Part shown: positions 1-64,000 of the stretch, piece after piece
How the letters are laid out: each line of letters begins with the position of its first letter
Position numbering within the stretch: position 1 is the stretch's first letter
Assembly: GCA_903932145.1 (NCBI GenBank)
Contig: CAIZFE010000038.1
Coordinates: 1 to 64,000, forward strand
Direction of reading: 5' to 3'
DNA from: an uncultured Rhodopila sp.
Lineage (GTDB): Bacteria > Pseudomonadota > Alphaproteobacteria > Acetobacterales > Acetobacteraceae
Length of the DNA: 64,000 nt
Translations under genes and position numbers: made by a program
Notes under the pieces: generated by a model
The model's input: the letters and a program-made list of their open reading frames with translations, nothing else
The model's database searches: none
What the model was told of the DNA's origin: nothing

Positions 1-258
1 CGCGTATGCTGTAGGGCCGCCGTCGGGCCCCGTCGAAGTGAATTTCGCGCGTTATACCAGTCCACGTGGAGACTGACGTACGGCTATTCCACCTTCGTCA
101 TGGCCGGTTTGTCCGGGCAACCTGACGTGGGCACCGTCAAGAGATAGGTCGCCGGGAGAAGCCGGGCGATGACGATGAGGGGGGAGAGCGGGCGTGCATC
201 GGCTTCATGTCGTAGCCACTGTATCTCGTCCGTCAGACAATGATTATCGCAATGACCG
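1..258. other. Intergenic DNA at window edge
   Basis: I see no gene here. Positions 97-119 carry one degraded arm of the GC-rich palindromic element found elsewhere in the window (CATGGCCGG then TTTGTCCGGGC). The rest shows no recognisable signal. It lies downstream of the minus-strand acyltransferase, so a terminator would be expected, but no stem followed by a T-run is visible. Confidence 0.5.
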
Positions 259-1401
259 TCAGGATTGCCGCGGCCGACGGACGCCGAACCGGGTCAGCAG
301 ATACAGGCGGATTGGCTGTTCGACCCACATATGGGTGACCGCGGAAATCAACAACACGCACACCAGATAAAGCACCGTCATGACCTCTCCCCATAACGGC
401 GAACCATTTGAGATCGGAAACACACGGTTCCTGATGATCGTGAATGCCCCAAGGAACAGTGCATGCGTCATGTACAGCGCATAGGACGACTCACCAAGGA
501 ATACCAGGACTCGGGCCTGCATCCAGCTAACCTGTCCACTGATATCCAATTGAGCAATCGACAAAATGAGCAGCAATACGCCGGGGGTGATCAGCTCGAT
601 CATCACGGCACCGTATCTGATCCCACTGGCCTCCGGCACAAACTGACAATACAGCATGAGTGGCACAAACATCAGCGCGAGCGACAGGCTGCAGGAATTG
701 AACCGCCATCCTTGGCGGAGAAGTTGCGCGCCGCACGCACCCAGCAGAAATCCCAAAAACTGCGGGACCGGATTAAACGCGATGAAATCCAGTTCAGCGT
801 CCATGTGGTGCAGCGCAGCAACGATGCAAAACGCCATCAAGCAGGCCCACGCCGCGCATACACGATAAAAATACGGGACGATTGTTTGTTGTCGCAGCAT
901 CCGGCGAAACACAAACGGCGCACACAGGTAGAAAAACAGTTCGCACGACAAGGTCCACGACACGCCGTTCCACGCCTGGCGGACCTCGGGATGCCCCGGC
1001 AACCAATCATGCAAAAGCAGAAAGTTCGCGATTGTGCCGTAGGGCGTCCCAACGTAGCCGGCCAGCGGCGTGCCCAGGACTGCGAAGCACATCAGCGAAA
1101 ACATGAGACACAGGATGTGGAGGGGGTAGATCCGGATCATCCTGCGCAAGATGAACTGCCGATCCGCCATGGCCGGGTCGTATCCCCACATCAGTATGAA
1201 ACCGGACAATATGAAGAAAACCGAGACACCCAGCCAGCCGATCTGTCCCATAAAATCAACCGTGGCCGTGTGAGCCCAGGCGGCCCGCGTATGGTGAACG
1301 GCAACCGCCAAAGCCGCAAACACCCGCAAGGATGTCAATGACGGCAGCACCTGTACCGGCAGTGTCGCGTGATGGGATTGAAGGGCCTTCAAGGTTGACA
1401 T
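259..1401 (-). CDS. Acyltransferase 3 family membrane protein
   Basis: Integral membrane O-acyltransferase of the Acyl_transf_3 (OafA/YrhL-like) family, which transfers acyl groups to cell-surface carbohydrates or lipids. From the chosen ATG it has 380 residues, usual for the single-domain form. The N-terminal family signature is visible: LRVFAALAVAVHH, with the conserved Arg and the His pair. About ten hydrophobic segments follow and there is no SGNH domain. The ATG at 1401 is preferred over a start 60 bases upstream because AAGGGA lies a suitable distance before it and the extra residues are Arg/Pro-rich and unlike the family. The acceptor is unknown and no polysaccharide genes are nearby. 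Confidence 0.85.
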   Translation of the reverse strand: MSTLKALQSHHATLPVQVLPSLTSLRVFAALAVAVHHTRAAWAHTATVDFMGQIGWLGVSVFFILSGFILMWGYDPAMADRQFILRRMIRIYPLHILCLMFSLMCFAVLGTPLAGYVGTPYGTIANFLLLHDWLPGHPEVRQAWNGVSWTLSCELFFYLCAPFVFRRMLRQQTIVPYFYRVCAAWACLMAFCIVAALHHMDAELDFIAFNPVPQFLGFLLGACGAQLLRQGWRFNSCSLSLALMFVPLMLYCQFVPEASGIRYGAVMIELITPGVLLLILSIAQLDISGQVSWMQARVLVFLGESSYALYMTHALFLGAFTIIRNRVFPISNGSPLWGEVMTVLYLVCVLLISAVTHMWVEQPIRLYLLTRFGVRRPRQS

Positions 1402-1799
1402 ATTCGAGTATTCCCTTCCACGCGGGCCAACCGGGCGCGGTTTGCCTTCGCATGTGCGCAATGACTACTCTTGTGGCGGTTTCAGCCAGACTGTCAAACA
1501 GAAAGCCCCCAAAGGGCCGGGGCATTGCCTGGAGAACGGCGCCGACCGAAAGCTCTGGTCATGGAGACCAGGGACCCGCAGGTCAAGCGCGACGCCAGGA
1601 CAGGGTAGTGATGTCGAGAGCGCTTGAAAGCACAATCCCGACACTCCCAACCCCAACAAGACGATCGAGGCGGGTTCGGGTGCTGATCACAGGCCCGGGA
1701 CGTTAGAGCCTTTGGCCCGGGAGATCCTTCATCCGCCGTGCTCCACCACCAACCGCCGCCCTGCCGGTCGCCATCGGTCATCAGCGAGCGTGCCAGCAC
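1402..1799. other. Intergenic region between divergent genes
   Basis: About 400 bases without a supportable gene. Open frames here lack ribosome-binding sites and resemble no protein I know. Short dyads are present, for example CTGGTC/GACCAG near 1554-1572 and CGTGC/GCACG near 1789-1800. It should contain the promoter of the minus-strand acyltransferase. The conserved promoter block of the next gene starts at about 1800. Confidence 0.4.
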
Positions 1800-1851
1800 G
1801 GCATGCACACCAGGGTTGACATATAAAAACTTATTTGTTAGTTTTACAGAC
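1800..1851 (+). promoter_or_regulatory. Promoter with leaderless geometry (paralogue 1)
   Basis: TTGACA at 1816-1821, a 17-base spacer, TAGTTT at 1839-1844, then exactly 7 bases to the ATG at 1852. Transcription should therefore begin at or next to the A of the start codon. No Shine-Dalgarno sequence precedes the ATG. The same arrangement precedes the paralogue at 58612-59433. The block GGCATGCAC-N2-CAGGG just upstream of the -35 hexamer is shared as well, and contains the palindrome GCATGC. Confidence 0.7.
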
Positions 1852-2670
1852 ATGGAGCATACGGCGCCAAGCATGACCCGGCCTGCCCCGCCCGATCCCG
1901 CACAGGATCGGGCCGGCGGCACCATACCGGAACGTCTCGCCGCCCTGCTGCATGTCGTCCGCGTCCTGCTCGGCCACGGCCGCCGCCTTGTTGAGATCGT
2001 CCCGGACCGCGCCGCCAACGTGGAATTCGCGACGCTGGCGGGCGTTTGGGGGACCTACATGCTTCCGACCATTCTCGCCCGGCTACAACGCGGTATCCTG
2101 CGGGCGATGGCGTTGGAGCGTTACCTGCTCGCCCGCGCCGCAAAAGGCCGCGAGATCGCATACGTGTATGCGCGCGAGCGCACGCAGGCCAAGCCGGCAG
2201 CGGAACCGCACGAGGGGGAGCCGGCCGCACGAACGGCGAAACCGCCCGCCAAACCGCAAACGGAGCCGCAAGACGCGCCCGGACCCAAGCGCCCCTCGTT
2301 CGATCCGGACGATCTCCGTATCCCCGGGCCCGAGGAACTCGACGTCGAAGTCCGCCGCCGTCCGTTCGGGCGTACTATCCTCGCGATCTGCATGGACCTC
2401 GCCGTCATCCCCGGTTTCTGCACCGGCCATTTCTGGAACCAGATATCCGATACGCTCCAGTTCTACGGCGGCAGTTTCACGACGCTGTTTAAGATACGGG
2501 CGCACCGCGAGGTATCGTTTCAGAAAGAGCGCGACAAGAAACCGGAAACCTGGAACTTTGCCTGGAAGCACCCGCCACTGGAGACGGTTCGGCAGGTGAT
2601 TGGATATTTGATCGGCGAGGTTCCCATTCTGGACCCGTTCGATCCGCTGCGGGCCACCGCTCCTCCCTGA
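1852..2670 (+). CDS. Orphan-family protein, paralogue 1
   Basis: Protein of 272 residues that I do not recognise. It is the sister of the 273-residue product at 58612-59433; by eye only about 16 of the first 118 residues differ. Layout: short N-terminus (MEHTAP), a helical region with LLHVVRVLLGHGRRLVE and RGILRAMALERYLLARA, a variable Pro/Ala/Glu-rich linker (about 105-150), then a conserved C-terminal part with FDPDDLRIPGPEELD, RTILAICMDLAVIP, FWNQISDTL and DPFDPL. There is no signal peptide or clear membrane anchor. The ATG at 1852 is chosen because both paralogues share MEHTAP and the same -10-to-ATG spacing. It is transcribed alone. Confidence 0.8.
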   Translation: MEHTAPSMTRPAPPDPAQDRAGGTIPERLAALLHVVRVLLGHGRRLVEIVPDRAANVEFATLAGVWGTYMLPTILARLQRGILRAMALERYLLARAAKGREIAYVYARERTQAKPAAEPHEGEPAARTAKPPAKPQTEPQDAPGPKRPSFDPDDLRIPGPEELDVEVRRRPFGRTILAICMDLAVIPGFCTGHFWNQISDTLQFYGGSFTTLFKIRAHREVSFQKERDKKPETWNFAWKHPPLETVRQVIGYLIGEVPILDPFDPLRATAPP

Positions 2671-2988
2671 TTCGCAGTCCCCGAACGTGTGTCGTACCCT
2701 CTGATTCCGGGGGCGCGTTCGTGCGCGCTATGGCCGGATACAGGGTGAATGGCGGAGCCGGGACTTCGCCCGCCCTTCGAGTCAACACCCGCTTGTCCGG
2801 GCCATGACGACGGGGAAACGATTTCCATCTGACGCGGTTATTCCCTGGCGTCACCTTAGTGGTTCTTTATGTTCGCCGGCCCCGCTCCCGGACCGCCCGA
2901 TTTGCCCAATCGCTTTGAAGCCTATCTACTCTCCGCCACATCGGCAGACCCAAAAGCCGAACCAGGGGAACAAGGAGCGTCACAACCC
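2671..2988. other. Intergenic region with conserved 3' flank and repeat remnant
   Basis: No gene seen. The first 70 bases include CCCTCTGATTCCGGGGGCGC followed by a GCGC-rich stretch. Nearly the same string follows the stop of the paralogue (minus strand, about 58550-58590), so the duplicated unit includes some 3' flank. CTTGTCCGGGCCATGACG at about 2790-2807 is one arm of the palindromic repeat family. The promoter of the MFS gene should lie in the last 150 bases. Confidence 0.5.
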
Positions 2989-4368
2989 ATGAGCGCCACC
3001 GCAATCGCCGACCTCGCGGTCGTTGAGCCTGGCTCGCTTGAAGAACGATACCGCGAATCCGCCGCCTTTCGCGCCGCATCCGACCAGACACGCGTCACGC
3101 CCACGCATATCCACATCGCGGTTGCCAACGGCCTCGGCTGGGGATTTGACGGCATGGACGGGGTGATTTTCGCCCTCGCCTCGCCGCTGATCGTCAAGGA
3201 GTTCGGGCTGACCGTTCCGGAATACCGGTCGGGGCTACAGCTTGCGCTGCTGGTCGGCATTTTCGGGATGTTCGCCTGGCCCTGGCTGGCGGATCGTTAC
3301 GGCCGACGGACATTGCTCGCCATCAACATCGCGCTGTTCTCGCTGATGATGCCGGTGCTGGCGATCTGCCAAACCTGGGCGGCGTTCGTCGCCGTTCGCT
3401 GCGTCGTCAATTTCGCTCTGAACGGGGAATGGTCGCTCGGTTCCATGCTGGTGGCGGAAACCTGGCCGGCGCGTCTGCGCGGCCGCGTCATCGGCATCAA
3501 CCGCGGCACCTGGTGCTTCGGCGCCGCTTTGGCAGGCGTGATCGCCACCTATCTCATCTCCAGCTACGGCTGGCGGGTCGCGTTCACAGTGCCCGCATTG
3601 GTCGCCCTGATCGCGGTCTATGTGCGCGCGAAATGTCCGGAATCGCCCTACTGGGTACGCATGCAGGACCGCAAGGCCCGCATCGCCCGCGCCCAGGCCA
3701 GCGGGCTGCGGCTGTCAACCGAGGACCAGGACTGGGTCAACAAAGCCAAACGAATCCCGCTGCGGCAGTTGTTCCTGCCGGATATGCTGCGCAATACGGG
3801 CGTCGCGACGTTCATCGCCTGCTGCTCCACCACCATTTACGGCACCGTTGGCGGCTGGATGCCGCTGTATTTGTCACAGGAACGGCATTGGTCCACCGCC
3901 GAGTATGGGACGTTCTATATTTGGTGGGGACTGGTCGGGTTCCTTGGACTGCTGGCGTCGGGCTGGATCTCCGATCGTTTCGGCCGCAAGCCGGCGTTCT
4001 ATGTCATGCTGGCGGAAGGCGCGGTGTTTATTACGCTCTGGGTTTATGCGACGACCGACACCGAACTGTGGGTTTACGGGCTGTTGTGGAGCATTGGCTT
4101 CCTCGGCTTCTGGGGACCGAGCATGATTTTGACAGCGGAACTGTATCCGACGCGCATCCGCGGGGTGGGCAATGGATTTTCCTGGTCGGTGGCGTGGCTG
4201 TTCGGTTTCGTGCTGTGGCCGTTCCTGGCGGTCGGCTTGCAGCAGCGCACCGGGTCTTTCGCGGCGGCGTTCCTGCTGATCCCGGCGGCCATGGCCTGCA
4301 TGGCTCTTGGCGTTTGGTGGTTTACGCCCGAACATGCGGGCAAGGAACTGGATGATATCGCAACCTGA
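2989..4368 (+). CDS. MFS transporter (sugar/aromatic-acid porter type)
   Basis: Twelve-helix major facilitator, 459 residues. MFS motifs are visible: DRYGRRT after helix 2, the second-half counterpart DRFGRKP, and PESPYW after helix 6, which is typical of the sugar-porter/NiaP-like/acid-symporter group. The N-terminal segment GWGFDGMDGVIFALASP matches helix 1 of organic-acid symporters with its Asp. The start at 2989 has AAGGAG eleven bases upstream; longer in-frame starts add non-conserved residues. The stop lies 15 bases before the next gene, so the two are probably co-transcribed. The substrate cannot be read from the sequence; an organic acid is likely. Confidence 0.85.
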   Translation: MSATAIADLAVVEPGSLEERYRESAAFRAASDQTRVTPTHIHIAVANGLGWGFDGMDGVIFALASPLIVKEFGLTVPEYRSGLQLALLVGIFGMFAWPWLADRYGRRTLLAINIALFSLMMPVLAICQTWAAFVAVRCVVNFALNGEWSLGSMLVAETWPARLRGRVIGINRGTWCFGAALAGVIATYLISSYGWRVAFTVPALVALIAVYVRAKCPESPYWVRMQDRKARIARAQASGLRLSTEDQDWVNKAKRIPLRQLFLPDMLRNTGVATFIACCSTTIYGTVGGWMPLYLSQERHWSTAEYGTFYIWWGLVGFLGLLASGWISDRFGRKPAFYVMLAEGAVFITLWVYATTDTELWVYGLLWSIGFLGFWGPSMILTAELYPTRIRGVGNGFSWSVAWLFGFVLWPFLAVGLQQRTGSFAAAFLLIPAAMACMALGVWWFTPEHAGKELDDIAT

Positions 4369-4383
4369 ACAATGGAGGACATA

Positions 4384-5016
4384 ATGGCCAAGGGCATTCT
4401 GCTGGTCGCGTTCGATTTCACGAATGCGCATGAGGACGAATTTCACGACTGGTACGATCTGGAGCACATCCCGGAGCGCCGGCGCGTCCCCGGCTTCGGC
4501 CTGTGCGAGCGTTGGATCAGCGTCGCCAATCCCAAACAAGCCGTCGCTACTTACGATCTGGACAGCCTCGCGGTGCTGCAAAGCGAGGCCTACAAAGCCA
4601 TCGCGTTCGAAAACCTGTCGGTCTGGTCCAAGCGCGTCGGCCCGATGTGCAACCGGCTGATCCGTTTCGACGGTGAGCAAACCTTGCCCGGCAATGCCGA
4701 CAGCCCGGCGGGTGCGGGTGGCGTGTTGGTGAATGCGATGAACGTGTTGCCGGAACACGATGCCGAGTTCAACGAATGGTACGACAACGAGCATATTCCC
4801 GCGCTGGCGGCTGTCTCCGGTGTGCTGTCCGCCCGGCGGTTCAGGGACCCGACAGGCACGCACCGGTATCTCGCGTTGTATCATCTGAAATCACCCGAGG
4901 TGGCGGCGGGTGCTGAATGGAAGAATGCGGCGTCAACGCCGTGGACCGAGCGCCTGCGGCCGCATTTCCGCGATCATCTGCGGATCCTGACGCGGCGTTA
5001 TGTGCAGGGTGGGTAG
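4384..5016 (+). CDS. Tandem-repeat dimeric alpha/beta-barrel (DUF4286/EthD-like) protein
   Basis: Protein of 210 residues made of two copies of a ferredoxin-like dimeric alpha/beta-barrel domain. Each half carries the same signature: EFHDWYDLEHIPERRRVPGF in the first and EFNEWYDNEHIPALAAVSGV in the second. Related single-domain proteins are small enzymes or binding proteins acting on aromatic or polyketide-like molecules. The start is set at 4384 because GGAGG lies five bases upstream; the upstream ATG at 4372 overlaps that Shine-Dalgarno sequence. It closely follows an MFS carrier, so it may act on the transported compound (inference). No catalytic residue can be named. Confidence 0.75.
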   Translation: MAKGILLVAFDFTNAHEDEFHDWYDLEHIPERRRVPGFGLCERWISVANPKQAVATYDLDSLAVLQSEAYKAIAFENLSVWSKRVGPMCNRLIRFDGEQTLPGNADSPAGAGGVLVNAMNVLPEHDAEFNEWYDNEHIPALAAVSGVLSARRFRDPTGTHRYLALYHLKSPEVAAGAEWKNAASTPWTERLRPHFRDHLRILTRRYVQGG

Positions 5017-5058
5017 AAGCGGCGGGAGGTCTGGCGCGTCATGGGCCGGGGGCCCGCC

Positions 5059-5137
5059 CGTCATGGCCCGGCTTGTCCGGGCCACCTATGCCCTGACGGA
5101 GCCGCGAGACTTGGCCCGGACAAGCCGGGCCATGACG
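5059..5137. repeat. GC-rich palindromic repeat element, perfect 25-bp arms
   Basis: Arms at 5059-5083 and 5113-5137 are perfect 25-base inverted repeats around a 29-base loop. The core reads CATGGCCCGGCTTGTCCGGG. Related copies occur at 23321-23408, 23474-23542, 25488-25553, 34049-34127, 58195-58230 and 59604-59646. All lie between genes, mostly at gene ends, so they may act as bidirectional terminators or mRNA-stabilising hairpins. This copy lies between the convergent ends of the 4384 gene and lspA. Confidence 0.85.
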
Positions 5138-5175
5138 GGCGGGGTTGGGCCGAACCGTGACGAATGCGCGTCGTC

Positions 5176-5685
5176 CTACGGGTAATCCGGCGCGGGCCGC
5201 CGCGACGAGAACTGCGACTCGATCACCAGCACGATGACACCGCAGACAATCGCCGCGTCGGCCAAGTTGAACACATACCAGGAGATATCGCCCCACCGCG
5301 TATCGACATGGGCATGGATGAAATCGACCACCCCGCCGAAGCGCACGCGATCGATGACATTGCCGATCGCACCGCCGGCGATCGCTCCGATCGCCGGCGC
5401 GACCACCTTGTTCTCGGCCTTGCGCAGCCAGAACCCGAGTGCCACGACGACCGTCAGGGCGACGACCGCCAGCACGACGTGGCCCCAGTCACCCAGCCCG
5501 TTCAGCAGGCCGAAGGTGACGCCCTTGTTCCAAACCATCGTCAGGTTCAGCACCGGCAACAGCACCACCTGCCGCAGCGACGGCAGATCCAGCATGTTCA
5601 GCACCCACCATTTACTGGCCTGATCCGCCGCCAGCACGATCAGCCCGGCGATGATCCCCAGCGGCAGGAAGTTCGGCCGGGTCAC
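5176..5685 (-). CDS. lspA: Lipoprotein signal peptidase (signal peptidase II)
   Basis: Inner-membrane aspartic protease that cleaves the signal peptide of prolipoproteins after diacylglyceryl transfer. It has 169 residues and four membrane helices. Conserved motifs: ADQASKWW in helix 1, [10 protein letters not shown], then [15 protein letters not shown] and FNLADAAI, which carry the two catalytic aspartates. The start is a GTG at 5685 overlapping the ileS stop as GTGA, giving the normal family length; a second GTG at 5697 is possible. Downstream of and coupled to ileS, the classical ileS-lspA order. Confidence 0.95.
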
Positions 5686-8489
5686 GCCGGTTTGCACGTC
5701 AGACCGGACTCGACCGCGTCCGAGCATCGGAGACACAGTGACGGGTGGGAGGCGACTGACCCCACTTCCGTCAGCACTCTCCAGCAACGGGCGCATTTCT
5801 CGCCGGAGGCGGGCGTGACCTTCGACAGGGGTTCGTCCGTGCCCGGCACGATCCGTACGGAGGAGACGATCGCGATCTCTGACCATGCGGCTTCATCCAG
5901 TAAGTTGGCGTGGTCCGGGTTCAACGGCAGTTCCACGGCGGCCTGCAACGACGATCCGATCACGTTCGTCTTGCGGCATTCTTCAAGCGGCACGGTAATG
6001 CGCCGGCGGATAGTGCGGACGGTTTCCCACTTCGCCGCCAGCGCCGGATCGTTCCAGTCTGACGGCGGGGTTTGGAACAGCTCCAGATGCACGCTGGTGT
6101 CGTCACCGAAGCGGGCGCACCAGGCTTCCTCGGCTGTGAAGCACAGCACCGGGGCGAGCCATGTGCACAGATACCGATGCAAGTAATCCAGAACGGTGCG
6201 AGACGCGCGGCGGCGCAGACTGTCAGGCCGGTCGCAATACAGCGCGTCCTTGCGGATATCGAAGTAGAACGCGGACAGATCGACGGCGCAGAAATGATGC
6301 AGGTCCGGATAGACGCCGGTCCAGTCGTAGGACTGCACGGCGGCGCGGAATTTTACGTCCAGTTCCGACAAACGGTGCAGCACCCAGCGTTCCAACTCCG
6401 GCATCTCTGCCACCGGCACGCGTTCGGCTTCGGTGAATCCGTCCAAACTTCCCAGCACCCAGCGCAGCGTGTTGCGTAACCGGCGATACAGCTCGGATTG
6501 CTGTTTCAGGATTTCCTGGCCGATCCGCAGGTCTTCGGTCGTGTCCGACGACATGACCCACAGCCGCAGAATGTCGGCGCCGTATTTGTCGGCGACCTCG
6601 TCCGGGGCGGTGGTGTTGCCCAGGGACTTGGACATCTTCCGGCCCTTCTCGTCATTGACGAAACCGTGGGTCAGGACGGCCTTGAACGGCGCGACACCGC
6701 GGGTGCCGACGGCCTCCAGCAACGAGGACTGGAACCAGCCGCGATGTTGATCCGACCCTTCCAGATACAAATCCGCCGGCCACGGCAGGCCACGCTTTTC
6801 CAGCACGAAGGCGTGGGTGCAGCCGGATTCGAACCAGACATCGACGATGTCCTTCACCTGCTCGTAAGCGTCCGGATCGTAGTCGTTGCCCAGGAAGCGG
6901 GACGGCGGCGAGGAGTACCAGGCGTCGGCGCCCTCGGCTTCGAATGCCTCGACAATGCGGGCGACGACGGCGGGATCACGCAGCGGCTGGCCGGTGCGTT
7001 TTTCCACGAACACGGTGATCGGCACGCCCCAGGTGCGCTGGCGGCTGATGCACCAATCCGGGCGCGACGCGACCATGGAGCCGATACGATTCCGCCCCTG
7101 GTCCGGCACGAAATGCGTGGCGGCGATGGCGGCCAGCGCTTTTTCCCTGATGGCGTGCTCGCTATCCATTGGGATGAACCACTGCGGCGTCGCCCGGAAG
7201 ATCAGCGGCGCCTTGGAGCGCCAGGAACACGGATACGAATGCGTGATTTTCCCACGCGCCAGCAGATTGCCGGCGCCCGTCAGCGCCGCACACACGGGAT
7301 CGGCGGCCTTATAGACATGGTGGCCGGCAAACAGCGGCACCCACGGGTAGTAGGTGCCGTCATCGGCGACGGTTTCCGGCACTTCGATGCTGTTAGCGCG
7401 GCCCAGGATAAAATCGTCCTCGCCATGGCCGGGCGCGATGTGGACGAATCCGGTGCCCGCCTCGGTCGTGACGAAATCGCCCAACAGCAGCGGCGTGTCC
7501 TGTTCGTAGCCCTGGCCACGCAGCGGATGCGCCATGATCGTGCCGGCGAGGTCGGCCCCTTTGACCACTGCCAGGACGGTGTGGGTTTCGATGCCGGTGT
7601 CCTTCAACACAGTCGCCAAAAGAGCTTCTGCGATGACGAGCTTTTCACCCGTCACGGCCAGGGAACCGTCAGCCACGGCACCCACCTGAATGACCGCATA
7701 ATCGAACTCGGCCCCGGCGGCGACGGCGCGGTTGCCCGGCATCGTCCACGGCGTGGTGGTCCAGATGACGATCGCAGCGCCGGTTACCTCGGGGATGGAC
7801 GCGGTCACCACCGGAAAGCGAACCCAGATCGTGACCGAGGTATGGTCGTGATACTCGATCTCGGCTTCCGCCAGCATGGTCTTCTCTACAGGAGACCACA
7901 TCACCGGGCGCAAGCCGCGATACAGCGAGCCATTCAGCAGGAACTTGCAGATTTCCCCGGCGATGGCGGCTTCCGAGGGCAGATCCATGGTGGCGTAGCG
8001 GTGGGCAAAGTCGCCCTCAACCCCCAACCGCCGAAATTCCTTCGCCTGGATGCCCATCCAGCGATCCGCATAGGCGCGGCATTCGGCGCGGAAATCCAGC
8101 ACCGGAACGGCGTCCTTGTCGCGCTTTTTGGCGCGGTATTCTTCCTCGATCTTCCATTCGATCGGCAGGCCGTGGCAGTCCCAGCCGGGGATGTAGTTGG
8201 CGTCGTAGCCGGCCATCTGGCGGGTGCGGTTGACCACGTCCTTCAGGATCTTGTTCAGCGCGGTGCCGATATGCAGGTGGCCGTTCGCATACGGAGGCCC
8301 GTCATGCAGAATGAACAACGGCCGCCCCTTCGAGGCCGCTCGGATCTTGCCGATCAGGTCCATGGCGTCCCATTTCGCCAGGATCTGCGGCTCCTTCTTC
8401 GGCAGGTCCCCACGCATGGGGAAACTGGTCTGCGGCAGGAACACCGTGTCACGGTAGTCGCGCTGGGGATCGGTCACTGCGTCGTTCAT
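5682..8489 (-). CDS. ileS: Isoleucyl-tRNA synthetase
   Basis: Cytoplasmic class I aminoacyl-tRNA synthetase, 935 residues, normal for bacterial IleRS. HLHIG (about 71-75, in [11 protein letters not shown]) and KMSKS (in [11 protein letters not shown]) form the ATP site. The editing CP1 domain lies between them. The C-terminus has a zinc ribbon, CARCW followed by CLRC, as in the zinc-bearing bacterial type. The ATG at 8489 is preferred to a TTG six codons upstream because [19 protein letters not shown] aligns with family N-termini. The TGA overlaps the lspA GTG. Confidence 0.97.
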
Positions 8490-8630
8490 GCGAATTCCGT
8501 CAGGCAAAGGGCGGGCGATTGGTTCGAAGCGGCCAGCCTATACACGGATGTCGCCCGCGCGACCATGCCGAACGCGGAAAGGTGAGATGGGGGAGCGCTA
8601 TAGGGAGCACCTGGTGGGTGGCGGGCGACG

Positions 8631-9074
8631 CTATGTCGCCTCCGGAAAGAAATTCAGGTCCATCATTTGTCCATACGACCAGGGGCAGACGAGGGGGAAA
8701 GCAGAGCGATCCAGGCCCGTCTCGCCTACGGCCCCCGGGATGGCGAAACCATAAGCCGCCTTGATGGTCTCTTCGATGCTGTGTTTGAGGCTCGGGCTTT
8801 CCGCCACATAATAGTCCAGTTTCACGCGCTGTATTTCGATTGTCAGACGCCAGCTATTGCTTTGGAAAGCCGGCTGAAACCGCCATTTTAGCAAGTGCAC
8901 CAGCAGCGTCGTCAGACGTTCGACCAGTTCGCGCTTCTCGCGTTTGGCAATGCTCTCGATCTCTTCGGCGATGTGTTCAATGTCCGCCTCGGAGAGCCGC
9001 CCCGCGCGCAGCAATGCGGCCTGTTCGTTTGCCCAGGCGTAGAAGTCCTGACCGTAAAGTTGCGGATTGCTCAC
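8631..9074 (-). CDS. DUF29 family protein
   Basis: Protein of 147 residues with the DUF29 pattern: YGQDFYAWANEQAALLRAGR at the N-terminus, the acidic helix ADIEHIAEEIESIAKREK, then LLVHLLKWRFQP and SWRLTIEIQR. These proteins are common in alphaproteobacteria and cyanobacteria, often in many copies, and have no settled biochemical role. The start is a GTG and the Shine-Dalgarno sequence is weak. It is a single-gene unit between ileS and the aldolase gene. Confidence 0.85.
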   Translation of the reverse strand: MSNPQLYGQDFYAWANEQAALLRAGRLSEADIEHIAEEIESIAKREKRELVERLTTLLVHLLKWRFQPAFQSNSWRLTIEIQRVKLDYYVAESPSLKHSIEETIKAAYGFAIPGAVGETGLDRSAFPLVCPWSYGQMMDLNFFPEAT

Positions 9075-9330
9075 TTCGCTTACCCAGTTTCCAAGCCGGT
9101 GCCCGCCATTAGCTCGCGGTCAACCCCAAACCGAGAGCCTATTCTTTCATTTCGGGGCACCAATCCGAATACCAATATGGTTCCCGGCGGGCCGCCGACA
9201 ATGACTCAAACTGTCCAACGCGGGGCGACCTGCCTGTCGGCAGGCCATCCTGATTGGGCTCAACCGCAGGTTTGCCCGGTTCGCGGCGGCACGCTCGCAT
9301 CCCAACCTGCATACGAGCGCTCAGCCACGG

Positions 9331-10170
9331 CTAATAGGTTGCCGCGGCCTGCTTCACGGAGCCATCCTTCTCCGCTGACGATCCGCTGGCCAGCATCGCC
9401 CGCATGCCCTGGCCGTTGACGCGCCACCAATCGTGCAGAATGCGGACATCCCAGCCGATGCAAAAATGCTTCACGCCCATTTCGAGGTACGGTGCCGCCT
9501 CGGCAATATCACCGAGTTCCACACGCGGGTGCAGGCCCTTGGCCAGCGCCATCTCGATCGTCTGGCGCTCCGCCCGCTTCACGTCCGGGTGGTTGCGCTG
9601 GCCGGTGACACCCAGGCTCATCGCATAATCCGAACCGCCAAACTGCACCATGTCGATGCCTTTGACCGACAGGATCGCGTCAAGGTCCTCAACGCATTCG
9701 CGCTTTTCAACCATCACCGCGATGACGACCTCATCCAGGGCCGCGACATAGGCCGGCGATCCGCCTTCCCGGACAGTGCCGACATCGCGCCGCATGCCGA
9801 CGCCGAGGCGGCCACCGGACCCCGGGGTTTCCGCGCGAACCGCCGCCACACAGGCCCGAGCATCCTCAACCGTGCGGAGGTCGGCGAACAGCACCGCCTG
9901 GAAGCCGGAGCCGATCGCCCGCATGGCCTGATGCGTCCACTGGGTCTGCTCGACCTTGATCATGCCGCCCAGGTCTTTCAGCTCCAACGCCCGGCCGAGG
10001 TTGTCCAGGTCATGCATATCGAAGGGGGAATATTCGGCGGTGAATTCGACATAGTCATAGTTGCCGGCCTGCCCGACCAACTCCACCAGCGTCGGCCATG
10101 TCGAGAGCAGGTGCGTGCCGATCGATGGCGCGTTGGCGGTGAGCAGGGCACGTAAACGGTTTAGGCGCAT
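9331..10170 (-). CDS. HpcH/HpaI family aldolase/citrate lyase-like protein
   Basis: TIM-barrel protein of 279 residues related to 2-keto-3-deoxy sugar-acid and 4-hydroxy-2-oxoheptanedioate aldolases, metal-dependent enzymes that split hydroxy-keto acids into pyruvate and an aldehyde. Features of the fold are visible: GTHLLSTWPTLVELVGQAG near the start, YDYVEFTAEY, AVMVEKRECVEDLDAI with the Glu of the metal site, and IDMVQFGGSDYAMSLG near the C-terminus. The usual catalytic histidine context is not obvious, so the exact reaction is open. AAGGGAG lies eight bases before the ATG. Confidence 0.75.
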   Translation of the reverse strand: MRLNRLRALLTANAPSIGTHLLSTWPTLVELVGQAGNYDYVEFTAEYSPFDMHDLDNLGRALELKDLGGMIKVEQTQWTHQAMRAIGSGFQAVLFADLRTVEDARACVAAVRAETPGSGGRLGVGMRRDVGTVREGGSPAYVAALDEVVIAVMVEKRECVEDLDAILSVKGIDMVQFGGSDYAMSLGVTGQRNHPDVKRAERQTIEMALAKGLHPRVELGDIAEAAPYLEMGVKHFCIGWDVRILHDWWRVNGQGMRAMLASGSSAEKDGSVKQAAATY

Positions 10171-10480
10171 GATGGCGCTCCCTTCTGGTTTTCATATCGG
10201 ACGCGTTGTCAGCCCATGGTCGTCGCCTGAGGGCCGATTGGCAAGCTGGGAGCCGGGACGCCGCTTTCGTCATGGCGGGCTTTTTCGCTAAGGTGCGTAT
10301 TGGGCACGTCATTTGACGCTCCTGGCCAACCGGTCCTCTGGCGCATACGATGTTGTCGTTTACATGGTGCGCGAAGTGTTGGACTTTGGCATGGAATTGG
10401 TTCCGGTGGTGGCATCATATGACCGGGCCTGACGACCATTACCGAACCCGCCCCTCGGCGTGGTAATGTGCCGGCGCCAA
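10171..10480. other. Intergenic region upstream of the micro-ORF chain
   Basis: No gene seen. It contains the promoter side of the minus-strand aldolase gene and of the plus-strand micro-ORFs. CATTACC at 10437-10443 and GGTAATG at 10462-10468 form a 7-base inverted repeat with an 18-base spacer, just before the first micro-ORF. This could be an operator or a 5' hairpin. Confidence 0.4.
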
Positions 10481-10552
10481 ATGACGAGGATGAAGGTGCG
10501 CATGGACGACCAGATCAGCCATTCGGCGCGAACGGGTGGCGGCGCGACATGA
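10481..10552 (+). CDS. Micro-ORF A of an overlapping chain
   Basis: Potential 23-residue peptide from the ATG at 10481, or 16 residues (MDDQISHSARTGGGAT) from the ATG at 10502, which has GAAGGTG just upstream. Its TGA at 10550-10552 overlaps the ATG of the next frame at 10549 as ATGA. Hydrophilic; no homology recognised. Its main support is its place at the head of a chain of stop/start overlaps. It may be a leader that couples translation into the next gene. Confidence 0.35.
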   Translation: MTRMKVRMDDQISHSARTGGGAT

Positions 10553-10776
10553 ACATGATCCACAATGCCCGGATCACGCTGCTGGCGACCTTGTTGAATA
10601 CGATGGCCGGATCCAGTTTCACCGTAGGCATCGCCGCTCCGATCGCAGCCGCGTTCTTTTACAATCCCGCGGGCGCACGCCTCACCAACGTGGCAGGCGG
10701 AGTTGTCATATGGCTCATAATCGCGATCATGCTACACGTTCTGGCGCAGCGCGTTCTTGGAGAACTTCGCCAATGA
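10549..10776 (+). CDS. Small two-helix membrane protein (micro-ORF B)
   Basis: Predicted 75-residue protein with two hydrophobic segments: ITLLATLLNTMAGSSFTVGI running into AAPIAAAFF, and VAGGVVIWLIIAIMLHVLA. The ends are charged (NMIHNAR at the N-terminus, QRVLGELRQ at the C-terminus). The start overlaps the stop of micro-ORF A and its own TGA overlaps the start of micro-ORF C, both as ATGA. I know no matching family. The hydrophobic pattern makes it the best-supported member of the chain. Confidence 0.6.
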   Translation: MNMIHNARITLLATLLNTMAGSSFTVGIAAPIAAAFFYNPAGARLTNVAGGVVIWLIIAIMLHVLAQRVLGELRQ

Positions 10777-10871
10777 CAGATCTTCAACTGTTCGCTTTCT
10801 ACATTCTGCCGATCATCGTCGGACTCTTAGGATGTTTGGCCGCCTGGATCGGCATCCGCTTCATCCCATGA
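10773..10871 (+). CDS. Single-helix membrane micropeptide (micro-ORF C)
   Basis: Predicted 32-residue peptide, MTDLQLFAFY then ILPIIVGLLGCLAAWIGIRF and IP: one transmembrane helix with a short acidic N-terminus and an Arg near the other end. Its ATG at 10773 lies inside the stop overlap of micro-ORF B. Such tiny helices are often accessory subunits of transporters or oxidases (KdpF- or CydX-like in size only). No partner gene is adjacent. Confidence 0.5.
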   Translation: MTDLQLFAFYILPIIVGLLGCLAAWIGIRFIP

Positions 10872-10942
10872 CCTCGCCCTGCATTTGCCCCGGCACGGCC
10901 GCCAAAAATCCTGCGCCACAGGGCAACACGGGTTTTCGGTAG
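10868..10942 (+). CDS. Micro-ORF D, possible end of the chain
   Basis: Potential 24-residue peptide beginning MTSPCICPGTAAKN, with a CxC motif. Its ATG overlaps the TGA of micro-ORF C as ATGA. Composition gives no support for function and it may be chance. It is listed because it would extend the run of consecutive overlaps to three. Confidence 0.25.
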   Translation: MTSPCICPGTAAKNPAPQGNTGFR

Positions 10943-11410
10943 TCCATCTGGCCCCGCAGACCCACGGCCGCCGCTCACCCGCGTCTCAAAAGCCACGTCA
11001 TGGGAATTTACCCCATATTATGAGACGAATCTTCGAACACGCGCTGGAAATACTTGTGCGTGAAAAAATCGATGGCCGGGCGCGGCGGGAAGGAAATTTT
11101 GATTCCCCAAATGATAGATTGATATCGGAAATAAGTCAATATCAATCGCTGCGGTACATAGATAATCGCATGGCAAAACCGACCCACGATAGGCCGGATA
11201 TCGCGTGCTTTAGTAAGCCATTTGCAGCCACAGATGCACCCGGACGAAAGGGATTGTTTGCCTTATCTGCGTGCATCTGTGGTTCCAATTTCCTATTTGA
11301 TTGGCGCTATCCCTTAGCCTCGGCGCGCAGCAATGCCGGAGAATTCCCAATGCGATTGCCCTGCTGCCGTTCCGATCCGGGTCATCGGGTGAACCCGGGT
11401 GCCCCCCTCG
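10943..11410. other. Long AT-richer intergenic region
   Basis: No supportable gene. An open frame crosses it but spans an inverted repeat and has no ribosome-binding site. Notable structures: ATTGATAT at 11118-11125 with ATATCAAT at 11139-11146 (8-base dyad, 13-base spacer) in a low-GC patch, and a 12-base inverted repeat at 11228-11282. Base composition is visibly lower in GC than the flanking genes between about 11020 and 11320. Confidence 0.5.
11228..11282. repeat. Inverted repeat, CCACAGATGCAC family
   Basis: CCACAGATGCAC at 11228-11239 and GTGCATCTGTGG at 11271-11282 are perfect 12-base arms around a 31-base loop. The right half, CTTATCTGCGTGCATCTGTG, resembles the widespread environmental repeat motif ATCTGCGTTCATCTGTGG. 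A related, more degenerate copy lies at about 59552-59592. Confidence 0.6.
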
Positions 11411-13570
11411 TCACCGCACCGCTTCACCGGGAAAATCCACCGCCGCCGCCGGCAGCATCGGAACCGCTGCTTCCCGCGGCTTCGGCAACGCCGGTACCCA
11501 CGGGCGATCCCCGCGCTCCGCCCGATCCGTGATCACACGCGCGCCATCGGCATCCAGCCAGATGGCGGTGCTGCCGTAGCGCCACACGGTAAACCGGTCC
11601 ACCAGCTTCGGCCACGGCTTCGGACACAGCCCGCGCGCCGGTTCGGCCGACACAATGATCGAGACCTGATCGCAGAATTGCGGATGCTGGGCGCCGCGCG
11701 CCAGCAACGCGCCCGGACGATCCGCATACGGCCTCAGCAAACAGGCATCCGCGTCACAGCGCAGCGACACCGGCTTTCCGTCATCCGCCGTCGCGGCAGC
11801 GACACCCGGCATCGGCAGAAACGACCCGCCACCCCAGTATTGCAGCCACGCATCGCGGGTGAACTTCGATCCCCCCTGCCCCATTTGCAGGAACGCACCC
11901 GCCGGCGTCCGCACCGCGATCAACCGCCCGTCAGCCGAGACCAGCATATCCGGCGGACGATCCAACAAAGGCGACGCCAAACCCGCCAGCATCAGTGCAA
12001 TCCCAGCCAGCCGTCGCCGTGTCTGCCACAGGCCCAGCCAGGCCAGTCCGAACGAGAACAAGCACAGTCCCCACACAGGAATATGCGGCGCCGCAAACGT
12101 CGCCGCCGGCAACCCGGCGGTCGTGTTCGCCACCCAGACGATCGCCCGAGCCCCCCAACCCATCGGGATCAGAACGACGGATTCAAGATGGAACGGCATC
12201 AGGAACAACGCGATCAGCCCGGCCGGCATCACCCACAGCGCGGTCAGCGGCACCGCCACCATATTCGCCAGGATGAAGTAAATCTGCACCCGCCCGAAAT
12301 GATAGGCGCCATACGGAGCCGACGCCGTCCCCGCCAGCGCGCTGGTCAGCGCCAGCGCCACCAGATGCGACAGAAACCGCCGGTGCCACGCCGCGCCGTG
12401 CAGCCGGCGCAGCCAGGGACGCAACGCCTCATAACCGGAGATCAGCGCCAGCACGGCGGAAAAGCTCATTTGGAACGACACGCCCGGCACCTCTTGCGGC
12501 GCCAGGACCATCAGCACCGAGGCCGCCAGCGCCAGCCCGCGCAACGAGAACGGGCGGCGATCCGCCATCAGCGCGATGGTAAACAGGCACGCCATGACGA
12601 AGCTGCGAATGATCGGCACATGCATGCCGGTCAGCACCATGTAGGCCGCGCCCGCCGCCAGGGCGCAAATGCCGGAAAGCTTCTTCGTGGGCCAGAACAG
12701 GCTGGCCCGCTCGCTGAGCGCAAACGCAAAGCGGGACAGCGCCAGCGCGAACCCCATGACGATGCCGATATGCAACCCCGCCACCGCCAGCAAATGCGCC
12801 AGTCCGGAGTCGCGAAACGCCGCGTGATCCGCCTCCGGGATCGCCATCGACGCCCCGGTCAGCAGGGTCACCGACACTGCCCCCGCCGCGCCCGGGATCA
12901 CCGCCGTGACGCGCGCCGCGATCACCTCCCGCAGCCGCTGCACGAACCGCATCGGCGCGGACGGCACCACCTGCGCCGTTCGCTCCGCCTTGCCCAGCGC
13001 GTACCCGGACGCGCCAAGGCCGGCGTAAAACGCATCCCGTTGCAGGTCCCAGCCTCCCGGATATGACGGCATCGGCGGCGGCCGCAGCAGCGCCCGGATT
13101 TTCACCGAATCGCCGGTTTCCAGCGCGCCATCGTCCTTTTTTTGTAGGCGCACCCGAGCCGAACGGCGCAGCGGAACTGCCGCGTCGTCCAGGAAGGCTG
13201 GCTGGATGGTGATCCGGCGACCGTCCGGCAATGCCTCCACCGCCAGAATCGTGCCGGTCACGACCACCGCATGCGCCGGCAGATCCGCCTCGATCGGCGG
13301 CGCCCGCGCCGTGGCGATCTGCCCGGCGGAGAACCCCAACGCCGCGACGGCCAGCGGCCCGAACAGCCAACGCGCACCCGGCCACCACAACGCCACACCC
13401 AGAAAAGGCGCCGTCACGGCCGGTCCCAGCCACACCGAAGGTTCGAAGCGCAGGGAAAAATACGCCAGCACCCCTGCCCCCATGAACACCGGCAGCCACA
13501 CCGCAAGCCGCTCCCGCTCGGTGTCGAGCCAGCGATCCAGCGCGGTCTTCAGGGTGGCGATCAGCCTCAT
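11411..13570 (-). CDS. comEC: ComEC/Rec2 family DNA uptake channel
   Basis: Polytopic inner-membrane protein of 719 residues, homologous to the channel that moves single-stranded DNA into the cytoplasm in natural transformation. Layout: N-terminal helices and a DUF4131-type soluble OB-like region (about 80-190), then the Competence domain with GLAHLLAVAGLHIGIVMGFA and later MSFSAVLALISGYEAL. After the last helix about 180 residues remain. They lack the HxHxDH signature, so the C-terminal beta-lactamase-like domain is degenerate or absent, as in many alphaproteobacteria. It is divergent from gltX, with 61 bases between start codons. Confidence 0.9.
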   Translation of the reverse strand: MRLIATLKTALDRWLDTERERLAVWLPVFMGAGVLAYFSLRFEPSVWLGPAVTAPFLGVALWWPGARWLFGPLAVAALGFSAGQIATARAPPIEADLPAHAVVVTGTILAVEALPDGRRITIQPAFLDDAAVPLRRSARVRLQKKDDGALETGDSVKIRALLRPPPMPSYPGGWDLQRDAFYAGLGASGYALGKAERTAQVVPSAPMRFVQRLREVIAARVTAVIPGAAGAVSVTLLTGASMAIPEADHAAFRDSGLAHLLAVAGLHIGIVMGFALALSRFAFALSERASLFWPTKKLSGICALAAGAAYMVLTGMHVPIIRSFVMACLFTIALMADRRPFSLRGLALAASVLMVLAPQEVPGVSFQMSFSAVLALISGYEALRPWLRRLHGAAWHRRFLSHLVALALTSALAGTASAPYGAYHFGRVQIYFILANMVAVPLTALWVMPAGLIALFLMPFHLESVVLIPMGWGARAIVWVANTTAGLPAATFAAPHIPVWGLCLFSFGLAWLGLWQTRRRLAGIALMLAGLASPLLDRPPDMLVSADGRLIAVRTPAGAFLQMGQGGSKFTRDAWLQYWGGGSFLPMPGVAAATADDGKPVSLRCDADACLLRPYADRPGALLARGAQHPQFCDQVSIIVSAEPARGLCPKPWPKLVDRFTVWRYGSTAIWLDADGARVITDRAERGDRPWVPALPKPREAAVPMLPAAAVDFPGEAVR

Positions 13571-13631
13571 GCGGAACAGTTTACGCCCGCAACCCTCTAC
13601 AAAAGGTAAACGCGCATGCTAGATCGTGCGA

Positions 13632-15029
13632 ATGACCGTTCGCACCCGCTTCGCACCCAGTCCCACCGGCCCGCTGCACATCGGCGGCATCCGCACCGCG
13701 CTGTTCAACTACCTCTACAGCCGCCATTTCGGCGGCGAATTTTTGCTGCGGATCGAGGACACCGACCGCGAACGCAGCACCGACGAAGCCACCAAAGGCA
13801 TCATCGACAGCCTGGATTGGCTGGGGTTGGAGCGTGACGGCCAGACCGTTTTCCAGTCCACCCGCATGAGCCGCCACGCCGACATCGCCCGCCAGTTGCT
13901 GGCGGAGGGCAAGGCCTACAACTGTTACTGCACGCCCGCCGAACTCGCCGCCGAACGCGAACAGGCCCGCGTTGAAAAACGCGTCTGGCGCTACGACGGA
14001 CGTTGGCGCGACCGCGATCCGTCCGAGGCGCCCGCCGGTGTCACCCCGGTGGTTCGGCTGAAAAGCCAGCGCGACGGCGAAACCGTGCTGGAGGATCTGG
14101 TGCAAGGCACCGTCCGCGTCGCCAATATCGAACTGGATGACATGATCATCCTGCGCGGCGACGGCTCACCCATGTACAATCATTCCGTGGTGGTGGACGA
14201 CCACGACATGGCAATCACCCATGTGATCCGTGGCGACGACCACCTGACCAACACGTTCCGGCAAATCCAGGTCTATCGCGCGATGGGTTGGGACCTGCCG
14301 CAATTCGCCCACATCCCGCTGATTCACGGCGCTGACGGAACCAAATTGTCGAAGCGCCACGGCGCCCAGTTCGCGCTGGAGTTCCGCGACAACGGTTTCC
14401 TGCCCGAAGCGCTCTGCAACTACCTGATGCGGCTGGGCTGGTCGCATGGCGATCTGGAGGTCTTTGACCGCGAGGAAGCCATCCGGTTGTTCGACGTGGT
14501 CGATGTCAATCGCGGCCCGTCGCGCATGGATTACCTCAAACTGACCAACCTGAACGGTATCTACATCCGTCAGGCCGATGACGACCGGCTGACCCGCGAC
14601 GTGCTGGAGCGGCTGGCGCACCGCACCGATCTGTCGCTCGGCAGCATCGCGGCATCGCGGATCAGGGCGCTGATCCCGGCGTTGAAGGAGCGGGCAAAGA
14701 CACTGGTGGAACTGGCTGACTCAGCCGCCTTCCTGGCCCGCGTCGTGCCGTTGCCGATGGAACCGAAAGCCGCCGCCGCGTTGACGGCGGAGGCGCGCCT
14801 GATGCTGCGGGAGATCGCGGCGGCCCTGTCGGAGACCGATTTCTCGGTGCCGGCAATCGATGCGGCGTTGCGCGCATTCGCGGAACGCACCGGACGGAAG
14901 CTGGGTCAGGTGGCGCAACCGTTACGCGCGGCTTTGACCGGCAGCACCATCAGCCCGGGGATCGATGCCACGTTAGCGGCACTGGGACGTGACGAATCGC
15001 TCGCGCGAATCATTGCTTCGTCGGTTTAA
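13632..15029 (+). CDS. gltX: Glutamyl-tRNA synthetase
   Basis: Cytoplasmic class I synthetase of 465 residues charging tRNA-Glu (and possibly tRNA-Gln, if an amidotransferase operates). The HIGH region reads FAPSPTGPLHIGGIRTALFN and the KMSKS equivalent is TKLSKRHGA. RIEDTDRER, part of the glutamate pocket, is present. The ATG at 13632 is used because family N-termini start just before VRTRFAPSPTG; no strong Shine-Dalgarno sequence is visible. Cysteines near residue 97 (YNCYCTPAE) fit the zinc-binding subgroup. Confidence 0.96.
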   Translation: MTVRTRFAPSPTGPLHIGGIRTALFNYLYSRHFGGEFLLRIEDTDRERSTDEATKGIIDSLDWLGLERDGQTVFQSTRMSRHADIARQLLAEGKAYNCYCTPAELAAEREQARVEKRVWRYDGRWRDRDPSEAPAGVTPVVRLKSQRDGETVLEDLVQGTVRVANIELDDMIILRGDGSPMYNHSVVVDDHDMAITHVIRGDDHLTNTFRQIQVYRAMGWDLPQFAHIPLIHGADGTKLSKRHGAQFALEFRDNGFLPEALCNYLMRLGWSHGDLEVFDREEAIRLFDVVDVNRGPSRMDYLKLTNLNGIYIRQADDDRLTRDVLERLAHRTDLSLGSIAASRIRALIPALKERAKTLVELADSAAFLARVVPLPMEPKAAAALTAEARLMLREIAAALSETDFSVPAIDAALRAFAERTGRKLGQVAQPLRAALTGSTISPGIDATLAALGRDESLARIIASSV

Positions 15030-15095
15030 TTTTTTCCTGGATCGCTTTTCACGATTTAGTGTACTCGCCGGGTCATCCCTACCGGTGAGAGACGC

Positions 15096-15557
15096 ATGCG
15101 TACCCCCAATCGGAAAACCCTGGCTGCCCTTTTACCCGCGATTGCCGGCGCGGCGGCTGTCATGACGGCAGGCGCCGGCGGCAATGCGCTCGGCACTTAC
15201 CTCAACAGTGCGCCGGAGATCGGGCACATCATTGCGTTTGTTGCGTCCGATCGAGGCACCGATGGACCTGGCATCGCCGTGCATCGTGAAGACAAGTCCA
15301 CCTGCGTTTTGAAACCGCGAGTCATGAGCCGTTTCGGCGGTAGCTTCATGATAGAAAGCCAGGTGACCGATGCGGAGGCCGATTTTCGGGTTCACTGGGC
15401 CGGCCGCCTGACAAGTAATGATGGCGACGATTGCGGCACTGACGCGATTCTGCTGATGGACCGCCCGCAACTCGACGAACTGGCGGCGTCGGCTGGCGGC
15501 TATGGTGCTAGTGCGGATCGCAGTCCGGTTCGGACAATGGGAATGGCCAGCCGATAG
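15096..15557 (+). CDS. Small exported protein of unknown function
   Basis: Protein of 153 residues with an N-terminal hydrophobic stretch (LAALLPAIAGAAAVMTAGA) after a basic start, consistent with an export signal or anchor. The mature part has two cysteines (STCVLKPR and GDDCGTD) that could form a disulphide, and a beta-rich middle with FMIESQVTDAEADFRVHWAG. No family recognised. GGTGAG precedes the ATG. It follows gltX and is convergent with the MFS gene. Confidence 0.65.
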   Translation: MRTPNRKTLAALLPAIAGAAAVMTAGAGGNALGTYLNSAPEIGHIIAFVASDRGTDGPGIAVHREDKSTCVLKPRVMSRFGGSFMIESQVTDAEADFRVHWAGRLTSNDGDDCGTDAILLMDRPQLDELAASAGGYGASADRSPVRTMGMASR

Positions 15558-15601
15558 GAACCAGAAGATCGGGCCATGACCGTAAGCCATGGCCCAACAC
15601 C

Positions 15602-16891
15602 CTACCCCGCTACGCGCACCGCCCCCACCGCGACCGGAGTCTCCTCCCCCAGCGTATGCCGCGTCAGGGTGAACGACGCGACCGCGCCGATCAGCGACAA
15701 CGCCCCGGCCAACACAAACGCCGACGAGAAACTGCCGGTCGCCTGCACGATATAACCCGTCACGATCGGCGCCAGCAGCCCGAACACGTTCCCACCCAGC
15801 ACCATGAACGCAAACGCCCGGCCGCTATCAGCCTGCGAGCGCAACAGATCGTTGGCCAGGGCCGCGTTGGTCGCGCTCGCGGTGCCGCCGAAACTGACCG
15901 GCAGGATCGTCAGGATGACCACGGCGGTCAGCGAGTCCACGAACGGGATCGCCATGCCGACCGAACACAACAGCAGGCACGTCACGACGACGATCCGCCG
16001 AGCGCCGGTCGGCAGCGTTTTTGGGGTGAGGATTCGATCGCCGATCCAGTTGGTCAGGATAATGACCACGCCGCCAACCATGAACGGCACCGCCGTAAAC
16101 CAGCCCGAGTTCACGATCGACAGATGCCGTTCGGTTTGCAAGTAGTTCGGCAGCCAGCTCAGATACAGATAAACCGAATACACAGCGCAGCCCTGCGAAA
16201 GCGCCAATCCCCACATCGACGGGGAGCGCAGCAAACCGCGGTATCCGACACCGCTATGGCCGGCCATCGGTTCATTGCCGTGACGCTGGGCCAGGATGTG
16301 CCGGCGTTCCGGTTCCGGGATCCAGCTTGTTTTCTCCGGCGTGGACACGAACGCCATCCACACCGCGACCCACAGCAAACCCACCGCGCCGGTAATGACG
16401 AACGACCAGCGCCAGGACAGGGACGAGATCAGCCACGCCACCAGCGGGGCACTCAGGGCCGGGCCGAACAAGGTGCCGGCCTGGATCAGACCGACCGCCA
16501 GTCCGCGTTCGGTATAGGGCGCCCAATCGCGGACGGAACGATAGCTGACCGGGAAGGTCGGGGCTTCCCCGGCGCCAAGTCCGAGACGCGCCAGGATCAT
16601 GGTGCCAAATCCCGTCGCCGCTCCGGTCAGCATCTGGGCGATCGACCAGAACGCGGCGCCGGCGGCGGCCAACCGATGCGCCCCGAAACTGTCCACCAGC
16701 TTGCCGCTGGGCAGCATCATCGCCACGTATGCCCACAAAAATGACGAGAACAGGTACCCGAGTTGCACCGGCGACAGGCCGAACTCCTGCGCCACCGAAC
16801 GGCCCGCGACCGACATATTGATGCGGTCGAGGTAGCAGACGACGTTGAACACAAAGAGTAAAAAATAGATCCAATAACGGCGGTGCGTCAT
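15602..16891 (-). CDS. MFS transporter, anion:cation symporter (ACS) type
   Basis: Twelve-helix major facilitator of 429 residues. Helix 1 ends in CYLDRINMSVAGRSVAQEFG, the DRxN hallmark of the ACS group, which carries hexuronates, glucarate, phthalate and other organic acids. Further ACS-like signatures are LGLGAGEAPTFPVSYRSVRDW and ERGLAVGLIQAG. The start has GGGAG nine bases upstream. It is divergent from a class III CoA-transferase with 181 bases between, so both may respond to the same organic acid (inference). Confidence 0.88.
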   Translation of the reverse strand: MTHRRYWIYFLLFVFNVVCYLDRINMSVAGRSVAQEFGLSPVQLGYLFSSFLWAYVAMMLPSGKLVDSFGAHRLAAAGAAFWSIAQMLTGAATGFGTMILARLGLGAGEAPTFPVSYRSVRDWAPYTERGLAVGLIQAGTLFGPALSAPLVAWLISSLSWRWSFVITGAVGLLWVAVWMAFVSTPEKTSWIPEPERRHILAQRHGNEPMAGHSGVGYRGLLRSPSMWGLALSQGCAVYSVYLYLSWLPNYLQTERHLSIVNSGWFTAVPFMVGGVVIILTNWIGDRILTPKTLPTGARRIVVVTCLLLCSVGMAIPFVDSLTAVVILTILPVSFGGTASATNAALANDLLRSQADSGRAFAFMVLGGNVFGLLAPIVTGYIVQATGSFSSAFVLAGALSLIGAVASFTLTRHTLGEETPVAVGAVRVAG

Positions 16892-17072
16892 CCTGTAGGT
16901 CTCCCGATTTGTCAGCTTCTGTTGGCTGCCGCCACGCTAGGCAGGAACCAACCGCAAGTCGAATCGGAGCGGCCGGCGGAGTCCCGCTTCAGCCCACGTG
17001 TTGAATTCGTCATAAGGGCATGCCACCGTCGGCGCCGTCCGCAATCGCAACGGTATCCGGAGAGAAACGCCC

Positions 17073-18248
17073 ATGGCCACTGGCCCCTTGAACGGCATGC
17101 GGGTGGTGGACTTCACCACCACGATCGCCGGCCCGTATTGCACCCGGATGATGGCCGACCTCGGCGCCGAGGTGATCAAGATCGAAACGGACGAGGGCGA
17201 TATGATGCGCTCGCGGCCGCCGTTGCGGGATGGTGCGTCCTCGTCCTTCGGGCAGCTCAACGCCGGCAAGCAAAGCATCGTGCTCGATCTGAAACGGCCT
17301 CAGGCGCAAGAAATCGTCCGGCGCCTGGTGAGCACCAGCGACTTCCTGGTGGAAAACTTCCGCCCCGGCGTGATGCAGCGGTTCACGCTGGATTACACAA
17401 CAGTGGCGGCGGCTAATCCGAAGCTGATCTATTGCTCGATCTCCGGTTATGGCCAGACCGGCCCGTCATCTGGCCTCGCGGCCTATGCGCCGGCGATCCA
17501 TGCGGCGTCCGGCTTCGATATGGCGCATCTTGCCTACCAGCCTGGACGCGAACGGCCAGACAATTGCGGCATCTATATTGCCGACATCGTTAGCGGCACG
17601 TATGCATTCGGCGCCATTATGGCCGCGCTGGCACACCGCCACATGACCGGCGTCGGCCAGCATATCGACGTGTCTATGCTGGAAACCATGCTGACGCTGA
17701 TGGTGGGGGAGGTGCAGACCGCCCAATTCGATGTCCCGCCGCCGTCACGGCCGATGTTCGGGCCGGTGAAGACGAAGGACGGCTACATCATGCCCGCCGT
17801 CGCCAGCGAGAAGACGTTTCAGGCGCTATGTATCGGCGCCGGCCACCCGGAATGGAGTATCGACCAGCGCTTCGCCCGCTATGGCGACCGCCGCAACAAC
17901 TGGGGCGTGTTCATCGATCTGCTGGAAACCTGGTCTGGCGAACTGACCACCGCGGAATGCCAGACGGCGTTCGATGTCGCGGGGGTACCGAGTTCCCCGT
18001 ATCGCCGGGTGAAAGAGGTTCTGGCCGACCCGCAACTCACCCATCGCGGCGCGTTGGCCGAGGTTCATGACAAGGGCGGTTCGTTCAAGGTGGTCAATCC
18101 GCCGTTCCGGTTCTCCGGGCTTCCCGTTCAGGTCAGCGGGTTTTCCGCCGGACTGGGGGAACATACCCGGGATGTGCTGGCATCCGCCGGATACGCGGCG
18201 GATGAGATCGAGGCAATGGCCGAGGCGGGCATCGTTAGACTTGGGTAG
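17073..18248 (+). CDS. Class III CoA-transferase (CaiB/BaiF family)
   Basis: Family III CoA-transferase of 391 residues, moving CoA between carboxylic acids through an enzyme-bound anhydride. Family features: PLNGMRVVDFTTTIAGPYCTR with the CoA-site region, LKRPQAQEIVRRLVSTSDFLVENFRPG, CSISGYGQTGP, and YIADIVSGTYA holding the catalytic Asp. GGAGAG lies about nine bases before the ATG. The stop lies a few bases before the convergent ctaB. The acid substrate is unknown; the divergent ACS carrier suggests an imported organic acid. Confidence 0.9.
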   Translation: MATGPLNGMRVVDFTTTIAGPYCTRMMADLGAEVIKIETDEGDMMRSRPPLRDGASSSFGQLNAGKQSIVLDLKRPQAQEIVRRLVSTSDFLVENFRPGVMQRFTLDYTTVAAANPKLIYCSISGYGQTGPSSGLAAYAPAIHAASGFDMAHLAYQPGRERPDNCGIYIADIVSGTYAFGAIMAALAHRHMTGVGQHIDVSMLETMLTLMVGEVQTAQFDVPPPSRPMFGPVKTKDGYIMPAVASEKTFQALCIGAGHPEWSIDQRFARYGDRRNNWGVFIDLLETWSGELTTAECQTAFDVAGVPSSPYRRVKEVLADPQLTHRGALAEVHDKGGSFKVVNPPFRFSGLPVQVSGFSAGLGEHTRDVLASAGYAADEIEAMAEAGIVRLG

Positions 18249-18253
18249 GGTGG

Positions 18254-19189
18254 CTATAGTGCGCCGGCGCGGGTCAGCACAGCGTCGGCCAACAGCAAGC
18301 AAAAAATCAGGAAGAGATAGACGATTGAAAACGCGAACATCTGGCCGGCGGATTTCGCCTCGTCCGTGCCATGGCTGCGATACAATCGAACCGCGAACCC
18401 GGTCAGCGTGACTGCAAGCATAAAAGCGGCCGCACCATAGACCGGTCCCGCGAAACCGAGCATCCAGGGCATCACCGCAACCGGCAGCGAAACCGTGCTA
18501 TAAATGAGAATGTGTTTCTTTGTTGCGGGTTTTCCCGCCACGACCGGCAACATCGGGACACCGGCGCGGGCATACTCATCAGCATGATTGAGCGACAGCG
18601 CCCAAAAATGCGCCGGCGTCCAGAGGAAGATGATCAGAAACAAAACGAGTGGTTCAACCCCGACTTGCCCCGTCGCCGCCACCCACCCGATCGCCGGAGG
18701 CAACGCGCCGGCCGCGCCGCCAATAACGATATTCTGCGGCGTCCGGCGCTTCAACCATAGTGTGTAGACGACAACATAAAAGAAGACGGTGAATAAAAGT
18801 AATCCCGCCGCGATTCCATTCGCCACGGCGCCCAGAACAACAACGGCAACGGTGGACAGGACAATCCCGAATATCAAAGCATCCGACCGCGCTATCCGGC
18901 CGCCGGGAATGGGACGGGTCGCGGTCCTGGTCATGATGGCGTCAATATCCGCGTCGTACCACATGTTGAGAGCCGCGGCACCGCCGGCCCCGACCGCGAT
19001 GCACAGAAGCGCCACGCCACCCCGCATTGGATCGAGGTGCCCGGGCGCGATCAACAGCCCGACCAGCGCGGTGAACACCACCAACGACATCACCCGCGGT
19101 TTCATCAGGGCAAAAAAATCCGCGATACTGGCGTGCCAGACCGCGTGACCTCCCCGGGGCAGACTGATCCCTCGACTTGCCAGCGACAT
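18254..19189 (-). CDS. ctaB: Protoheme IX farnesyltransferase (heme O synthase)
   Basis: UbiA-superfamily membrane prenyltransferase that adds a farnesyl group to heme B to make heme O, the precursor of heme A. From the ATG at 19189 it has 311 residues; a GTG five codons upstream is an alternative. Motifs: FFALMKPRVMSLVVFTALVG, NMWYDADIDAIMTRTATRPI (the first Asp-rich site), and WTPAHFWALSLNHADEYARA. The preceding GGGAAAG is a plausible ribosome-binding site. It lies beside the oxidase operon, in line with supplying its heme cofactor. Confidence 0.93.
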   Translation of the reverse strand: MSLASRGISLPRGGHAVWHASIADFFALMKPRVMSLVVFTALVGLLIAPGHLDPMRGGVALLCIAVGAGGAAALNMWYDADIDAIMTRTATRPIPGGRIARSDALIFGIVLSTVAVVVLGAVANGIAAGLLLFTVFFYVVVYTLWLKRRTPQNIVIGGAAGALPPAIGWVAATGQVGVEPLVLFLIIFLWTPAHFWALSLNHADEYARAGVPMLPVVAGKPATKKHILIYSTVSLPVAVMPWMLGFAGPVYGAAAFMLAVTLTGFAVRLYRSHGTDEAKSAGQMFAFSIVYLFLIFCLLLADAVLTRAGAL

Positions 19190-19641
19190 CGATCGCTTTC
19201 CCACCGTCGAATGTTAAATAAACGATCCCGGCAAGTTCCAGATTATGTCAGCTTAGCTGGACCATTCCTCACCCCTGATCATCGTATTTGTCTCGTGGCT
19301 GCGATGATGCCCCCGTCACACTGATGCTGTTTATACCAAACTACAAGTACCGGCACGGCGAAGTGAAAGCATCCCGTTTCTTGTCGGGGCAAGGCGGATG
19401 CCAGCGGCCAGCATCATGCACCGGGCAACCGAAGCGAGCCGACCGGCATAACGAAAATATGATGTCCCGGATGACCACCGGTCGGAAGGGTTGAAGACTG
19501 ACACACGGACTTTCCCATTTCCTATCGTGACAATATCACTGGACATAACCCAACATTGGGGCTACCAGCCGGAGTCCAGCGGAATCGACGTTCTCGTGAC
19601 CGGCTGCATTGGATATAGCGTCGGGAGCGGCTCACGACCCG
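19190..19641. other. Intergenic region before the respiratory operon
   Basis: About 450 bases without a supportable gene, between the divergent ctaB and DUF2189 genes. It must hold promoters for both. It begins AT-rich and becomes ordinary. TTATACCA at about 19330 also occurs at 53 and 23210, always in intergenic DNA, and may mark the edge of a repeat. Open frames on both strands lack ribosome-binding sites. Confidence 0.4.
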
Positions 19642-19662
19642 CCGAACCAAAGGTTCGGGAGA
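19642..19662 (+). promoter_or_regulatory. Hairpin overlapping the DUF2189 ribosome-binding site
   Basis: CCGAACC at 19642-19648 and GGTTCGG at 19652-19658 form a perfect 7-base stem with an AAA loop. The Shine-Dalgarno sequence GGGAGA starts inside the last bases of the stem (19657-19662), and the ATG is at 19670. The structure could limit ribosome access to the first gene of the oxidase cluster. Confidence 0.45.
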
Positions 19663-19669
19663 TACGTTC

Positions 19670-20539
19670 ATGTCTATTCGAAACCCGGTTGAATGGGGCA
19701 TCGATCAGTTCAGACACACGGTGACCGGTGTGGAAGCGGTCAATCGCGGCATCATCCCGACTGAGGAGGCGGCCCACCGCCCGCTGCCGATCGTCCGCCG
19801 AATCCAGCTCGCCGACCTGAAAGAAGTCATTACGCTTGGATTTGAAGATTTCGGTGCGGAACGAACCGACGTCGTCTTCCTCTGCGCGTTTTATCCCGTG
19901 GTCGGACTCCTGTTGGCAAGCCTGGTCGCCGGACACGCGTTGTTACCCATGCTGTTTCCGCTTGCATCCGGGTTCGCCCTGCTCGGCCCCTTCGCCGGCG
20001 TCGGACTGAACGAAATGAGCCGCCGGCGCGAACTGGGGATCAGTAACGGTTGGACAGACGTATTCCGCGTCCTCGGTTCTCCGTCGATCGGCGCGATCCT
20101 TTTGCTCGGCCTTATGCTGACAGTTATCTTCCTGTTCTGGCAGTACACCGCCTACGCAATCTATAATCTGACACTGGGACCGCAGCCGCCCGAATCCATG
20201 ACCAGCTTCGCCCACGACGTTTTCCTGACCCGAGCGGGCCACGAATTAATGATCATTGGCGGTGGTGTCGGCTTCGTTTTCGCCGCGGTCGTTCTGGTGA
20301 TCAGCGTCGTTGCGTTTCCTCTATTGCTTGACCGTGAGGTTGGCGTGGAGGTCGCCGTCAGAACCTCGGTGCGCGCCGCGCTGACCAATCCCGTCCCGAT
20401 GGCGGCCTGGGGACTGATCATTGCCGCCAGTCTGGTACTCGGTTCTATCCCCTTACTCATCGGCCTCGTCATCGCATTTCCGGTACTCGGGCATGCCTCA
20501 TGGCACCTGTACCGCAGGATGGTGGTGCCACCGCCGTAA
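19670..20539 (+). CDS. DUF2189 integral membrane protein
   Basis: Membrane protein of 289 residues of the DUF2189 family, which often sits next to cytochrome oxidase genes in alphaproteobacteria; its role is not established. About six helices are visible, starting with VVFLCAFYPVVGLLLASLVA and ending VPMAAWGLIIAASLVLGSIP. The N-terminal 70 residues are soluble (REIQLADLKEVITLGFEDF-like). It precedes coxM by 55 bases on the same strand, so it is probably the first gene of the operon and may help oxidase assembly (inference). Confidence 0.8.
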   Translation: MSIRNPVEWGIDQFRHTVTGVEAVNRGIIPTEEAAHRPLPIVRRIQLADLKEVITLGFEDFGAERTDVVFLCAFYPVVGLLLASLVAGHALLPMLFPLASGFALLGPFAGVGLNEMSRRRELGISNGWTDVFRVLGSPSIGAILLLGLMLTVIFLFWQYTAYAIYNLTLGPQPPESMTSFAHDVFLTRAGHELMIIGGGVGFVFAAVVLVISVVAFPLLLDREVGVEVAVRTSVRAALTNPVPMAAWGLIIAASLVLGSIPLLIGLVIAFPVLGHASWHLYRRMVVPPP

Positions 20540-20594
20540 CCTGATGTGACGTGCCTACCGGCGGCAGGAGACCGCACAAAAAGGGAGGTGAGAA

Positions 20595-21395
20595 GTGCCC
20601 ATTGTCATCGCACTGGTCCTGATCGCCGTCGGTTCGGTGGCGTTTCACCTGTGGAACCCCTGGTGGCTGACACCGATCGCTTCCAACTGGCAATACATCG
20701 ATGCAACGATAGCGATCACGTTCTGGATCACCGGCGTGGTCTTCACCGCCGTCATCCTGTTCATGGCCTACTGCGTCTTCCGGTTCCGCCATATACCGGG
20801 CCGTCAGGCCGCCTATGAACCGGAGAACAAAAAGCTGGAATGGTGGCTGGCGATCGTAACAGGCGTGGGGGTCGCAGCGATGCTGACACCCGGCCTGTTT
20901 GTATGGAGCCAATTCGTCACGGTCCCAGCGAACGCCACGGAATTTGAGGCCGTGGGCCAACAGTGGAACTGGGCTTTCCGCCTGCCGGGGAAAAGCGGCC
21001 GGCTCGGTACATCCGACGTCAAATACATCAGTTCCGATAACCCGTTAGGCGTGAACCCGAACGATCCCAACGGAAAAGACAATATCGTGATTGTTGGTGA
21101 CGACCTGCATCTGCCGGTAGGAAAGCCGGTCAAGGTGCTGCTGCGTTCCGTGGATGTCGTGCATGACTTCTATGTCCCGGAATTTAGGGCAAAGATGGAC
21201 CTGATGCCGGGCATGGTCACGCGGTTCTGGTTTACGCCGATCAGAACCGGTGAATTCGAAATACTCTGCGCGGGCTTCTGCGGGGTCGGACACCCCCAGA
21301 TGCGCGGCAAAGTCGTGGTCGATACCGAGAGCGATTATCAGACGTGGCTGGGGAAGCAGCAAACCTTCGCCCAGCTTTCGACGCCGGCCAAGTAA
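20595..21395 (+). CDS. coxM: Cytochrome c oxidase subunit II (CoxM-like, CuA)
   Basis: Subunit II, 266 residues, which takes electrons from cytochrome c at the binuclear CuA centre. It has an N-terminal hydrophobic segment, the usual two helices, then a periplasmic cupredoxin domain. CuA ligands are visible in VDVVHDFYVPEF (His) and CAGFCGVGHPQM (Cys, Cys, His, Met). The canonical motif is CxExC; here the Glu is Gly, so the Mg/Mn side-chain ligand is missing while the CuA set is intact. The start is a GTG with GGGAGGTG just upstream. Gene order II-I-III-III resembles coxMNOP of Bradyrhizobium. Confidence 0.9.
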   Translation: MPIVIALVLIAVGSVAFHLWNPWWLTPIASNWQYIDATIAITFWITGVVFTAVILFMAYCVFRFRHIPGRQAAYEPENKKLEWWLAIVTGVGVAAMLTPGLFVWSQFVTVPANATEFEAVGQQWNWAFRLPGKSGRLGTSDVKYISSDNPLGVNPNDPNGKDNIVIVGDDLHLPVGKPVKVLLRSVDVVHDFYVPEFRAKMDLMPGMVTRFWFTPIRTGEFEILCAGFCGVGHPQMRGKVVVDTESDYQTWLGKQQTFAQLSTPAK

Positions 21396-21441
21396 AGCAA
21401 AGATCCCGTACGCCGAGGGGCCGAGTGAGGAGCGTATTGAA

Positions 21442-23202
21442 ATGAGCGAAGTAACAGCCGACACCGTTGGCTCCATCGGACCCGCGGAAGTCCCTGAGGT
21501 CGAACTGTATCATGCCCATACCTGGCTCACGAAATATGTGTTTTGCCAGGATGCCAAAGTCATCGCGATCCAATATTCACTGACGGCCATGGCGATCGGG
21601 CTGGTTGCCCTGGTGTTGTCCTGGCTGATGCGGCTGCAACTGGCATTCCCCGGTGAGTTTTCCCTGATTCAGAGCGACAACTACTATCAGTTCATCACCA
21701 TGCACGGCATGATCATGGTGATCTATCTGCTGACCGCCCTGTTCCTCGGCGGCTTCGGCAATTACCTCATTCCGCTGATGGTCGGCGCCAGGGACATGGC
21801 GTTCCCCTATGTGAACATGCTGAGCTACTGGATCTATCTTTTGGCGGTGCTGATCCTGGTGGCCGGCTTCTTCGCCCCCGGTGGACCAACCGGCGCTGGC
21901 TGGACCCTGTATCCACCCCAGGCGATCCTGTCGGGCACCCCGGGGCATGAGTGGGGTATCATCCTGATGATGGCTTCGCTGATTCTGTTCATCATCGGCT
22001 TCACCATGGGCGGTCTGAACTACGTCGTGACGGTGCTGCAATGCCGCACCCGCGGCATGACGTTGATGCGGCTTCCCCTGACGGTATGGGGCATTTTTAC
22101 CGCGACCGTCATGGCGCTGCTGGCGTTCCCGGCACTGTTTGTCGGCTGCGTCATGATGACGCTGGACCGGATGCTGGGGACCAGCTTCTTCATGCCCTCC
22201 ATTGTTGAACTCGGGCAGCAACTGACCTACAGCGGCGGCAGCCCGATCCTGTTCCAGCACCTGTTCTGGTTCTTCGGCCATCCCGAGGTCTATATCGTCG
22301 CCCTGCCCGCTTTCGGCATCGTCTCCGATTTGATCAGCACGCATGCTCGAAAGAACATTTTTGGCTACCGGATGATGGTGTGGGCGATCGTCGGGATCGG
22401 CGCGCTCAGTTTCATCGTCTGGGCACACCACATGTATGTCAGCGGCATGGACTCGTATTTCGGATTTTTTTTCGCAACGACCACGCTGATTATCGCGGTC
22501 CCGACTGCCATCAAGGTCTATAACTGGGTGCTGACCCTGTGGCGCGGCGATATTCACCTGACCGTGCCGATGCTGTTCGCACTGGCGTTTATCGTTACAT
22601 TTGTGAATGGCGGGCTGACCGGTCTGTTCCTCGGCAACGTTGTGGTCGATGTCCCGCTGTCCGCCACTCTGTTCGTGGTCGCGCATTTTCACATGGTGAT
22701 GGGCGTTGCTCCGATCATGACGGTGTTCGGCGGCATCTACCATTGGTATCCCAAAGTCACGGGCCGCATGCTCAATGAGACATTGGGGAGAGTTCATTTC
22801 TGGGTCACGTTTGTCGGCGCCTATGCGATCTTCTTCCCGATGCACTACCTGGGCCTGCTGGGCGTGCCGCGCCGCTACTACGAACTCGGTGACACGGCCT
22901 TCATTCCGCCGTCGGCGGCGACGTTGAACGTCTTTATCACGGTCGCCGCGTTGATCGTCGGCGCCGCGCAAATGGTTTTCCTGTTCAATCTGTTCTGGAG
23001 CCTGTCCAGAGGTAAGGAGTCCGGTCCCAATCCCTGGCGCGCCAACACGTTGGAGTGGCAGACGCCACAAACACCCCCCGGACATGGCAACTGGGGTAAG
23101 GAACTGCCGGTCGTCTATCGTTGGCCGTACGATTACAGCGTCCCCGGCGCGGAACAGGACTTCATACCGCAAAATCAGCCAGCCTTCGCCAAGGTCGGCT
23201 AG
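21442..23202 (+). CDS. coxN: Cytochrome c oxidase subunit I (CoxN-like)
   Basis: Catalytic heme-copper subunit, 586 residues and twelve helices, reducing O2 to water and pumping protons. Visible: ITMHGMIMVI (low-spin heme His), DMAFP (D-channel entrance), FFGHPEVYIVALPAFG (D-channel Glu, CuB His, cross-linked Tyr), AHHMYVSG (CuB His pair), VPTAIKVYNW (K-channel Lys), VAHFHMVMG (heme ligands) and PRRYY. Hence an A-type oxidase. The two residues that bind Mg/Mn, normally HD seven bases of protein before the VVAHFH block, read SA here (PLSATLFVVAHFH). GAGGAG lies nine bases before the ATG. Confidence 0.95.
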   Translation: MSEVTADTVGSIGPAEVPEVELYHAHTWLTKYVFCQDAKVIAIQYSLTAMAIGLVALVLSWLMRLQLAFPGEFSLIQSDNYYQFITMHGMIMVIYLLTALFLGGFGNYLIPLMVGARDMAFPYVNMLSYWIYLLAVLILVAGFFAPGGPTGAGWTLYPPQAILSGTPGHEWGIILMMASLILFIIGFTMGGLNYVVTVLQCRTRGMTLMRLPLTVWGIFTATVMALLAFPALFVGCVMMTLDRMLGTSFFMPSIVELGQQLTYSGGSPILFQHLFWFFGHPEVYIVALPAFGIVSDLISTHARKNIFGYRMMVWAIVGIGALSFIVWAHHMYVSGMDSYFGFFFATTTLIIAVPTAIKVYNWVLTLWRGDIHLTVPMLFALAFIVTFVNGGLTGLFLGNVVVDVPLSATLFVVAHFHMVMGVAPIMTVFGGIYHWYPKVTGRMLNETLGRVHFWVTFVGAYAIFFPMHYLGLLGVPRRYYELGDTAFIPPSAATLNVFITVAALIVGAAQMVFLFNLFWSLSRGKESGPNPWRANTLEWQTPQTPPGHGNWGKELPVVYRWPYDYSVPGAEQDFIPQNQPAFAKVG

Positions 23203-23320
23203 AAGATGCTTATACCAGCCCGCACCGACGTTGATGGACTGCCATTCATCTTCCGCCATGGTCCGGCGCGTCCGCTCAGGCGTCAACTTAAGGCGTTTGA
23301 TGGCGATGACTTACCCATAT

Positions 23321-23408
23321 GTCATGGCCGGGCTTGGCCCGGCCACCCACGACTTTGGTTGGGTCGGCACAAGAAGTCGTGGGTGGCCTGGCCAAGCCCG
23401 GCCATGAC
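23321..23408. repeat. Palindromic repeat, 35-bp arms with one mismatch
   Basis: Arms at 23321-23355 and 23374-23408 pair over 35 bases with a single mismatch around an 18-base loop. It belongs to the same family as 5059-5137 but carries an extra inner stem (CCCACGACTT/AAGTCGTGGG). As RNA this would be a very stable hairpin in the coxN-coxO spacer and may stop or stabilise transcripts there. Confidence 0.85.
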
Positions 23409-23473
23409 GGAGAGGATAAAGCCGCGTCCAGTGGAAAAATATTGTTTCTCCGCCATTTATATTGACGCCAATG

Positions 23474-23542
23474 CGGCTTGTTCGGGCTACCGATCACGGC
23501 ACCGCCAGGGCATTGGTGGTCCGGACCAGCCGGGCCATTACG
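23474..23542. repeat. Palindromic repeat, imperfect copy
   Basis: CGGCTTGTTCGGGCTACC at 23474-23491 faces an imperfect complement ending about 23542. It is a decayed member of the family described at 5059-5137, and the second element in the coxN-coxO gap. Confidence 0.6.
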
Positions 23543-23606
23543 ACGGGAGGCGAGAGCCGCCCTCAATGTGGACTGCTACTGGGCCGAGTAAACAAACTTC
23601 GCTCTG

Positions 23607-24347
23607 TTGCTCACTGGCAACCGCCTCATCAGCGTCATCCTCCTGTTCCTGGCCGTTATCGGGATCATCGCGGGATGGTGGCTGTCGCAACAACAGCTCA
23701 TGACAAAACCCTGGCTGGATGTCGGATCGGTCGGCGACATCCAGGCATGGGACGGATCGTCCACCCCAACGGCGAAGGTTGGATTAGGCATATTTTTGGC
23801 GGTTTCCGGCTGCCTGTTCGCACTGTTGGTCAGTGCTTACTTCATGCGCATCGAAATCGGCCCGGCAAATGGCACGGTCTTGCGAACCATGCCGACCCCG
23901 CGGTTGTTGTGGTTCAACACAGGCGTTCTCGTCTTTAGTAGCATTGCGTTGCAATGCGCGCAGATCGCAACACGCCATGGCCACCGAGACGTGGTCCGGG
24001 ACGGACTACTGCTTGGCGCCGCATCCGCGCTTGTTTTTCTTGCCGGGCAGATCCTGGTCTGGCGGCAGCTCGTCGATGCCGGTTACTTTGCCGCGAGCAA
24101 CCCTGGAAACGCGTTCTTTTACTTGTTGACCGGGATTCATGGACTGCATGTAGCGGGCGGTCTGGTCGCCCTGGGCAGAACGCTGTCAAAAATATGGGGC
24201 GAGGTACGGATCGTCCGATTGCGCCTGAGCGTGTGGCTATGCACAGTCTATTGGCATTTTCTACTCCTGGTCTGGCTGATTATTTTGGCTTTATTGACCG
24301 GCTGGGCGGACAATATCATTGTAATTTGCCGAACATGGGTCGTTTAA
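23607..24347 (+). CDS. coxO: Cytochrome c oxidase subunit III homologue (CoxO-like)
   Basis: Seven-helix subunit III protein, 246 residues if it starts at the TTG at 23607. Subunit III stabilises subunit I and helps proton delivery. Signatures: FYLLTGIHGLHVAGGL and VYWHFLLLVWLIILALL. The nearest in-frame stop lies at 23589 and the only starts before the first conserved helix are CTG/TTG, with no Shine-Dalgarno sequence; the next ATG (23700) would remove helix 1. The original start may have been altered by the repeats just upstream. It pairs with a second subunit III gene, as in coxMNOP. Confidence 0.8.
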   Translation: MLTGNRLISVILLFLAVIGIIAGWWLSQQQLMTKPWLDVGSVGDIQAWDGSSTPTAKVGLGIFLAVSGCLFALLVSAYFMRIEIGPANGTVLRTMPTPRLLWFNTGVLVFSSIALQCAQIATRHGHRDVVRDGLLLGAASALVFLAGQILVWRQLVDAGYFAASNPGNAFFYLLTGIHGLHVAGGLVALGRTLSKIWGEVRIVRLRLSVWLCTVYWHFLLLVWLIILALLTGWADNIIVICRTWVV

Positions 24348-24360
24348 AGGGGACGCGAGG

Positions 24361-25071
24361 ATGACAAACCCGATGGGAGACTCCATGACGCGCCCCGACG
24401 GATGGGAGGGATTCGCCGCCGATTGGGCCTCCGACCAGCGTGCCTTCAAGACGGCATCCTGGGGGAAGGTCATGATGTGGATCTTTCTGCTCAGCGACAC
24501 CTTTATTTTCAGTTGCTTCCTGCTGTCTTACATGACGGTACGGATGTCCACGACGATCCCCTGGCCCAATCCCAGCGAGGTCTTCGCTTTGGAAATCGGC
24601 GGCAAGCCGGTGCCGTTGCTGTTGATCGCCATCATGACGTTCGACCTGATCAGCAGCAGCGGCACGATGGCGATGGCCGTCAATTACGGATACCGCCGCG
24701 ATCGCAAAAAGACGGTCGCCCTGATACTCCTGACCGCGTTCTTCGGCGCCGCGTTCGTCAGCATGCAGGCGTTTGAATGGACCAAGCTGATTACGGAAGG
24801 TGTGCGCCCCTGGGCCAACCCGTGGGGTGCGGAGCAGTTCGGCTCCAGCTTCTTCATGATTACCGGTTTCCACGGCACCCATGTGACGATTGGTGTGATT
24901 TTCCTGCTGATCACCGCGCACAAGGTCTGGCGTGGCGACTTCGACAATGAAAAGCCCGGCTTCTTTACCAGCCGGAAGGGCCGCTACGAAAACGTTGAGA
25001 TCATGGGTCTCTATTGGCACTTCGTCGATCTGGTCTGGGTGTTCATCTTCGCATTTTTCTATCTCTGGTGA
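24361..25071 (+). CDS. coxP: Cytochrome c oxidase subunit III (CoxP-like)
   Basis: Second subunit III of the operon, 236 residues, five to six helices. Signatures: MMWIFLLSDTFIFSCFL, AFFGAAFVSMQAFEW, SSFFMITGFHGTHVTIGV and GLYWHFVDLVWVFIF with the conserved His and Glu positions. It follows coxO by 13 bases with AAAGGGGA six bases before the ATG. It is more canonical than CoxO. Two diverged subunit III genes in one operon suggest both are needed in one complex, or alternative subunits (inference). Confidence 0.9.
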   Translation: MTNPMGDSMTRPDGWEGFAADWASDQRAFKTASWGKVMMWIFLLSDTFIFSCFLLSYMTVRMSTTIPWPNPSEVFALEIGGKPVPLLLIAIMTFDLISSSGTMAMAVNYGYRRDRKKTVALILLTAFFGAAFVSMQAFEWTKLITEGVRPWANPWGAEQFGSSFFMITGFHGTHVTIGVIFLLITAHKVWRGDFDNEKPGFFTSRKGRYENVEIMGLYWHFVDLVWVFIFAFFYLW

Positions 25072-25078
25072 GGAACGC

Positions 25079-25435
25079 ATGTCACACGCGGCAATCGCAA
25101 ATAATCAGGCAATCCCTCATGCGGAGGGTCAACAACATCCGATCAGGCTGTATCTCGTGGTCTGGTTCTGGTTGTTTGTCCTGAGCACATGCTCCTATCT
25201 CGTGGACTACTTCGGGTTTCAGGGCTACCTGCGCTGGTTCCTGATCCTTTTGTTCATGCTCGTGAAAGCGGGGCTGATTGTCGCGATCTTCATGCACATG
25301 GCCTGGGAACGGCGAACGCTGATCTGTGCGATCCTGCTGCCACCGGTCGCGGTGCTGGTGTTCGTGGGGATTATGGTCTTCGAGGCGAACTACACCTTGT
25401 TTACGCGGCTGGATTTCTTCGGGGCCGGATCCTGA
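25079..25435 (+). CDS. Cytochrome c oxidase subunit IV, prokaryotic type
   Basis: Small membrane subunit of 118 residues with three helices: LYLVVWFWLFVLSTCSYLVD, WFLILLFMLVKAGLIVAIFM and ICAILLPPVAVLVFVGIMVF. The motif LVKAGLIVAIFMHM is typical of the COX4_pro family. GAGGA lies just upstream and the gap to coxP is seven bases. It ends the operon; a palindromic repeat follows at 25488-25553. Confidence 0.85.
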   Translation: MSHAAIANNQAIPHAEGQQHPIRLYLVVWFWLFVLSTCSYLVDYFGFQGYLRWFLILLFMLVKAGLIVAIFMHMAWERRTLICAILLPPVAVLVFVGIMVFEANYTLFTRLDFFGAGS

Positions 25436-25487
25436 GGCGACGGTCAAGAACAACCGCGTCAGGTAAATACCAGTTCCTTACCGGCAC

Positions 25488-25553
25488 GGCCCGGCTTGTT
25501 CGGGCCACCTGTGGCGGCAGGAGCGGGCATAGGTGGCCCGGACAAGCCGGGCC
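25488..25553. repeat. Palindromic repeat between cox operon and rsmG
   Basis: Arms 25488-25510 and 25531-25553 pair over 23 bases with one mismatch around a 20-base loop. Same family as 5059-5137. It lies between the convergent ends of the subunit IV gene and rsmG, so it could serve as a bidirectional terminator. Confidence 0.8.
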
Positions 25554-25664
25554 ATGACGGGTATGGGAAGGGCCTGTGGCTCTCGCAGCGAGATGCCATC
25601 GTAGTTTACGGACGGGCCGTGACGAAGCAAACACCAATCGGAGCGTTTCGGAAAGACGGGTCGC

Positions 25665-26237
25665 CTAACGCGCCCGCAGGTCCGTGATCCGCAGCACCAC
25701 CCCGTCCACACCCGTCTTGCTTGGCACGCGTCCGACGGTCATTGCCCAATCGGCCTCCGCTGCCGCCAGTTCCTCCTCCACCTTCGCCCCCTTCATCAGC
25801 AGGCACACACCGTCATCGGTTAAAAACCGAGCGGCGAGCGGCAACAACCGAGGCAGCGGCGCCAAGGCGCGCGCGGTGACCAGACCGGCCGGCTCCACTG
25901 TCGCATCCTCGATCCGGCAACAATGCACGGTGGCCGGCGCACCGGTCTCCAGCACCGCCGTCCGCAGGAACGACGCTTTGCGCCGGTCGGACTCGATCAG
26001 GTCGAAACGCACGCCCGTGGCGATCGCCAGCACCAGTCCCGGAAATCCACCGCCGGTCCCCAGATCGACGGCCCGTGTCACGCCCTCTGGCATCAACGGC
26101 ACAAGCTGCAACGAATCGACAATATGCCGGTCCCACAGCACGTTGGCGTCCTTCGCGGCGATCAGGTTCAGCGAAGCATTCCAGCGCAGCAGCAGTGCCG
26201 CGAACGCTTGCAGTCGCGTCGTCAGTTCGGGGGTCAC
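25665..26237 (-). CDS. rsmG: 16S rRNA (guanine-N7) methyltransferase RsmG
   Basis: SAM-dependent methyltransferase of 190 residues that modifies G527 in the 530 loop of 16S rRNA. Visible: LLLRWNASLNLIAAKD with WDRHIVDSLQLVPL, the SAM site VDLGTGGGFPGLVLAI, DLIESDRRKASFLR and LVTARALAPLPRLL. Its GTG start overlaps the dmeF stop as GTGA. In many bacteria rsmG sits with mnmG and parAB; here it is instead the last gene of the dmeR-dmeF unit, an unusual context. Confidence 0.93.
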   Translation of the reverse strand: MTPELTTRLQAFAALLLRWNASLNLIAAKDANVLWDRHIVDSLQLVPLMPEGVTRAVDLGTGGGFPGLVLAIATGVRFDLIESDRRKASFLRTAVLETGAPATVHCCRIEDATVEPAGLVTARALAPLPRLLPLAARFLTDDGVCLLMKGAKVEEELAAAEADWAMTVGRVPSKTGVDGVVLRITDLRAR

Positions 26238-27460
26238 AGCGAATGCACTTCGACAGTGACGTGCGACAACGACGGGAAATGCCGCAGCCGAGAGCGATAA
26301 TCCTCCGGTCCGCGGCCCCCCGCCGTCGTAACCGACAGCACAGCGCCCAAATGCCCCGGGCCCAGCCGCCAGACATGCAGGTCGGTCAGGCGGTCGCCGT
26401 CGGTTTCGATCTCGCGCCGCAATCGTTCGGTCAGATTTTGATCAGGGTTCATGTCCAGCAGGATACGCCCGGTGTCGCGCACCAGGCCATAGGCCCAACT
26501 CGCGATGACGAACGCGCCAATGATGCCGGCCAGAGGGTCCAGCCACAGCCAGCCGAACGTCCTGGCGAGCAGCAGCCCGCCGATGACCAGCACCGACACC
26601 GCGGCATCGGCGATCACATGCACGACCGCCGCCCGCATGTTGTTGTCCCGATGCGCCGAATCATGCGCGTGCGCGTGCTCGCGAAACCGCACCGAGGCGC
26701 TGCCCGCGCCGTTGCGCAGATTGACCGTGAAGTCATGCGGTTCGGGGATCTCGTCAACGCTGTCCAACACCCCATCATGCCGGACAAAGGCGAAGACCTG
26801 GCGGGAGCCGTCGGCCCGCACCGTCTCCGCTGTCAACTCCGCCGCCGGGATCGCCGTGCGAACCCGGAAGCGCGCCGGGACGCCATCCTCATGGATCTCC
26901 AGCCGCACCGGTTCAGCGCCGCCGAGATCGACCGCGTGGGTGTCGTCATGGACATGCTCCCCATGCCCGTGCCCGCCGTGCCCGTGGTGATGGTGATGGC
27001 CGCCGCTCAGCATCCAGGCGCTGACGATATTGACCCCCAGTCCGAGGCAGGCAATCGGAATGGCCTCAGCAAACGCGATCGGCACCGGGGCGAGCAGCCT
27101 ACTGATGGCCTCCCAGCCGATCAGCAGCGCGATCATCGCCAGCACGATGGCACTGGTGAAACCCGCCAGATCACCCAGCTTGCCGGTGCCGAAGGTGAAC
27201 CGCGCATCGGTGGCGTGCTTGCGGGCGTAGCGATACGCCAAAGCTGCCAACAACAACGCCCCGGCATGCGTGCTCATGTGCAATCCGTCCGCGACCAGCG
27301 CGATGGAACCGAACAGCAGGCCGCCAACGATCTCCAGCGCCATCATCGCGGTGCACAGCCAGATCACCCACCAGGTGCGGCGTTCGGCGTGTTCGTGCCC
27401 CTCGCCCAGGAAGACATGGCTGTGAGAGTCCAATGCGGACGTTTCCATGTGCGGTCTCAT
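26234..27460 (-). CDS. dmeF: CDF family divalent metal efflux protein DmeF
   Basis: Cation diffusion facilitator, 408 residues, exporting Co2+/Ni2+ (and possibly Zn2+) by proton antiport. The N-terminus matches the DmeF type: SHVFLGEGHEHAERRTWWVI, then GSIALVADGLHMSTHAGALL with the HxxxD metal site and FTFGTGKLGDLAGF. A His-rich loop (GGHHHHHGHGGHGHGEHVH) and a long inserted loop (about 195-290) precede the second HxxxD pair (HVIADAAVSV). The ATG at 27460 overlaps the dmeR stop as ATGA; an ATG four codons on is an alternative. Co-transcribed with dmeR and probably rsmG. Confidence 0.9.
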   Translation of the reverse strand: MRPHMETSALDSHSHVFLGEGHEHAERRTWWVIWLCTAMMALEIVGGLLFGSIALVADGLHMSTHAGALLLAALAYRYARKHATDARFTFGTGKLGDLAGFTSAIVLAMIALLIGWEAISRLLAPVPIAFAEAIPIACLGLGVNIVSAWMLSGGHHHHHGHGGHGHGEHVHDDTHAVDLGGAEPVRLEIHEDGVPARFRVRTAIPAAELTAETVRADGSRQVFAFVRHDGVLDSVDEIPEPHDFTVNLRNGAGSASVRFREHAHAHDSAHRDNNMRAAVVHVIADAAVSVLVIGGLLLARTFGWLWLDPLAGIIGAFVIASWAYGLVRDTGRILLDMNPDQNLTERLRREIETDGDRLTDLHVWRLGPGHLGAVLSVTTAGGRGPEDYRSRLRHFPSLSHVTVEVHSL

Positions 27461-27735
27461 TTCAGATAGGTGCGGACGACTTCGAGCAATTGCTCGACGG
27501 CGTCGGTGTTGAGCGCATCGGGGTGCATTTCGGCATCGACGAGATGGGTGCGGACATGGTCCTCGACAACCTCTGCCATCAGCCCGGCCATGGCGCCGCG
27601 GGCCCCGGCGATCAGGTGCATCACTGATTCGCAACCGGCTTCGCCCTCCAGGGCGCGCTCGATCGCCTCAATCTGGCCGCGCAGGCGCCGGACGCGGGCG
27701 AGCAGCTTCTGCTTCTCACGGATGGTATGGGTCAT
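27457..27735 (-). CDS. dmeR: Metal-responsive repressor DmeR (RcnR/CsoR family)
   Basis: All-helical tetrameric repressor of 92 residues that releases DNA when it binds Co2+ or Ni2+. Counting from the ATG, the residues that bind metal in RcnR are all present: His3 (MTHT), Cys35 (GCES), His60 and His64 (EDHVRTH). This fixes the start at 27735 and points to Co/Ni rather than Cu or formaldehyde sensing. A C-tract operator lies four bases upstream of the ATG. No Shine-Dalgarno sequence fits, so the mRNA may be leaderless. It overlaps dmeF by four bases. Confidence 0.9.
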   Translation of the reverse strand: MTHTIREKQKLLARVRRLRGQIEAIERALEGEAGCESVMHLIAGARGAMAGLMAEVVEDHVRTHLVDAEMHPDALNTDAVEQLLEVVRTYLK

Positions 27736-27771
27736 CCCTAGGGGGGTACCCTATCCCGGCGCGAGGCTCAA
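27736..27771 (-). promoter_or_regulatory. DmeR operator and promoter
   Basis: The plus strand reads TAGGG-GGGTA-CCCTA at 27739-27753, a dyad built on a G/C tract as in RcnR-type operators. On the minus strand TTGAGC (27766-27771), a 17-base spacer, TACCCC (27743-27748) and seven bases lead to the dmeR ATG. The operator covers the -10 position, as expected for autorepression. The -10 hexamer is poor, so the exact promoter is uncertain. Confidence 0.6.
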
Positions 27772-27964
27772 CCGAAAACCGGTTCGCCGTGAAAAGCGGC
27801 CGAGCTGAACAACGTTCGATACCGGGGGACATGGCGCATCTGCCAATAGCAACCAAAGGTTTGGCCAGATAATGGAATACGGGGTTGCAGAGCGTCCGGC
27901 GACGGGTTAGGAAGCGCGCCTTCGCATCGTTGGGTGCGGGGACGCCCTGATCGGGGCGACGGAT

Positions 27965-28039
27965 GGGCGCGTAGCTCAGCGGTAGAGCATTCGCTTCACA
28001 CGCGAAGGGTCACAGGTTCAATCCCTGTCGCGCCCACCA
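27965..28039 (+). tRNA. tRNA-Val (CAC)
   Basis: Complete cloverleaf of 75 bases including an encoded CCA at 28037-28039. The acceptor stem GGGCGCG (27965-27971) pairs with CGCGCCC (28029-28035). D arm GCTCAGCGGTAGAGC, anticodon stem TTCGC/GCGAA with loop TTCACAC giving anticodon CAC at 27997-27999 (reads GUG), and T arm ACAGG-TTCAATC-CCTGT. It is a lone tRNA gene, with the start of a minus-strand gene's 3' end 50 bases downstream. Confidence 0.97.
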
Positions 28040-28088
28040 TCCGTCCATTGCCAGACCGGGGCGCGAGCGCCCCAATCTGTAGAATCGA

Positions 28089-29225
28089 TCACCCCGCCAA
28101 CGGCACCGTCCAGGAATCATAGCCATACACCCAGTCGGCGTCGTGCGGCTCCTTCAACCATGTGTTTTGCGCCGATGTCTGCTGAATACGAGACGTGCGC
28201 GGCTTGCGCGTCGCCTCATATCGCAGCAGCGCGGCATGCAGGCCGTCCCGGTCCACGCCGTCCAGGCAGCGCGACAAGATCGCCCCGTCCTCGATCGAGG
28301 TTGACGCGCCCTGCGCCATATACGGCGTCATCGGGTGGCAGGCGTCTCCCAGAAGCGCGACGTTGCCTTCGACCCAGGTCGGCAGCGGATCACGTTCGAC
28401 CAGCGCCCATTTGTGGACGTCCGGGCAGGCAGCGAGGATGGCACGCACCTGCGGATGGAAATCCGCGTAAGCCGCACGCAAGGTGGCCAAATCGCCCTTG
28501 GCGGACCAGGATTCCACACCGAACTCCGGCTCCGGCGTGCTGGTCACGAAATACAGTTCGTCGCGGCGAGGATTGACGTAATAACTGACGATGTGGCGAT
28601 CGGGTCCCCACCACTTGACGCACGGATCGGGCATCATGCCGCCGAGTAACGATGTCGGGAACACGGTGCGGTAGGCGACCCGGCCGGTGAAACGCGGTTG
28701 TTCCTTGCCAAGCATGAACTCGCGCACCACCGAATGCACGCCGTCCGCGCCGATCACAGCGTCCGCCTCGGCGGTTTCCCCGTTGGTGAAGGTCATGCGC
28801 ACGCTGCCATCGGGCAGATGCTCCAGGCCAGCCAGCTTGTGATTCTGCCGGATCACATCGGCCGGCACCAGTTCGGCCAGCATCGCGTGCAGGTCGCCCC
28901 GGTGCATCAGGAAATATGGCACGCCGTGACGGTCCAGCACGGACCGCCCCAGCGGAAGTGAATTTGTCAGCTTTCCCGTGTCATAATCACGGGAGTCGTT
29001 GGTTTCCGGCTGGAACGCCTGCGCCAGCAGTTTGTCGCGAAGACCCAGCGCATACAGCACACGGATAGAATTCGGCGCCTGCTGGATGCCGGCACCCAGC
29101 CGGGTGAACCCCCTCGCCTGCTCGTAAATACGCACGTCTATGCCGATGCGGCGCATGCAGGCCGCCGCGGTCAGGCCGCCGATGCCGGCGCCAATAATCG
29201 CGATGCTGGGTTTTCGAGACGTCAT
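28089..29225 (-). CDS. FAD-dependent aromatic hydroxylase, NicC-like
   Basis: Class A flavoprotein monooxygenase, 378 residues. FAD and NADH sites: IIGAGIGGLTAA, VIGADGVHSVVREF and VALLGDACHPMTPYMAQGA. Several stretches closely resemble 6-hydroxynicotinate 3-monooxygenase (NicC): FTRLGAGIQQAPN, CVKWWGPDRHIVSYY, RDELYFVTSTPE and WVYGYD near the C-terminus. Such enzymes hydroxylate, and may decarboxylate, aromatic acids. The start at 29225 has GGAGGA eight bases upstream. No other nic genes are visible, so the true substrate could be another hydroxy-aromatic acid. Confidence 0.8.
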   Translation of the reverse strand: MTSRKPSIAIIGAGIGGLTAAACMRRIGIDVRIYEQARGFTRLGAGIQQAPNSIRVLYALGLRDKLLAQAFQPETNDSRDYDTGKLTNSLPLGRSVLDRHGVPYFLMHRGDLHAMLAELVPADVIRQNHKLAGLEHLPDGSVRMTFTNGETAEADAVIGADGVHSVVREFMLGKEQPRFTGRVAYRTVFPTSLLGGMMPDPCVKWWGPDRHIVSYYVNPRRDELYFVTSTPEPEFGVESWSAKGDLATLRAAYADFHPQVRAILAACPDVHKWALVERDPLPTWVEGNVALLGDACHPMTPYMAQGASTSIEDGAILSRCLDGVDRDGLHAALLRYEATRKPRTSRIQQTSAQNTWLKEPHDADWVYGYDSWTVPLAG

Positions 29226-29478
29226 TCGTGATCCTCCGTTGGACCGATGGTGTCCGGTTTCGCCGTTACCGGCAAGCCAGGGCCATGTGCCCGTGTTCCC
29301 GACAGTCATGCCGGACCGGGCCAAGACAACGGAGGCACGTTCTGCGTGCAGTTCACTGAGACCGCAAACGGATCCATCAATTCGAAAGAACAATCCAGAT
29401 TATCTCAGTAAAATTTGTTGCTTTTCACAGTAAATCTCACTCGCGCGGACGCCGAACCAAACCCAAAACCGCCCCGGA

Positions 29479-30036
29479 TCAGTGATGCGGATCACCGCCT
29501 CGCGCGATCATCAGATGATGCATCTGGTGGTGCATACCGCGCGTCAAAACCCCGATAAATCCCAGTCCTCGCAGTTTCTCGATATCGGGCGAAGGCACTG
29601 TGACCGTCAGCGACGCCCCCGTCTCGGTCGTGACGGCAACGAACTGCCATCCCTCAATCCCATTCATCGCGGTGGCATGCACCGTTATCATTCTTTGAAT
29701 GGACTCCCTGATCTCGCCCGCCCCTGACACCATAAAGGTCATGCCATTCTCGATGGGTTGGTTCGCCACCTCGGCATGCAGGGTGACATTGTCCATGTCG
29801 ATCAAGTGTCGCCGCAGCGCGTCGATGTTCACCTTGCTCCAGTCCGTCGCCGGATCTGCCTCCAGGATTTGAACAACCTCCTGAATCGCGGCGAATGCGC
29901 TTTGCCCCGGGCGGGTCGGCATCGCCGCCTCCGGCATGTGCATTCCCGAGGCCATCATGTGATGCTCGGTCATGGGTTGGGCCGACGCCAGGATCGGGAA
30001 CAGCACGACAAGCAAGAACAATATTCCACGCGGCAT
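29479..30036 (-). CDS. Exported Met/His-rich protein of unknown function
   Basis: Protein of 185 residues with a clear signal peptide (MPRGILFLLVVLFPILASAQ). The mature protein begins with a Met/His-rich stretch (MTEHHMMASGMHMPEAAM) and ends in another (RGMHHQMHHLMIARGGDPHH), which suggests metal binding, perhaps copper. The middle is a mixed alpha/beta segment (FAAIQEVVQILEADPATDW to VTTETGASLTVTVPSP). No family recognised. GAAGGA precedes the ATG. It is downstream of the NicC-like gene's promoter and not obviously part of an operon. Confidence 0.65.
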   Translation of the reverse strand: MPRGILFLLVVLFPILASAQPMTEHHMMASGMHMPEAAMPTRPGQSAFAAIQEVVQILEADPATDWSKVNIDALRRHLIDMDNVTLHAEVANQPIENGMTFMVSGAGEIRESIQRMITVHATAMNGIEGWQFVAVTTETGASLTVTVPSPDIEKLRGLGFIGVLTRGMHHQMHHLMIARGGDPHH

Positions 30037-30115
30037 GGTACATCCTTCACCAATCGTTGCACGATCATACGACACGGGATACGTCATACCAGTCAGTTCT
30101 GGACGGGAACGTCCG

Positions 30116-30787
30116 CTAAACCAGCCGCCCATCCCGCAACGTCACCGTCCGGTCCATACGCGCCGCCAGATCGGGATTATGCGTTGCGATCAGCGCCGCC
30201 ACGCCGTGATCGCGAACGATCGCCAGCAATTCGGCGAACACGCGCTCGGCCGTCGCCACGTCCAGATTGCCCGTGGGTTCGTCCGCCAACAGCAGCTTCG
30301 GCCCGTTCGCCAGCGCACGCGCGATCGCGACCCGCTGTTGCTCGCCGCCGGACAGCTTCCCCGGCAGATGCCCCAACCGAGACGCCAGACCGAACGTCGT
30401 CAGCAACGACCGCGCCCGCTCCTCCGCCGCCCGGCGAGACGCGCCGGCGATCATTTGCGGAAGAATGACGTTCTCCAGCGCGGTGAATTCGGGCAGCAAA
30501 TGGTGGAACTGATAGACGAAACCGATGGTGTCGCGGCGGATGGCGGTGCGGGCCAGATCGGGCAGCCCGCCTGCATCACGGCCCTCAATCATCACCGAAC
30601 CGCCGTCGGGGCGGTCGAGCAGCCCCGCAAGATGCAGCAACGTGGACTTGCCCGAGCCGGACGGGGCGACCAGAGCCACGATCTCGCCCGCTCGAACCGT
30701 CAAATCGGCGCCTTGCAGCACCGGCAACTCCCCCGCATCGCCGCGATAGACGCGGGTGACGGCGCGCAGGACCAACGGATCACTCAT
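30116..30787 (-). CDS. lolD: Lipoprotein-releasing ABC transporter ATPase LolD
   Basis: ATPase of 223 residues powering LolCDE extraction of lipoproteins from the inner membrane. Walker A is APSGSGKST, the signature [15 protein letters not shown], and Walker [33 protein letters not shown] is typical of the LolD/MacB ATPase group. It overlaps the lolC stop by eight bases, so the two are translationally coupled. Confidence 0.93.
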
Positions 30788-32033
30788 GCCGCAACGCCTC
30801 CACCGGGTCGGTGCTCGCGGCCCGCCAGCTTGGATACACCGTCGCCAGCAGCGACAGAATCAAGCCCAGCGCCACGACACGGCCGACATCGCCCCAGTCG
30901 ATGGCATTCGGCAATTCGGACAGCATGAATACCGAGGCGTCAAACACCCGGCCACCGGTCATCCGCTCCACGAAATGCTGCACCCCGTGAATATTCCAGC
31001 AGAACAGCACGCCGATGATGGTGCCGATCATTGTGCCACTGACTCCGACAAAGGCACCACACATCAGGAAGATGCGCATGATGGACGAACTGCTGGCGCC
31101 GATTGTCCGCAGCACCGCGATGTCGGCGCGCTTGTCCTTCACCAGCATGATCAGCGACGACACCACGTTAAACGCGGCGACCAGGACGATCATGCCCAAA
31201 ACGATGAACATGGTGTCTTTCTGCACCTGCAGGACGCCGATGATGGTGTCGTTGGCGTGGCGCCAGTCGCGCGCATAGACCGGACGGTCCTTCATCAAGG
31301 GCAGCAACTCCCGCCCCACGCTGTTGACCTGATCGGGGTCCTTCAGCCGAATTTCCATCCCGGTGATCGCGTTGGGCTTCTGGAAGAACACCTGCGCGGC
31401 CGGCAGCGGCAGGAACACGACGCTGTTGTTATAGTCGCTGAGGCCCGCATCGAAGATCGCCACCACTTTGTAGGCGCGCACGCGCGGTATCGTCCCGAAC
31501 GCCGTCGCCGCGCCGTCCGGAGAGATCACAGTCAGCGGGGCACCGAGTTGCAGGCGGTAGGTCGTCGCTAATCCGACGCCAACGATAATCGCATCGTCCC
31601 CGGTAAAGTCGTCCAGGCTGCCGTTGACGATATGGTCGCTGATCGGATGCAGCGCACGCAAATCGTCCAGCGCGATCCCACGCACCAGTCCGCCGCGCGA
31701 CCCTCCGCCTTCTTTGCTCAGCAACGCCTGGCCGTCCAGCACCGGCGTGACCGAAGACACATCCGGCAGCGAGCGGATTTTCGCCACCATCGGCGGATAG
31801 TCGGTCAGCTTCTGGCCGGCATAGGCCTCCACCGTGATGTGGCCGTTCACCCCCAGGATGCGCGACACCAGTTCGACCTGAAAGCCGCTCATAACCGACG
31901 TGACGACGATCAACGTGGCGACACCAAGCGCGATGCCGACCAAGGAGAAGATGGCGATGATGGAGACGAACCGCTCCCCCTTGCGCGCGCGCAGGTAGCG
32001 GCCGGCGACCATCCGTTCGAAGGGACCGAACAT
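30780..32033 (-). CDS. lolC: Lipoprotein-releasing permease LolC/LolE
   Basis: Inner-membrane permease of 417 residues with one N-terminal helix ([20 protein letters not shown]), a large periplasmic domain, and three C-terminal helices of FtsX type. The N-terminus [20 protein letters not shown] matches LolC/LolE proteins. Alphaproteobacteria usually have one fused-function LolC/E gene, as here. It shares one base with the proS stop (TGATG) and eight with lolD. Confidence 0.92.
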
Positions 32034-33340
32034 CAGCCGATCCGGCTCAGCGCCTCTTCCGGCGTCACCTCAACCCGCTCGCCGGTGGCACGCCGTTTCA
32101 GTTCGACCATGCCAGCGGCGGCGCCGCGCGGTCCGACGACGATCTGCCAGGGGTGGCCCATCAGATCGGCTTCGGCGAATTTCGCGCCGGCCCGGTCCGT
32201 GCGGTCGTCGTAGAGCGCGTCGTCGCCCAGTGCCGCGTATAGCTGTTCGCACATCGCATCGCAGGTGGCATCGCCGACTTTCAGATTCAGGATCGCCGCC
32301 TTGAACGGAGCGATGCTGTCGGGCCAGATGATGCCGTTGTCGTCGTGGCTGGCCTCGATCACCGCACCGACAAGGCGCGACACGCCGATGCCGTAGCTGC
32401 CCATTTCCGGATGCACCGGCTTGCCGTCAGGGCCGGCCACCGTGGCATTCATCGACTTCGTGTATTTCGTGCCGAAATAGAAGATGTGGCCGACCTCGAT
32501 TCCCCGGCCCTCGCGCTTGTTCTCGACCTTGTCCCAGCGAGCGGTGTCGTGCTTTTCGTCGGTGGCGGCGTAGTGGGTGGTCATCTCGGTGAAGAAGCGC
32601 GCCAAATCCTCGGGCTTATCGTGGCTGAAGCTGCCGGCGCCGAGGTAATCGATCTCCTCGAACGCCGCGTCGAAATAGACCTGGCTCTCCCCGGTCGGGG
32701 CCAGGATGATAAATTCGTGGCTCAGGTCGCCACCGATCGGGCCGGTGTCGGCCTCCATCGGGATCGCCTTCAGGCCCATCCGCTGGAAGGTCCGCATATA
32801 AGCCAGCATCATCTTGCGATAGCTGACAACGGCGGCTTCCTGATCCAGATCGAACGAATACGCGTCCTTCATCAGGAATTCGCGGCCGCGCATGACGCCG
32901 AACCGGGGCCGGACTTCATCGCGGAACTTCCACTGGATGTGGTACAGGATCTGCGGCAGTTCCTTGTAGCTTTTGACCGACTGGCGGAACAGGTCTGTGA
33001 CCATTTCCTCATTGGTCGGGCCGTACAGCATGTCTCGTTCGTGCCGGTCGGTGATGCGCAGCATCTCCTTGCCGTAATCCTCATACCGCCCACTCTCGCG
33101 CCACAGGTCGGCCGGCTGGATCGTTGGCATCAGGATTTCCTGTGCCCCGGCGCGGTTCTGTTCCTCCCGCACGATCTTTTCGATGTTGCGTAGGACCCGC
33201 AGCCCCAGCGGCAGCCAGGCATAAATGCCGGCCGAGGTCTGACGCACCAGACCGGCCCGCAGCATCAGCCGGTGTGAGGCGATCTGCGCCTCATTCGGCG
33301 TTTCCTTGAGCGTGGGGACGAAACCGCTGGAGAGACGCAT
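32033..33340 (-). CDS. proS: Prolyl-tRNA synthetase, short alphaproteobacterial type
   Basis: Class II synthetase, 435 residues against roughly 570 in Escherichia coli, because the editing insertion between motifs 2 and 3 is missing. Visible: [20 protein letters not shown], motif 2 region [20 protein letters not shown], and [17 protein letters not shown] (motif 3). The C-terminal anticodon-binding domain ends at [15 protein letters not shown]. Without the editing domain, mischarged Ala-tRNA-Pro would need a separate deacylase. A terminator after DUF1467 implies that proS has its own promoter in the 397 bases upstream. Confidence 0.95.
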
Positions 33341-33717
33341 CGCGAGGGAATTCCGTTTTCAGTGTCGAGGGAAGAGGTCGTAACGCGTTTAGCCGAGTCC
33401 CGCTACCAGGCTGTTCGGTGCCTCATATCACGCCATCTGCGATCATCCATCGCACAGGCAAAGTCTGCGTTGCGCCGCAGCATCAAAAAACCGATCTAAA
33501 TTGTAATTTTGGTGCGTTGCACAATAGATTTTCGCAATAAACTTTCCGTTACCGCTCCAAAAAACAACAATACAGCGTGACAGCGGCGGTAAGTTTGGTT
33601 AACAAGACCTCGGGCCGCTTACTGACCAGTAGGCAGCCCAGGTTTGGGGAGGAAACGCCATCCGCCCGGACGACCGAGGACACAATCCTCTGTCAGTCCG
33701 AGGCGGGGTAGCGGAAC
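33341..33717. other. proS upstream region with nested hairpin
   Basis: Almost 400 bases without a gene. The half nearer proS is AT-richer and likely holds its promoter. At 33662-33707 three nested helices can form on either strand: CCGCC/GGCGG (33662-33666 with 33703-33707), CGGAC/GTCCG (33667-33671 with 33696-33700) and GAGGA/TCCTC (33676-33680 with 33686-33690). On the minus strand this lies in a possible long proS leader; on the plus strand it could be a small RNA following GGGGAGGAAAC. It matches no riboswitch I recognise. Confidence 0.45.
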
Positions 33718-33739
33718 AAAAAAGATCGCACAAGCGATC
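33718..33739 (-). terminator. Intrinsic terminator after DUF1467
   Basis: On the minus strand GATCGC-TTGT-GCGATC (33724-33739 region) is followed directly by TTTTTT (33718-33723). A perfect 6-base stem, 4-base loop and U-run make a textbook Rho-independent terminator. It overlaps the stop codon of the DUF1467 gene, ending the coaX-rnj-DUF1467 transcript. Confidence 0.9.
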
Positions 33740-33998
33740 AATCGTCTGATTCAGCGAACATGCCGTGACGGAAACTGATCAAATCGCTTGTGATCAGCAG
33801 ATAGCTGCCGGTCCAAAGAATGCTCGCAACTACCGTCGTAACAATCACCTTCTTCATGATCCGCGGCCGCTCCGGCGCGCCGCGCCAGCCGCTTTTGTCG
33901 TCGGCGTGCGCCACCGGCTTCGTGCCGATGGGCAGGACCGCGAACAAAGCGATCCACCAGATCATCAGAAACAGAACAATCCCGGTGAACCAGTTCAT
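33738..33998 (-). CDS. DUF1467 family membrane protein
   Basis: Small inner-membrane protein of 86 residues with two helices: WFTGIVLFLMIWWIALFAVL and VIVTTVVASILWTGSYLLIT. The loop PIGTKPVAHADDKSGWRGAP is characteristic of DUF1467, a family conserved in alphaproteobacteria between rnj and proS. Function unknown. An intrinsic terminator overlaps its stop codon. Confidence 0.9.
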   Translation of the reverse strand: MNWFTGIVLFLMIWWIALFAVLPIGTKPVAHADDKSGWRGAPERPRIMKKVIVTTVVASILWTGSYLLITSDLISFRHGMFAESDD

Positions 33999-34048
33999 AG
34001 TTTGTCAGACCAATCAGCGTTGGGGTTGACGCACTGCTACTGCACAGC

Positions 34049-34127
34049 CGTCATGGCCCGGCTCGTCCGGGCCACCCGTGACTCGACGGTGCCGCGCCAG
34101 GTGGTCCGGACACGCCGAACCATGACG
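34049..34127. repeat. Palindromic repeat, imperfect copy
   Basis: Left arm CATGGCCCGGCTCGTCCGGG (from 34052) and a right arm reaching 34127 pair with several mismatches. It is a member of the family at 5059-5137. It sits in the short gap between rnj and DUF1467 on the same strand, so it may influence read-through or RNA stability between them. Confidence 0.7.
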
Positions 34128-34157
34128 GCTGGAGACCAGAGCCGGCACCGGCTCGTA

Positions 34158-35816
34158 TCAGACCCGAATCAGATGCACATCGACCATCGGGCGCTTGCCC
34201 ATTTTACGGCCGAGCGTGCGCCGCAGCGCTGATTTGGCGGCATCCAACAGAGCGACATCGTCGCGGCGCAGGTTGGCCGGCAGATTTTGCAGCGAATCGG
34301 CGAAGTCGGACGCGACGCGATCGGTTTCGGGATCCTCGGGGTCCAGCAGACCGGGAGCGGTGACCTTCGGCCGGCCACGCACATTGCCGCTTTGATCGAC
34401 CGCGACACTGGCAACGACGATGCCGTTGAACAGCATGCGGCGACGGGCGGACATGACTTCGCCCTTCAGCGGCACCAGGCGGGTGCCGTCCAGAACCAGA
34501 CGGCCGACGGGAGCGCTGTCGGTGATGGCCGGACGGCCGGGCGACAAAGTAATAATGTCGCCATCCTCCATCATGAACGGAGTGGCGCCGGCTTCGCGCG
34601 CCAGTTCAGCGTGCGCGGACAGATGCCGCCACTCGCCATGCACCGGTACGGAATAGCGTGGCTTCACCAGCTTATACATCCGGCGGAGTTCATCGCGGGC
34701 CGGATGGCCGGAAACATGCACCAGATGGTCGTCGTCGGTCATCAGCCGGACGCCACGGCGGACCAGATTGTCCTGCACGGTGCCAATGGCGCGTTCATTG
34801 CCGGGGATCATGCGGGACGAATAGATGACGGTGTCGCCTTCCCCCAGCGAAACCCGCGGATGGTCGTCACGGGCGATGCGGGTCAGCGCGCTGCGATCCT
34901 CACCCTGGCTGCCGGTGATCAACATCAGGATGTTGTCATCGGACACGTCGTCGATATCGTCCTCGGTCAGGAACGGCGGCAGGGTCTTCAGGTAGCCGCA
35001 TTCGCGGGCAGCGGCGTCCATGTTGCGCAGCGAACGGCCGACGATGGCGACACTGCGGCCGGCATCGCGGGCGGCGAGCGCCACCGATTCCATACGGGCG
35101 ACGTTGCTGGCGAAGCAGGTGACGGCAACCCGGCCGCGCAGATCGCGGATCAGCGCGGACAGGCTGCGGCGCACGTCGGCCTCACTGCCGGAGTGACCTT
35201 CGACCATCGCGTTGGTGGAGTCGCACACGATTGCGAGCACGCCCTTTTCACCGAGGGCAGCCAGGGCCGCCTCATCGGTCGGGGCGCCGATCAGCGGATT
35301 GGCGTCGATCTTCCAGTCGCCGGTGTGCAACACGGTACCGGCCGGGGTGTCAATCACCAGCGCCTGTGCTTCGGGGATCGAGTGCGCCATGGTGATGAAC
35401 CGCAGCGCGAACGGCTTGATGTCGAAGCTGCCGCCGGGTTGGACGACGTTGACCTTGACCTGATTGGCCAGGCCATTCTCGGCCAGCTTGCGGCGCAGCA
35501 CGGCGGCGGCGAAGGGCGTGCACCAAACCGGGCATTTCAGCCGCGGCCACAGCCACGCAACCGCGCCAATGTGATCTTCATGCGCGTGGGTGATCACCAG
35601 CCCGACCAGCTTGTCCTTGCGATCCGCGATGAAGCCGGGATCGGCCATCATCACCTCGACCTCGGGAAGTTCGCTGCCGCCAAAGCCGATGCCGCAATCT
35701 ACGGCGAGCCATTTTTCGGTACCTGCTTCGCGCCAGCGATACAGGTTGAGGTTCATACCAATTTCGCCCGTCCCGCCTAGTGGCAGGAAGGCCAGTTCGC
35801 CTGTTTCAGAGTCCAT
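34158..35816 (-). CDS. rnj: Ribonuclease J
   Basis: Metallo-beta-lactamase fold nuclease of 552 residues with 5'-3' exonuclease and endonuclease activity in RNA decay and maturation. The metal site reads THAHEDHIGA (His77 to His82). VLHTGDWKID, the beta-CASP domain and VHVSGHPARDELRRMYKL follow, then a C-terminal dimerisation domain. It has the usual length for alphaproteobacterial RNase J. It lies 18 bases downstream of coaX on the same strand. Confidence 0.95.
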   Translation of the reverse strand: MDSETGELAFLPLGGTGEIGMNLNLYRWREAGTEKWLAVDCGIGFGGSELPEVEVMMADPGFIADRKDKLVGLVITHAHEDHIGAVAWLWPRLKCPVWCTPFAAAVLRRKLAENGLANQVKVNVVQPGGSFDIKPFALRFITMAHSIPEAQALVIDTPAGTVLHTGDWKIDANPLIGAPTDEAALAALGEKGVLAIVCDSTNAMVEGHSGSEADVRRSLSALIRDLRGRVAVTCFASNVARMESVALAARDAGRSVAIVGRSLRNMDAAARECGYLKTLPPFLTEDDIDDVSDDNILMLITGSQGEDRSALTRIARDDHPRVSLGEGDTVIYSSRMIPGNERAIGTVQDNLVRRGVRLMTDDDHLVHVSGHPARDELRRMYKLVKPRYSVPVHGEWRHLSAHAELAREAGATPFMMEDGDIITLSPGRPAITDSAPVGRLVLDGTRLVPLKGEVMSARRRMLFNGIVVASVAVDQSGNVRGRPKVTAPGLLDPEDPETDRVASDFADSLQNLPANLRRDDVALLDAAKSALRRTLGRKMGKRPMVDVHLIRV

Positions 35817-35834
35817 AATTCGAGTTTCGTTCCG

Positions 35835-36644
35835 TTATTCGTGTTCAATCAATCGCGTTCTCTCCCGGGGTAATGTGGGCGCTGGGTTGCGCTCCGCCAA
35901 CATCCGCAGGCCATCCAAAGTCAGATCGGGCTCGATGTGCTCGATCATAAGTGTTCCCTCGGCGAACAAAGGGGCCAAACCGCCGGTTGCGACGACCTTC
36001 ATAGGGCCGCCGAATTCAGCTTTTATCCGGGTCAGCAGGCCCTCGATCAGGCCGACATAACCCCAGTACATACCCGATTGCATCGCGGGGACGGTGGAGC
36101 GCCCGATCACCGATTGCGGCCTGCCGATGCCGATGCGTGGCAGACGGGCGGCGGCCTGGTGAAGGGCCTCAAGGGACAGGTTTATGCCAGGGCAGATCAC
36201 GCCACCAAGGTAGGCACCAGACGCGTCTACCACATCAAAGGTGGTAGCGGTACCGAAATCGACAACGATCATCGGCCCGCCAAAATTTCTGTGACCGGCC
36301 ATGGCGTTCAGCAGACGATCAGCGCCGACCTCGTTGGGATTGTCGATCTTGATCTCGAACCCCCAGTCCAGGGATGCGCGAGCGATCAGCGGTTCCACGC
36401 TGAACCAATCGCGGCAGAGGCGGCGGAGATGATACAGCGCGGCGGGCACGACGGTGCCGATAACGGCGGCGTTGATCTGCTCCCGCTTCAGGTCGCACAG
36501 GGTCAGCAGGCTGTTCAGCCAGACCGCATATTCGTCGGATGTGCGCTGCGCATCGGTGCGGATGCGCCAGACGCCGCGCCAGCCGGAGGAATCATGAACC
36601 GCGAACACAATGTTGGTGTTGCCGGCATCGACGACAAGAAGCAT
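35835..36644 (-). CDS. coaX: Type III pantothenate kinase
   Basis: First enzyme of coenzyme A synthesis, 269 residues, ASKHA-fold kinase of the feedback-resistant type III class. Motifs: [16 protein letters not shown] (phosphate 1), [14 protein letters not shown], and [14 protein letters not shown] (phosphate 2) followed by [11 protein letters not shown]. It starts the coaX-rnj-DUF1467 transcript. In many relatives birA and the nuo genes precede coaX; here the upstream neighbour is an unrelated flavoprotein, so the synteny stops at this point. Confidence 0.95.
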
Positions 36645-36844
36645 GGCTAGACGACCGATCCCGACCCGGTGGAAGACTGAATGCCCCTATAGGACTGACT
36701 ATAGACAAAGCGAGGTCACATGATCGATTGCGTGGTTCCGAGTCAATGTGACGCCTTTGGCGTTGGGCGCGCTGGCGATCAGGTTTACGTCACGTTCCAT
36801 AAAACTGGCCATCCGCGCATGTCCCGGGATGTCAAACCGAGCGA

Positions 36845-37555
36845 TCAAGCCGGGTAGGTCGTGTGGTACGCCTCCAATAAGGTTTCATCCAAGGCACGAC
36901 CGCCCTGGAAAATCGCCAGATCGTCCGGCATGGCGCTGCCAGCCACCATACGCGGGCAGGGTTCCGGTTCACCCAGCGTCTGCCGCACCGGAATGCGGGC
37001 GGCCCAGACCGGCAATGTGTAATCGTCCTCGTCGTCCGCAACATGCGTTGACCGGATTTTCCCCGACGCCTCATCGATCGGCATCATCACGAACCCCGTC
37101 GCCTTCGCCTCCTGCTCGGTCGGCGGCCGAATGTCGCGGGAGCGCCCGGGGTAAAGCCGATCCACGAATGCATCCATCAGTCGCAGCTTCTCGCTGGCGT
37201 CGGTCACCATCCGGGCGGTGCCGAACGCCATCACGGAGCGATAGTTGACCGAATGATGGAATCCGCTGCGGGCCAGGACCAGCGCGTCCAGATGGGTCAC
37301 GGTCACGCACACCGGCAGGCCGGCGGACTGCTTACGGATCATCCGGCTGGCGGAGGAGCCATGCCAGTACAGGCAATCGCCCTCCCGCCAGAAGCCCGTC
37401 GGCGTGCAGAACGGCTGGCCGTCAACCACGTAGGCGATGTGCGCCAACATCGCGGAATCGAGGATGTCATACACCGTCGCCTTATCGAACCGGCCACGCT
37501 CGTGCCGGCGCCGCAGCCGGGTAAGGTCGGAAACGGGAAAGCTGGAATCGGCCAT
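36845..37555 (-). CDS. Pyridoxamine 5'-phosphate oxidase-like flavin-binding protein
   Basis: Protein of 236 residues with the split-barrel FMN-binding fold of the PNPOx-like/NimA group. Supporting motifs are AHIAYVVDGQPFCTPTGFWR, LYWHGSSASRMIRKQSAG and HHSVNYRSVMAFGTARMV. Members reduce or bind flavins, nitroimidazoles or heme; the substrate cannot be predicted. The ATG at 37555 has GGAG nine bases upstream and is preferred to a start 22 codons earlier. It reads in the same direction as the GST gene, about 90 bases apart. Confidence 0.8.
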   Translation of the reverse strand: MADSSFPVSDLTRLRRRHERGRFDKATVYDILDSAMLAHIAYVVDGQPFCTPTGFWREGDCLYWHGSSASRMIRKQSAGLPVCVTVTHLDALVLARSGFHHSVNYRSVMAFGTARMVTDASEKLRLMDAFVDRLYPGRSRDIRPPTEQEAKATGFVMMPIDEASGKIRSTHVADDEDDYTLPVWAARIPVRQTLGEPEPCPRMVAGSAMPDDLAIFQGGRALDETLLEAYHTTYPA

Positions 37556-37647
37556 CGTCTTGGCTCCGGTGAAAATTGATCTCCTCTTTTCCACCGGCTT
37601 CGACCAAAACGATTGGACCAATTCAGCGCCTCAGCGCCGTTCCATTG

Positions 37648-38283
37648 TCAGGACATCTTGTGCTGGGCGGCCAGTGCGGCATCCTTTTCCCGAACCAAGA
37701 TCGCGGCCGGACGGCCGGTGACGCGTTGGATGTAAGCCTTGATCTCGGGCGATTCCGGGACAAGGCCGAACATCGTCGTCCACTGCAACGCCGTACCCCA
37801 CAGCACATCGGCGGCCGAGAATGCCTGCCCAAGGATGAACCGGCCGGCGGAAAGCTGAGCGTTCAAGGTCGCCATGACGGTTTCAAAATCGCCGTAAGGC
37901 GACATCGCGGCCGGAGCGGGATCGCGCTTCATCGCCCGATCCACCACCGCCGGCTCAAAGCACCCGGCATAGAATGCCATCCAACGCAGGTAGGGTCCCC
38001 GGCGCTTGTCGCCCACTGGCGGTGTAAGCCCGGCTTCCGGAAACAGGTCCGCCAAATACAGATAAACCGCCACCTGTTCGGTTATCAGCACGTCGCCATG
38101 CAGGACCGCCGGGACTTTGCCCATCGGATTGATCGCCAGAAACGCCGGCTGCCTTTGCTCGCCCGCCTGCATGTTCAGCACGCGCAACTCGTATGGAGCG
38201 CCTAGTTCCTCCAGCAGAGTTAGGGTGCCGCTGGAACGGGTGTTGGGCGCATGGAACAGGACGATGGTGTCGGTGTCGGGCAT
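37648..38283 (-). CDS. Glutathione S-transferase family protein
   Basis: Cytoplasmic protein of 211 residues with a thioredoxin-like N-terminal domain (IVLFHAPNTRSSGTLTLLEE, then NPMGKVPAVLHGDVLITEQ with the cis-Pro and the EQ/ES glutathione contact) and an all-helical C-terminal domain including AFSAADVLWGTAL, the N-capping box of GSTs. The likely thiol-activating residue is a Ser near the N-terminus. The substrate is unknown. Confidence 0.87.
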   Translation of the reverse strand: MPDTDTIVLFHAPNTRSSGTLTLLEELGAPYELRVLNMQAGEQRQPAFLAINPMGKVPAVLHGDVLITEQVAVYLYLADLFPEAGLTPPVGDKRRGPYLRWMAFYAGCFEPAVVDRAMKRDPAPAAMSPYGDFETVMATLNAQLSAGRFILGQAFSAADVLWGTALQWTTMFGLVPESPEIKAYIQRVTGRPAAILVREKDAALAAQHKMS

Positions 38284-38390
38284 GGCTACCTCCTGAATGG
38301 GACGCCGAAGCGTTGTCTCGTCACACGATAACGGCGCCCTGGCTCTCAGGATAGAAACGCTCTGTTTCGGACTATGTTCGGCGGCAACAT

Positions 38391-39329
38391 TCAGATTTCA
38401 ACCGGCGTGACGGACAGCGTCAGGTGTTCCGTGCGGCGCAGCAGGCCGACCGGGACCACGACGCCGGCGCGTTCCTGCGTCAGAGTGCGGTGCAGATCGT
38501 CCACGCCGGTGATCGGGGCTCCGTCGAACGACACCAGCACATCCCCGGCCTGCAGGCCGGCCGCTTGCCCCGGCCCGTCCGGGACAATCTCGGCAATCAT
38601 CGCACCGGTGGCCTGCTGCAACCCATGAAAGCGACGCACCCGCGTGGCGATGGGGACGGTCTGTGCCGACACGCCCAAACGAGACCGCCGGACCCGGCCA
38701 TCCCGCATCAGCCGGGTCGCCACCCAGATCGCGGTGTCGATGCCAATGGCGAAGCAGATCCCCTGCGCCGGTCCGATCATCGCGGTGTTGATTCCGACCA
38801 CCCGGCCCGCCCCGGACACAAGCGGGCCGCCAGAGTTCCCGGGGTTCAGCGGCGCGTCGGTCTGAATGACGCTGTCCAAAAGCCCCCCTGCCCTGGTGCG
38901 CAGCGTCCGTCCCAGCGCGCTGACGATTCCGGCGGTGACGGTGCAGGTAAAGCCGAGCGGGTTGCCAATGGCGACGACGAGTTGCCCGACTTTCAGGGTC
39001 GCGGACACGCCGAGTTCGGCGTGCGGCAGGCCGGTGCCTGACAGTCGCACGACGGCGATGTCCGTGGCGGGATCGTCGCCGATCAGGGTCGCCTCAAAGC
39101 TCTGGCCGTCCGTCAGGCTGGCGTGCAACCGGCCAGCGTTGCCGACAACGTGGCTGTTGGTCAGCACGTATCCGTCGGGCGTAAAGATAACGCCAGATCC
39201 CTGACCCGCCGGGCGGCCGTCCTTAGCGAACGCGGTGATATGCACGACAGCGGGGCCAACGCGGTCGAACGCGTGGATCACCTGCTCGGAATACGGGTCG
39301 AGTTCCTGGTCTAATGCATCGAGCGGCAT
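38391..39329 (-). CDS. HtrA-like trypsin/PDZ serine protease without signal peptide
   Basis: S1C-family protease of 312 residues. The catalytic triad is complete: His60 (TNSHVV), Asp90 (TDIAVV) and Ser166 (GNSGGP). A PDZ domain occupies about 215-310 (LGVSAQTVPIATRVR, AEIVPDGPGQAAGLQAGDVL). Unlike DegP it has no signal peptide or membrane anchor, starting MPLDALDQELDPYSEQ, so it should act in the cytoplasm. AAGGA lies upstream of the ATG. It is divergent, with 146 bases between, from a homologue that has lost the triad and from a LuxR-type regulator. Confidence 0.9.
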   Translation of the reverse strand: MPLDALDQELDPYSEQVIHAFDRVGPAVVHITAFAKDGRPAGQGSGVIFTPDGYVLTNSHVVGNAGRLHASLTDGQSFEATLIGDDPATDIAVVRLSGTGLPHAELGVSATLKVGQLVVAIGNPLGFTCTVTAGIVSALGRTLRTRAGGLLDSVIQTDAPLNPGNSGGPLVSGAGRVVGINTAMIGPAQGICFAIGIDTAIWVATRLMRDGRVRRSRLGVSAQTVPIATRVRRFHGLQQATGAMIAEIVPDGPGQAAGLQAGDVLVSFDGAPITGVDDLHRTLTQERAGVVVPVGLLRRTEHLTLSVTPVEI

Positions 39330-39475
39330 GGAAGTTGTCCTTTCGTCGCCCAAATGGGGAGACTGTGATCTTCTCGGAACCCGGCCATCTGGTGGGGCTT
39401 TGTCCCGGTCATCCAACCGATGCCGCGCCCGTCCGCCCCGGGGCAAGGTAAGGCTATCCAAGGAGGTATCGACGT

Positions 39476-40363
39476 ATGGATATGATCGAACAGTTTTCGT
39501 CTGACCTGGCCGACCGGATCGCCGCCGCGGCGCCGTTCGTGGTGGCGGTTCACACCGGCAAGCGGCCGACGAGCGGGATTTTGTGGCGGCCGGATGTCGT
39601 GGTCGCGTCCGAGCAAATGCTGCCCGAGGACGTTGCGGGAATTCAGGTCTCGCACGGCGGCCAAACGGTCGGCGCGACGCTGGCCGGGCGGGACAAGGGC
39701 ACCAATGTGGCGGTCCTGAAGCTGGAAACGGCTTTGGATGGTGCCTTACCCGAAGCCGCCGATGGGCTTCGCGTGGGCAACCTGACTCTGCTGGTTGGAG
39801 GTGATGGCGGCGGGCGCGCAACCGGGCGGTTGGCGATGGTGCATGCGTTGGGCGACGCCTGGCACAGCATGGCGGGCGGCCGGATCGATGCCCTGATCCG
39901 TCTGGATACACGACTCGGGATGGACGAGGGCGGCCCCGTTCTGTCATTGGCGGGCGGTCTAATCGGTATGTCCACCTCCGGCCCAAGGCGGCGGACCATT
40001 GTCATCCCTACCGCGACACTGGCCCGCGTCGTCGATCCCCTGCTCACAGACGGCCGCGTCGCCACAGGTTGGCTCGGTATTGGTCTGCAGCCGGTGATGA
40101 TTCCCGACAGTTTTCGTCAGACCGCCGAACGTGATAGCGGGCTGATGGTGGTTGGGCTGGTGACGGGCGGTCCGGCTGAAACGGCCGGCGTCATGCCCGG
40201 AGACATCGTGCTGGACATCGATGAAACGCCCGCCGGCCGGCCGCGCGCGCTGACCGCCTCGCTGGGTCCCGATCGGATCGGCCAAAGCGTGGCTCTGCGG
40301 CTGTTGCGGGCTGGCGCTGTGCAGACCATCGCCGTCACGATTGCCGCTCGTCCGCAGGCATGA
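39476..40363 (+). CDS. HtrA-like pseudoprotease with PDZ domain
   Basis: Protein of 295 residues with the same protease-plus-PDZ layout as the divergent neighbour but an inactive site. Aligned by eye, His is Gln47 (VVASEQML), Asp is Asn77 (KGTNVAVL) and Ser is Glu151 (LGMDEGGPV). The beta-barrel and PDZ segments (LGIGLQPVMIPDSFR, VTGGPAETAGVMPGDIVL) remain intact, so it is probably a binding or regulatory protein rather than a decaying gene. AAGGAGGT lies nine bases before the ATG. Its TGA overlaps the next start as ATGA. Confidence 0.85.
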   Translation: MDMIEQFSSDLADRIAAAAPFVVAVHTGKRPTSGILWRPDVVVASEQMLPEDVAGIQVSHGGQTVGATLAGRDKGTNVAVLKLETALDGALPEAADGLRVGNLTLLVGGDGGGRATGRLAMVHALGDAWHSMAGGRIDALIRLDTRLGMDEGGPVLSLAGGLIGMSTSGPRRRTIVIPTATLARVVDPLLTDGRVATGWLGIGLQPVMIPDSFRQTAERDSGLMVVGLVTGGPAETAGVMPGDIVLDIDETPAGRPRALTASLGPDRIGQSVALRLLRAGAVQTIAVTIAARPQA

Positions 40364-40896
40364 GCAACGGCCTCCGCATTCGCGTTCATGCGACCGACCC
40401 GGTTCGCCGCCGGGGTCTGACAGCGATGCTGGAGGCGGCCGGACACGTCCTGACCGACGAAATCCCGGATGTGGAGTTGTGCGACCTGGACCGGATGTCC
40501 TCGCCGCTTCCGAAAGAGGCCGAGGCGCCGGTTGTCGCACTCACGTCGGGTTCCCCGGCCGGTTCGCCCGCCGGCGTGCTGGCGCCCGATGCGACGACGG
40601 CGCAACTGGATGCCGCGCTAAGGGCGGTTTTCGCCGGTCTGTTGGTCCGATCCACCGCCGCGACCGAACCACGCGGCTTCGCGCCGGCGGAGGATATGCC
40701 GCTGCTGACTCCCCGGGAGCGGGAGGTCCTGGGACTGATCGCCGAGGGCCTTAGCAACAAGGAAATGGCGCGCCGGCTGGGGATCTCGGTTCACACCGTG
40801 AAATTCCATATGGAGGCCCTGTTCACGAAGTTGGATGCGACCAGCCGGGCGGAGGCGGTGACAAAGGGGCTGCGGGGAGGGGTGATCGAATTGTAG
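40360..40896 (+). CDS. LuxR-type regulator with degenerate receiver domain
   Basis: Protein of 178 residues. The C-terminus is a GerE/LuxR helix-turn-helix: LTPREREVLGLIAEGLSNKE then MARRLGISVHTVKFHMEAL. The N-terminal ~100 residues resemble a response-regulator fold (IRVHATDPVRRRGLTAMLEA) but keep few phosphorylation residues and include a Pro/Ala/Ser stretch, so it is probably not phosphorylated. It is translationally coupled to the pseudoprotease by ATGA, which suggests that the two proteins form a signalling pair controlling the divergent protease or another target. Confidence 0.87.
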   Translation: MSNGLRIRVHATDPVRRRGLTAMLEAAGHVLTDEIPDVELCDLDRMSSPLPKEAEAPVVALTSGSPAGSPAGVLAPDATTAQLDAALRAVFAGLLVRSTAATEPRGFAPAEDMPLLTPREREVLGLIAEGLSNKEMARRLGISVHTVKFHMEALFTKLDATSRAEAVTKGLRGGVIEL

Positions 40897-40908
40897 GAAG
40901 ATCGGGGC

Positions 40909-41110
40909 TTTGCCCCGACCCCCACCAAGGAGCGTCGCTCCTTGGAACCAAATAATAAGGTGATATGGGATGAAGGGGGCGACACAGACGTTACAAACGC
41001 CTCGGCAGCCCCCTTCATCCCATATCACCTTGTCCTCGGGATCAAAGGGCCAAGGCCCCCCGCCTTCGCAGGGGCATGCTTTGCGGGTCCAGGGCAGAGC
41101 CCTGGCCTTC
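40909..41110. repeat. Composite hairpin region with perfect 24-bp inverted repeat
   Basis: Four hairpins follow one another. GGGGC-TTT-GCCCC (about 40909-40921); CCAAGGAGC-GTC-GCTCCTTGG (about 40925-40945); perfect 24-base arms at 40957-40980 and 41008-41031 around a 27-base loop; and CCAGGGC-AGA-GCCCTGG (about 41090-41106). The region separates the LuxR gene from moxR. No transposase. It looks like a composite repeat or a non-autonomous mobile element; it could also end the upstream transcript. Confidence 0.75.
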
Positions 41111-41174
41111 CAATAGTTTGACATTCCTTCCCAGCGATGCGATCCGGTTACTGAACAGTAGCTTGGAGCAGGAC

Positions 41175-42137
41175 GTGAACGATGCGCTGCCGCTGGGGAT
41201 TGAGCCCCTGCGATCGATCGACGCTGTCGAACAGGGCCTGAGTGAGGCCGGGTATATCGCCAATCGCCAAATCTCGACCGCGATCTACATGGCGCACCAC
41301 CTTCAGAAGCCGATCCTCGTCGAGGGTCCGGCCGGCGTCGGCAAGACCGAACTGGCAAAGTCGGTCGCGTCGTGGCTGAAGCTGCCGTTGATCCGGATGC
41401 AGTGCTACGAGGGGCTCGACGAGTCCAAGGCATTGTACGAATGGAAATACGGCAAACAGTTGCTGTACACGCAAATCCTCAAGGACAAGATCAACTCCGT
41501 CATCGGCGACGCGGACGATCTGGCGACCGCGCTGGATAAGCTGCACTCATTCGGCGACGTGTTCTTTTCGCACCAGTTCCTGGAGCCTCGGCCGCTGCTG
41601 CGGTCGTTGCAGGAACCCGGTGGTTCCGTGCTGCTGATCGACGAAATCGACAAATCCGATCAGGAGTTTGAGGCTTTCCTGCTGGAAATCCTCTCGGATT
41701 ATCAGGTGACGATCCCCGAGATTGGAACGGTGCACGCCCTCGTGCCGCCGATCGTGTTGCTGACATCGAACAGCACGCGCGATCTGGGCGATGCGTTGAA
41801 ACGCCGCTGTCTGCACCTGCATATCGGTTTCCCGGATGACAAGCTGGAAGCGAAAATTATCTCCTCCCGCGTCCCCGGTATTGATGGGCGCCTGTTGAAA
41901 CAGTTGGTCAGCTTCGCTCAGCAACTACGCGCGCTGGACCTAAAAAAGGTCCCGTCGGTCAGCGAAACGATCGATTGGGCCAAGATCATGTTGTTGCTGC
42001 ATGTGTCGGTGCTGGATGTCGATATGGTGCGCGATACGCTGAATGTGCTGCTTAAGTTCGAAGCGGATATCGAGTCGGCCGGCAAACAACTCGCCTGTTT
42101 GACGCACAAGGCAAGGCAGGACGCCGGGGTCGCATGA
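41175..42137 (+). CDS. MoxR-type AAA+ ATPase (CoxD-like)
   Basis: AAA+ ATPase of 320 residues. Walker A is GPAGVGKTE (about 51-59), Walker B LLIDEIDKSD, and TSNSTRDLGDALKRRCLH is the sensor/arginine region. MoxR ATPases work with a VWA-domain partner as chaperones that activate metalloenzymes. The start is taken as the GTG at 41175 with TTGGAGC upstream; earlier starts enter the repeat region. The stop overlaps the next gene as ATGA. It resembles coxD of CO-dehydrogenase clusters, but no molybdenum hydroxylase genes are in this window. Confidence 0.88.
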   Translation: MNDALPLGIEPLRSIDAVEQGLSEAGYIANRQISTAIYMAHHLQKPILVEGPAGVGKTELAKSVASWLKLPLIRMQCYEGLDESKALYEWKYGKQLLYTQILKDKINSVIGDADDLATALDKLHSFGDVFFSHQFLEPRPLLRSLQEPGGSVLLIDEIDKSDQEFEAFLLEILSDYQVTIPEIGTVHALVPPIVLLTSNSTRDLGDALKRRCLHLHIGFPDDKLEAKIISSRVPGIDGRLLKQLVSFAQQLRALDLKKVPSVSETIDWAKIMLLLHVSVLDVDMVRDTLNVLLKFEADIESAGKQLACLTHKARQDAGVA

Positions 42138-43534
42138 TCGCGGCCCCTGCCAGCGAGCCTCTACGCCGGTTCCTCCAGGTCGCGCGCGGCGCCGGCCTGA
42201 AGGTTTCGGCGGCCGAGGGCATCGATGCCGCCCGCGCATTGGACATCGTCGGGTTTGAGGACCGGACGGTGTTGAAGGACACGCTCGGTCTGGTGCTGGC
42301 GAAAACGCCCGATGAAAAGGCGCTGTACGACGAAGCGTTCGATCTTTATTTCAAACGTGACGAATTCAGTACCGACAGGGCCGAACCCGAAGAAGACGCG
42401 GAGGATTCCGAGCAGGACCCGTTCTCCAGCCCCTCCAACGGATCGGGGGGCGACGGAATGGGCGGCCAGGGCGGCCAGTCGCTCGGTTCATTGCTGGCCA
42501 ACGATGACCGTGCCGCATTGGCAACCGCGATGGAGCAAGCCGCGCGAGAAGCCGGTATCGAAAACATCCGCTTCTTCACACAGAAAAATCTCTACGCGCG
42601 CCGTATCCTCGACCGCATGGGCCTTCGCGCGCTGGAGCGCGACATGGAGGCGATGCGCCAGACCGGCACGCCGGAAGGGCTGGGCCGAGCGCAGTTTCTG
42701 GACGGGCGGATAGAAGCGCTGCGGGATTCCATTCGTGACTTTGTCGAACGGAACCTGTTGCTGTTCGCCAAGGGCGATACCGAAAAATTCCGCGAGGAAC
42801 TGCTGAAATCCGCTCGCCTGTCCAATATTGAACGACGAGATCTGGACCGGATGCGTGTCCTGGTCCGGCAAATGGCGAAGAAACTGGCCGCGCGCTACGC
42901 GAAGACCAGACGGCGGCGGCTACGCGGGCAACTCGACACGCGCCGGACGTTACGGCGGAATATGGGCTGGGGCGGCATTCCGTTCATTACCGTCTGGAAG
43001 CAAAAACGCATCGAGAAGCCGCGCGTCATGGTGCTGTGCGACGTGTCCGGCTCCGTCGCCGCGATGTCGCAGTTCCTGTTGATGTTCATGTACGCAATCA
43101 ATGAAGCGCTGTCGGATATTCGATCATTCGCCTTCGCAGGGTCGCTGATCGAAGTCTCGGAAATTCTGGAAAAGGAACCGGTCGAGGAAGCCATCACCAA
43201 GATCATGTCGCTGATCGGATTCGGGTCGTCGAACTATGGCAATTCATTCGCCGACTTCGAAGACGGCTGGATGCGTCACGTGACCAACAAGACCACCGTC
43301 ATCATCCTGGGTGACGCACGCGGCAACCGCACCGATCCCCGGACGGACGTGATCGGACGGCTGTCGCAAAGATCGAAACGGATTATCTGGTTGAACCCCG
43401 AATATAAATCAGCGTGGGGCACCGGCGATTCCGACATGTATCGGTACGCGCCGTTCTGCAATCTGGTTTCGGTTTGCAATACGCTACGCCATCTCGAACG
43501 GGCGATTACGGATATCCTGGAGGACGCGACGTAG
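42134..43534 (+). CDS. VWA domain protein, CoxE-like
   Basis: Protein of 466 residues with an acidic, glycine-rich N-terminal half (EPEEDAEDSEQDPFSS, GSGGDGMGGQGGQS) and a C-terminal von Willebrand A domain whose metal-ion site is DVSGSV. A basic stretch (ARYAKTRRRRLRGQLDTRR) precedes it. Matches the CoxE/DUF58-like partners of MoxR ATPases. Translation is coupled to the ATPase by ATGA. The client enzyme is unknown. Confidence 0.87.
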   Translation: MIAAPASEPLRRFLQVARGAGLKVSAAEGIDAARALDIVGFEDRTVLKDTLGLVLAKTPDEKALYDEAFDLYFKRDEFSTDRAEPEEDAEDSEQDPFSSPSNGSGGDGMGGQGGQSLGSLLANDDRAALATAMEQAAREAGIENIRFFTQKNLYARRILDRMGLRALERDMEAMRQTGTPEGLGRAQFLDGRIEALRDSIRDFVERNLLLFAKGDTEKFREELLKSARLSNIERRDLDRMRVLVRQMAKKLAARYAKTRRRRLRGQLDTRRTLRRNMGWGGIPFITVWKQKRIEKPRVMVLCDVSGSVAAMSQFLLMFMYAINEALSDIRSFAFAGSLIEVSEILEKEPVEEAITKIMSLIGFGSSNYGNSFADFEDGWMRHVTNKTTVIILGDARGNRTDPRTDVIGRLSQRSKRIIWLNPEYKSAWGTGDSDMYRYAPFCNLVSVCNTLRHLERAITDILEDAT

Positions 43535-43567
43535 GTCCGGCTCAATCGGACCACGCGGCGATCCGCG
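43534..43567. terminator. Two short hairpins between convergent genes
   Basis: GGTCCG/CGGACC (43534-43552) and CGCGG/CCGCG (43554-43567) follow the VWA gene and precede the end of copD on the other strand. There is no T-run, so any termination would be structure-assisted or Rho-dependent. A bidirectional role is likely from the position. Confidence 0.45.
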
Positions 43568-43572
43568 ACCGC

Positions 43573-45231
43573 CTAAGCCTCCCGATACGACAACAACAGC
43601 AACCCGCAGAACAGGATGTAGGCCGGCCAAACCCAGCCGGCAATCTGCCACGCGACCGGATTCTCCCGCGGGTTCAACCGGATCTCCAGCCAGCGCCCCC
43701 AGCCGGCCGCGATCCCGGCCAGGGCCAGCGGCGTGTGAGTCAATTCGATCAACAATTGATCCTTGACGTTGGCAATCGCGTGGCTGTGCGTCAGCAGCAT
43801 CGTTCCACCCGCGGCGCATAGCAGCGGGAACACCAGGGCGGCGTTCCGATTGGTCCAGTTCGTAGCCCGCACACGCCACTCAAAATATGTGAACACCACG
43901 ATCAACAGCACGAAGAAGCGGTGCTGCAACACCTCCACATCGCGAAAACTTTCCAGGAAGCCGATGTCGCCCATCGGCCATGTCTCGGGGTCCGAGCGAA
44001 AGAACAAAAACACCGCCAAACCGAGAAAACACAGCGGCCAATGCCGCGCCCAGCGCAGCCCGGCCCGATTGAGCAACGCCAGCAACCCGACCGCGACCAC
44101 GAACAGGCCCGCCCAATGGTGGTTGTATTCCGACCAGGCGATGTCGTCCGCGTTGCGCGGTGGCAGATCCCCTGCCCCCGGAATAAACGCGACCTGCGGC
44201 GCGCCCTTCTGCGCCGCAGCCTCAGCATCCAATTTGGCCTGCAACGCCGGCAATGCCAGAACGTCGTGGTCCGGACTGCTCAGGCGCGGCCATTCCGGGG
44301 TGTTACGCTCGACGATTTCCTGCCAGCTCACCCGGTCCTGCGTCAGGTCGACGGCGGGCGGCACCGACGTCAGAGATGCAGCGGCGAAGAAGATCGCGAT
44401 GCCGATGCCGAACTCCACCTCGGCGAACCGGCGCAAGCGGTTGACCGACGTACCAGGGTTGGACCGCAGGCGTTCCACCAGCAGAAAATTCATGCCACCG
44501 AGCGCCAGCAGCATCAGGAACATGCCAATCTTGGCGCCGACCATGACGCCGAACGCGGTACCATAGAAGCCTTGCAGACTGCCAATATACATCATGCTCA
44601 TGGTGACGCCGCTGACCAGGATGCAGGCGACCCCGGCCATCGACATACGCGAGAAGCGGGCGCCGACGAGCCGGAACGTCACGCCGTCATTGATGCGGGC
44701 CAGCGTCAGCAGGAAGCACGGAATGCCGCCGATCCAGATGGCGGCTCCGAGTTGGTGCAAGCCCTCCACCACCAGCAGCCACTCGCTATTGTCCAGCCGG
44801 GCGGCGGCGTGCGTGGTCAGGGTGGCGGCGGCAAGCTCGATCAGGGTCAACGCCAGCAGCGGTAAGACGGGCGCCCGTTCGCGCAGTCCCAACAAGGCGG
44901 CGGCCATCGCGGCGGCGGCCGCCGTCTTCACCAGCCCGGCAACGGCGAAGTCCGCGCCCAGCACATTCCGTAAACCAAGACCGACTGTCTCCATCAGCAC
45001 GGCGGTTTGCAGGGCCACGGCAGCGGCCTCACACAGCAGCAACGCCAACGCGGCGTATCCGGCGATGCGGGCGGTGCCGGCGGCGATCCCGAATCGGTCC
45101 AGGCGCGAGCCAAGCGATCGGGCCAGGAACACCAGGAACAGGGTCCCGCCCAGCGCCATCGATTGCGAGACGATCGTCAGCCCATGGACGATGATCGAGA
45201 GGTAGCCGAACAGATCAACGAGCAGTTCCAT
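43573..45231 (-). CDS. copD: CopD-family copper transport membrane protein, long form
   Basis: Membrane protein of 552 residues, about twice the usual CopD core. The N-terminal half has the CopD domain (LVVEGLHQLGAAIWIGGIPC with conserved His and Trp) and about eight helices. After a soluble linker (about 310-385) come four to five more helices with histidines at the membrane face: EYNHHWAGLF, EVLQHRFFVLL and LLTHSHAIANVKDQ, plus LTHTPLALAGI. It probably takes copper from CopC across the inner membrane. It starts three bases after the copC stop. Confidence 0.85.
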   Translation of the reverse strand: MELLVDLFGYLSIIVHGLTIVSQSMALGGTLFLVFLARSLGSRLDRFGIAAGTARIAGYAALALLLCEAAAVALQTAVLMETVGLGLRNVLGADFAVAGLVKTAAAAAMAAALLGLRERAPVLPLLALTLIELAAATLTTHAAARLDNSEWLLVVEGLHQLGAAIWIGGIPCFLLTLARINDGVTFRLVGARFSRMSMAGVACILVSGVTMSMMYIGSLQGFYGTAFGVMVGAKIGMFLMLLALGGMNFLLVERLRSNPGTSVNRLRRFAEVEFGIGIAIFFAAASLTSVPPAVDLTQDRVSWQEIVERNTPEWPRLSSPDHDVLALPALQAKLDAEAAAQKGAPQVAFIPGAGDLPPRNADDIAWSEYNHHWAGLFVVAVGLLALLNRAGLRWARHWPLCFLGLAVFLFFRSDPETWPMGDIGFLESFRDVEVLQHRFFVLLIVVFTYFEWRVRATNWTNRNAALVFPLLCAAGGTMLLTHSHAIANVKDQLLIELTHTPLALAGIAAGWGRWLEIRLNPRENPVAWQIAGWVWPAYILFCGLLLLSYREA

Positions 45232-45234
45232 GGG

Positions 45235-45597
45235 TCAGGGCGCCGTAACGGTGAAGGGGACGTCACCCCGGGTGATATGGCCGTCCACCGCCAGCACCTG
45301 CCAGCGAACGACGTAGGCTCCGGGAGTCAGATCCAGATGCGCGGCGATGATGTCGGGCGGACCATCCGCCGTGATGGAAACCGTCTCGCGGCTATGGTCC
45401 GGCCGGATCAGCGTCAGACGCGACCGTGCCCGGTCGATTCGGCTGTTGTAGCGGAATTTAAGGTCCACATCTCCCGGCCTGACCGAGGCCCCGGCGGGCG
45501 GCGCGCTTTCTTCCAGGACGGCATGCGCTGATGCGACAAAAGGCGTCAGAATCCCGGACAGCAGGCACAACATCCAGATTTTCGGGCGATACGGCAC
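45235..45597 (-). CDS. copC: Periplasmic copper-binding protein CopC
   Basis: Protein of 120 residues with a signal peptide cleaved at ASA/HAVLEE, leaving His as the first mature residue, as needed for the Cu(II) brace site. The second half shows VVRWQVLAVDGHITRGDVPF, which holds the Asp and His of the same site. It has no Met-rich Cu(I) loop, so it is the Cu(II)-only type. The start is a GTG with AGGA upstream. Pairs with copD downstream. Confidence 0.9.
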   Translation of the reverse strand: MPYRPKIWMLCLLSGILTPFVASAHAVLEESAPPAGASVRPGDVDLKFRYNSRIDRARSRLTLIRPDHSRETVSITADGPPDIIAAHLDLTPGAYVVRWQVLAVDGHITRGDVPFTVTAP

Positions 45598-45712
45598 TTC
45601 AGTCCTTTCCGAACGGGCGCCGCCCTGTAGCGCCTGAAGCCCGCGCTGTCCAATGATCCAGCGCTCGGCTAATGGAGGAAATCAAAGCCCTTCTTGCAGG
45701 ATACCGCCCACG

Positions 45713-46147
45713 ATGAGCCGTCAACCACCCGGACACCGAGCCGATTACCGCTGGTTTCATGCCATCACCACTCGGTGGATGGATAATGACGTGTTCCAGC
45801 ATGTGAACAACGTGAACTACTTCTCATTCTTCGATACGGCCGTCACATATTACGAAATGACCGAGAACGTGGTCGGTTTGCTGGACGGACCGGTCCATTG
45901 CGTGGTGGCCGAGGTGGCCTGCCGGTATCACTCTTCCCTGGCATTCCCGGATCGGGTCAACGTCGGCATTCGGGTCGCGAGTATCGGGCGCAGCTCTGTC
46001 CGGTACGAGATCGGCATCTTTCGCAATGACGAAGATACCGCCGCCGCCGAGGGACACTTTGTCCATGTTTTCGTGGAACGCGGGGTGCAGAGGCCGGTTC
46101 CGATCCCTGACGATGCTCGCACGAAACTGGGGCTGATCGCGGCCTGA
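45713..46147 (+). CDS. Hotdog-fold acyl-CoA thioesterase
   Basis: Protein of 144 residues of the 4-hydroxybenzoyl-CoA thioesterase/YbgC-like group, hydrolysing acyl-CoA thioesters. The active-site segment is visible: RWMDNDVFQHVNNVNYFSFF, with the catalytic Asp and the following HVNN. The start is the ATG at 45713, which lies in an ATGA overlap with a 14-codon frame (from 45672) that has no other support. It is divergent from copC and followed after 35 bases by the permease pair, so it could belong to that operon. Confidence 0.85.
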   Translation: MSRQPPGHRADYRWFHAITTRWMDNDVFQHVNNVNYFSFFDTAVTYYEMTENVVGLLDGPVHCVVAEVACRYHSSLAFPDRVNVGIRVASIGRSSVRYEIGIFRNDEDTAAAEGHFVHVFVERGVQRPVPIPDDARTKLGLIAA

Positions 46148-46182
46148 TTGCCTCCCGCCGGGACCTGACGCAGTCTGGCGGA

Positions 46183-46926
46183 ATGATCGGGACCCGTTTC
46201 ATCGCCGTGCTGTCGGTCGTCGCCGGGTTGGCGGTGTGGGAGCTGATTGGCCGGCTGTCGCCGCCGGTGCTGTTCTCCCCCGCTTCGGCCGCGTTCAGTT
46301 ATCTGTGGCATCAGACCGTCACGATGGCGCTGCCGGTCGCGATCGGCGGATCGCTGGCGACGCTGGCGGCCGGATTCGCCCTGTCTGCCGTGGTCGCGCT
46401 GCCCGTTGGCTTCGCCATGGGGCGAGTCTATTGGGTGCGCGAGATGCTGCACCCGATCCTGACCGGCATCTACGCCATCCCGCCGGCCGCTTTCATCCCG
46501 TTCCTGATCGTCTGGTTCGGCCTGTTCGCGCATTCCCGGATCGCCATCGTCGTCATCATGTGTTTCTTCGAAATGCTGACGATCACCGCCACGGGCGCGG
46601 CAACGATCGACCGCCGGTTGCTGGATGTGGCGCGCAGTTTCTCCGCACCCAGGGTCCGCATGATCGGGTCGGTGCTGATCCCCGCCAGCCTGCCGTTCCT
46701 GTCCACCGCGTTGCGGATCGGCCTGGTGCGCGCGGTCGCCGGGGTCATCACCGCCGAGTTGCTGTTGTCCCCCGCCAATCTGGGCAAGCTGCTGCTGGAC
46801 AGCGCCGCCCGCTTTAACACCGCCGGGATGCTGGCGATAATCGCCACCGTCGCTTTGATCGGACTGGCCGTGCAGCAGATGCTGCTGTGGGTGGAGCGGC
46901 GTGTGTTGCGTTGGGAACGTCCATGA
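46183..46926 (+). CDS. ABC transporter permease, SsuC/TauC type (first)
   Basis: Permease of 247 residues with six helices, of the nitrate/sulfonate/taurine/thiamine-precursor importer group. The EAA-like cytoplasmic loop reads DVARSFSAPRVRMIGSVLIP. The ribosome-binding site is weak. The stop overlaps the start of a second permease as ATGA. Two different permeases in tandem suggest a heterodimeric channel. No ATPase or binding protein adjoins; the likely partners are at 51011-52809. Confidence 0.88.
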   Translation: MIGTRFIAVLSVVAGLAVWELIGRLSPPVLFSPASAAFSYLWHQTVTMALPVAIGGSLATLAAGFALSAVVALPVGFAMGRVYWVREMLHPILTGIYAIPPAAFIPFLIVWFGLFAHSRIAIVVIMCFFEMLTITATGAATIDRRLLDVARSFSAPRVRMIGSVLIPASLPFLSTALRIGLVRAVAGVITAELLLSPANLGKLLLDSAARFNTAGMLAIIATVALIGLAVQQMLLWVERRVLRWERP

Positions 46927-47678
46927 CGCTGTTACTGAGGCTAACTGGCGTCGCGCTGTTTCTGCTGATCTGGGAGATCGCTGGCCGGCATTGGGGGGAT
47001 TCACTGCTGGCGCCCCCGTCATCGGTGGCGGTGGAACTGGTGGCGCTGGCCGGCGACGCGGCGGCGTTGACGACAATCTGGGTGTCGCTGGCGCCGGCCC
47101 TGGTCGGGTTCGTGATCGCCTGCTGCATCGGCATGCCGCTGGGCGCGTTGATGGGCCGGTCGCCGGTCTGGAACGCATTGATCCACCCTTGGGTAAGCCT
47201 GTTCGTAGTGACCTCGGTCGCCGCCATCGTGCCGATCCTGATCTTGCTGGTCGGAACCGGATGGTGGTTCGTGGTGGCGGTCGTGGTGCTGTCGTCGGTT
47301 TGGTATGTGACGTTGACGACCTACCAGAGCGCGGTGCGGATCGACCGGCGATGGTTGGACGTGGGGCGATCGTTTGGTGCATCCCGCCTGCAGGCTTTCC
47401 GAACGATCATGCTACCGGCACTGTTTCCGTATCTTTTGGCCGGCGCCCGGATTGGCCTGGTCCACGCGATCCGGTCGATGGTGCTGGCGCAGTTGTTCAT
47501 TGTATCCGGTATCGGCGGCATGCTGAACGAGGCGAGCATGGATATCTCGACCGCCCGCATGCTCGCGCTGCTGGTGGCGATCATGGGGATCGGGTTGCTG
47601 GCGAACCATGGACTGGGGCGCCTGGCTGATGGTTTGGCGCCCTGGCAAACGGGAGGCAGTGCCTCGACACCGCCATAA
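46923..47678 (+). CDS. ABC transporter permease, SsuC/TauC type (second)
   Basis: Permease of 251 residues, six helices, paralogous to the preceding gene. EAA-like loop: DVGRSFGASRLQAFRTIMLP. Starts MTLLLRLTGVALFLLIWEIA, coupled to the first permease by ATGA. Together they would form the membrane channel of an importer for a small organic or sulfonate-like solute (inference). Confidence 0.88.
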   Translation: MTLLLRLTGVALFLLIWEIAGRHWGDSLLAPPSSVAVELVALAGDAAALTTIWVSLAPALVGFVIACCIGMPLGALMGRSPVWNALIHPWVSLFVVTSVAAIVPILILLVGTGWWFVVAVVVLSSVWYVTLTTYQSAVRIDRRWLDVGRSFGASRLQAFRTIMLPALFPYLLAGARIGLVHAIRSMVLAQLFIVSGIGGMLNEASMDISTARMLALLVAIMGIGLLANHGLGRLADGLAPWQTGGSASTPP

Positions 47679-47991
47679 CGTCCGGTGAGCGCCGGCCAAC
47701 GCGTGACAGGCGGCCGAATCGCATGACGTATCATCTATGACCCATCGTGGCTCCCGGCACGAAGTGACACCAGGGACGATTTCGTACCCGGACGGTTAAG
47801 TTGCAAGATTTTACAATCGCGTCTCCTGTAAACAAAAGATCAAATGCCCATATGATTGTTGTGTTTCGATGATGAGTGCCGTTGATCGCGGTCAATGCGG
47901 CATCTTCGGAAACAGAGCTGTATGAACGGCCATCATGCGCCAGGACTTCGATCCAACGCCGGTATGTCCGTATGGTAAAAGGAGATTAGCG
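47679..47991. other. Intergenic region with FNR/FixK-type box
   Basis: About 310 bases without a gene and AT-richer than its surroundings (about 47800-47880). TTGATCGCGGTCAA at 47882-47895 is a near-perfect match to the FNR/FixK consensus TTGAT-N4-ATCAA. It lies 97 bases before the ATG of the Gly-rich exported protein, a possible oxygen-responsive promoter. Confidence 0.55.
47882..47895 (+). promoter_or_regulatory. Candidate FNR/FixK binding site
   Basis: TTGATCGCGGTCAA is a 14-base dyad with arms TTGA/TCAA and consensus spacing, differing from TTGAT-N4-ATCAA at one position. It could regulate the downstream exported protein in response to low oxygen. No FNR or FixK gene lies in the window. 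Confidence 0.5.
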
Positions 47992-48297
47992 ATGAACCGC
48001 GCCTTCGGCGCTTTTGCGCTTGCCGCCACATTGGCGATCCCGCTTGCACTCCCGGCGGCGGCTCAGCCTCGGGACGGGCGTGACAGAGGAGGACACTACG
48101 ACCGCGGTGGCGGCCGTGGCGGTGACGGCGGAGCGATCATTGGCGGCGCCCTGTTGGGTCTCGGCATCGGCGCCCTGATCGGCGGCGCGGTCGTGGCCGC
48201 CCCTCCCCCTGTCTATTATCCGCCGCCGCCGGTGTATTATGCTCCGCCGCCGCCCGTTTATTATGCACCACCGCCACCGGTGTATTACGGCCGTTAA
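47992..48297 (+). CDS. Small exported Gly-rich protein with Pro/Tyr repeats
   Basis: Protein of 101 residues. A signal peptide (MNRAFGAFALAATLAIPLAL, cleavage near AAAQP) is followed by a Gly/Arg/Asp stretch (RGGGRGGDGG), a glycine-zipper-like hydrophobic segment (GGALLGLGIGALIGGAVVA), and a C-terminus of three to four near-exact repeats of APPPPVYY. The glycine-zipper segment resembles that of small outer-membrane lipoproteins; the repeats may bind cell wall or other proteins. AAAAGGAG lies eight bases before the ATG. Confidence 0.75.
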   Translation: MNRAFGAFALAATLAIPLALPAAAQPRDGRDRGGHYDRGGGRGGDGGAIIGGALLGLGIGALIGGAVVAAPPPVYYPPPPVYYAPPPPVYYAPPPPVYYGR

Positions 48298-48353
48298 CTA
48301 AACGACCTGACAACTCCATCCGACCCGCCGCGACAATCCCACGGAGACTGAAC

Positions 48354-48860
48354 ATGTCGATCAAGACGACTTCCCGCGCCGCCGCACTGGTGGCCGCCCT
48401 GCTGCTGCCGGCGATGGCTATGCCGGTCAGCGCATTCGCCCAGGCGCCAGCGCAATCGGCCGCCCCGGCGACGGCCCAGAAGGCGAAACCGGCGATGGCC
48501 AAGACCATGTCGCCGGCAGACCGGGTTGAACGCCATATCACGCACCTGCACGCTCAATTGCAGATCACGCCGGCGCAGCAGGCCCCGTGGGATCAGTTCG
48601 CGCAGGTCATGCGCGACAACGCCAATGATATGAACCAGACGCTGGAACAGCGCGGCACCGGTTTCGCGTCGATGAATGCCGCTGACAACATGCAATCTTA
48701 TGCCAAGGTCGCCCTGCAGCACGCCGACGACATGCAGAAGCTCGCCACCGCATTTCAGACGTTATACGGGTCGATGTCCGACGACCAAAAGAAGAATGCG
48801 GATACTGTCTTCCGCGGCCATGAAGATCGGGGCGGCCATATGCACCACATGAAACAGTAA
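48354..48860 (+). CDS. Spy/CpxP-like LTxxQ periplasmic protein
   Basis: Exported protein of 168 residues: signal peptide to about AFAQAP, an Ala/Pro/Lys linker, then an all-helical region with LQITPAQQAPWDQFAQVMRD, an LTxxQ-type motif, as in Spy and CpxP chaperones and envelope-stress sensors. The C-terminus is His-rich (RGHEDRGGHMHHMKQ), possibly metal-binding. It follows the Gly-rich gene by 56 bases on the same strand. A strong hairpin follows its stop. Confidence 0.82.
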   Translation: MSIKTTSRAAALVAALLLPAMAMPVSAFAQAPAQSAAPATAQKAKPAMAKTMSPADRVERHITHLHAQLQITPAQQAPWDQFAQVMRDNANDMNQTLEQRGTGFASMNAADNMQSYAKVALQHADDMQKLATAFQTLYGSMSDDQKKNADTVFRGHEDRGGHMHHMKQ

Positions 48861-48893
48861 ATCCACGTCCCACGGCCCCAAACAGTCCGCTGT

Positions 48894-48927
48894 CAGTTCC
48901 GCCCGGCATCATTGCCGGGCGGAACTG
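48894..48927 (+). terminator. Strong hairpin after the Spy-like gene
   Basis: A perfect 15-base stem (48894-48908 with 48913-48927) closes a TCAT loop. The sequence after it is not T-rich, so it may act with Rho, or as a 3' stabilising structure. It lies 34 bases after the stop codon. Confidence 0.7.
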
Positions 48928-49105
48928 ATGCGCGTGTGACGACCTGGCCAGATGCCGAAAGCGCTGGTTCCCTGCCACGCGGACGATCAAAGCATTTGAT
49001 TAAATGGTGGGGACATACAAATAGATCACTGGCTGCAATTTGGTCGCGTCGCCGCATTGATCGCCTGACAATCATCAGGCTGTCGTCATGATCAGCGCCG
49101 TCGGG

Positions 49106-49528
49106 TCACAGGTTCACCGAGACCGGCTTCATCTGAAACGGATTGACCGTGCGGCGGCTGTTTTTGCGGGCAAGGCGTTGGCTGGCCGCTGTCGGGGCGG
49201 GAATCGCCTCCAAACGCGGCAGCACCAGCGGTGTCTTCGGTCGCGGCGCCTGCACCGGTTCAGGGGCCAGGCCCTCCTGCTGCCGCCGTTCGGCGATCCA
49301 GCGTTCACCGCTGCGGGTGAGCTCATCAGGATGGATTTCCAGGCAATCGGCAACGATGGCGCGCGATTCCGCCCATTCACCGCGGCTCACGAAGAAGGCC
49401 GCCGCCTGATTGAACAGAATGGAGCCGATCGGCTCGTTTTCGAGGTCGGCCTTGGCCTGCAGAACCACCTGGGCCCAGAGTACGCGGTAGGAGTGTTGTG
49501 TTGCGACAGAGGACAAATCGGTCTCCAT
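49106..49528 (-). CDS. Conserved-looking cytoplasmic protein of unknown function
   Basis: Protein of 140 residues without signal or membrane segment. The N-terminal 90 residues are helical (YRVLWAQVVLQAKADLENEP, QAAAFFVSRGEWAESRAIVA, CLEIHPDELTRSGERWIAER). The tail is Pro/Arg-rich. It may be part of an alphaproteobacterial family known only as hypothetical; I do not recognise a domain. No clear Shine-Dalgarno sequence. It stands alone on the minus strand among plus-strand genes. Confidence 0.6.
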   Translation of the reverse strand: METDLSSVATQHSYRVLWAQVVLQAKADLENEPIGSILFNQAAAFFVSRGEWAESRAIVADCLEIHPDELTRSGERWIAERRQQEGLAPEPVQAPRPKTPLVLPRLEAIPAPTAASQRLARKNSRRTVNPFQMKPVSVNL

Positions 49529-49586
49529 TGGCTGATGAGAGGAGAGGCGAAGTCTAGGTCTGTATTGGCGGGATCGACCGAGCCGG

Positions 49587-49739
49587 TCAGATCGCGCAGA
49601 GTCCGGCCCAAACGAACAGCATGGTCGTTACGAGGCCGATCGCCTTCAGGTAGGGCTTTGCCGCGGACAACGATACGGGCTGCCATGAGGCCGCTATTGT
49701 TGCTGTGGCGAATTCGTATTGGATAATATCGTCTTGCAT
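49587..49739 (-). CDS. Possible 50-residue single-helix membrane protein
   Basis: Short frame beginning MQDDIIQYEFATATIAAS and ending in a hydrophobic helix (KAIGLVTTMLFVWAGLCAI). GGATG sits about seven bases before the ATG. It reads in the same direction as the 140-residue gene, 58 bases upstream of it. No homology recognised. Acceptable as a small membrane protein on hydrophobic pattern alone. Confidence 0.4.
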   Translation of the reverse strand: MQDDIIQYEFATATIAASWQPVSLSAAKPYLKAIGLVTTMLFVWAGLCAI

Positions 49740-50147
49740 GGGGATCATCCGTCTCCGACATGATCCTCCCAAAGTGAAATGCTCTGTAAAAAGAGCGCCG
49801 CGGGAGCGAACCCCCGCGGCAAGTTCAGGGAGGAAACACGAACTGTTTACCTCACGATTTCGTTAGATGGAAAAGGGATTCTCACGAAAACGCGATCACG
49901 TTTATGGTCCGGACATGCAATGTATTATTGCAAGATAATACCGAAACTGTACAGTTTCAGATTATATCCCGCCGCAGTTATGATATCGCCCTTGTTTCAT
50001 TCCGATCTCGCCGCGTTTCGCCTCCGGGTGCGCTTCCGGCCTTCGGCGACTGCCCTGTTGAATGCCAAATCGGAGACACCATCCTTCGGCCGCACTAGCC
50101 CCCGACACGGCTTTGCGGCACCATTCAGAGCAAGGAGGACTGCCCCA
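49740..50147. other. Intergenic region with hairpin and orphan Shine-Dalgarno
   Basis: About 400 bases without a supportable gene. GCCGCGGG (49797-49804) and CCCGCGGC (49813-49820) form an 8-base stem. Shortly after comes GGGAGGAAACACG, an excellent ribosome-binding site with no ATG/GTG/TTG at the right distance in an open frame. The segment 49840-49990 is AT-rich. The tauD promoter should lie near the end. Confidence 0.5.
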
Positions 50148-51005
50148 ATGAACATCCGTCCGCTTGGCCATACCCTGGGTGTGGAGATCACCGGCGTCGA
50201 TCTGGCCGCACCGCTGGCCGACGCCGATTTCGACGTGATCAAGGATGCCTGGCTGCACCACAAGGTCGCGGTGTTTCCCGGTCAGACCCTGACCGAGGCA
50301 GCGCTGATGCAATTCGGCCGGCGATTTGGCGAACTGGAGATCCACGTCCGCTCCACCTACCATTCCCGCGAGAATTCCGAGGTGATGATCGTCTCCAACA
50401 AGAAAGAGGACGGCCGCGCGATCGGGGTGCTGGGCGACGGCGAGGCGCAGTGGCACATCGACCAGTCCTACATGCCGCAGCCGACCTTCGGGACGATCCT
50501 GTTCGGCCAGGAAATTCCGCCGGAGGGTGGGGATACGTGGTTCGCCGACCTCGCAACTGCCTATGACCGGCTGCCGCCGGTGCTGAAGGCGAAGATTGAG
50601 GGCAAGCGCGTCGTTAACTCGGTGGACCGGCACAACCGGCGCGACGCGGCCGGGCGCCCGGATCTGGCGATGAGCGCGGAACAGTTGAAGCGCGCGCCGG
50701 ATTCGCCGCATCCGCTGGTGCGCACGCATCCGCTGCTGGGCACCCGGGCGATCTATTATAGTCCAAGCCACACAGCCGAGGTGGAGGGGTTAGAGGAACC
50801 CGACAGCCAGGCGCTGCTGGCGGAACTGCTGCCGCACATGACGAAGCCCGATCTGATCTACAAGCATCACTGGTCGGTCGGTGATGTGGTGATGTGGGAC
50901 AACAGCGCGACGATGCATCGCCGGGACCCGTTTCCCGGCGAATATTCCCGCCTGATGAAGCGGGTGAGTTTCCGCTATCCTCCCGAACACCGGGTACCGG
51001 TTTGA
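50148..51005 (+). CDS. TauD/TfdA family Fe(II)/2-oxoglutarate dioxygenase
   Basis: Enzyme of 285 residues that couples 2-oxoglutarate decarboxylation to hydroxylation of a substrate such as taurine or a phenoxy acid. Iron ligands: His103 and Asp105 in WHIDQSY, and a distal His in WDNSATMHRRDPF. RLMKRVSFR supplies the 2-oxoglutarate Arg. AAGGAGGA lies eight bases before the ATG. It is followed at once by a binding protein and an ABC ATPase, the usual TauABCD setting but without the permease gene. Confidence 0.9.
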   Translation: MNIRPLGHTLGVEITGVDLAAPLADADFDVIKDAWLHHKVAVFPGQTLTEAALMQFGRRFGELEIHVRSTYHSRENSEVMIVSNKKEDGRAIGVLGDGEAQWHIDQSYMPQPTFGTILFGQEIPPEGGDTWFADLATAYDRLPPVLKAKIEGKRVVNSVDRHNRRDAAGRPDLAMSAEQLKRAPDSPHPLVRTHPLLGTRAIYYSPSHTAEVEGLEEPDSQALLAELLPHMTKPDLIYKHHWSVGDVVMWDNSATMHRRDPFPGEYSRLMKRVSFRYPPEHRVPV

Positions 51006-51010
51006 CACCC

Positions 51011-52027
51011 ATGCTGACTCGCCGCACCGCCATCGCCGCCGCGTTCACCACTCCGCTCGGCAGCCGTGTCAGCTTCGGCAGTACGCGGCGTACCTTGAAG
51101 GTGATGTCGAACGCCAATGTCGCGGGCATTCATGTCCCCGGAAACGTTGCGGTTCGCGAAATACTGCAACAAATCGGCGACTATGCCCCGATCGACCTGA
51201 CACGGATGGAAAAACAGGCCAACATCACGCAGGTGCTGGTCGGCGGAGGTCCCGACATTGTCGATGCCGATACGCCGTCGATCGCCGCCGCCGCCAATGC
51301 GGGCGCCAACCTGAAAATCGTCGGGCAGTTTTATGCCAGTGTGGACCTTGTGTTCGCCGCCAACGCCGATGTCGTGACCTCATTGCAGGATCTAACCAAA
51401 CCGGACGTTGTCTGCGGCATCAACACGCCCGGAGACACCGTCCACGCCCTGCTGCTGGGCGTTCTGATGAAGCACGGCATCGACATCACCAAAGTCAATA
51501 TTGTCGCCCTTGGCGGATCGTCGGCGCGGATGCGGGCGTTGATGGCCAAACGCGTGCATCTGGTGCCGATCCATGCCGATCAGGCGCACGACGTGGCCCT
51601 GCAAGGCAATTACAAACCGCTGATCCAGCCTTGGACCGAATACGATTTCTGGTCCAACGAAGTCTGGGCGGTCAACGGCAAATGGCTGGAGAACCCCGAC
51701 AACCAGCGTGTCGTCGTCGATGTGCTGGAGGCTCAATTGCGCGCCAATCGTTCCGCGACCAACGACTTTTCCTGGTTCGCCGGCATGTTTCGCAAATATA
51801 GCAACGACCGCGACGCGGCGCATTGGCCGGACGACCGTATCCACGACGAATGGACGCTGCTGACCAAGGAGATAAAGGCGTTTCCGGAACCGATGCCGCT
51901 GGACCTGGCCGCCTTCAACACGCTGATACCGATCTACGAAAAAGCCGGAATTGTTTCACCAGGTGCCAGCTTCGATAGTCTGATCGAGCCGCGCTTCCTG
52001 GCCGAGGCCCAGAAGCGGCTGGGATGA
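51011..52027 (+). CDS. ABC transporter substrate-binding protein (NMT1/TauA-like)
   Basis: Periplasmic binding protein of 338 residues for a nitrate/sulfonate/taurine-type importer. The N-terminus MLTRRTAIAAAFTTPLGSRV has a twin Arg and a short hydrophobic stretch, a possible Tat or weak Sec signal. Ligand-domain motifs: QVLVGGGPDIVDADTPSIAA, VGQFYASVDLVFAANADVVT and LGGSSARMRALMAKRVHLVP. The start lies five bases after the tauD stop. Its own stop overlaps the ATPase start as ATGA. Confidence 0.87.
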   Translation: MLTRRTAIAAAFTTPLGSRVSFGSTRRTLKVMSNANVAGIHVPGNVAVREILQQIGDYAPIDLTRMEKQANITQVLVGGGPDIVDADTPSIAAAANAGANLKIVGQFYASVDLVFAANADVVTSLQDLTKPDVVCGINTPGDTVHALLLGVLMKHGIDITKVNIVALGGSSARMRALMAKRVHLVPIHADQAHDVALQGNYKPLIQPWTEYDFWSNEVWAVNGKWLENPDNQRVVVDVLEAQLRANRSATNDFSWFAGMFRKYSNDRDAAHWPDDRIHDEWTLLTKEIKAFPEPMPLDLAAFNTLIPIYEKAGIVSPGASFDSLIEPRFLAEAQKRLG

Positions 52028-52809
52028 CCGAACCGAAACTGCGCACGACCGGCCTGACCCGTCGATACGGCACCGGGCTGACGGTCTTTCAGGATTTGTC
52101 GCTCGATGTCGCGGACAAGGAATTTGTCGCGATCATCGGACCGAGCGGCTGTGGGAAATCGACGTTTCTGCGCATTTTGAACGGGCTCGACAAGCCCGAC
52201 AGCGGCACAATTGAGATCGACGGCCGCCCGGTCATCGGGCCAGGAGCGGGCCGGGCGATGGTGTTCCAGGGGTTCGATCTGTTTCCCTGGCGGACGGCGC
52301 AGGAAAACGTCGCGTTCGGTCTGGAGATGCAGGGCGTGCCGAAACGGGAACGGCTGGAGATCGCTGCACATTACATCGAAATGGTCGGCCTGACCGGTTT
52401 CGCCCGGTCCTACCCCCACCAACTGTCGGGCGGGATGCAGCAGCGTGTCGGCATCGCACGCGCACTGGCCGTGCGGCCGGATATCCTGTTGATGGATGAG
52501 CCGTTCGGGGCGCTCGACCTGCAATCGCGGGATCTGATGCAGGATGAATTGCTGCGGATTTGGCAGGATGACCGCAAGACGGTGCTGTTCGTGACGCACA
52601 GTATCGAGGAAGCGATCTACCTCGCTGACCGGATCATCGTCATGTCGCCCCGGCCTGCTCGGATACAGCGGGATATCGCGGTGCCGTTCGGCCGGCCGCG
52701 GAACGAGGATATCAAGACCAGCGCGGCGTTCCTGGAGATCCGGCGGGAGATATGGAGCCTTCTGAAGCATGGCGCTGCGATGACGGAAACACGGGAATTA
52801 TCGTCGTAG
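52024..52809 (+). CDS. ABC transporter ATPase (SsuB/TauB-like)
   Basis: ATPase of 261 residues. Walker A GPSGCGKST, signature LSGGMQQRVGIARALA, Walker B ILLMDEPFGALD, and HSIEEAIYLADRI with the switch His. It should power an importer of nitrate/sulfonate/taurine type; the matching permeases are probably those at 46183-47678. It ends convergent to the ETF-QO gene, with a hairpin between. Confidence 0.92.
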   Translation: MTEPKLRTTGLTRRYGTGLTVFQDLSLDVADKEFVAIIGPSGCGKSTFLRILNGLDKPDSGTIEIDGRPVIGPGAGRAMVFQGFDLFPWRTAQENVAFGLEMQGVPKRERLEIAAHYIEMVGLTGFARSYPHQLSGGMQQRVGIARALAVRPDILLMDEPFGALDLQSRDLMQDELLRIWQDDRKTVLFVTHSIEEAIYLADRIIVMSPRPARIQRDIAVPFGRPRNEDIKTSAAFLEIRREIWSLLKHGAAMTETRELSS

Positions 52810-52824
52810 CCGGGCTGGTTCGGA

Positions 52825-52846
52825 TTGCCGGGCCGCAGCCCGGCAA
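52825..52846. terminator. Hairpin between convergent genes
   Basis: TTGCCGGGC (52825-52833), loop CGCA, GCCCGGCAA (52838-52846): a perfect 9-base stem. It lies 15 bases after the ATPase stop and 22 before the ETF-QO stop on the other strand. A bidirectional terminator is likely, although no T-run follows. Confidence 0.65.
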
Positions 52847-52868
52847 TAACGATATAAAATGCCGAGGT

Positions 52869-54506
52869 CTACATCCCGCCGGGATAATTCGGCCCGCCGC
52901 CGCCCTCGGGCGGCACCCAGTTGATGTTCTGCGACGGGTCCTTGATGTCGCAGGTCTTACAATGCACGCAGTTCTGCGCATTGATCTGTAACCGCGGCGT
53001 CCCCTCCTCCACCCCGATGAACTCATAAACACCCGCCGGACAAAACCGAGCCTCGGGGCCACGGTATTTGTTCCAGTTGAGATCGACGGCGACGGCGGGG
53101 TTGGTCAGGTGCAGATGCACCGGCTGGTCTTCCTCGTGCGCCGTGTTGCTGATGAACACCGACGACAGTTTGTCGAACGTCAGCACGCCGTCCGGCTTCG
53201 GGTAAACGATGCGCGGGGCCTTGTCGGCATCGACCAATGTCTCATTGTCAGCATGCGGGTGATGGAACGTCCAGGGCGCCTTGCCGCGCAGAATATAGGT
53301 GTCCAGCCCGCTGTAGAGCAGGCCACCCCACATGCCAAATTTCGCGAAGGCCGGCCGGATGTTGCGGGATTGCGAGAGTTCCTCCCACACCCAGCTCGAT
53401 TGCAGTTTGTCGAAATAGGACGTCACCTCGGCCGGATGGTCGCCGGCCAGCGCTTCCGCCAACGCTTCCGCCGCCAGCATGCCGGACTTCATCGCGGTGT
53501 GGGTGCCCTTGATCTTCGGCACGTTCAGAAAGCCGGCCGCATCGCCGATCAGCAGCCCACCGGGAAAGCTCAACTTAGGCAACGACTGCAAGCCGCCCTC
53601 GCTCAGCGCCCGGGCGCCGTACGAGATGCGACGGCCGCCCTCGAAATGTTTGCGAATATCGGGATGCGTCTTAAAGCGTTGCATCTCATCGAACGGCGAC
53701 AGCCACGGATTGCTGTAATCCAGCCCGATAACAAATCCGAACGAGACCAGGTTCTCGCCGAAATGATACAGGAACGACCCGCCATAGGTCGCGCGATCCA
53801 GCGGCCAGCCGAGGCTGTGCTCGATCAGGCCCGGCTTGTGATTGGCGGCGGGGATTTCCCACAGTTCCTTGATGCCGATCGCGTAGGTCTGCGGATCGTG
53901 GCCGTCACGCAGGTTGAACCGGTCCATCAACTGCTTGGACAGCGAGCCGCGGCAGCCCTCGGCGAACAGCGTGTAGCGGGCGCGCAGTTCCATACCGCGC
54001 TGGAAATTGCCGCCCGGTTCGCCGGATTTGCTGACGCCCATGTCGCCGGTGGCGATGCCGACGATGCGGCCATCTTCCTCCAACAGTTCGGTGGCGGCGA
54101 AACCGGGGTAGATTTCGACGCCCAGCTCCTCGGCCTGCTGGCCCAGCCAGCGCACCACGTTGCCCAACGACACAATGTAGTTGCCGTGGTTATGCATCTG
54201 CGGCGGAGTCGGCAGCTTGAACGATCTGGTTTCCGTCAAAAACAGGAAGCGGTCCTCGCCGGCCGGTGTCTCCAGCGGCGCGCCCCTCTCTTTCCAGTCC
54301 GGGATCAACTCGTTCAGCGCGCGCGGCTCGATCACCGCACCCGACAGGATATGGGCGCCTATCTCGCCGCCCTTTTCCACCAGGCAAACCGCCATGTCTG
54401 GATTAAGCTGCTTCAGCCGGATCGCCGCCGACAGACCGGATGGGCCGCCGCCCACGATCACGACGTCGAATTCCATCGCCTCGCGTTGGGGTAGGTCGTC
54501 CGCCAT
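52869..54506 (-). CDS. Electron transfer flavoprotein-ubiquinone oxidoreductase
   Basis: Membrane-associated flavoprotein of 545 residues that passes electrons from ETF to ubiquinone. FAD site [20 protein letters not shown] at the N-terminus; quinone-binding region with [21 protein letters not shown]-terminal 4Fe-4S cluster in CPAGVYEF and [19 protein letters not shown]. Length matches bacterial and mitochondrial ETF-QO. The etfAB genes are not in the window. It links fatty-acid and amino-acid dehydrogenases to the respiratory chain. Confidence 0.95.
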
Positions 54507-54625
54507 TGTCCGCTCCTTGCCGACTGTCTTTTGGTTAATCCAGGCTTATGTGCTTCAGATTACCCTGCGGGGCAAACCGGCAAGCCCCCCGGGATCATCT
54601 AACAGCCTGTTGTGGAGAGTCTTCC

Positions 54626-55339
54626 GTGTCCGCGCACGACACCTTGTTGCTAATTGGCCACGGATCGGCACGCTATCCGGACGCTGCCGCCGCGATCCAC
54701 CGTCACGCCGCCGCGCTGCGCCAGTCCAATCGATTCGCCCCTGTGGCGGTCGGTCTGCTGAACGGCGCTCCGTCGGTGTCGGATGCATTGGCCGAACTCG
54801 GGGCGGGCAGCATCAGGGTGGTGCCGTTCTTCATGGAGGACGGATATTTTACCCGTGTCGCGGTGCCGCGAACATTGGGCGGGCGAGACGTGACGATCGG
54901 TCCGCCGGTCGGCGTCCACGACGGCATGGCGGGTTTGATCGAACGTCAGGCCCTGGCCGCCTGCGACGTTTTGGGCGTTGCCTCCCGCCACGTTGCGGTT
55001 CTGGTGGTCGGTCACGGCTCGTCCAGCGCCCCGGGCCGAACCCTCGCCTTGCATCGCCATACATCAAGGGTCGCAGCGACGGAGCTGTTCGCGCGTGTGG
55101 AGTACGCCTGCCTGGAGGAACCCCCCTTGGTTGCCGATGTCCTGACCGGGCTGCGCGCCCACCCGGTCGTGGTGATCGGCTTTTTCGCCGGCAGCGGTGG
55201 CCATGTGCGCGACGACATCCCAACCCTGATCGCAGCCGAACAGGCCGCTCGGGGGGACGCGGGGTTCGCGGTGCAATTCCATGGTTCGGTGTGCGACGAC
55301 CCGGCGATGGCCGAGATTATCCTGGATCAGGCGACGTGA
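54626..55339 (+). CDS. CbiX-like two-domain chelatase-family protein
   Basis: Protein of 237 residues with two chelatase-fold halves, each carrying GHGS (LLLIGHGSARYPDAAAA and VLVVGHGSSSAPGRTLA). This matches CbiX/SirB, which insert Co2+ or Fe2+ into sirohydrochlorin using the His. The second half also has VVVIGFFAGSGGHVRDDIP, containing the other metal-contact His. The start is a GTG with GGAGAG six to seven bases upstream. No cobalamin or siroheme genes adjoin, so the metal and substrate are uncertain. Confidence 0.82.
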   Translation: MSAHDTLLLIGHGSARYPDAAAAIHRHAAALRQSNRFAPVAVGLLNGAPSVSDALAELGAGSIRVVPFFMEDGYFTRVAVPRTLGGRDVTIGPPVGVHDGMAGLIERQALAACDVLGVASRHVAVLVVGHGSSSAPGRTLALHRHTSRVAATELFARVEYACLEEPPLVADVLTGLRAHPVVVIGFFAGSGGHVRDDIPTLIAAEQAARGDAGFAVQFHGSVCDDPAMAEIILDQAT

Positions 55340-55717
55340 CTTCCTGGGTTGGCGGCGTTTGGTCACCGGCCAGCAAGTAAGACTTCACCACGGAGGCAGG
55401 CTGAGGAACACGGAGGACCACGGAGAAGGCACTCGGTGATCGGCCACGCAGCGACTTTATTGATGTCACGAAATGCCCGGCAGAAAACTCAAAGCACGTT
55501 CCTGGCTGCCGGCGTGTCCGCCGCGCGGAGCGCCATTTCTTACCTTCTCCGTGGCCCTTCGTGATCCTAAGCCTGTCTCCGTGGTAAAAACCTGCGGCCT
55601 TCCTGACGCGGCACGACCCACCCAACAGGCCCCGCACTCTCGACGGCAACACGCAATCGGGTCATGACGGGAATAAGGCGCCAGGCGCCAGACCAATGCA
55701 TCAACGGGAGATACGCG
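55340..55717. other. Intergenic region holding an inverted CCACGGAG repeat pair
   Basis: No gene seen. About 43 bases at 55387-55429 recur in inverted orientation at 55543-55585 with a few mismatches; both are built from CCACGGAG and AACACGGAG-like units. The lactonase promoter should lie in the last 100 bases. Confidence 0.6.
55387..55585. repeat. Inverted pair of CCACGGAG-type repeats
   Basis: Left copy 55387-55429 begins ACCACGGAGGCAGGCT and ends CCACGGAGAAGG; the right copy 55543-55585 is its imperfect reverse complement. The spacer is 113 bases. Related to the pair at 58271-58446. This motif type is scattered through many environmental genomes; its origin and role are not known. Confidence 0.75.
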
Positions 55718-56770
55718 ATGTTTGCCTATGTCGGTGGCTACACCACGCCTGACCGCAACGGCCGGGGCGACGGGATCAGAGCGTATCGGGTCGATCCGGT
55801 CGATGGCGCCTGGAGCCTGATTCAGACCATCGGCGGCCTGGAAAACCCGGCTTTGTTCACTCTGACCCGCGACTCGAAGCGGATGTATTGCGTGCATGGC
55901 GGACGCAATCTGATGAGCGCGTTTGCCGTCGATACCGCGACCGGGATGCTGACACTGCTCAACCAGATGGACTGCCAGGGCAACAACCCGGTCGATTCAG
56001 CCTTGGACCCCACGGAACAATTCCTGGTCATCGCCAATTACGGCTCTGGCGCCGTCGCGGTCATGCCGATTGGCGAAGACGGACACCTGCTGCCGGTGAG
56101 CCAGTCGGTCCAGCTTGAAGGCACCCCCGGGCCGAACCCGAAAGAGCAATCCTCGTCCCATCCACACGCGGTGATCTTCGACCCGACCGGACAGTTCGTG
56201 ATCGTCCCGGACAAGGGATTCGACCGCACGTACCTGTTTCGGTTTCAGGACGGCAACCTCCGCCCCACCGAACAGGGTTCGATCGCATCGGCACCGGGTG
56301 CCGCGCCACGGCATACGACTTTTCACCCATCGTTACCGGTCTTGTACGTGAATAACGAGCTCGACTCGACGGTCACCGTGTTCGACTGGGTCGCGGGGCG
56401 GGCCGCCGAAGTGCAGGTGATTTCGACGCTGCAATCCGGTCACACGGGGCATAACACGACGGCCGAGATCGTGGTCTCGCCCTGCGGACGGTATCTGTAT
56501 GTCTCGAACCGGGGCCAGGACAGCATCGTGCGGTTCGTTATCGCGCCGGTCAGCGGCCGGTTGACCTACGCCGTCACAGTCCCGACCGGCGGCAAACGGC
56601 CGCGGTTCTTCACGCTTGGACCGGATGCGCGGCAGCTCTACGCCGCCAACCAGGACAGCGACGAGATCACGATTTTCGATATCGCGCAGGACAGCGGCGA
56701 CCTGGTTCCGACCGGGGTGCGGGTCTCGGTTGGCAGCCCATCGGCCATCAGCTTTGTGACACCCTCTTGA
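55718..56770 (+). CDS. Lactonase-family beta-propeller protein
   Basis: Protein of 350 residues forming a seven-bladed propeller of the 6-phosphogluconolactonase (YbhE)/muconate-lactonizing type. Blade motifs repeat: PALFTLTRDSKRMYCVH, NPVDSALDPTEQFLVIANYG, HAVIFDPTGQFVIVPDKG, AEIVVSPCGRYLYVSNRG and RFFTLGPDARQLYAANQ. No signal peptide, so cytoplasmic. It could hydrolyse 6-phosphogluconolactone, but the family also contains other activities. GGGAG lies seven bases before the ATG. Confidence 0.85.
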   Translation: MFAYVGGYTTPDRNGRGDGIRAYRVDPVDGAWSLIQTIGGLENPALFTLTRDSKRMYCVHGGRNLMSAFAVDTATGMLTLLNQMDCQGNNPVDSALDPTEQFLVIANYGSGAVAVMPIGEDGHLLPVSQSVQLEGTPGPNPKEQSSSHPHAVIFDPTGQFVIVPDKGFDRTYLFRFQDGNLRPTEQGSIASAPGAAPRHTTFHPSLPVLYVNNELDSTVTVFDWVAGRAAEVQVISTLQSGHTGHNTTAEIVVSPCGRYLYVSNRGQDSIVRFVIAPVSGRLTYAVTVPTGGKRPRFFTLGPDARQLYAANQDSDEITIFDIAQDSGDLVPTGVRVSVGSPSAISFVTPS

Positions 56771-56830
56771 AAGACAGGTGTCATCGCGTCGATACTGTTT
56801 TCAACCGAAAAGTATGACGAGGAAGCCTCC

Positions 56831-57748
56831 ATGGCCAAAGCCACCACAACCAGCACCGGGCGATCTGCTAAAGCCAAGAGCAAACCAGCGCCGGTTGTGA
56901 GAGCGAAGGCCATGGCTGCCGCCGCGAAAAAGGAAGACGCACCGGCGGGCAAGAAGGAAGCTGGCGGGAAGCCTTCGACGAAAGGCGCCACAACACAGAA
57001 AGTGGCTGCAACCACACTGGCGGTATCAAAGAAGGCGCCCGTTTCGACAAGCTTCGCGAAGAAGCAAGCCGCCCCGGTGAAGCTGGCCGCGAAGACCGCC
57101 GCCCCGCCGAAGGCAACCCCGAAAAAGACCGCTGGCAAGACCATTGTTGCGGCAAAAGCCCCCACCAGCCGGGTTGCCGCGGCCGCATCGTCATCGAAAA
57201 CCGTCGCTGTGAAAACAGCGGCCCCTCGCCGGCCCAAGGTCCGAACGGCGGTGCCGATCCCAACCGCCCGGCGCGGCCGCCAGGCGCCAGTGCCCCATAA
57301 GCCCGCGGCAACATCAGCCGTAACGCCATCCGCGGCGGCCAAAGCACCTGCCGCGTCCGCCGCCGTGCCGCTGCAGACCTTCACCGTCAGCCATCTGAAC
57401 GAGGCCGATTTCAAGGCCGACGGCCTGCGCCCCTACGCCCAATACCGCGACCTGGGAATCGCCGCGGCAACCGGCGCCCTCTGCCAGGCGCATGTAATCC
57501 GGTTCATTCCCCCCTGCACCGACGACGTCCGCAAGCGCCATCTGCATCAGGCCGACCTGCAACTGGTGTACGTCCTCAAGGGATGGATGAAGAACGAATT
57601 CGAAGGCCACGGTGAGCAAATGATGTCCGCCGGAAGCTGCTGGCTGCAACCCTCCGGCATCAAACACACAGTGCTGGACTATTCCGCCGACTGCGAAGTG
57701 CTGGAGATCATCGTTCCGGCCGATTTCAAGACCGAGGAGCTGACCTGA
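56831..57748 (+). CDS. Histone H1-like tail fused to a cupin domain
   Basis: Protein of 305 residues in two distinct parts. Residues 1 to about 175 are low-complexity Ala/Lys/Pro/Thr with repeated KKA, AAKT and PKKT units, like the DNA-binding tail of histone H1 or HctB-type proteins. Residues about 180-305 are a cupin: RHLHQADLQLVYVLKG (His-x-His, with Gln where Glu is usual) and GIKHTVLDYSADCEVLEI. Such a tail should bind nucleic acid; the cupin may sense or bind a small molecule. GAGGAAG precedes the ATG. Confidence 0.8.
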   Translation: MAKATTTSTGRSAKAKSKPAPVVRAKAMAAAAKKEDAPAGKKEAGGKPSTKGATTQKVAATTLAVSKKAPVSTSFAKKQAAPVKLAAKTAAPPKATPKKTAGKTIVAAKAPTSRVAAAASSSKTVAVKTAAPRRPKVRTAVPIPTARRGRQAPVPHKPAATSAVTPSAAAKAPAASAAVPLQTFTVSHLNEADFKADGLRPYAQYRDLGIAAATGALCQAHVIRFIPPCTDDVRKRHLHQADLQLVYVLKGWMKNEFEGHGEQMMSAGSCWLQPSGIKHTVLDYSADCEVLEIIVPADFKTEELT

Positions 57749-57793
57749 AGCCGCATCGCGCGCTCGCCTTGGATGTCGGGGGCATGATACCGG

Positions 57794-58150
57794 ATGACAT
57801 CGCATGAGCGTCTTGATTGCCTGAAGTGCCCGGCCCTGTGCTGTCGCATGGCGGGCTACGTCCGCGTCAGCCGCGACGATATGCGGCGTTTGGCCAAACA
57901 CCTGAAGATCAGTGTCGCGGATTTCGAAAAACGGCACGTCGTCGAGGTCACGAACCAGGGTGAGAAGCGGATCAAGGAAGGCTTCAAAACCTGCCAGTTC
58001 CTGACCGAGGACCACCGCTGCGGCGTCTATGAGGCTCGGCCGCACGACTGCCGCGGCTACGTCTGCTGGAACCAGCCTGACGAAACCGTTTACGGATATG
58101 CAGTCTTCTTACAGACCGGCGTAACGAAATTACGCGAGCATGAAAAATAG
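57794..58150 (+). CDS. YkgJ-type cysteine cluster protein
   Basis: Protein of 118 residues with Cys9, Cys12, Cys16 and Cys17 (CLKCPALCC) and a second group (FKTCQF, RCGVYEARPHDCRGYVCW). This is the CxxCxxxxC zinc/iron-cluster pattern of the UPF0153/YkgJ family, of unknown function. It starts 45 bases after the cupin-fusion gene on the same strand. The ribosome-binding site is unclear. Confidence 0.82.
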   Translation: MTSHERLDCLKCPALCCRMAGYVRVSRDDMRRLAKHLKISVADFEKRHVVEVTNQGEKRIKEGFKTCQFLTEDHRCGVYEARPHDCRGYVCWNQPDETVYGYAVFLQTGVTKLREHEK

Positions 58151-58194
58151 CGGCCGGTCATACCGGTCCGCGTTGATGCCGACTCTCGCCCCCA

Positions 58195-58230
58195 ATCGTC
58201 ATGGCCCGGACAAGCCGGGGCTATGACGAT
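58195..58230. repeat. Palindromic repeat, compact copy
   Basis: ATCGTCATGGCCCGG, loop ACAA, and a right arm ending CTATGACGAT form a nearly perfect hairpin with one extra base. It is a half-length member of the family at 5059-5137, downstream of the cysteine-cluster gene, where it could act as a terminator. Confidence 0.7.
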
Positions 58231-58270
58231 GGGGCAAGAGTCGACATCAGCCGCCGCTGGTACAATAGAC

Positions 58271-58446
58271 TCCTCTGTGGACCTTCGAGATCCTCGTGCT
58301 GCCTCCGTGATGAAACTTTCCTTATTTTACTGACTGCCACCGCAAACCGCCCGCCCCCTTGACGATCGCGGACCCCGGACGCACAGGCCGGGAAACAAGG
58401 AAAAATTCATCACGAAGGCAGCACGAGTATCGCGAAGGGGCACGGA
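58271..58446. repeat. Inverted pair of CACGGAG-type repeats
   Basis: The copy at about 58271-58324 and its imperfect reverse complement at about 58397-58446 share CATCACGAAGGCAGCACGAG. The spacer is about 70 bases. It is related to the pair at 55387-55585, so two intergenic regions 3 kb apart carry the same type of inverted arrangement. Confidence 0.7.
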
Positions 58447-58611
58447 GCCAGGGGATCAAATGCGGATGCCATGGCAATCAGTTGAAACCACGAACGCAAA
58501 ACGGTCCGCGCATCACTACAGCAGCGCCCGATCCCGATGATGCTTCGGCGCGCGCGTGCGCGTGCGCCCCCGGACTCAGAGGGTTCGACGCAGATCCCGG
58601 GAGGATGTTAG

Positions 58612-59433
58612 TCAGGGTGGGGCGGTGGCCAGTAACGGATCGAACGGGTCCAGCGTTGGCGGCTCACCGATCATGTACCCCAGCACTTGGCGGACGGTAT
58701 CCGGTCCCGGGTGCCTCCAGGCAAACCCCCAGGTGTCCGGCTTCTTGTCCCGCTCTTTCTGAAACGATGTCTCGCGGTGTTCCCGGATTTTAAACAGGGT
58801 CGTGAAGCTGCCGCCGTAGTTCATGAGCGTGTCGGATATCTGGTTCCAGAAAGTGCCAGTGCAGAAACTCGGAATGACCGCGAGGTCCATGCAGATCGCG
58901 AGGATGGTGCGGCCGAGCGGGCGGCGGCGCACCTCGGCGTCAAGTTCCTCGGGCCCGGGGATACGGAGATCGTCCGGATCGAAGGCGGGGCGCCTGGGCG
59001 CCATCTCTTCAGGGCCGGGCTTGGCCTGGCCACCCGGCGACCCGGCGTCTTTCGCCCCCTCCGCCGCCCCTTCTGACGGTTCGGCTGGCGGCTTGGCCGG
59101 CGTGCGCTCGCGCTGGTACACGAGTCCGATCTCGCGGCCTTTTGCGGCGCGGGCGAGCAGATACCGCTCCAACGCCATGGCGCGCAGGATGCCGCGCTGG
59201 AGCCGAATGAGGATGGTCGGCATTGTGTAAGTGCCCCAGACCCCGGCCAAAGCGGCGAATTCCACGTTAGCGGCGCGCTCCGGCACCGTCTCAACAAGGC
59301 GGCGGCCGTGGCCGAGCAAGACCCGAACGACATGCAGCAGGCCGGCGAGGCGTTCCGGTATGGTACGGCCGGCTCGGTCCTGCGTAGGATCGGGCGTGGC
59401 CGGTCGGGTCATGGGTGGCGCCGTATGCTCCAT
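58612..59433 (-). CDS. Orphan-family protein, paralogue 2
   Basis: Protein of 273 residues, sister of the 272-residue product at 1852-2670. The N-terminal 118 residues and the C-terminal half are nearly the same; the Pro/Glu/Gly linker (about 105-150) differs in sequence but not length class. Shared blocks: GLLHVVRVLLGHGRRLVE, RAANVEFAALAGVWGTY, FDPDDLRIPGPEELD, FWNQISDTL, FTTLFKIREHRETSFQKERD. The ATG at 59433 gives the same start MEHTAP and lies seven bases after the -10 hexamer. Function unknown. Confidence 0.8.
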   Translation of the reverse strand: MEHTAPPMTRPATPDPTQDRAGRTIPERLAGLLHVVRVLLGHGRRLVETVPERAANVEFAALAGVWGTYTMPTILIRLQRGILRAMALERYLLARAAKGREIGLVYQRERTPAKPPAEPSEGAAEGAKDAGSPGGQAKPGPEEMAPRRPAFDPDDLRIPGPEELDAEVRRRPLGRTILAICMDLAVIPSFCTGTFWNQISDTLMNYGGSFTTLFKIREHRETSFQKERDKKPDTWGFAWRHPGPDTVRQVLGYMIGEPPTLDPFDPLLATAPP

Positions 59434-59485
59434 GTCTGCATTACTAACATTATCGTTAATACATGTCAACCCTGACGTGCATGCC
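59434..59485 (-). promoter_or_regulatory. Promoter with leaderless geometry (paralogue 2)
   Basis: On the minus strand TTGACA (59464-59469), a 17-base spacer, TAGTAA (59441-59446), seven bases, then ATG at 59433. GGCATGCAC (59477-59485) and CAGGG lie upstream as in paralogue 1. The spacers differ in sequence while the hexamers, spacing and upstream block are kept, pointing to selection. The spacer/-10 region also contains the dyad TAAC-N6-GTTA. Confidence 0.7.
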
Positions 59486-59551
59486 CCGCAGGCGGATCGC
59501 GTTTTTTGATGGACCTGGCAGGCCGAGAGGCGTGCGAAGGAAGAGTTTTCT

Positions 59552-59646
59552 AAGGCAGATGAACACGGATAAGCAGAGATGAACGCGGATGAGCCGCGAA
59601 GCGCCCCATCGTCATGGCGCAGACAAACCGGGCCATGACGATGGGG
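59552..59646. repeat. CAGATGAACACGG repeat followed by a palindromic element
   Basis: 59552-59592 carries two related units, CAGATGAACACGGATAAGCAG and GAGATGAACGCGGATGAG, similar to the widespread motif also seen at 11228-11282. 59604-59646 is a compact member of the palindromic family (CCCCATCGTCATGG, loop ACAA, complement). Together they fill the gap before the HSL-type hydrolase's stop codon. Confidence 0.6.
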
Positions 59647-59675
59647 CGGACGTCGGCATCAACGCGATGCTCGTA

Positions 59676-60638
59676 TTACGCTGTCACCTTCCGCAAAAAT
59701 TCCTCCGACCGCGCGCCAGCTTCGTCGGCCAGACGGTTCGGAAACAGCGTGAAACCGTGCGCTCCGCCCGGATACACTGCCAGTTCCGAATCGTTTTGCG
59801 CCGCCATCCAGCGGGCATGCATGAACAGCGTATCATCCAGCAACGCATCGCACGTCCCAACGCTGAACAGCGCCGGACACAGCCCCTTGAGATCCCCATA
59901 CAGCGGCGAAATATCCGGCACCCGCCGATCCGTCGTTGTCGGCAAAAACGCATTGTAGAACTGCTGCATATCGATCGTCCGCAACACCAGGCGCCGATTG
60001 CCGAACGCCATCTGGCTCGGTGTCATGCTCATGTCGAACACGCCATAGACGAAGTTCGCGCCACGAAATCCGGTGTAGCTGTAACGATCCCGCATCCGCA
60101 GCACCGTCACCGCCGCGAGATTGCCGCCCGCTGACTCGCCGCCGATGGTCAGAACGTCGGAGCCAAACTCGGCCTTCGCATGCTTGATCAGCCACGCGGC
60201 GGCGGATTCGCAATCGTCCGTCCCCGCCGGATACGGATCTTCCGGCGCCAACCGATATTCCACGCTGACAACAGCGAGGCCGGTTTTGTCAGCGATCCGC
60301 TCCAGCATCGGGTCCTGCAGGTCGGCCCCACCCAGAACCCAGCCGCCGCCGTGGATGTGCAGATAGACGCCGCGCACCACCGCGGGTGCGATCACCCGCA
60401 GCGCGATCTCGTTGCCATCGCGTCCGGTGATCAGGATCGTGCGGGCGCGCGGTGATTTGATCGCCTTCGGGAACGGCCCCTTGCCCTGACGGCGGCCCTC
60501 CCGCGTGGTTTCGGCGCCGACGTTCCACCACTCCGGAAGGCCGGTCATCAGTCCGACCATCGCCTCGTTCAGCTTCGCCGTGTCCTCGGCGATGGCGTCC
60601 TTGCCGAACAGAGCGGGCGTGAGTGGGTAGCCGGTCAT
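59676..60638 (-). CDS. Alpha/beta hydrolase, HSL-like esterase (family IV)
   Basis: Serine hydrolase of 320 residues. Oxyanion motif HGGGWVLGG, nucleophile GGESAGGN, and acid/His in GTCDALLDD and PGGAHGF. This is the hormone-sensitive-lipase-like group, which hydrolyses short acyl esters or lactones. The ATG at 60638 has AAGGAG six to seven bases upstream. Divergent from the TAXI receptor gene with 191 bases between, so both may serve one catabolic pathway. Confidence 0.9.
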
Positions 60639-60829
60639 ACACTTCTCCTTGATTTCCACGGACGGAGGCCGTTTCCGCCATTCTACCGCATCTTGCCGAA
60701 TCGAAAAGCATGGGCGCAGCGTCGTTCAGCAAAACCGCGCAGGATCGTTTCGATATTTACTACATTCGTAACGAACTCCGACCGGTTCGACGGTTCATTG
60801 TTGTATTGGTTTTAGGGGGAGATATATCG

Positions 60830-61930
60830 ATGCCGCATCATAGGCGCATGGTTTCGGCCGTGGCCGCTGGTATCGCGTTGGTGGCCAATCCGGCGCCCGC
60901 GCAGCAACCCGATCCGGTACGGATCGCACAGGCACAGAATGCGACGATCGGCCTGATCGCGGGCGGGCCCGGCAGCACGGACACACGGATCGCGGCCGAG
61001 ATCGCCCGGGTGCTTGATGACGGCGACCGGCTGCGGATACTGCCCATGCTGGGCGGCGGGTCGGTACAAAACATCGCCGATCTGATCTGGCTGAAAGGCG
61101 TCGATGTGGCGATCGTCCATACCGACAGCCTGACACAGACCATGCAGAACGGGTCCATACCGCGCGAAGGGTCCGTGCAATACATCGCCAAGTTGTTTCA
61201 GGAGGAGATCCATATCCTGGCCCGCAAGGATATCACCAGCCTGAGCGATTTGACCGGCAAAGTGGTCGCGATCGGTCCTTTGGGAAGTGGAACCGAGCTA
61301 ACCGCTTCCGCCTTGTTGGACAGTTTCCATGTTGTCCCGAACATCACGCATGACAATCAAATGACTGCGCTGGAACGGTTGCGCCACGGAGAAATCGCGG
61401 CGATGATTGCGGTCGGCGGCCGGCCCGTTCCGGCATTGCAAGAGATCGAGCCCGGAACCGGTCTGCACTTCGTACCCATTCCATTAACCGCGCCGTTGGT
61501 CGATCTCTACGTGCCCACGAGTTTGGAACGGCAATACTATCCGAACCTGATTCCCGCCGGCCCTCCGGTCGAGACCGTTTCGGTCGGTTCGGTGCTGATC
61601 ACGCTGGGGACCCCTTCGGACACCGCGCGGGCGAAACGGGTCAATCGGTTTGTCGATACATTATTCGAGCGTTTCGACCAGTTTCGCCACCCGGGATTTC
61701 ATCCCAAATGGCAGGAAGTCAGTCTGGCAACCCAGATTCCCGGTTGGACACGCTACCCGGAGGTCCTGGCGCTGCTGAGGAAAGATCAGACCGGTGATAC
61801 CACACTGCGGCCTTCGTTTGATGTGTTCCTGAACCAATCCGGCCAGACGATAACCGGCATGAACAACGAACGCCGGGAAGCCCTGTTCCGTGACTTCCTG
61901 CGCTGGCGCGACCAGCACGGAACCCCGTGA
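60830..61930 (+). CDS. TAXI family TRAP transporter solute-binding protein
   Basis: Exported binding protein of 366 residues of the TAXI type. Signal peptide MPHHRRMVSAVAAGIALVAN to about PAPAQQ; then ATIGLIAGGPGSTDTRIAAE, VDVAIVHTDSL, and LTGKVVAIGPLGSGTELTAS, the phosphate-loop-like ligand segment. AGGGGGAGA precedes the ATG. The fused DctQM membrane subunits expected for a TAXI transporter are not in the window, so it is an orphan receptor here. Confidence 0.82.
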   Translation: MPHHRRMVSAVAAGIALVANPAPAQQPDPVRIAQAQNATIGLIAGGPGSTDTRIAAEIARVLDDGDRLRILPMLGGGSVQNIADLIWLKGVDVAIVHTDSLTQTMQNGSIPREGSVQYIAKLFQEEIHILARKDITSLSDLTGKVVAIGPLGSGTELTASALLDSFHVVPNITHDNQMTALERLRHGEIAAMIAVGGRPVPALQEIEPGTGLHFVPIPLTAPLVDLYVPTSLERQYYPNLIPAGPPVETVSVGSVLITLGTPSDTARAKRVNRFVDTLFERFDQFRHPGFHPKWQEVSLATQIPGWTRYPEVLALLRKDQTGDTTLRPSFDVFLNQSGQTITGMNNERREALFRDFLRWRDQHGTP

Positions 61931-61996
61931 TATCGACTTTCCCCGCCGGGTCTGTCTAGGATACTCACCAGTAGGAAGACCGCTGGAGGGCGATCC

Positions 61997-63208
61997 ATGA
62001 AATTCGGCATATTTTACGAGCTACAGTGTCCGCGGCCGTGGGAGCCGGACACCGAGCTCAAGCTGTATCAGAATGCGCTGAGCCAGGTCGAACTGGCGGA
62101 CAAGCTGGGGTATCATTACGCCTGGGAGGTCGAGCATCACTTCCTGGAGGAGTATTCCCACTCCCCGCAGCCGGAGGTTTTCCTCGCCGCCGCCAGCCAG
62201 CGCACCAAGCAGATCCGCCTGGGTCACGGCATCATCCAGTTGACCACCAACCACCCGGCGCGCGTGGCCGAGAAAGTCGCCTGCCTCGATCTGGTCAGCA
62301 ACGGCCGCGTCGAATTCGGCATGGGCGAAGGCGCCAGCATCACCGAACTGGGACCGTTCGGCCGTCAGATGGAGGACAAGCAGGCGGTCTGGGAGGACGG
62401 CGTGCGTTGCGTGCTGCCAATGTTCAAGGACGGCGGCTGGGAATACGACGGCCCTTACTTTAAATTTCCCCTGCGCAACGTGCTGCCGAAGCCGATCCAG
62501 AAACCACATCCGCCGCTATGGGTGGCCTGTTCTCAGTTGGAAACGATCGAGATGGCCGGCCGTTGCGGCATCGGCGCGCTGGGGTTTCAGTTCCTGTCGG
62601 CGGACATGGCGAACGCCTGGGTGCATGCCTACTACAACTCGTTCGTGCTGCGGCAAAACAAGCTGGCAGACTATCAGTCCAACTGTAATATCGCCATGGT
62701 CAGCTACTTCATGTGCGCCGAGACGGACGAGGAAGCGCGCCGTCGCGCCGATGGGGTCACGTTCTTCCAGTTTTCGCTGGCGTATTATAGCAACTCCCGC
62801 AATCGCGAACGCGCGGCACCCGGAACGGTCAGCCTGTGGGAAGAATACCTGAAATGGAAGATCGCCAACCCGGAACTGGCGGACAAAGCCCTGACCGGCG
62901 GTCTGATCGGATCCCCCGAAACAATCCGCAAGAAGCTGCGACGGTTTGAAACGTCGCATGTCGATCAGATCATCCTGCTCAATCAGGCGGGCAAGAACAG
63001 CCATCCGCATATCTGCGAAAGCCTGGAGATGTTCGCGTCCGAGGTGATGCCGGAATTCACCGCCAAGGAACCGGAACACCAGGAATGGAAGCGAAAGGTC
63101 CTGAGCCGGGAGATCGAACTGGAGGACATCGATACGACCCCGTACAAGACGCGCGCCGGCGTCGGCAAAGGCATTGCTATCGATAAACTGGCGACCGCGG
63201 CGGAATAG
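61997..63208 (+). CDS. LLM-class flavin-dependent oxidoreductase
   Basis: Bacterial-luciferase-like monooxygenase of 403 residues, TIM-barrel fold using FMNH2 or F420H2. Visible: MKFGIFYELQCPRPW at strand 1, YHYAWEVEHHFLEEYSHSPQ, RIRLGHGIIQLTTNHPARVA-type segment, and NGRVEFGMGEGASITEL. GGAGGGCGATCC precedes the ATG. It is followed after three bases by an MmgE/PrpD gene, an operon with the TAXI receptor upstream. The substrate is unknown. Confidence 0.88.
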   Translation: MKFGIFYELQCPRPWEPDTELKLYQNALSQVELADKLGYHYAWEVEHHFLEEYSHSPQPEVFLAAASQRTKQIRLGHGIIQLTTNHPARVAEKVACLDLVSNGRVEFGMGEGASITELGPFGRQMEDKQAVWEDGVRCVLPMFKDGGWEYDGPYFKFPLRNVLPKPIQKPHPPLWVACSQLETIEMAGRCGIGALGFQFLSADMANAWVHAYYNSFVLRQNKLADYQSNCNIAMVSYFMCAETDEEARRRADGVTFFQFSLAYYSNSRNRERAAPGTVSLWEEYLKWKIANPELADKALTGGLIGSPETIRKKLRRFETSHVDQIILLNQAGKNSHPHICESLEMFASEVMPEFTAKEPEHQEWKRKVLSREIELEDIDTTPYKTRAGVGKGIAIDKLATAAE

Positions 63209-63211
63209 TCC

Positions 63212-64000
63212 ATGACGTCCCTGGCAACACAGATCGCCGAACGCATCCACGCCCTGCGGTTCGAGGACATCGACCCGGCGGCATTGGACTGGACCGCCAG
63301 TGCCTTCGTGGACACGGTCGCCTGCACCCTGGCCGGCATTCAGGAGGACGGCCCGCAAATCCTGCTGCGGGTGCCGGGGATCGCGACTTCCCCCGGCCCG
63401 GCCCTAATTCTGGGCACCAACCGGCGCACCAGCGTGCTGGATGCCGCGCTTGTCAATGGCGTCGCCTCGCACGCTCTGGACTATGACGACGTTGTGGGCT
63501 CGATGGGTGGCCATCCCTCCGTCATGCTCATCCCCGCCTTGCTGCCCCTCGGCGAAATGCTCGGCAGCACCGGCCAGGACCTCGTCACAGCCTATGTTGC
63601 TGGCTTCGAAACGGTCTGTCGGATCGGTCGCGGCGTGCATCACCATCATTACGAGAAAGGCTGGCACCCCACCGCCACGCTGGGCATTTTCGGCACGGTC
63701 GCCGGGGCGGCCCGCCTGCTGCACCTATCCATCGAGCATACCGCCATCGCGCTCGGCATGGCCGCGTCGTTCGCCGCCGGTCTGAAGGCCAATTTCGGCA
63801 CCATGACCAAGCCGCTGCACGTCGGACACGGCATCCGCGACGGACTGTTCGCGGCGCTGATGGCCAAAGAAGGCTTCACCGCCAGCCCCGGCGCCTTCGA
63901 GCACAAACAGGGTTTCCTCGACGTTTTCAACGGCCCCGGCACCTATGATACCGGCCGCATCCTGGATGGCTGGTACAGCCCGATCGAGTGCGGCGGCGCC
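63212..64000 (+). CDS. MmgE/PrpD family protein, truncated by window end
   Basis: At least 263 residues are visible; the frame runs open to base 64000, so the gene is cut by the window and not broken. Family motifs: ALVNGVASHALDYDDVVGS with GGHPSVMLIPALL, and KGWHPTATLGIFGTVAGAAR, the substrate-side region. Relatives are 2-methylcitrate dehydratase, aconitate decarboxylase and other acid lyases or isomerases. The ATG is three bases after the LLM stop. Confidence 0.88.
   Translation, partial: MTSLATQIAERIHALRFEDIDPAALDWTASAFVDTVACTLAGIQEDGPQILLRVPGIATSPGPALILGTNRRTSVLDAALVNGVASHALDYDDVVGSMGGHPSVMLIPALLPLGEMLGSTGQDLVTAYVAGFETVCRIGRGVHHHHYEKGWHPTATLGIFGTVAGAARLLHLSIEHTAIALGMAASFAAGLKANFGTMTKPLHVGHGIRDGLFAALMAKEGFTASPGAFEHKQGFLDVFNGPGTYDTGRILDGWYSPIECGGA

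Follow-up and report, generated by a model that had tools for sequence, protein, structure and literature searches.

The window, by which we mean the whole 64,000-nucleotide stretch of DNA analysed here, carries two copies of one gene. Copy 1 (1852..2670, forward strand) encodes a basic protein of 272 aa that is predicted to be all-helical and has no known family; copy 2 (58612..59433, reverse strand, ATG at 59433) encodes 273 aa, and the two proteins are 80% identical. The initial annotation had described both open reading frames together with a common upstream architecture, and both are present. TTGACA is followed after 17 bases by TAGTNN and after another 7 bases by the ATG. In copy 1 the −35 hexamer is at 1816..1821 and the −10-like TAGTTT at 1839..1844, 7 bases before the ATG at 1852; in copy 2 the respective elements are at 59464..59469 and 59441..59446 (TAGTAA), again with 7 bases between hexamer and ATG. 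The block GGCATGCAC-N2-CAGGG is found upstream of both promoters (1800..1815, forward strand; 59470..59485, reverse strand). The stop codon is followed by a conserved 3′ block (2671..2730, forward strand, in copy 1, where it includes CCCTCTGATTCCGGGGGCGC; 58545..58611, reverse strand, in copy 2) that is common to the copies of this genome. Copy 2 is flanked by a palindromic intergenic repeat of the CCCCATCGTCATGGC...CATGACGATGGGG type at 58169-58250 and 59603-59666, and a repeat with ATGAACACGGATAAGCAGAGATGAACGCGGATGAGCC lies at 59556-59599; related sequence occurs upstream of the family copies L010, L014 and L022.

A feature absent from the initial annotation is an inverted repeat, TAAC-N6-GTTA, inside the spacer and overlapping the −10 element. 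Copy 2 has the consensus (59445..59458, reverse strand), and copy 1 is one base off with AAAC-N6-GTTA (1827..1840, forward strand). Together with the −35 hexamer it makes up the pattern TTGACA-N5-TAAC-N6-GTTA that is contained in the family promoters. The exact pattern, with a spacing of N4 to N7 behind TTGACA, has 38 sites in the 6.66 Mb genome, of which 37 are directly before a family copy, and the reversed pattern used as control has none; the signal therefore exceeds chance. The sole exact site away from a family copy (G000:C34:62678-62703) is perhaps a chance occurrence. In 38 regularly spaced copies of this genome, which were chosen by their fit to the motif, TTGACA is conserved to 97-100%, TAAC to 95-100% and GTTA to 97-100%, and TTGACA starts 35 or 36 nt before the ATG. 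The statement that the spacers differ is thus half true: it holds for the remaining spacer bases (47-95% conserved in the same copies) but not for the two half-sites. The GGCATGCAC block, which lies outside the operator, is also conserved in these copies (68-97%), and conservation thus reaches beyond the operator. From its position over the promoter we infer that the window-type element is a site for a repressor.

The operator was found at no more than two mismatches in 67 of 103 distinct upstream regions (41/42 from this genome, 26/61 from others), compared to 0.6 of 103 expected from shuffled regions. The single region of this genome that was scored without it, that of L011, was measured from a shifted start, and the operator is actually present. 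Of the 103 regions, 21, none of them from this genome, have an exact GTTC-N7-GTTC; L189 was counted in both classes, with a weak operator match, and 16 regions have neither element. In relatives of the operator type TTGACA starts 35-37 nt before the start codon, and comparison of the upstream regions of relatives revealed that in proteins about 45% identical the operator is retained with its spacing to the start, whereas the GGCATGCAC block is not: among the inspected loci, it is present in this genome and, slightly changed, in the related genome G011 only. Conservation of the upstream region in homologues, on which the initial annotation had staked its proposal, thus applies to the geometry and the operator but not to the GGCATGCAC block, and two clades have a different operator altogether, which goes in part against the proposal. 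One clade has 11 members with the operator (L067, L079-L081, L083, L084, L087, L092, L102, L114 and L115, of which L083, L087 and L092 were placed by similarity), and in 10 of them the distance between the half-sites is 7, against 6 elsewhere. Both spacings are present in genome G009, in which L096-L098 have a distance of 6 and L102 has 7. Exceptions are L099, also from G009, and L042 of the genome studied here, which have a distance of 7 although their clades have 6.

The two genes had been taken for a pair of paralogues, a family kept in two copies. This is ruled out, since the genome, that of a Rhodopila-like member of the Acetobacteraceae, has 47 family loci. Protein search and profile search each gave 51 matches, and four split matches (contigs C59, C65, C89 and C112) were merged by hand. 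The reading frame is intact in 36 of the 47 loci, including L011, which has no ATG at the usual place; six are broken or fragmentary (L041, L043, L047, L052, L053 and L054) and five are cut by a contig end (L046 and L048-L051). Among the full-length matches, identity to copy 1 is 67-80%. In a quick tree, which was used to define the clades and came with long-branch warnings, the copies of this genome and those of G011 fall into a single radiation whose inner branches are short and whose end branches are long.

Outside this genome the family has a narrow distribution. Among the matches listed, it is present in 15 of 59 genomes, the present one included, all from the one genus that contributed 33 of the 59; match numbers elsewhere in this genus run from 0 to 41 per genome, fragments counted, with a single match each in G007, G010, G020, G021 and G032. 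In G015 and G028 (loci among L063-L095) contigs often stop within a family copy or beside it, so that copy numbers there are uncertain and some copies may be near-identical. The contigs with matches mostly belong to metagenome-assembled genomes of Acetobacteraceae, and one is labelled Rhodopila sp. The records of two same-genus genomes with family loci, G031 (L135, CAMCDA010000025.1) and G032 (L132, CALQHT020000026.1), bear the titles Asaia bogorensis and Nitrosovibrio sp. Nv4, which look wrong. In samples of the wider family, with up to six candidates scored per genome, 11 of 397 genomes matched, and 10 of 397 with a broader profile. These counts do not support the expectation that Acetobacteraceae commonly have similar proteins. 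The matching genera were the own genus and clearly one other (g76), with weak matches (E 1e-7 to 5e-5) in one or two further genera. In a class-level sample, 2 of 385 genomes matched, namely the present one and one weak match at E 1e-4. A search of viral contigs, plasmids and phages gave no homologues, and a phage or plasmid origin was rejected; a literature search for such a family found nothing among the matches listed.

The copies are old and yet maintained. Over 630 pairs of intact-frame copies of this genome, the median dS is 0.51 and the median dN/dS 0.235; by residues, dN/dS is 0.21 for 1-108, 0.54 for 109-150 and 0.17 for 151-272. Nearest neighbours (dS 0.20-0.52) have a dN/dS of 0.16-0.52 with a median of 0.26. 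In a simulation without selection, 1.3 of 36 copies stay free of stop codons. From these ratios and the simulation it follows that the copies are kept and not decaying, and purifying selection on them is well supported.

The description as an unrecognised family stands, as Pfam, NCBIfam, PHROGs, PADLOC and PDB sequences gave no trustworthy match, and a fold search of PDB and BFVD gave none at E 0.001. Isolated hits to Pfam DUF6479 (1/34 members, E 0.0011), NCBIfam SepX_GlpR_2 (1/26 members, E 0.01), PADLOC PDC-S67 (1/34 members, E 0.049) and the PDB ribosomal protein L12 (E 0.17) were taken as chance. AlphaFold2 predicts helical regions at about residues 27-98 and 160-250, connected by a variable linker of low confidence (mean pLDDT 74.7). 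Six members tested are basic, with a pI of 8.5-11.4; this is compatible with nucleic-acid binding and proves nothing.

Beyond the unit of promoter, gene and 3′ block, the flanks of the copies are mostly unrelated, with subgroups sharing up to about 200 nt upstream. The ends of homology, read from pairs at ≥90% DNA identity, were −41 and +89 for L039/L040, −38 and +46 for L114/L115 and −39 and +67 for L106/L107; a left end of −50 was seen in L083/L087/L092 and right ends of +180 to +188 in five G028 copies. Extreme left ends were −2 (L009/L014) and −136 (L050/L051), and in L080/L081 homology ends inside the gene. Overall, left ends range from −2 to −136 and right ends from +42 to +188. A search of 80 of the about 470 G011 contigs plus three earlier loci (0.77 Mb) located both flanks for 3 of the 47 loci. 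Two of these sites are empty in G011. At copy 2, the neighbouring genes are about 45 nt apart in G011 versus about 1.5 kb here, the missing segment (58149..59674) comprising copy 2 and dispersed palindromic repeats; at L025, the flanks are directly adjacent and 1.4 kb is missing. The intergenic region of L042 is occupied in G011 as well, and the copy there is no closer to L042 (dS 0.46) than to four other copies compared (0.38-0.50). Since other intergenic repeats are present in the missing segments too, these segments may have been built up stepwise. Homology ends vary, and at about 1.4-1.5 kb the segments absent from the empty sites exceed the unit in length, so that the ends of the unit can be given only approximately. 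Two candidate elements were discarded. A conserved RNA hairpin behind the stop codon was no better than shuffles in this genome (z below −2 in 1/36 copies; 4/12, 4/16 and 2/8 for the 3′ block in other groups). The repeat ACCCGATTGCCCTG, counted at ≤3 mismatches within 300 nt, was found 5′ of 10/42 and 3′ of 14/38 copies of this genome versus 12/177 background tiles, and some of these matches simply reflect the conserved 3′ flank. Six G028 copies (L076, L077, L078, L085, L088 and L091) have an inverted repeat, CCAGGGCAATCGCATTTG...CAAATGCGATCACCCTGG, at the right end of their shared region, about +100 to +180 behind the stop codon; it may represent a small repeat element in its own right.

Several findings would be expected of a single-gene transposable element, whose protein would be a new transposase or recombinase able to multiply its unit, with the operator restraining its expression: the family members occupy unrelated sites and lose similarity close to the unit, two of these sites are empty in a related species, contigs of G015 and G028 break off inside copies, and, among the matches listed, the number of matches varies strongly between genomes of the genus. 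Nevertheless, we regard this as unlikely. Inspection by eye of the junctions of recent pairs, whose ends vary, and of the L025 empty site revealed neither terminal inverted repeats nor a target duplication. No trustworthy match to a transposase or recombinase domain was obtained from Pfam, NCBIfam, PHROGs or PADLOC, the sole hit being HTH_Tnp_1 in 1/34 members at E 0.31. Moreover, the large intact fraction and purifying selection long after duplication are unlike old transposon copies.

Two other clades of the family, B and C, carry the alphaproteobacterial LexA box GTTC-N7-GTTC instead of the operator. In clade B, TTGACA is about 36 nt before the ATG and an exact LexA box ends at the start codon in 10 of the 11 members with ATG; the twelfth member, L169, has a GTG start with the box directly before it. 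In clade C, 8 of whose 22 members are outside the tree and were assigned by similarity, the box is 34-41 nt before the ATG, exact in 11/22 and within one mismatch in 20/22. Shuffled sequences would give an exact box in 0.018 members of clade B and 0.002 of clade C. As the position of the box differs between the two clades, it may have been acquired separately. The same motif is the SOS consensus given for Caulobacter (PMC12700426), and recA and lexA of the genome studied here carry it too. LexA was rejected as regulator of the window group, because the host lexA and recA have the canonical box and an exact box is found in 0/42 family upstream regions of this genome. If the LexA box is the operator in clades B and C, these copies should be switched on by DNA damage, and we infer that the family responds to DNA damage, with SOS induction of these two clades. 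Two clade C-like loci, L100 and L108, have neither operator nor LexA box and carry GGATATTAATCC before the start, possibly a third operator. Judged from the flanking sequence, one clade C copy is positionally conserved: in six genomes (L037, L106, L109, L110, L112 and L141) it is upstream of one same sequence, which we take to be the start of an aspartate aminotransferase-like gene.

The initial annotation had read the two genes as a leaderless pair under special translation control, for example under stress. Its observations on the start region were sound. The promoter-to-ATG geometry is conserved across much of the family and fits transcription from the ATG, and an SD-like 4-mer is found at −20..−4 in 1 of 38 copies of this genome, so that leaderless expression is plausible. 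The stress part is supported by the LexA boxes of other clades, but the window group lacks them. Special translation control as such is not upheld, and the reading as a whole appears improbable to us. SD-like 4-mers are scarce in other open reading frames of the window also (5/20, with unverified starts). Leaderless mRNAs are frequent in alphaproteobacteria, with 375 in Caulobacter (9.6% of the CDSs), where they are translated as efficiently as others and do not serve as a stress device (PMC4117421), and 171 in Sinorhizobium (PMC3616915), so leaderlessness alone is ordinary. The conserved bases lie over the promoter as an inverted repeat, whose effect would be on transcription, and the element is better read as a transcriptional operator. 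Least probable, and disfavoured, is that the upstream conservation is functionless and reflects only the shared ancestry of duplicates: the copies do share the GGCATGCAC block, their 3′ flanks and, in subgroups, longer 5′ flanks, but at their age several spacer bases have diverged with TTGACA, TAAC and GTTA nearly invariant, and the elements stay at the same distance in relatives with about 45% protein identity.

That this is a large, selected and dispersed orphan family with a private operator, and with SOS boxes in other clades, is well supported. We favour, with somewhat more belief than doubt, the reading that it is an orphan gene family which has been amplified in the Rhodopila lineage, is controlled by a repressor and is probably linked to stress. 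Each copy would be a self-contained unit of about 1 kb that comprises core promoter, open reading frame and short 3′ block. The operator would overlay the spacer and the −10 element, transcription should begin at the ATG, and a repressor bound to the operator would hold the copies off together and release them together. In the window group the operator would be TAAC-N6-GTTA, with the family protein itself or a dedicated regulator as candidate repressor; in clades B and C it would be the LexA box, and DNA damage should switch these copies on. New copies would be made when the unit, together with flanks of variable extent, inserts into intergenic DNA; they would afterwards remain under purifying selection. 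As repressor of the window group, a dedicated unlinked regulator is quite conceivable; self-control by the family protein is a more tentative proposal, and something else may take the remainder. Two points speak for self-repression: the operator belongs almost exclusively to this family, and in most cases the half-site distance goes with the protein clade. The narrower version of the favoured reading, a one-gene cassette with its own operator, copied dozens of times, that would be repressed in trans by its own product in the window group or by LexA in clades B and C, all copies being released together, leaderless, upon DNA damage, strikes us as doubtful; the exceptional half-site distances of L099 and L042 lower its probability. 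If it were true, it would be a new kind of genetic unit, in which a diversified, selected set of paralogues is released at once.

It is unusual for a genome to have about 36 copies of an orphan gene that are intact, diverged and under selection, each at a site of its own and all with one private operator. The exchange of this operator for LexA boxes in two clades provides a testable link to DNA damage, and the family, as a natural series, lends itself to studies on the copying and retention of a regulated gene unit. It resembles the LexA (SOS) regulon in that clades B and C have the box over or beside the core promoter, as host recA and lexA have it too, but the window group has another inverted repeat instead of a LexA box, and we know of no SOS gene that is amplified to dozens of dispersed copies. 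With the leaderless mRNAs of Caulobacter and Sinorhizobium it has in common a promoter placed for transcription from the start codon and the lack of a Shine-Dalgarno sequence; it differs in that a whole amplified family keeps this geometry, with the operator packed against the start. Like insertion sequences, the family is multi-copy, at unrelated places, with empty sites and strongly varying copy number; unlike them, it has no detected transposase domain, terminal repeats or target duplications, and its copies are under purifying selection. It is also similar to lineage-specific paralogue expansions, since, as judged from the quick tree, one clade radiated in one lineage and was maintained. 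However, its copies are dispersed singly and not in arrays, and its operator is found almost nowhere else in the genome.
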